10,519 nt of DNA from an uncultured bacterium (GTDB lineage: Bacteria > CALINM01): NCBI GenBank assembly GCA_938045315.1, contig CALINM010000014.1, positions 1 through 10,519 on the forward strand. The letters run 5' to 3'. Below the pieces are notes generated by a model that saw nothing but the letters and a program-made list of their open reading frames with translations, was not told the origin of the DNA and made no database searches. The first letter of the stretch is position 1, and the number at the start of each line of letters is the position of its first letter. Positions 1 through 10,519 of this stretch are shown here, piece by piece. Position numbers and translations under genes: made by a program.

Positions 1-1
1 A

Positions 2-307
2 ATAAAGTACTCAAAGACGAATGGTCGGGTAGAAGTAAATACGACAATAAGTGGCAATCTCGTCTATATAAAAATTAAGGATTATGGGATAGGTATCAAG
101 GAGGAGGATTTATCAAAAATTTTTGATAAATTTTATATGATAGATGCAGGTCCAAATAGAACTACCCGTGGTACAGGAATAGGGCTTTATCTTGTAAGAG
201 AACTAATAAATCTACATTATGGAAATGTGCAAGTGGAAAGTACATATGGTAAAGGTACTACCTTTACCATAAAATTACCTCTTAGTTCTACAGAGTTCTT
301 ACATTAA
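2..307 (+). CDS. Sensor histidine kinase, C-terminal ATPase domain (5' truncated)
   Basis: The reading frame is open from the first full codon at base 2 to a TAA at 305-307, giving about 101 residues of the end of a two-component histidine kinase. The HATPase_c landmarks appear in order: the end of the N box (IKYSKTNG), a G1 box (DYGIGI, base 80 on), an F box (IFDKFY, near 117-134) and a G2 box (GTGIGLYLV). After these comes the usual closing strand (STYGKGTTFTIKLP). This domain binds ATP and phosphorylates the histidine of the dimerisation domain, which lies outside the window, so sensor type and partner regulator cannot be told. No receiver domain follows the ATPase domain. The gene converges on rluB and its last nine bases overlap the end of that gene. 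Confidence 0.9.
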   Translation: MKYSKTNGRVEVNTTISGNLVYIKIKDYGIGIKEEDLSKIFDKFYMIDAGPNRTTRGTGIGLYLVRELINLHYGNVQVESTYGKGTTFTIKLPLSSTEFLH

Positions 308-1024
308 ACCTACTAATTTCTTCAGATTTATTATTTCCCTTTCTGTTAAAAATCTGAAGCTACCAACAGGAAGTTTGCCTAATTTAATTGGTCCCATGGA
401 GATCCTTTTTAGTTTCATAACATCGTGACCTATCGCATGAAACATTCTTCTTATCTGTCTTTTTTTCCCCTCTTTAAGTATGATTCTAAACCAGCTATTT
501 TCAGTTGTCTTCTTTATAAAAGAGATTTCACATGGTGCTGTTTTTCCATCTTCTAACCAGATACCCTTTTTTAATTTTTCGATTTTTTTTTCATCGGGCA
601 AATCTTTAACCTTAACTTCGTAAACCTTTTCAATTTTGTATTTAGGATGTGTTAGTCTTAGAGATAACTCCCCGTCATTCGTTATAAGAACTAATCCTTC
701 AGAATGATAATCAAGTCTACCCACGGGCCATACACGATTTTTGATACCTTTGAGTAAATCTAAAACAGTCTGTCTCCCTTCGGGATCATTAGTAGTGCAC
801 ATAACTTTTTTAGGTTTGTTTAATATTATATAAACATTTTCAGTTTTTTTTACTTTTAGCAATTTCCCATCAATTTTAATATGATCCTTTTCAGGATCGG
901 CTTTATCTCCTAATTTAGCAGGAACGCCATTTATCGTTACTCTACCTTCTTCTATCATTTTCTCTGCTTCTCTTCTCGATGCGATACCTACATTAGCTAT
1001 TATTTTCTGTACTCTTATTTTCAT
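299..1024 (-). CDS. rluB: RluB-type 23S rRNA pseudouridine synthase
   Basis: This is an enzyme of the RsuA/RluB/RluE/RluF family, which isomerises a uridine in rRNA to pseudouridine. It has 241 residues. An N-terminal S4 RNA-binding domain (about residues 2-60, RVQKIIANVGIASRREAEKMI) is followed by the catalytic domain with the GRLD motif at 102-105 (catalytic Asp105 by family rule), then SEGLVLITNDGEL and, near the C-terminus, EGKKRQIRRMF. The last motif resembles RluB more than RsuA, which points to the 23S peptidyl-transferase region (position 2605 in E. coli), though substrate choice within the family is not certain from sequence. A TTG start 12 bases upstream (1036) is possible, but the ATG at 1024 has GGAG six bases before it. 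The gene overlaps the end of scpB by 32 bases and is last in the minus-strand operon. Confidence 0.9.
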   Translation of the reverse strand: MKIRVQKIIANVGIASRREAEKMIEEGRVTINGVPAKLGDKADPEKDHIKIDGKLLKVKKTENVYIILNKPKKVMCTTNDPEGRQTVLDLLKGIKNRVWPVGRLDYHSEGLVLITNDGELSLRLTHPKYKIEKVYEVKVKDLPDEKKIEKLKKGIWLEDGKTAPCEISFIKKTTENSWFRIILKEGKKRQIRRMFHAIGHDVMKLKRISMGPIKLGKLPVGSFRFLTEREIINLKKLVGLM

Positions 1025-1595
1025 CTTCGTCTCCAAGTAATTTTAGTTGTGGCTCTTTGATTATTTCTTTTATTTCTCTAATGTTTGGTAATTCACTCAA
1101 GTCTTTGAGACCAAAGGCTTTTAAAAATTCTTTTGTTGTTCCATAAACGTGAGGTCTTCCAGGCACATCTTTCCTTCCCATAATTTTTATAAGTTTTTTT
1201 TCTAATAGGGATCTAATAGGGTTACTTGAATCAACCCCCCTTATATGTTCTACTTCAGCCCTTGTTATTGGTTGTTTGTATGCAATAATAGCTAATGTTT
1301 CCATGGCTGATTTTGATAGATCGGATTCTTTTCCCATAACAATTTTTCTAATGAAAGGGGCATAGGGGATCTTTGTTCTAAAGAAGTATCCGCCGTCAAC
1401 TTCTTTTATCTCAATCCCGCGCATATCATTGTAATTGTATTCTTGCATTAGTATCTTAATTATTTCTTCTACATCCTCTTTTTTAATTTCTAAAATATTT
1501 GCAATTTTTTCAATAGTTATGGGATTTTCTGAAGAAAATATCATCGCTTCTATTATTGGGAGAGCGCCATATTTTTCTTTTAGTAAGGAATTCAT
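993..1595 (-). CDS. scpB: Segregation and condensation protein B
   Basis: ScpB is a 200-residue winged-helix protein that dimerises and binds the ScpA kleisin, bridging the Smc heads in the bacterial condensin that organises and segregates the chromosome. The sequence shows two winged-helix units: the first around residues 11-75 (ALPIIEAMIFSSENPITIEKIANIL), the second around 95-160, with the family signature ETLAIIAYKQPITRAEVEHIRG at 99-120 and GRPHVYGTTKEFLKAFGL near 147-163. The tail (LLGDEDENKSTENNS) is acidic and looks disordered. The ATG start overlaps the scpA stop as ATGA, and only a weak AGGA precedes it, so translation is probably coupled to scpA. No smc gene is in the window. Confidence 0.95.
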   Translation of the reverse strand: MNSLLKEKYGALPIIEAMIFSSENPITIEKIANILEIKKEDVEEIIKILMQEYNYNDMRGIEIKEVDGGYFFRTKIPYAPFIRKIVMGKESDLSKSAMETLAIIAYKQPITRAEVEHIRGVDSSNPIRSLLEKKLIKIMGRKDVPGRPHVYGTTKEFLKAFGLKDLSELPNIREIKEIIKEPQLKLLGDEDENKSTENNS

Positions 1596-2320
1596 TCCTG
1601 GTCAACCCTTAATTGGATATCTATATCTTGAAATAATTTTGATTGCGTAAGAGTAATCATTCGTATCTTTGCAAGTTCAAGTACGGCTAAGAAAAAAACT
1701 ATTAATTCTATTTTAGACTTTAGCTGGTTTGCGTATTCGACAAAAGAAAGCTTTTTTCTTTCTTTTAATGCTTCTAAAACATTGTTAATCATTTCACGAA
1801 TAGTAATTTTTTCTAATTCCACTTCCAGAGAAATACTGTCAGGCATTTTTTCGATAAGGGAATAAAATACCTTAACAAGTTCAAAGGAATCAAATTCTTT
1901 TTCTGCAAAATCAATAGTGAATTCTGTATAACCCCTGGGGAAAAAATCTCTGTATATAATTTCTTGTTTTTCAATAAGTTGAACTAATTCCTTTATTTTC
2001 TGATATTCGAGCAATCTCTGCACAAGCGGTAATCTTGGATCTTGTATATCAGTTATTTCATCGCTTTGAATTTCTTCATCAATTGCAATTTTTTTTGGTA
2101 ATAACATCTTTGATTTTATATATATTAAAGTTGCTGCCATTATAAGAAATTCGCTCGCCACATAGATATTTAACTTTTTCATATTTTCAATATACTCCAG
2201 ATATTGAGCAGTTATTTCGGCTATAGGAATATTATAAATATCAATTTTTTCTTTTTTTATGAGATGTAATAATAAATCCAGAGGGCCTTCAAATTGTTCT
2301 AATTTTACAGATATACTCAT
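1592..2320 (-). CDS. scpA: Segregation and condensation protein A (kleisin)
   Basis: ScpA is the kleisin subunit of the Smc-ScpAB condensin. It links the two Smc heads and recruits ScpB. It is 242 residues, a normal length. The N-terminal Smc-neck-binding region has the family signature VKLEQFEGPLDLLLHLIKK (from residue 5) followed by IDIYNIPIAEITAQYL. The C-terminal winged helix that contacts the other Smc head is seen in the last 45 residues (IVFFLAVLELAKIRMITLTQ, then DIDIQL). The middle, about 85-190, is less conserved and is where ScpB binds. The ATG start overlaps the trpS stop as ATGA and there is no clear SD site, so coupled translation with trpS is likely. Confidence 0.95.
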   Translation of the reverse strand: MSISVKLEQFEGPLDLLLHLIKKEKIDIYNIPIAEITAQYLEYIENMKKLNIYVASEFLIMAATLIYIKSKMLLPKKIAIDEEIQSDEITDIQDPRLPLVQRLLEYQKIKELVQLIEKQEIIYRDFFPRGYTEFTIDFAEKEFDSFELVKVFYSLIEKMPDSISLEVELEKITIREMINNVLEALKERKKLSFVEYANQLKSKIELIVFFLAVLELAKIRMITLTQSKLFQDIDIQLRVDQE

Positions 2321-3297
2321 ATACCAATTGTTTCACGCACTTCTTCCATTGTTTTCTGAGCAAATTCTCTTGCCTTTTCATTACCTTCATCAATTATTTC
2401 GTTTAGTTTATCAATGTTTTCTTCATAAAATTTGCGCTTCTCCCAATAGGAGTTTATTTCGTTTTTCATTTTTTCAAGAAGTCTCCTTTTACATTCAATA
2501 CATCCAGATAATGCTTCCTTACAACTTTTTATTATTTCTTCTCTTTCCTCATCGTCGGTGTAGACTTTATGAAATAAGAATAGGGGACACAAATCAGGGT
2601 CTCCAGGGTCAGTTTTCTTAATCCTATGGGGATCGGTCATCATTGTGAGTATCTTTTTCTCCACGACCTCGGGCTTGTCCGATAAATAAATGGCATTGTT
2701 ATAACTCTTGCTCATCTTTCTACCATCTACGCCGAGTAATTTTGGTGTATCAGTTAAAAGTGGTTCAGGCTCAGGAAAGAGTTTTGTTTTAAATATGAAG
2801 TTAAATCTCCTTGCAATCTCTCTTGTTAACTCCACATGTGGCACCTGGTCTATCCCAACAGGTACATAAGAGGCTTTATATATCAGTATATCTGCAGCTT
2901 GAAGTACGGGATAACCTAAAAAACCGTAAGTACTTAAATCTTTGTTTTTTAATTCTTGAAGTTGTTCTTTGTAAGTAGGGTTTCTCTCTAACCAGGAAAG
3001 GGGTGTTATCATTGAGAAGATTAGATGAAGTTCTGCATGTTCTTTTATATCCGATTGTATGAAAATAATTGATTTTTTTGGATCAATTCCCACGGAGAGC
3101 CAATCGATAAACATCTCTTTTGTATCGTTTTTGATGTTTGAAGTATTTTCATATTCGCTTGTAAGTGCATGCCAGTCGGCGGCAAAGAAAAAACATTTAT
3201 ATTCTTCTTGTAAACGTAACCAGTTTTTTAGAACACCGTGGAGGTGTCCAAAGTGTAGTTTTCCTGTTGGGCGCATACCACTTAAAACAGTTTTCAT
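2317..3297 (-). CDS. trpS: Tryptophanyl-tRNA synthetase, putative [4Fe-4S] type
   Basis: A class Ic aminoacyl-tRNA synthetase that charges tRNA-Trp in the cytoplasm. It is 326 residues, the usual length. The HIGH-type ATP site reads HFGH at residues 15-18 within MRPTGKLHFGHLHG, and the second signature is a perfect KMSKS at 194-198. Towards the C-terminus four cysteines, Cys237, Cys259, Cys266 and Cys269, are spaced C-x21-C-x6-C-x2-C. This closely matches the [4Fe-4S] site known in Thermotoga maritima TrpRS (C-x22-C-x6-C-x2-C) at nearly the same residue numbers, so this enzyme probably carries a cluster near its anticodon-binding region. That is inference from spacing. The start has a strong GGAGG (3304-3308) inside the end of the protease gene, and the two genes share one base (TAATG). 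Position upstream of scpA and scpB is a known genomic arrangement. Confidence 0.97.
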   Translation of the reverse strand: MKTVLSGMRPTGKLHFGHLHGVLKNWLRLQEEYKCFFFAADWHALTSEYENTSNIKNDTKEMFIDWLSVGIDPKKSIIFIQSDIKEHAELHLIFSMITPLSWLERNPTYKEQLQELKNKDLSTYGFLGYPVLQAADILIYKASYVPVGIDQVPHVELTREIARRFNFIFKTKLFPEPEPLLTDTPKLLGVDGRKMSKSYNNAIYLSDKPEVVEKKILTMMTDPHRIKKTDPGDPDLCPLFLFHKVYTDDEEREEIIKSCKEALSGCIECKRRLLEKMKNEINSYWEKRKFYEENIDKLNEIIDEGNEKAREFAQKTMEEVRETIGI

Positions 3298-3953
3298 TAG
3301 AAGCCTCCGATAAAAAACAAAAGATACTTTAATAAATTTGCCATAAAAAGCATGTATAAATCAATAATTCGAAAAAAAAGTAATACCAATATGATGAAGA
3401 ATCCATATGGTTCAATTTTTTCTATAAAATTTCTTCCCTCTTTTGGCAATATAGCTAATAATATTTTACTTCCATCAAGGGGAGGGACAGGCAACATATT
3501 AAAGGCAAAAAGCGCAAAGTTTATAAAAAAACCAGCACGTAACATCTGTTTTATTAAATTTGCATTTCCATATAAACCGAGAAGTTGTGTGTTTCTGAAA
3601 AATATATTAAACAAAAGAAAAAAAACAATGCATAAAAGAATATTTGACAATGGGCCTGCTAATGAGGATAAAGCCATATCCCTGTAAGGTTTCTTAAAAT
3701 TAAGCGGGTTAATTGGGACTGGTTTTGCCCAGGCAATCAAAAAGCTTGAATTAGTTATTATCAATATCAAAGGCAGTAAGATTGTTCCAAATAAATCGAT
3801 ATGTGCCAGAGGATTTAGAGTAAGTCGTCCAAGTATTCTGGCAGTTGGATCTCCAAGTCTATAAGCGACATATCCGTGAAAAAACTCATGGACTGTGATT
3901 GATAGCAAAACAGGTATGGCATATAATGTTATTTGCAAAACAATTTCATGCAT
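3297..3953 (-). CDS. Site-2 protease family (M50) membrane metalloprotease
   Basis: A 218-residue polytopic membrane protein of peptidase family M50, the YwhC/Rip-like small branch without a PDZ domain. The zinc-binding HExxH motif is HEFFH at residues 22-26 in the first membrane segment. It is followed by the branch-typical LGDPTARILGRLTLNPLAHID, a GPLSN segment at 100-104, and the third zinc ligand region NMLPVPPLDG at 152-161 (Asp160). All ligands are present, so it should be an active intramembrane protease, but its substrate is unknown. Further hydrophobic segments are seen near 57-75, 105-120, 140-155 and 182-215. It is the first protein gene after the tRNA-fMet gene. The chosen ATG leaves only 21 residues before HExxH, normal for this branch. 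No SD site precedes it, and a TATAAA-like box lies only 11 bases upstream. Confidence 0.92.
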   Translation of the reverse strand: MHEIVLQITLYAIPVLLSITVHEFFHGYVAYRLGDPTARILGRLTLNPLAHIDLFGTILLPLILIITNSSFLIAWAKPVPINPLNFKKPYRDMALSSLAGPLSNILLCIVFFLLFNIFFRNTQLLGLYGNANLIKQMLRAGFFINFALFAFNMLPVPPLDGSKILLAILPKEGRNFIEKIEPYGFFIILVLLFFRIIDLYMLFMANLLKYLLFFIGGF

Positions 3954-4023
3954 AGGGATATTATTTTATAGTTTTTTGATTTAAAAAGAAAGTTTATTGT
4001 TTCGCTCTGGAGATTATTAATTT
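3954..4023. other. Spacer between tRNA-fMet and the M50 protease gene
   Basis: These 70 A+T-rich bases separate the 3' end of the tRNA from the protease start. I see no hairpin with a T-run that would stop transcription after the tRNA, so read-through from the tRNA promoter into the protease-trpS-scpAB-rluB genes is plausible. On the minus strand a TATAAA (3965-3970), overlapping TAAAAT (3963-3968), lies 9 to 11 bases before the ATG, but no convincing -35 box sits 16 to 18 bases upstream. It is at most a weak extra promoter. Confidence 0.4.
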
Positions 4024-4100
4024 TGGTAGCGGGGAGAGGATTTGAACCTCTGGCCTTCGGGTTATGAGCCCGACGAGCTACCAAGCTGCTCCACCCCGCG
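4024..4100 (-). tRNA. Initiator tRNA-fMet (anticodon CAT)
   Basis: A 77-base tRNA that folds fully: 7-base acceptor arm, GAGC/GCTC D stem, 5-base anticodon stem, 5-base variable loop, 5-base T stem with TTCAAAT loop, and an encoded CCA (4024-4026). The anticodon CAT is at 4064-4066. It is the initiator and not elongator Met: the anticodon stem has three consecutive G-C pairs (TCGGG/CCCGA), which guide the tRNA to the ribosomal P site, and the first acceptor pair is unpaired, as needed for formylation. Here that mismatch is C1-T72, where E. coli has C1-A72. Most of the D and anticodon arms match E. coli fMet closely. A promoter 15 bases upstream (4115-4144) serves it. Confidence 0.97.
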
Positions 4101-4114
4101 TCTATTAGAATCTA

Positions 4115-4144
4115 ATAATACATTATTATCTAAACACATGTCAA
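4115..4144 (-). promoter_or_regulatory. Sigma-70-type promoter of the tRNA-fMet/protease-trpS-scpAB-rluB unit
   Basis: On the minus strand a perfect TTGACA (4139-4144) is followed after 18 bases by TATTAT (4115-4120), one base off the TATAAT consensus. Transcription would begin near 4108, about eight bases before the mature tRNA 5' end at 4100, which is a normal distance. It is back-to-back with the ffh promoter. Confidence 0.75.
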
Positions 4145-4152
4145 GATATTTA

Positions 4153-4181
4153 TTGACATTAAATTATCTTTTCAATAAAAT
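4153..4181 (+). promoter_or_regulatory. Sigma-70-type promoter of the ffh-rpsP-rplS operon
   Basis: A perfect TTGACA (4153-4158), a 17-base spacer and TAAAAT (4176-4181) form a near-consensus vegetative promoter. The start point should be near 4188-4190. The ffh ATG is at 4195, so the leader would be only about five to seven bases, with no room for an SD site. Confidence 0.78.
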
Positions 4182-4194
4182 TTAAAGTTACTTT

Positions 4195-5532
4195 ATGTTC
4201 GACACATTAACAGATAAATTAGGGCAGGTTTTTAAGAAATTAAGAGGACATGGTAGGATAACAGAGTCGAATATAACTGAAGCCTTAAGAGAAGTGCGTA
4301 TAGCCCTTCTCGAAGCAGATGTCCACTTAAAAGTAGTAAAGGAATTTCTCGAGAGAGTAAAGGAGAAAGCATTAGGTCAGGAAGTTTTAACAAGTGTAAC
4401 TCCCGCACAGCAGTTTATAAAAATAGTAGCAGACGAGCTTGTTAATGTTTTGGGTAGTTATACATCAGAACTTGATTTTTCAGGGAAACCGCCAGCAGTA
4501 ATAATGTTAGTAGGATTACAGGGGTCTGGTAAAACAACACAGGCAGCAAAGTTAGCTTTATTCCTGAGAAATAAAAAAAGAAAGCCCGGGTTGGTATGCC
4601 TTGATATTTACAGGCCTGCTGCATATGATCAGTTAAAAAAACTTTCTGCACAAATTTCTGTCCCCTTCTTTGAATACGAAAAACCAAAAGATCCTCTAAA
4701 TATTGCAAAAGAATCTTTGATTTTTGCTGATAAAGTTGGTGTTGATACATTAATTTTTGATACTGCTGGAAGACTTCATATAGATCAGGAATTGATGGAT
4801 GAGTTGAAGGCTTTGAGAAATAATATAAAAATCAACGAGGTTCTTCTTGTGGTTGATTCAATGATTGGGCAGGAAGCCCTGAATGTGGCGGAAAAGTTCA
4901 ACCAGGAAGTGAAGCTAACAGGTCTTATATTAACAAAGCTTGATGGAGATGCAAGAGGTGGAGCTGCCCTCTCTGCAAAATCTGTAACAGGGGTACCAAT
5001 AAAATTTATAGGAGTTGGAGAAAAATTAAATGCACTGGAAGTCTTTCATCCCCACAGGATGGCTTCGAGAATCCTTGGTATGGGTGATATAGTTTCTCTT
5101 GTTGAGAAAGCTCAGGAGGTTGTGGAAAAAGAAAAGGCAGCAGAATGGCAGCAGAAATTAAAAAAAGGCGCATTTACTTTAGAAGATTTTAGAGAACAAT
5201 TTAAGTATGTAAAAAAAATGGGATCCTTTGAAAATATCATGGGCTTTATACCTGGAATGAATAAGTTGAAAAAAGAAATTGATTGGGATAAAATAGAAAA
5301 AGATTTTAAAAGGATGAATGCTATAATAGATTCTATGACGGTTAAAGAGAGGAGAAATCCTGATATAATTAATGGTAGCAGAAAGAGAAGGATAGCTATG
5401 GGAAGTGGTACTACAGTTCAGGAAGTTAATATGCTTTTAAAAAACTTTTTTGAAGCAAAAAGAATTTTTAATCAGATTAAGAAAAAGGGAGAGAAAAATT
5501 TTTTAAGAGGCCTGGGTGGTCTTTTTAAATAA
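4195..5532 (+). CDS. ffh: Signal recognition particle protein Ffh (SRP54)
   Basis: Ffh is the GTPase of the signal recognition particle. With 4.5S RNA it binds signal sequences on nascent chains and, with FtsY, delivers ribosomes to the membrane. It has 445 residues. The N domain (1-95) carries LREVRIALLEADV. The G domain has the P loop GLQGSGKT at 107-114, DTAGR at 189-193 and the TKLDG guanine-specificity motif from 247. The M domain carries the RNA-binding signature RKRRIAMGSGTTVQEVN at 396-412. The N-terminal MFDTLTDKLGQVFKKL fits the family, so the ATG at 4195 is right even though it lacks an SD site and sits 13 bases after the -10 box. The C-terminus (RGLGGLFK) lacks the long Met/Gly-rich tail of many Ffh proteins. 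It leads the operon, 15 bases before rpsP. Confidence 0.97.
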   Translation: MFDTLTDKLGQVFKKLRGHGRITESNITEALREVRIALLEADVHLKVVKEFLERVKEKALGQEVLTSVTPAQQFIKIVADELVNVLGSYTSELDFSGKPPAVIMLVGLQGSGKTTQAAKLALFLRNKKRKPGLVCLDIYRPAAYDQLKKLSAQISVPFFEYEKPKDPLNIAKESLIFADKVGVDTLIFDTAGRLHIDQELMDELKALRNNIKINEVLLVVDSMIGQEALNVAEKFNQEVKLTGLILTKLDGDARGGAALSAKSVTGVPIKFIGVGEKLNALEVFHPHRMASRILGMGDIVSLVEKAQEVVEKEKAAEWQQKLKKGAFTLEDFREQFKYVKKMGSFENIMGFIPGMNKLKKEIDWDKIEKDFKRMNAIIDSMTVKERRNPDIINGSRKRRIAMGSGTTVQEVNMLLKNFFEAKRIFNQIKKKGEKNFLRGLGGLFK

Positions 5533-5547
5533 ATTGAGGAGGAATAA

Positions 5548-5799
5548 ATGGCAGTAAAAATCAGGTTATTTCGTGCGGGGAGTAAAAAGAAACCCTTTTA
5601 TAGGATCGTTGTCAGTGATTCGACTTCACCGAGAGATGGGAGGTTCATAGAAGTAATTGGATATTATGATCCTTCAAAAGGTATTGAAAATGCAAATTTG
5701 AAAAAAGATCTTTACGATGCGTGGGTAACAAAAGGGGCAATTCCAACAGAAACAGTTAGGAACATTGTAAAAAGTTTATCGAAATCTAAAAGTCTTTAA
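5548..5799 (+). CDS. rpsP: 30S ribosomal protein bS16
   Basis: A small-subunit protein of 83 residues that binds 16S rRNA early in 30S assembly. The N-terminus [22 protein letters not shown] and the following [22 protein letters not shown] are the family signature, and the rest of the chain ([20 protein letters not shown]) also fits. A very strong SD site, GAGGAGG at 5536-5542, lies five bases before the ATG. This contrasts with ffh, which has none, and should give high S16 output from the shared message. The neighbours form the usual ffh-rpsP-rimM-trmD-rplS operon. Confidence 0.98.
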
Positions 5800-5835
5800 T
5801 ATAGGTGCGAAAAAAATAACTGATGGGAGGCAGAT

Positions 5836-6072
5836 ATGGGAATGAAAGAACTGATTGAGTACATTGCAAAAGCACTGGTAGATAATCCAGATGCTGTGAA
5901 AGTGGCAGAAGTTGACGGTGAGCGTACAACTGTTATTGAGCTTTCTGTTGCCAGCGAGGATCGTGGTAAAGTTATTGGTAAAGAAGGACGCACAGCTCGT
6001 GCAATGAGAACAATACTTTCGGCTGCATCAGCGAAGGCGCGTAAAAGGGCGGTTTTAGAAATAGTTGAATAA
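5836..6072 (+). CDS. khpA: KH-domain RNA-binding protein KhpA (YlqC family)
   Basis: A 78-residue protein made of a single KH domain, the family found between rpsP and rimM in many bacteria. The RNA-gripping GxxG loop is GKEG at residues 48-51 in [18 protein letters not shown]. In Firmicutes KhpA pairs with KhpB (Jag/EloR), binds many small and messenger RNAs and affects cell elongation. Its role here may differ. GGGAGG at 5825-5830 lies five bases before the first ATG and favours it over the ATG at residue 3. Its TAA overlaps the rimM ATG by one base (TAATG). The product is strongly conserved in sequence type, so the assignment to the family is firm, the cellular role less so. Confidence 0.93.
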
Positions 6073-6593
6073 TGCAAGGGGATGAATATTTACCCCTCGG
6101 CTATATCTTAAGCCCTCACGGAATAAAAGGCCACGTAATTTTAAAAACTTACAGCGGAGAAGGCTATAGCCTTCTCCGAGGTATTTTTTTGTCTTTAAAA
6201 ACATCAAGTAAAGACTGTATCGTTTTGAAGATATTGAGTTGTATACCTTATAAAAATAATTTTCTTCTTAAATTCGAAGGGGTTGACGACAGGAATAGTT
6301 CGGAGAAATTGATAGGTGCAGAGGTATTTATAAAAAGATCAGATTTGCCTGCCACAGAAGATAACGAGTATTACTGGGTTGATTTGATTGGTTGTAATGT
6401 GCTTACTGTGGAAGGGACGTTTATCGGCAGAGTTGAGAATCTTATCGCTACTGGAGCTTCTGATGTTTTGGTAGTAAAAAATAAAAATAAAGAGTTTTTA
6501 TTTCCCTTTTCTGAAAATGTGGTAAAAAATGTTGATATTACATCTAAAAAGATTATTATTGATGTATCAATCTTTAATGAAGAAGATTTATGA
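6072..6593 (+). CDS. rimM: 16S rRNA processing factor RimM
   Basis: RimM binds ribosomal protein uS19 and helps the 30S head mature. It has 173 residues in two beta-barrel domains. The N-terminal RimM domain opens with PLGYILSPHGIKGHV (8-22, with the PHGIKG signature at 15-20), and the C-terminal PRC-barrel domain starts near residue 98 (EYYWVDLIGCNVLTVEGTFIGRV). The start overlaps the khpA stop (TAATG) and has no good SD site, so expression probably depends on ribosomes finishing khpA. The 3' end overlaps trmD as ATGA. A perfect 24-base palindrome followed by seven T's lies inside codons 28-39 and may reduce expression of rimM and downstream genes. Confidence 0.96.
   Translation: MQGDEYLPLGYILSPHGIKGHVILKTYSGEGYSLLRGIFLSLKTSSKDCIVLKILSCIPYKNNFLLKFEGVDDRNSSEKLIGAEVFIKRSDLPATEDNEYYWVDLIGCNVLTVEGTFIGRVENLIATGASDVLVVKNKNKEFLFPFSENVVKNVDITSKKIIIDVSIFNEEDL
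6155..6190 (+). promoter_or_regulatory. Intragenic hairpin with T-run inside rimM (terminator- or attenuator-like)
   Basis: CGGAGAAGGC and GCCTTCTCCG flank a TATA loop, forming a perfect 24-base palindrome (6155-6178). After a five-base gap (AGGTA) come seven T's (6184-6190). The stem is far more G+C-rich than its surroundings. It resembles an intrinsic terminator, though the gap before the T-run would weaken it, and it is within an intact open reading frame (Ser28 to about Phe39). It could act as a partial terminator, an RNA processing site or a brake on translation. Which of these applies cannot be told from sequence. Confidence 0.5.
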
Positions 6594-7282
6594 AGATAGA
6601 TATTCTAACTATATTTCCCGATTACTTTTCAAGCCCTTTAAACCAGAGTCTGGTAGCTAAAGCTATAGATAAGGGTATTATTGATATTAAAATCTGGAAT
6701 ATTAGAGATTTTACCAGAGATAAACATAAGACGGTTGATGATGTGCCTTATGGTGGTGGTTCTGGCATGATTATGAAAATCGAACCGTTGGTTGAATGTC
6801 TTGAAGAAATTGAACATCATAGGGGAAGGGGATTCAAAATATTATTAACCCCGGCTGGTAAGGTTTTTAATTATGAAATGGCAAAAGAGCTAAGCAACTA
6901 TGATCATGTTATTCTAATATGTGGGAGATATGAAGGGGTTGATGCTCGAATTGAGCATTTTATTGATAGAGAAATTTCTATTGGAGATTATATAACTATG
7001 GGTGGTGAGGTAGCAGCTCTTGTAGTTATTGAATCATCTATTAGATTTGTAAAGGGCGTAGTAGGTAAGGAAGAATCCGTTATTTTCGAATCTTTCTGTG
7101 ATGGTTTATTAGAATATCCCCAATATACAAGACCCTATGATTTCAGGGGTTATAAAGTGCCAGATATTTTAACTTCTGGAGATCATAAAAAAATTCTTGA
7201 TTGGAGAAAAGAACAGGCAATTCTGAAGACAAAGAGAGTGAGACCAGAACTTTTAGGAAAGAGAAAATTTTTAAAGGATTAA
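6590..7282 (+). CDS. trmD: tRNA (guanine-N1)-methyltransferase TrmD
   Basis: TrmD methylates N1 of G37 next to the anticodon, using S-adenosylmethionine, and so prevents +1 frameshifting. It is an essential dimeric SPOUT enzyme with a trefoil knot. The protein is 230 residues. Landmarks: DVPYGGGSGMIMK (51-63), LTPAGKVFN (86-94), the cofactor knot segments LICGRYEGVDARI (109-121) and IGDYITMGGEVAALVVIE (131-148), and the catalytic DGLLEYPQYTRP, whose Asp171 corresponds to the catalytic Asp169 of Haemophilus TrmD. The C-terminal helical domain (residues 195-230) is complete. The ATG overlaps the rimM stop by four bases and has only a weak purine-rich SD, so it is probably expressed at RimM-like, not ribosomal-protein-like, levels. 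Confidence 0.98.
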   Translation: MKIDILTIFPDYFSSPLNQSLVAKAIDKGIIDIKIWNIRDFTRDKHKTVDDVPYGGGSGMIMKIEPLVECLEEIEHHRGRGFKILLTPAGKVFNYEMAKELSNYDHVILICGRYEGVDARIEHFIDREISIGDYITMGGEVAALVVIESSIRFVKGVVGKEESVIFESFCDGLLEYPQYTRPYDFRGYKVPDILTSGDHKKILDWRKEQAILKTKRVRPELLGKRKFLKD

Positions 7283-7287
7283 AAAAA

Positions 7288-7848
7288 ATGCCAGAAAATT
7301 TATATATTGCATTATTACATTATCCCGTTTATAACAAAAATAAGCAAATTACAGCAACAGCAATTTTTAATTACGATATTCATGATATTTCAAGAATATC
7401 AAAGACTTATGGAGTAAAGAAGTTTTTTATCGTTCAACCTATTCAAAAACAGCTTGAATTAGGTAAAAAAATTTTATATCATTGGATATTCGACTGGGGT
7501 AGTACTTATAACCCCAGAAGGAAAGAAGCGCTCACAGGGGTAGTATTAAAAGAAAAGTTTGATGATGTAGTTTTAGATATTGAAAGTGATTATGGTAAAA
7601 AGCCTATAATAGTTGTTACAGATGCTAAGGCTTATCCAAACAGCATTGGATATGAAGAGTTAAAAGAAAAAATTTATAGTAAAGATAATCCCTATTTGAT
7701 TGTTTTTGGTACAGGGTGGGGGTTAACGGAAGAGTTTGTAAATTCTGCTGATCTCATATTAAAACCTGTGTATGGTGAGGGCAGCTATAATCATCTTTCG
7801 GTGAGATCAGCGGCGGCTATAATTTTAGATAGACTATGTGGTAGATAA
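7288..7848 (+). CDS. SPOUT-superfamily RNA methyltransferase, TM1570 family
   Basis: A 186-residue protein of the SAM-dependent RNA methyltransferase family whose crystal-structure representative is Thermotoga TM1570 and whose genes typically lie between trmD and rplS. The start MPENLYIALLHYPVYNKN is the family N-terminus (NLYIALLHYPVYNK), and other strong motifs are FFIVQPIQKQ (46-55), WGSTYNPRRKEAL (70-82), a knot-type loop VFGTGWGL (139-146) and YNHLSVRSAAAIILDRL (167-183), which parallels the C-terminal cofactor-binding helix of other SPOUT enzymes. The substrate is unknown. The neighbours suggest tRNA or rRNA. The frame is open further upstream inside trmD, but the ATG at 7288 fits the family and has AAAGGA (7273-7278) nine bases before it, five bases after the trmD stop. 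Confidence 0.9.
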   Translation: MPENLYIALLHYPVYNKNKQITATAIFNYDIHDISRISKTYGVKKFFIVQPIQKQLELGKKILYHWIFDWGSTYNPRRKEALTGVVLKEKFDDVVLDIESDYGKKPIIVVTDAKAYPNSIGYEELKEKIYSKDNPYLIVFGTGWGLTEEFVNSADLILKPVYGEGSYNHLSVRSAAAIILDRLCGR

Positions 7849-7865
7849 TAGGGAGGTGCTAATTT

Positions 7866-8213
7866 ATGAATAGAAAAGTATTAGAGATCGAAAAAAGCTT
7901 TATAGCAGGTAAGGAAATGCCAGAATTAAGGCCTGGTTATACTGTTCGTGTGCATACAAAGGTTAAAGAGGGAGACAAAGAGCGTATTCAGGTTTTTGAA
8001 GGAGTAATAATAGCGCTCAAACATGATGGCATCAGAACTTCTTTTACTGTTAGGAAAGTATCTTATGGAGTTGGGGTGGAGAAGGTTTTTCCTCTTTACT
8101 CGCCAGTCATTGACAAGATAGAGGTTGTAAGCAAGGGTAAGGTTCGGAGGGCAAAACTTTATTATCTAAGAAACTTGAGAGGTAAAGCAGCCCGTATAAG
8201 AGAAATACGTTAA
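7866..8213 (+). CDS. rplS: 50S ribosomal protein bL19
   Basis: A large-subunit protein of 115 residues that sits at the interface with the 30S subunit. Diagnostic segments are [31 protein letters not shown] (residues 19-49), [30 protein letters not shown] (58-87) and the basic tail [21 protein letters not shown]. The SD site GGGAGGTG (7851-7858) is close to perfect and lies seven bases before the ATG. The strong SD, also seen for rpsP, suggests that the two ribosomal-protein genes are translated much better than rimM and trmD on the same message. A strong hairpin follows nine bases after the stop codon. Confidence 0.98.
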
Positions 8214-8221
8214 TAGGATTG

Positions 8222-8256
8222 TGTTGGCAAAGTACATATGCTTTGCCAACAATTTT
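8222..8256 (+). terminator. Hairpin between rplS and rnhB (candidate intrinsic terminator or processing site)
   Basis: TGTTGGCAAAG (8222-8232) and CTTTGCCAACA (8241-8251) are perfect complements of 11 bases around an eight-base loop that contains CATATG. A single A and then TTTT follow (8253-8256), then C and T. The T-run is short, so termination would be partial, which suits a position between a highly expressed ribosomal-protein gene and two low-abundance nucleases with no promoter of their own that I can see. Confidence 0.55.
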
Positions 8257-8258
8257 CT

Positions 8259-8873
8259 ATGAAATTTCTTTTAGATTATCTATCTCAGGACAATTATGAA
8301 TTGATATGTGGAATTGATGAAGTGGGGAGAGGTCCTATAGCTGGTCCTGTGGTGGCTTCTGCTGTAGTTTTCAAAAAAGATTATATAAATCCACTCTTTA
8401 TAGATTCAAAAAAGCTAAACCCCAAAAAAATAGAAGAACTTGCAGAAATTATAAAGGTAGAAGCAGTATCCTTTGCTATAGGGCTCAGGGATGCAGAATA
8501 TATTGATAAACATGATATTTTAACTGCTACTTTTAAAGCCATGGAGGATGCATTTAATAAATTAAAGATTAAACCATCTCTGATCTTCATTGATGGGCAT
8601 CTTAAAAATCCATATATAAAAAATGTACAGCAAATAGCTTTAGTGAAAGGAGAAGAGAAGTCTGTTGCAATTGCAGCGGCATCAATAATAGCAAAAGATT
8701 TTAGAGATAAATTAATGATGGAGTATGCAAAAGAGTTCCCTCAATATGCTTTTGAAAAGCATAAGGGATATGGAACTAAATTACACTTAGAAATGCTAAA
8801 AAAATATGGGCCATCGCCTATACACAGAAAAAGTTTTTTAAAGTCCCTATCAAAACCGGGTTCTTTATTGTGA
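8259..8873 (+). CDS. rnhB: Ribonuclease HII
   Basis: RNase HII cuts RNA:DNA hybrids and nicks 5' of single ribonucleotides left in DNA. From the ATG at 8259 the protein is 204 residues. The frame is also open from an ATG at 8238, but that codon lies in the loop of the preceding hairpin. Neither start has an SD site, so the choice is uncertain. The first catalytic pair is Asp20-Glu21 in GIDEVGRGPIAGP (18-30), and Asp112 is in FIDGH. The fourth metal ligand, usually Asp in KGD, is Glu132 in VKGEEKSVAIAAASIIAKDFRD. C-terminal KHKGYGTKLHLEMLKKYGPSPIHRKSF is typical. It overlaps the yraN start by four bases (GTGA). Confidence 0.93.
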   Translation: MKFLLDYLSQDNYELICGIDEVGRGPIAGPVVASAVVFKKDYINPLFIDSKKLNPKKIEELAEIIKVEAVSFAIGLRDAEYIDKHDILTATFKAMEDAFNKLKIKPSLIFIDGHLKNPYIKNVQQIALVKGEEKSVAIAAASIIAKDFRDKLMMEYAKEFPQYAFEKHKGYGTKLHLEMLKKYGPSPIHRKSFLKSLSKPGSLL

Positions 8874-9232
8874 ATAAGAGAAAATATGGAAAATTTTTTG
8901 AAGATCTTGCGATTGATTTCCTGAAAAAAAGGGGTTACAAAATTATTTGTCGAAACTTTACTTGTTCCTTCGGTGAAATTGATATCATAGCTGAGAAAAA
9001 TGATGTGTTGTGTTTCATAGAAGTAAAAGCAAGATCTAAAAGATTATACGGTACTCCACTGGAGGCAATAACACCCATAAAACAAAGAAAAATTATAAAA
9101 GTAGCAGAATACTATTGCATGAAGCATAAAATAAAAGATAAACCTTTAAGATTTGAGGCTATAGGAATTGAGTTATCAGATAATGTGCCAAAATTTGATC
9201 ATGTGGAAAGCATTTTTTCAGAGGTTTTATAA
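8870..9232 (+). CDS. yraN: YraN family (UPF0102) putative endonuclease
   Basis: A 120-residue protein of the YraN/UPF0102 family, related to restriction-endonuclease-like and Holliday-junction-resolvase folds. Motifs visible are GKFFEDLAIDFLKKRGYKII (7-26), the nuclease-type core GEIDIIAE (35-42) with Asp38, and FIEVKAR (49-55) with Glu51 and Lys53, followed by YGTPLEAITPIKQRKIIKVAEYY. All expected PD-(D/E)xK residues are there, but no activity has been firmly assigned to the family in general. It starts with GTG, overlapping the rnhB stop (GTGA) with no clear SD, so it is probably translated by coupling. The rnhB-yraN pairing is a common arrangement. Two cysteines in the N-terminal half (27, 32) are not a known family feature. 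Confidence 0.93.
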   Translation: MNKRKYGKFFEDLAIDFLKKRGYKIICRNFTCSFGEIDIIAEKNDVLCFIEVKARSKRLYGTPLEAITPIKQRKIIKVAEYYCMKHKIKDKPLRFEAIGIELSDNVPKFDHVESIFSEVL

Positions 9233-9410
9233 AATACCTAAAAAGTTAGTATAAAGGTTAATTTCTTTAGATTTAGTAACAAAAATGCTTAAATTGTATT
9301 GTTTGGGGGCGCATTAAATATTTTTAAATTGTTTAAATTTTAATTTGCTTTCTATAAAATTTTTAGTAATTTGCTTGTAATATAGTCCTTCATTTATTAA
9401 ACTTTTTTCT
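9233..9410. other. A+T-rich gap before the antiporter with candidate promoters
   Basis: This 178-base stretch ends the yraN operon and leads to the antiporter. I find no clear terminator hairpin. A short G+C-rich island (GGGGGCGC, from about 9305) stands out in very A+T-rich DNA but makes no obvious stem. Two promoter-like pairs point right: TTGTTT (9329-9334), 18 bases, TATAAA (9353-9358), and TTGCTT (9371-9376), 18 bases, TATTAA (9395-9400). The second would start transcription within a few bases of the ATG at 9411. Both are weak matches in A+T-rich sequence and may be chance. No gene is seen. Confidence 0.35.
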
Positions 9411-10519
9411 ATGGAATTTCTTGGGATTATTGAAATTATTTTTATTGTTTCTGCAATAATTGTTTTTATATTAACGAAGGTTAATATACCTTCTTTAGTA
9501 GGGTTTTTATTTGCGGGTATTTTAATAGGACCTTCTGTTCTTGGTATTGTTGTAGATACTCATAATATTGAAATCATTGCTGAAATAGGTGTTGTTCTTC
9601 TTCTCTTTTCGATTGGCATAGAGTTTTCGATAAAAAAGCTGTTAAAAGTGAAAAAAATTGTTTTTGGTGGTGGACTACTTCAGATATTTATAACTACTCT
9701 GGTAATATCCTTTTTGTCCTACTATTTTTTTAAAAGTATAAAGATAGCAATTTTTTTGGGCTTCTTGATTTCTTTGAGCAGTACCGCAGTGATTCTCAAA
9801 ATTCTTGGTGACAAGGGAGATGTAGATACCCCTCATGGCAAAACGATGATTGGGATTCTGATCTTTCAGGATTTATTTGTAGTGATTATTATGCTTCTTA
9901 TTCCTCTGTTGGCAGGAAATGATATTTCCTCAAAAGAACTTTTTTTAAAATTATCTAAGGCAGGGCTTATTATTTTATTTGTTTTAGCAGGTTCTAGATT
10001 TATTTTCCCATATTTTTTACATCAAATAGTTAGGACAAGGAGCAGAGAACTTTTTATTATCACCATAATTGTAATTTGCCTTGGTATTGCAACAATTACT
10101 TCCTATGCGGGGTTATCTCTTGCACTTGGGGCATTTCTTGCGGGGTTAATTATATCTGAATCTGATTATGCCCATCAGGCGTTGTCTGATGTTCTTCCTT
10201 TTAAAGAGAGTTTTATGGGGCTATTTTTCGTATCTGTGGGGATGTTAATGAATGTGAATTTTATTTTAGAAAATATCCTATTGGTATTAAGCTGCCTATT
10301 TGTTGTAGTTTTAGTTAAGGTGTTTGCTCTTTTGATTGTTTCATATTTTTTGAGGCTTTCTCTAAGGGTTTCAGTAATAAGTTCTTTAAGTCTTGCCCAG
10401 GTGGGTGAATTTTCATTTGTTTTAGCCTTTGCAGGAAAAAATGCAAGTTTAATCAGCGACAATTTATACCAGTTAATTTTATCTGTTACAGTAATTACAA
10501 TGATTGTGTCGCCTTTTAT
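9411..10519 (+). CDS. Kef-type (CPA2) cation:proton antiporter, 3' truncated
   Basis: The frame is open from ATG 9411 to the window edge, giving 369 residues of a membrane transporter of the CPA2 Na+/H+ exchanger domain family. Successive hydrophobic segments run from residue 5 to the end. Recognisable motifs are VGFLFAGILIGPSVLGI (30-46), SSTAVILKILGDKG (123-136), IGILIFQDLFVV (147-158, with Asp154 in the FQD motif of Kef-like proteins), SLALGAFLAGLIISESDY (236-253), and LAQVGEFSFVLAF (328-340). The single FQD Asp suggests an electroneutral K+/H+ or Na+/H+ exchange, as for KefC, by family analogy. Any C-terminal RCK/TrkA-N domain lies outside the window, so a regulatory type cannot be assigned. 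There is no SD site (ACTTTTTTCT precedes the ATG). Confidence 0.9.
   Translation, partial: MEFLGIIEIIFIVSAIIVFILTKVNIPSLVGFLFAGILIGPSVLGIVVDTHNIEIIAEIGVVLLLFSIGIEFSIKKLLKVKKIVFGGGLLQIFITTLVISFLSYYFFKSIKIAIFLGFLISLSSTAVILKILGDKGDVDTPHGKTMIGILIFQDLFVVIIMLLIPLLAGNDISSKELFLKLSKAGLIILFVLAGSRFIFPYFLHQIVRTRSRELFIITIIVICLGIATITSYAGLSLALGAFLAGLIISESDYAHQALSDVLPFKESFMGLFFVSVGMLMNVNFILENILLVLSCLFVVVLVKVFALLIVSYFLRLSLRVSVISSLSLAQVGEFSFVLAFAGKNASLISDNLYQLILSVTVITMIVSPF

Follow-up and report, generated by a model that had tools for sequence, protein, structure and literature searches.

We consider it moderately probable that a hairpin in the first part of the rimM gene is an intragenic intrinsic terminator which acts as a partial attenuator, probably sensitive to translation, and lowers the expression of rimM-trmD relative to rpsP-khpA. 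This reading builds on the anatomy of the hairpin, its non-chance occurrence, its compensated conservation in a congener, its recurrence in other bacterial lineages and the gene order of the operon. The stretch of DNA analysed, here called the window, is a whole contig of 10,519 bp from an AT-rich genome of 1.86 Mb in 244 contigs. Three genomes of the phylum were compared, two of which belong to the genus (the window genome and G001). The third phylum genome yielded no match to rimM, trmD or khpA and is hence uninformative, and a contig scan for RimM returned distant RimM relatives only.

The genes follow the order ffh-rpsP-khpA-rimM-trmD-(RNA methyltransferase, PF09936)-rplS-rnhB-yraN (Table 1), in which ffh, rnhB and yraN are presumed identities, the names having been assigned from their sequence. 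The start codon of rimM overlaps the stop codon of khpA (TAATG, 6070-6074). Upstream of ffh a probable operon promoter was found. A search for a conserved promoter before khpA found none, and the candidates obtained for an rplS promoter were at chance level, none of them convincing. Of 20 gaps between convergent gene ends in this genome, 4 contain hairpin-plus-T signals where 0.4 would be expected, an enrichment from which the organism appears to use intrinsic termination. Rho is also present in the genome, so that polarity on untranslated rimM could reinforce a mechanism based on termination or on translation.

Additional inverted repeats were observed in the window. A 13-bp hairpin between rplS and rnhB (8222-8251) is kept in G001 with a different loop and lacks a good T-run there; it may serve in processing or stabilisation instead of termination. 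A 13-nt perfect inverted repeat without a T-run (245-271) is located in the GKGTTF motif of a truncated histidine kinase gene.

Table 1 Coordinates of genes and sequence features of the rimM region in the window
Feature	Position	Strand	Basis and conservation
Probable operon promoter TTGACA-17-TAAAAT, upstream of ffh	4153-4181	+	Consensus match; conserved in G001
rpsP (ribosomal protein S16)	5548-5799	+	ORF, Pfam
Conserved segment (khpA leader, khpA, rimM codons 1-40), ending at the T-run	5800-6192	+	92% identical to G001 (alignment)
khpA (KH domain)	5836-6072	+	100% amino acid and 79% synonymous-codon identity to G001
Predicted start-codon fold, stems 6061-6068/6097-6104 and 6078-6081/6093-6096	6061-6104	+	z -2.6 (window) and -3.5 (G001); modest support
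rimM, intact ORF, 173 aa	6072-6593	+	Pfam RimM N-terminal and PRC_RimM
A-tract 5' of the hairpin, able to pair with a portion of the U-tract	6143-6147	+	RNA folding
Extended hairpin, 13 pairs: core, AG/AG internal loop and UAC/GUA (6150-6152 with 6181-6183)	6150-6183	+	Predicted fold; compensatory pair 6151-6182
Perfect 24-nt palindrome, 10-bp stem and UAUA loop, rimM codons 28-36	6155-6178	+	All 10 pairs kept in G001
T7 tract, directly 3' of the extended stem (0 nt)	6184-6190	+	T7 kept in G001
trmD, proposed downstream target of attenuation	6590-7282	+	ORF, Pfam

The palindrome (CGGAGAAGGCTATAGCCTTCTCCG) consists of the arms CGGAGAAGGC-TATA-GCCTTCTCCG, which form a 10-bp core stem including 7 G-C pairs, and is followed by the five nucleotides AGGTA and then by T7. 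Since the predicted stem continues via the AG/AG loop to the three outer pairs, U7 starts at the foot of the hairpin. Two marks of an intrinsic terminator, a stable GC-rich hairpin and a U-tract directly after the stem, are thus present, and RNA release would be expected at about 6186-6192. The 58-nt stretch around the hairpin has a predicted folding energy of -25.1 kcal/mol (z -6.3), and 0 of 200 shuffles were as stable. A preliminary description of this DNA had reported a perfect palindrome with a T-run inside an intact rimM, which our analysis confirmed. The location in early rimM also held, with the exact span corrected from codons 28-39 to codons 28-40 (83-118 nt inside rimM), and the T-run given there as following the ten-base stem is indeed present, more precisely 5 nt past the core and immediately at the end of the extended stem. 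Its assumption that the hairpin falls in a RimM loop of variable length was not supported: no sign of an insertion was found, and the Pfam N-domain aligned over 2-84 of 84 positions, gapless in comparison to G001 in this region.

When RimM was recoded synonymously with the genome's own codon usage, 0 of 20,000 recodings contained an element with a stem of at least 10 bp, a GC count of at least 7 and at least six T's. The hairpin is also the strongest sense-strand terminator-like element inside ORFs in a sample of about 257 kb of ORF sequence from its own genome, a scan which gave five matches at loose thresholds, one of them probably due to a misplaced ORF start. An origin by chance or as a by-product of codon use, for which one might point to the comparison of only two congeners and to the fact that the window was read for striking features, is hardly credible: the recoding result, the compensatory change and the enrichment in early rimM across bacteria described below strongly disfavour it. 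A dispersed palindromic repeat was rejected because the palindrome is single copy in the genome at up to 3 mismatches. A known RNA family was likewise rejected, as a search of positions 4000-8400 with Rfam covariance models yielded only a tRNA and one sub-threshold match and left the hairpin unmatched.

G001 is the sole congener with the gene; its RimM is 72% identical and its operon is syntenic. The corresponding hairpin (ACTTTCAGCGGAGAAGGTACAAGCCTTCTCCGAGGAATTTTTTTG) differs by six changes, which are confined to the loop, a single G-U pair and a single compensated pair. Three of the 26 stem positions differ, and all 13 pairs and T7 are kept. The changes 6151 A>T and 6182 T>A affect pairing partners and are compensatory (Tyr>Phe and a synonymous Gly change), while 6164 C>T leads to the G-U pair. 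Chimeras carrying one of the two compensating changes were predicted to be 2-3 kcal/mol weaker. When three substitutions were placed at random, all pairs survived in 1-2% of cases, and the probability that every pair is kept is about 0.001 if the substitution rates of the remainder of rimM are assumed, or 0.12 with the lower rate of early rimM. The comparison argues strongly, though with two sequences not conclusively, that the hairpin is conserved as RNA beyond codon needs; shuffle controls on 2 or 5 sequences had little power. Compensating stem changes beyond codon needs, envisaged in the preliminary description, were thus found in the one available close relative, and the idea put forward there survived the question of whether close relatives lose the stem.

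The same comparison bears on a role of the palindrome at the DNA level, for example as a cruciform or as a protein site, possibly for bS16. Binding of S16 to cruciforms has been reported (PMC10931766), and the palindrome lies within the rpsP operon. However, G001 has kept the stem and the T-run and lost the centre of the palindrome (TATA to ACAA), with one pair turned into G-T. Such a pattern agrees with an RNA and leaves a weaker dyad or cruciform; we regard a site of this kind as extremely unlikely.

Conservation extends beyond the hairpin. The segment 5800-6192 ranks at the top of 2,806 windows of 390 nt in 89 kb aligned with G001 (mean 0.764, sd 0.044; best elsewhere 0.86), and the identity drops to about 65% right after the T-run. 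Synonymous codons are identical to those of G001 in 59/75 cases in khpA and in 30/37 cases in early rimM; the proportions are lower in the remainder of rimM (44/84; early versus rest, P = 0.002) and in seven other genes (609/1130). In khpA and its leader (5800-6072), the DNA identity to G001 is 93-100%, far above the genome sample, and the first 62 nt of khpA are unchanged. Either RNA constraint or recombination may account for this. Among 17 pairs from other lineages, synonymous conservation of khpA was not unusual in most, by which khpA conservation as a general rule is rejected; it is specific to the genus of the window.

That the high identity is due to a tract which recombined recently between the two lineages, in which case the conservation would say little on function, is very improbable in our view. 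Similarity is higher in khpA, in its leader and in early rimM than in the rest, and the spacing of khpA substitutions is not clearly non-uniform (P 0.02-0.10), as such a tract would have it. Yet the changes within the hairpin are confined to positions that leave the pairing intact, the tract stops at the T-run, and recombination leaves the recoding result and the conserved hairpin of family f127 (see below) unexplained. Some of the khpA conservation could result from a recent tract, but the compensatory changes could not.

The extent of the segment, running from the khpA leader to the T-run, would also fit a hairpin that, instead of attenuating dosage, serves as a 3'-end stabiliser or processing site or provides the 3' end for a small RNA of about 390 nt (5800-6192), either ORF-internal or derived from khpA. 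From E. coli, RNAs are known that lie inside ORFs and have 3' ends of their own (PMC7815308). We consider this explanation improbable: neither an Rfam match nor a conserved promoter before khpA was found, and khpA is without such conservation in most other lineages, whereas rimM hairpins recur.

In E. coli, the mRNA depth over rimM and trmD is flat and the ribosome density about ten-fold lower (PMC4378010), and a structure in the rimM mRNA has been verified by mutation and DMS-seq (PMC5318159). A regulatory element in rimM of the E. coli trmD operon goes back to Wikstrom and Bjork, as cited in PMC4378010 and PMC5318159. The window resembles this system in having a conserved RNA structure in early rimM, a similarity of position that the preliminary description had pointed out correctly, and less RimM and TrmD than S16 would be expected here as well. 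Unlike the window element with its terminator anatomy, the E. coli element acts on translation, and early rimM of E. coli is without a strong simple hairpin or T-run.

Control of translation as in E. coli is a possible but rather unlikely explanation for the window. A fold at the rimM start codon and the hairpin would then lower the loading or passage of ribosomes on rimM-trmD, transcription would continue unterminated, and the T-run would be incidental, as it encodes Ile-Phe-Leu codons. Apart from the E. coli precedent, this would agree with the many early-rimM hairpins elsewhere that lack a T-run and with the predicted start-codon fold (Table 1), in which two predicted stems, both unchanged in G001, flank a 9-nt bulge containing the ATG (6072-6074). 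However, T7 immediately follows the extended stem and is unchanged in G001, conservation stops exactly after it, hairpin and T-run are combined in six families, and with a distance of about 80 nt past the start the hairpin is too far away for a direct block of initiation. Based on T7 following directly after the extended stem, reduced transcription of rimM-trmD is likelier than translational repression alone. Of the earlier suggestion that the hairpin does the same job as the E. coli structure by other means, the constraint and the purpose hold up; E. coli-style control of translation alone is less likely than termination, since the anatomy is that of an intrinsic terminator, whose function we infer.

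According to the attenuator model, RNA polymerase coming from ffh-rpsP-khpA would transcribe about 120 nt of rimM. Without a ribosome following closely on rimM, the 13-pair hairpin would form, U7 would be reached and the RNA would be released near 6190. This would yield an rpsP-khpA transcript whose 3' end is stable and lower the amount of rimM-trmD RNA. Such absence of ribosomes is likely because the start of rimM seems to be folded and relies on coupling to the stop codon of khpA, with which it overlaps. A ribosome translating rimM would open the hairpin and let the polymerase pass. We infer that termination takes place in vivo, that it depends on translation and that it affects the dose of RimM and TrmD. 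Some observations speak against the attenuator. The product of rplS should match S16 in amount. A terminator inside rimM would cut rplS too, and no convincing rplS promoter was found; in addition, a hairpin under active translation would be hidden from the polymerase, and the mRNA over the same operon is flat in E. coli (PMC4378010).

For B. subtilis, a terminator T1 after rpsP-ylqC(khpA) has been described, which gives rise to a short rpsP-ylqC and a longer rimM-trmD transcript, together with a further attenuator T2 inside the trmD ORF and a known rplS promoter (PMC10100781). Like T1, the signal in the window comes directly after rpsP-khpA, 83 nt past the overlap of khpA stop and rimM start. 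Unlike T1, which is located downstream of ylqC and before ylqD-rimM, it lies inside rimM and is not intergenic; rplS of the window is also preceded by chance-level promoter-like sites only, in contrast to B. subtilis. In clostridial ABC-importer operons, internal partial intrinsic terminators set stoichiometry (PMC9045158). They share with the window element the long GC stem, internal unpaired bases, a U-tract able to pair and the location inside an operon, but they are intergenic, whereas the window element would have to coexist with ribosomes and coding constraint inside an ORF. RNA 3' ends inside coding sequences, as predicted here, are known from E. coli, some arising by intrinsic termination; the main text of this study does not report 3' ends in rpsP or rimM and describes no conservation of a rimM element (PMC7815308). 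A review from 2024 states that information on how the rpsP-rimM-trmD-rplS operon is regulated does not exist. Already known are internal terminators that set stoichiometry, the B. subtilis terminator at the same operon position and the structured rimM mRNA of E. coli. No report on terminator-like elements inside rimM or on their recurrence was found in a literature search that left most subscription papers outside.

Recurrence was analysed in 157 distinct rimM genes from across bacteria, with early rimM defined as -10 to +135 nt from the HGxxG motif and hairpins counted at a synonymous recoding p of at most 0.01. At a score of at least 24, early rimM contained 11 hairpins, a few of them from mutual relatives and with thresholds fixed after a first look, compared to 1.6 expected from 318 kb of other ORFs (about 7-fold, Poisson P 9e-7) and 2.2 expected from position-matched ORF starts (Poisson P 2e-5, Fisher P 7e-4). 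When a T-run was required, six families remained in 29 kb of early rimM (the window genus, L029, L084, L144, L165, which is the sole genome of its family, and L196), whereas late rimM (51 kb) and trmD (112 kb) contained 2 terminator-like hairpins each. In other lineages, at least half of the early-rimM hairpins lack a T-run, indicating that termination is not their common denominator. In every carrier rpsP is located upstream of rimM, usually with khpA in between.

In family f127 (two genera, RimM 42-77% identical), a 14-bp perfect stem with a T-rich tail is present in 5/5 genomes. Codons for identical residues are 75-91% identical in this hairpin versus 33-56% elsewhere. In one pair, a double change from C-G to A-T is compensatory. 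L084 and L168, which belong to different families with RimM 49% identical, have a 15-pair hairpin in common. Three of its pairs have changed and pairing is retained in each, in one case by a double A-T to T-A change. The cases of f127 and L084/L168 show selection independently. In five other loci or carriers (L078, L115, L116, L147 and L166), a terminator-like hairpin lies between khpA and the rimM start, the place of B. subtilis T1.

Individual loci showed further features. The two congeners L115 (1581-1608) and L116 (1892-1919) have, next to the khpA-rimM hairpin, a second one inside rimM, whose stem is constant and whose loop changes. In L165 (1240-1264) and L029 (1378-1407), with RimMs 29% identical, a terminator-like hairpin falls on the same residues (GELRLLPFF and GAVRLLPFF), T7-T8 being the Phe-Phe codons. 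In the unrelated genome G346, a near-perfect hairpin of roughly 20 bp inside rimM (L066:1625-1677) ends in TTTTT.

Unequal protein output of the rpsP-rimM-trmD-rplS operon has been attributed to translation in E. coli (PMC4378010) and to terminators and promoters in B. subtilis (PMC10100781). We tentatively propose, with somewhat less than even confidence, that several unrelated families independently placed an intrinsic attenuator early in the rimM ORF, at or after HGxxG, by which RimM and TrmD are dosed separately from S16, and that translation of rimM would decide on further transcription of the operon. If true, compensated hairpins inside rimM of unrelated lineages would represent a further solution to the dosage problem, situated within coding sequence. 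They predict defined RNA 3' ends, which can be checked in cultured organisms, and regulation could be lost unnoticed when such genes are codon-optimised or recoded. The rimM hairpins would then constitute a recurrent, translation-sensitive intragenic switch encoded in the coding sequence itself.
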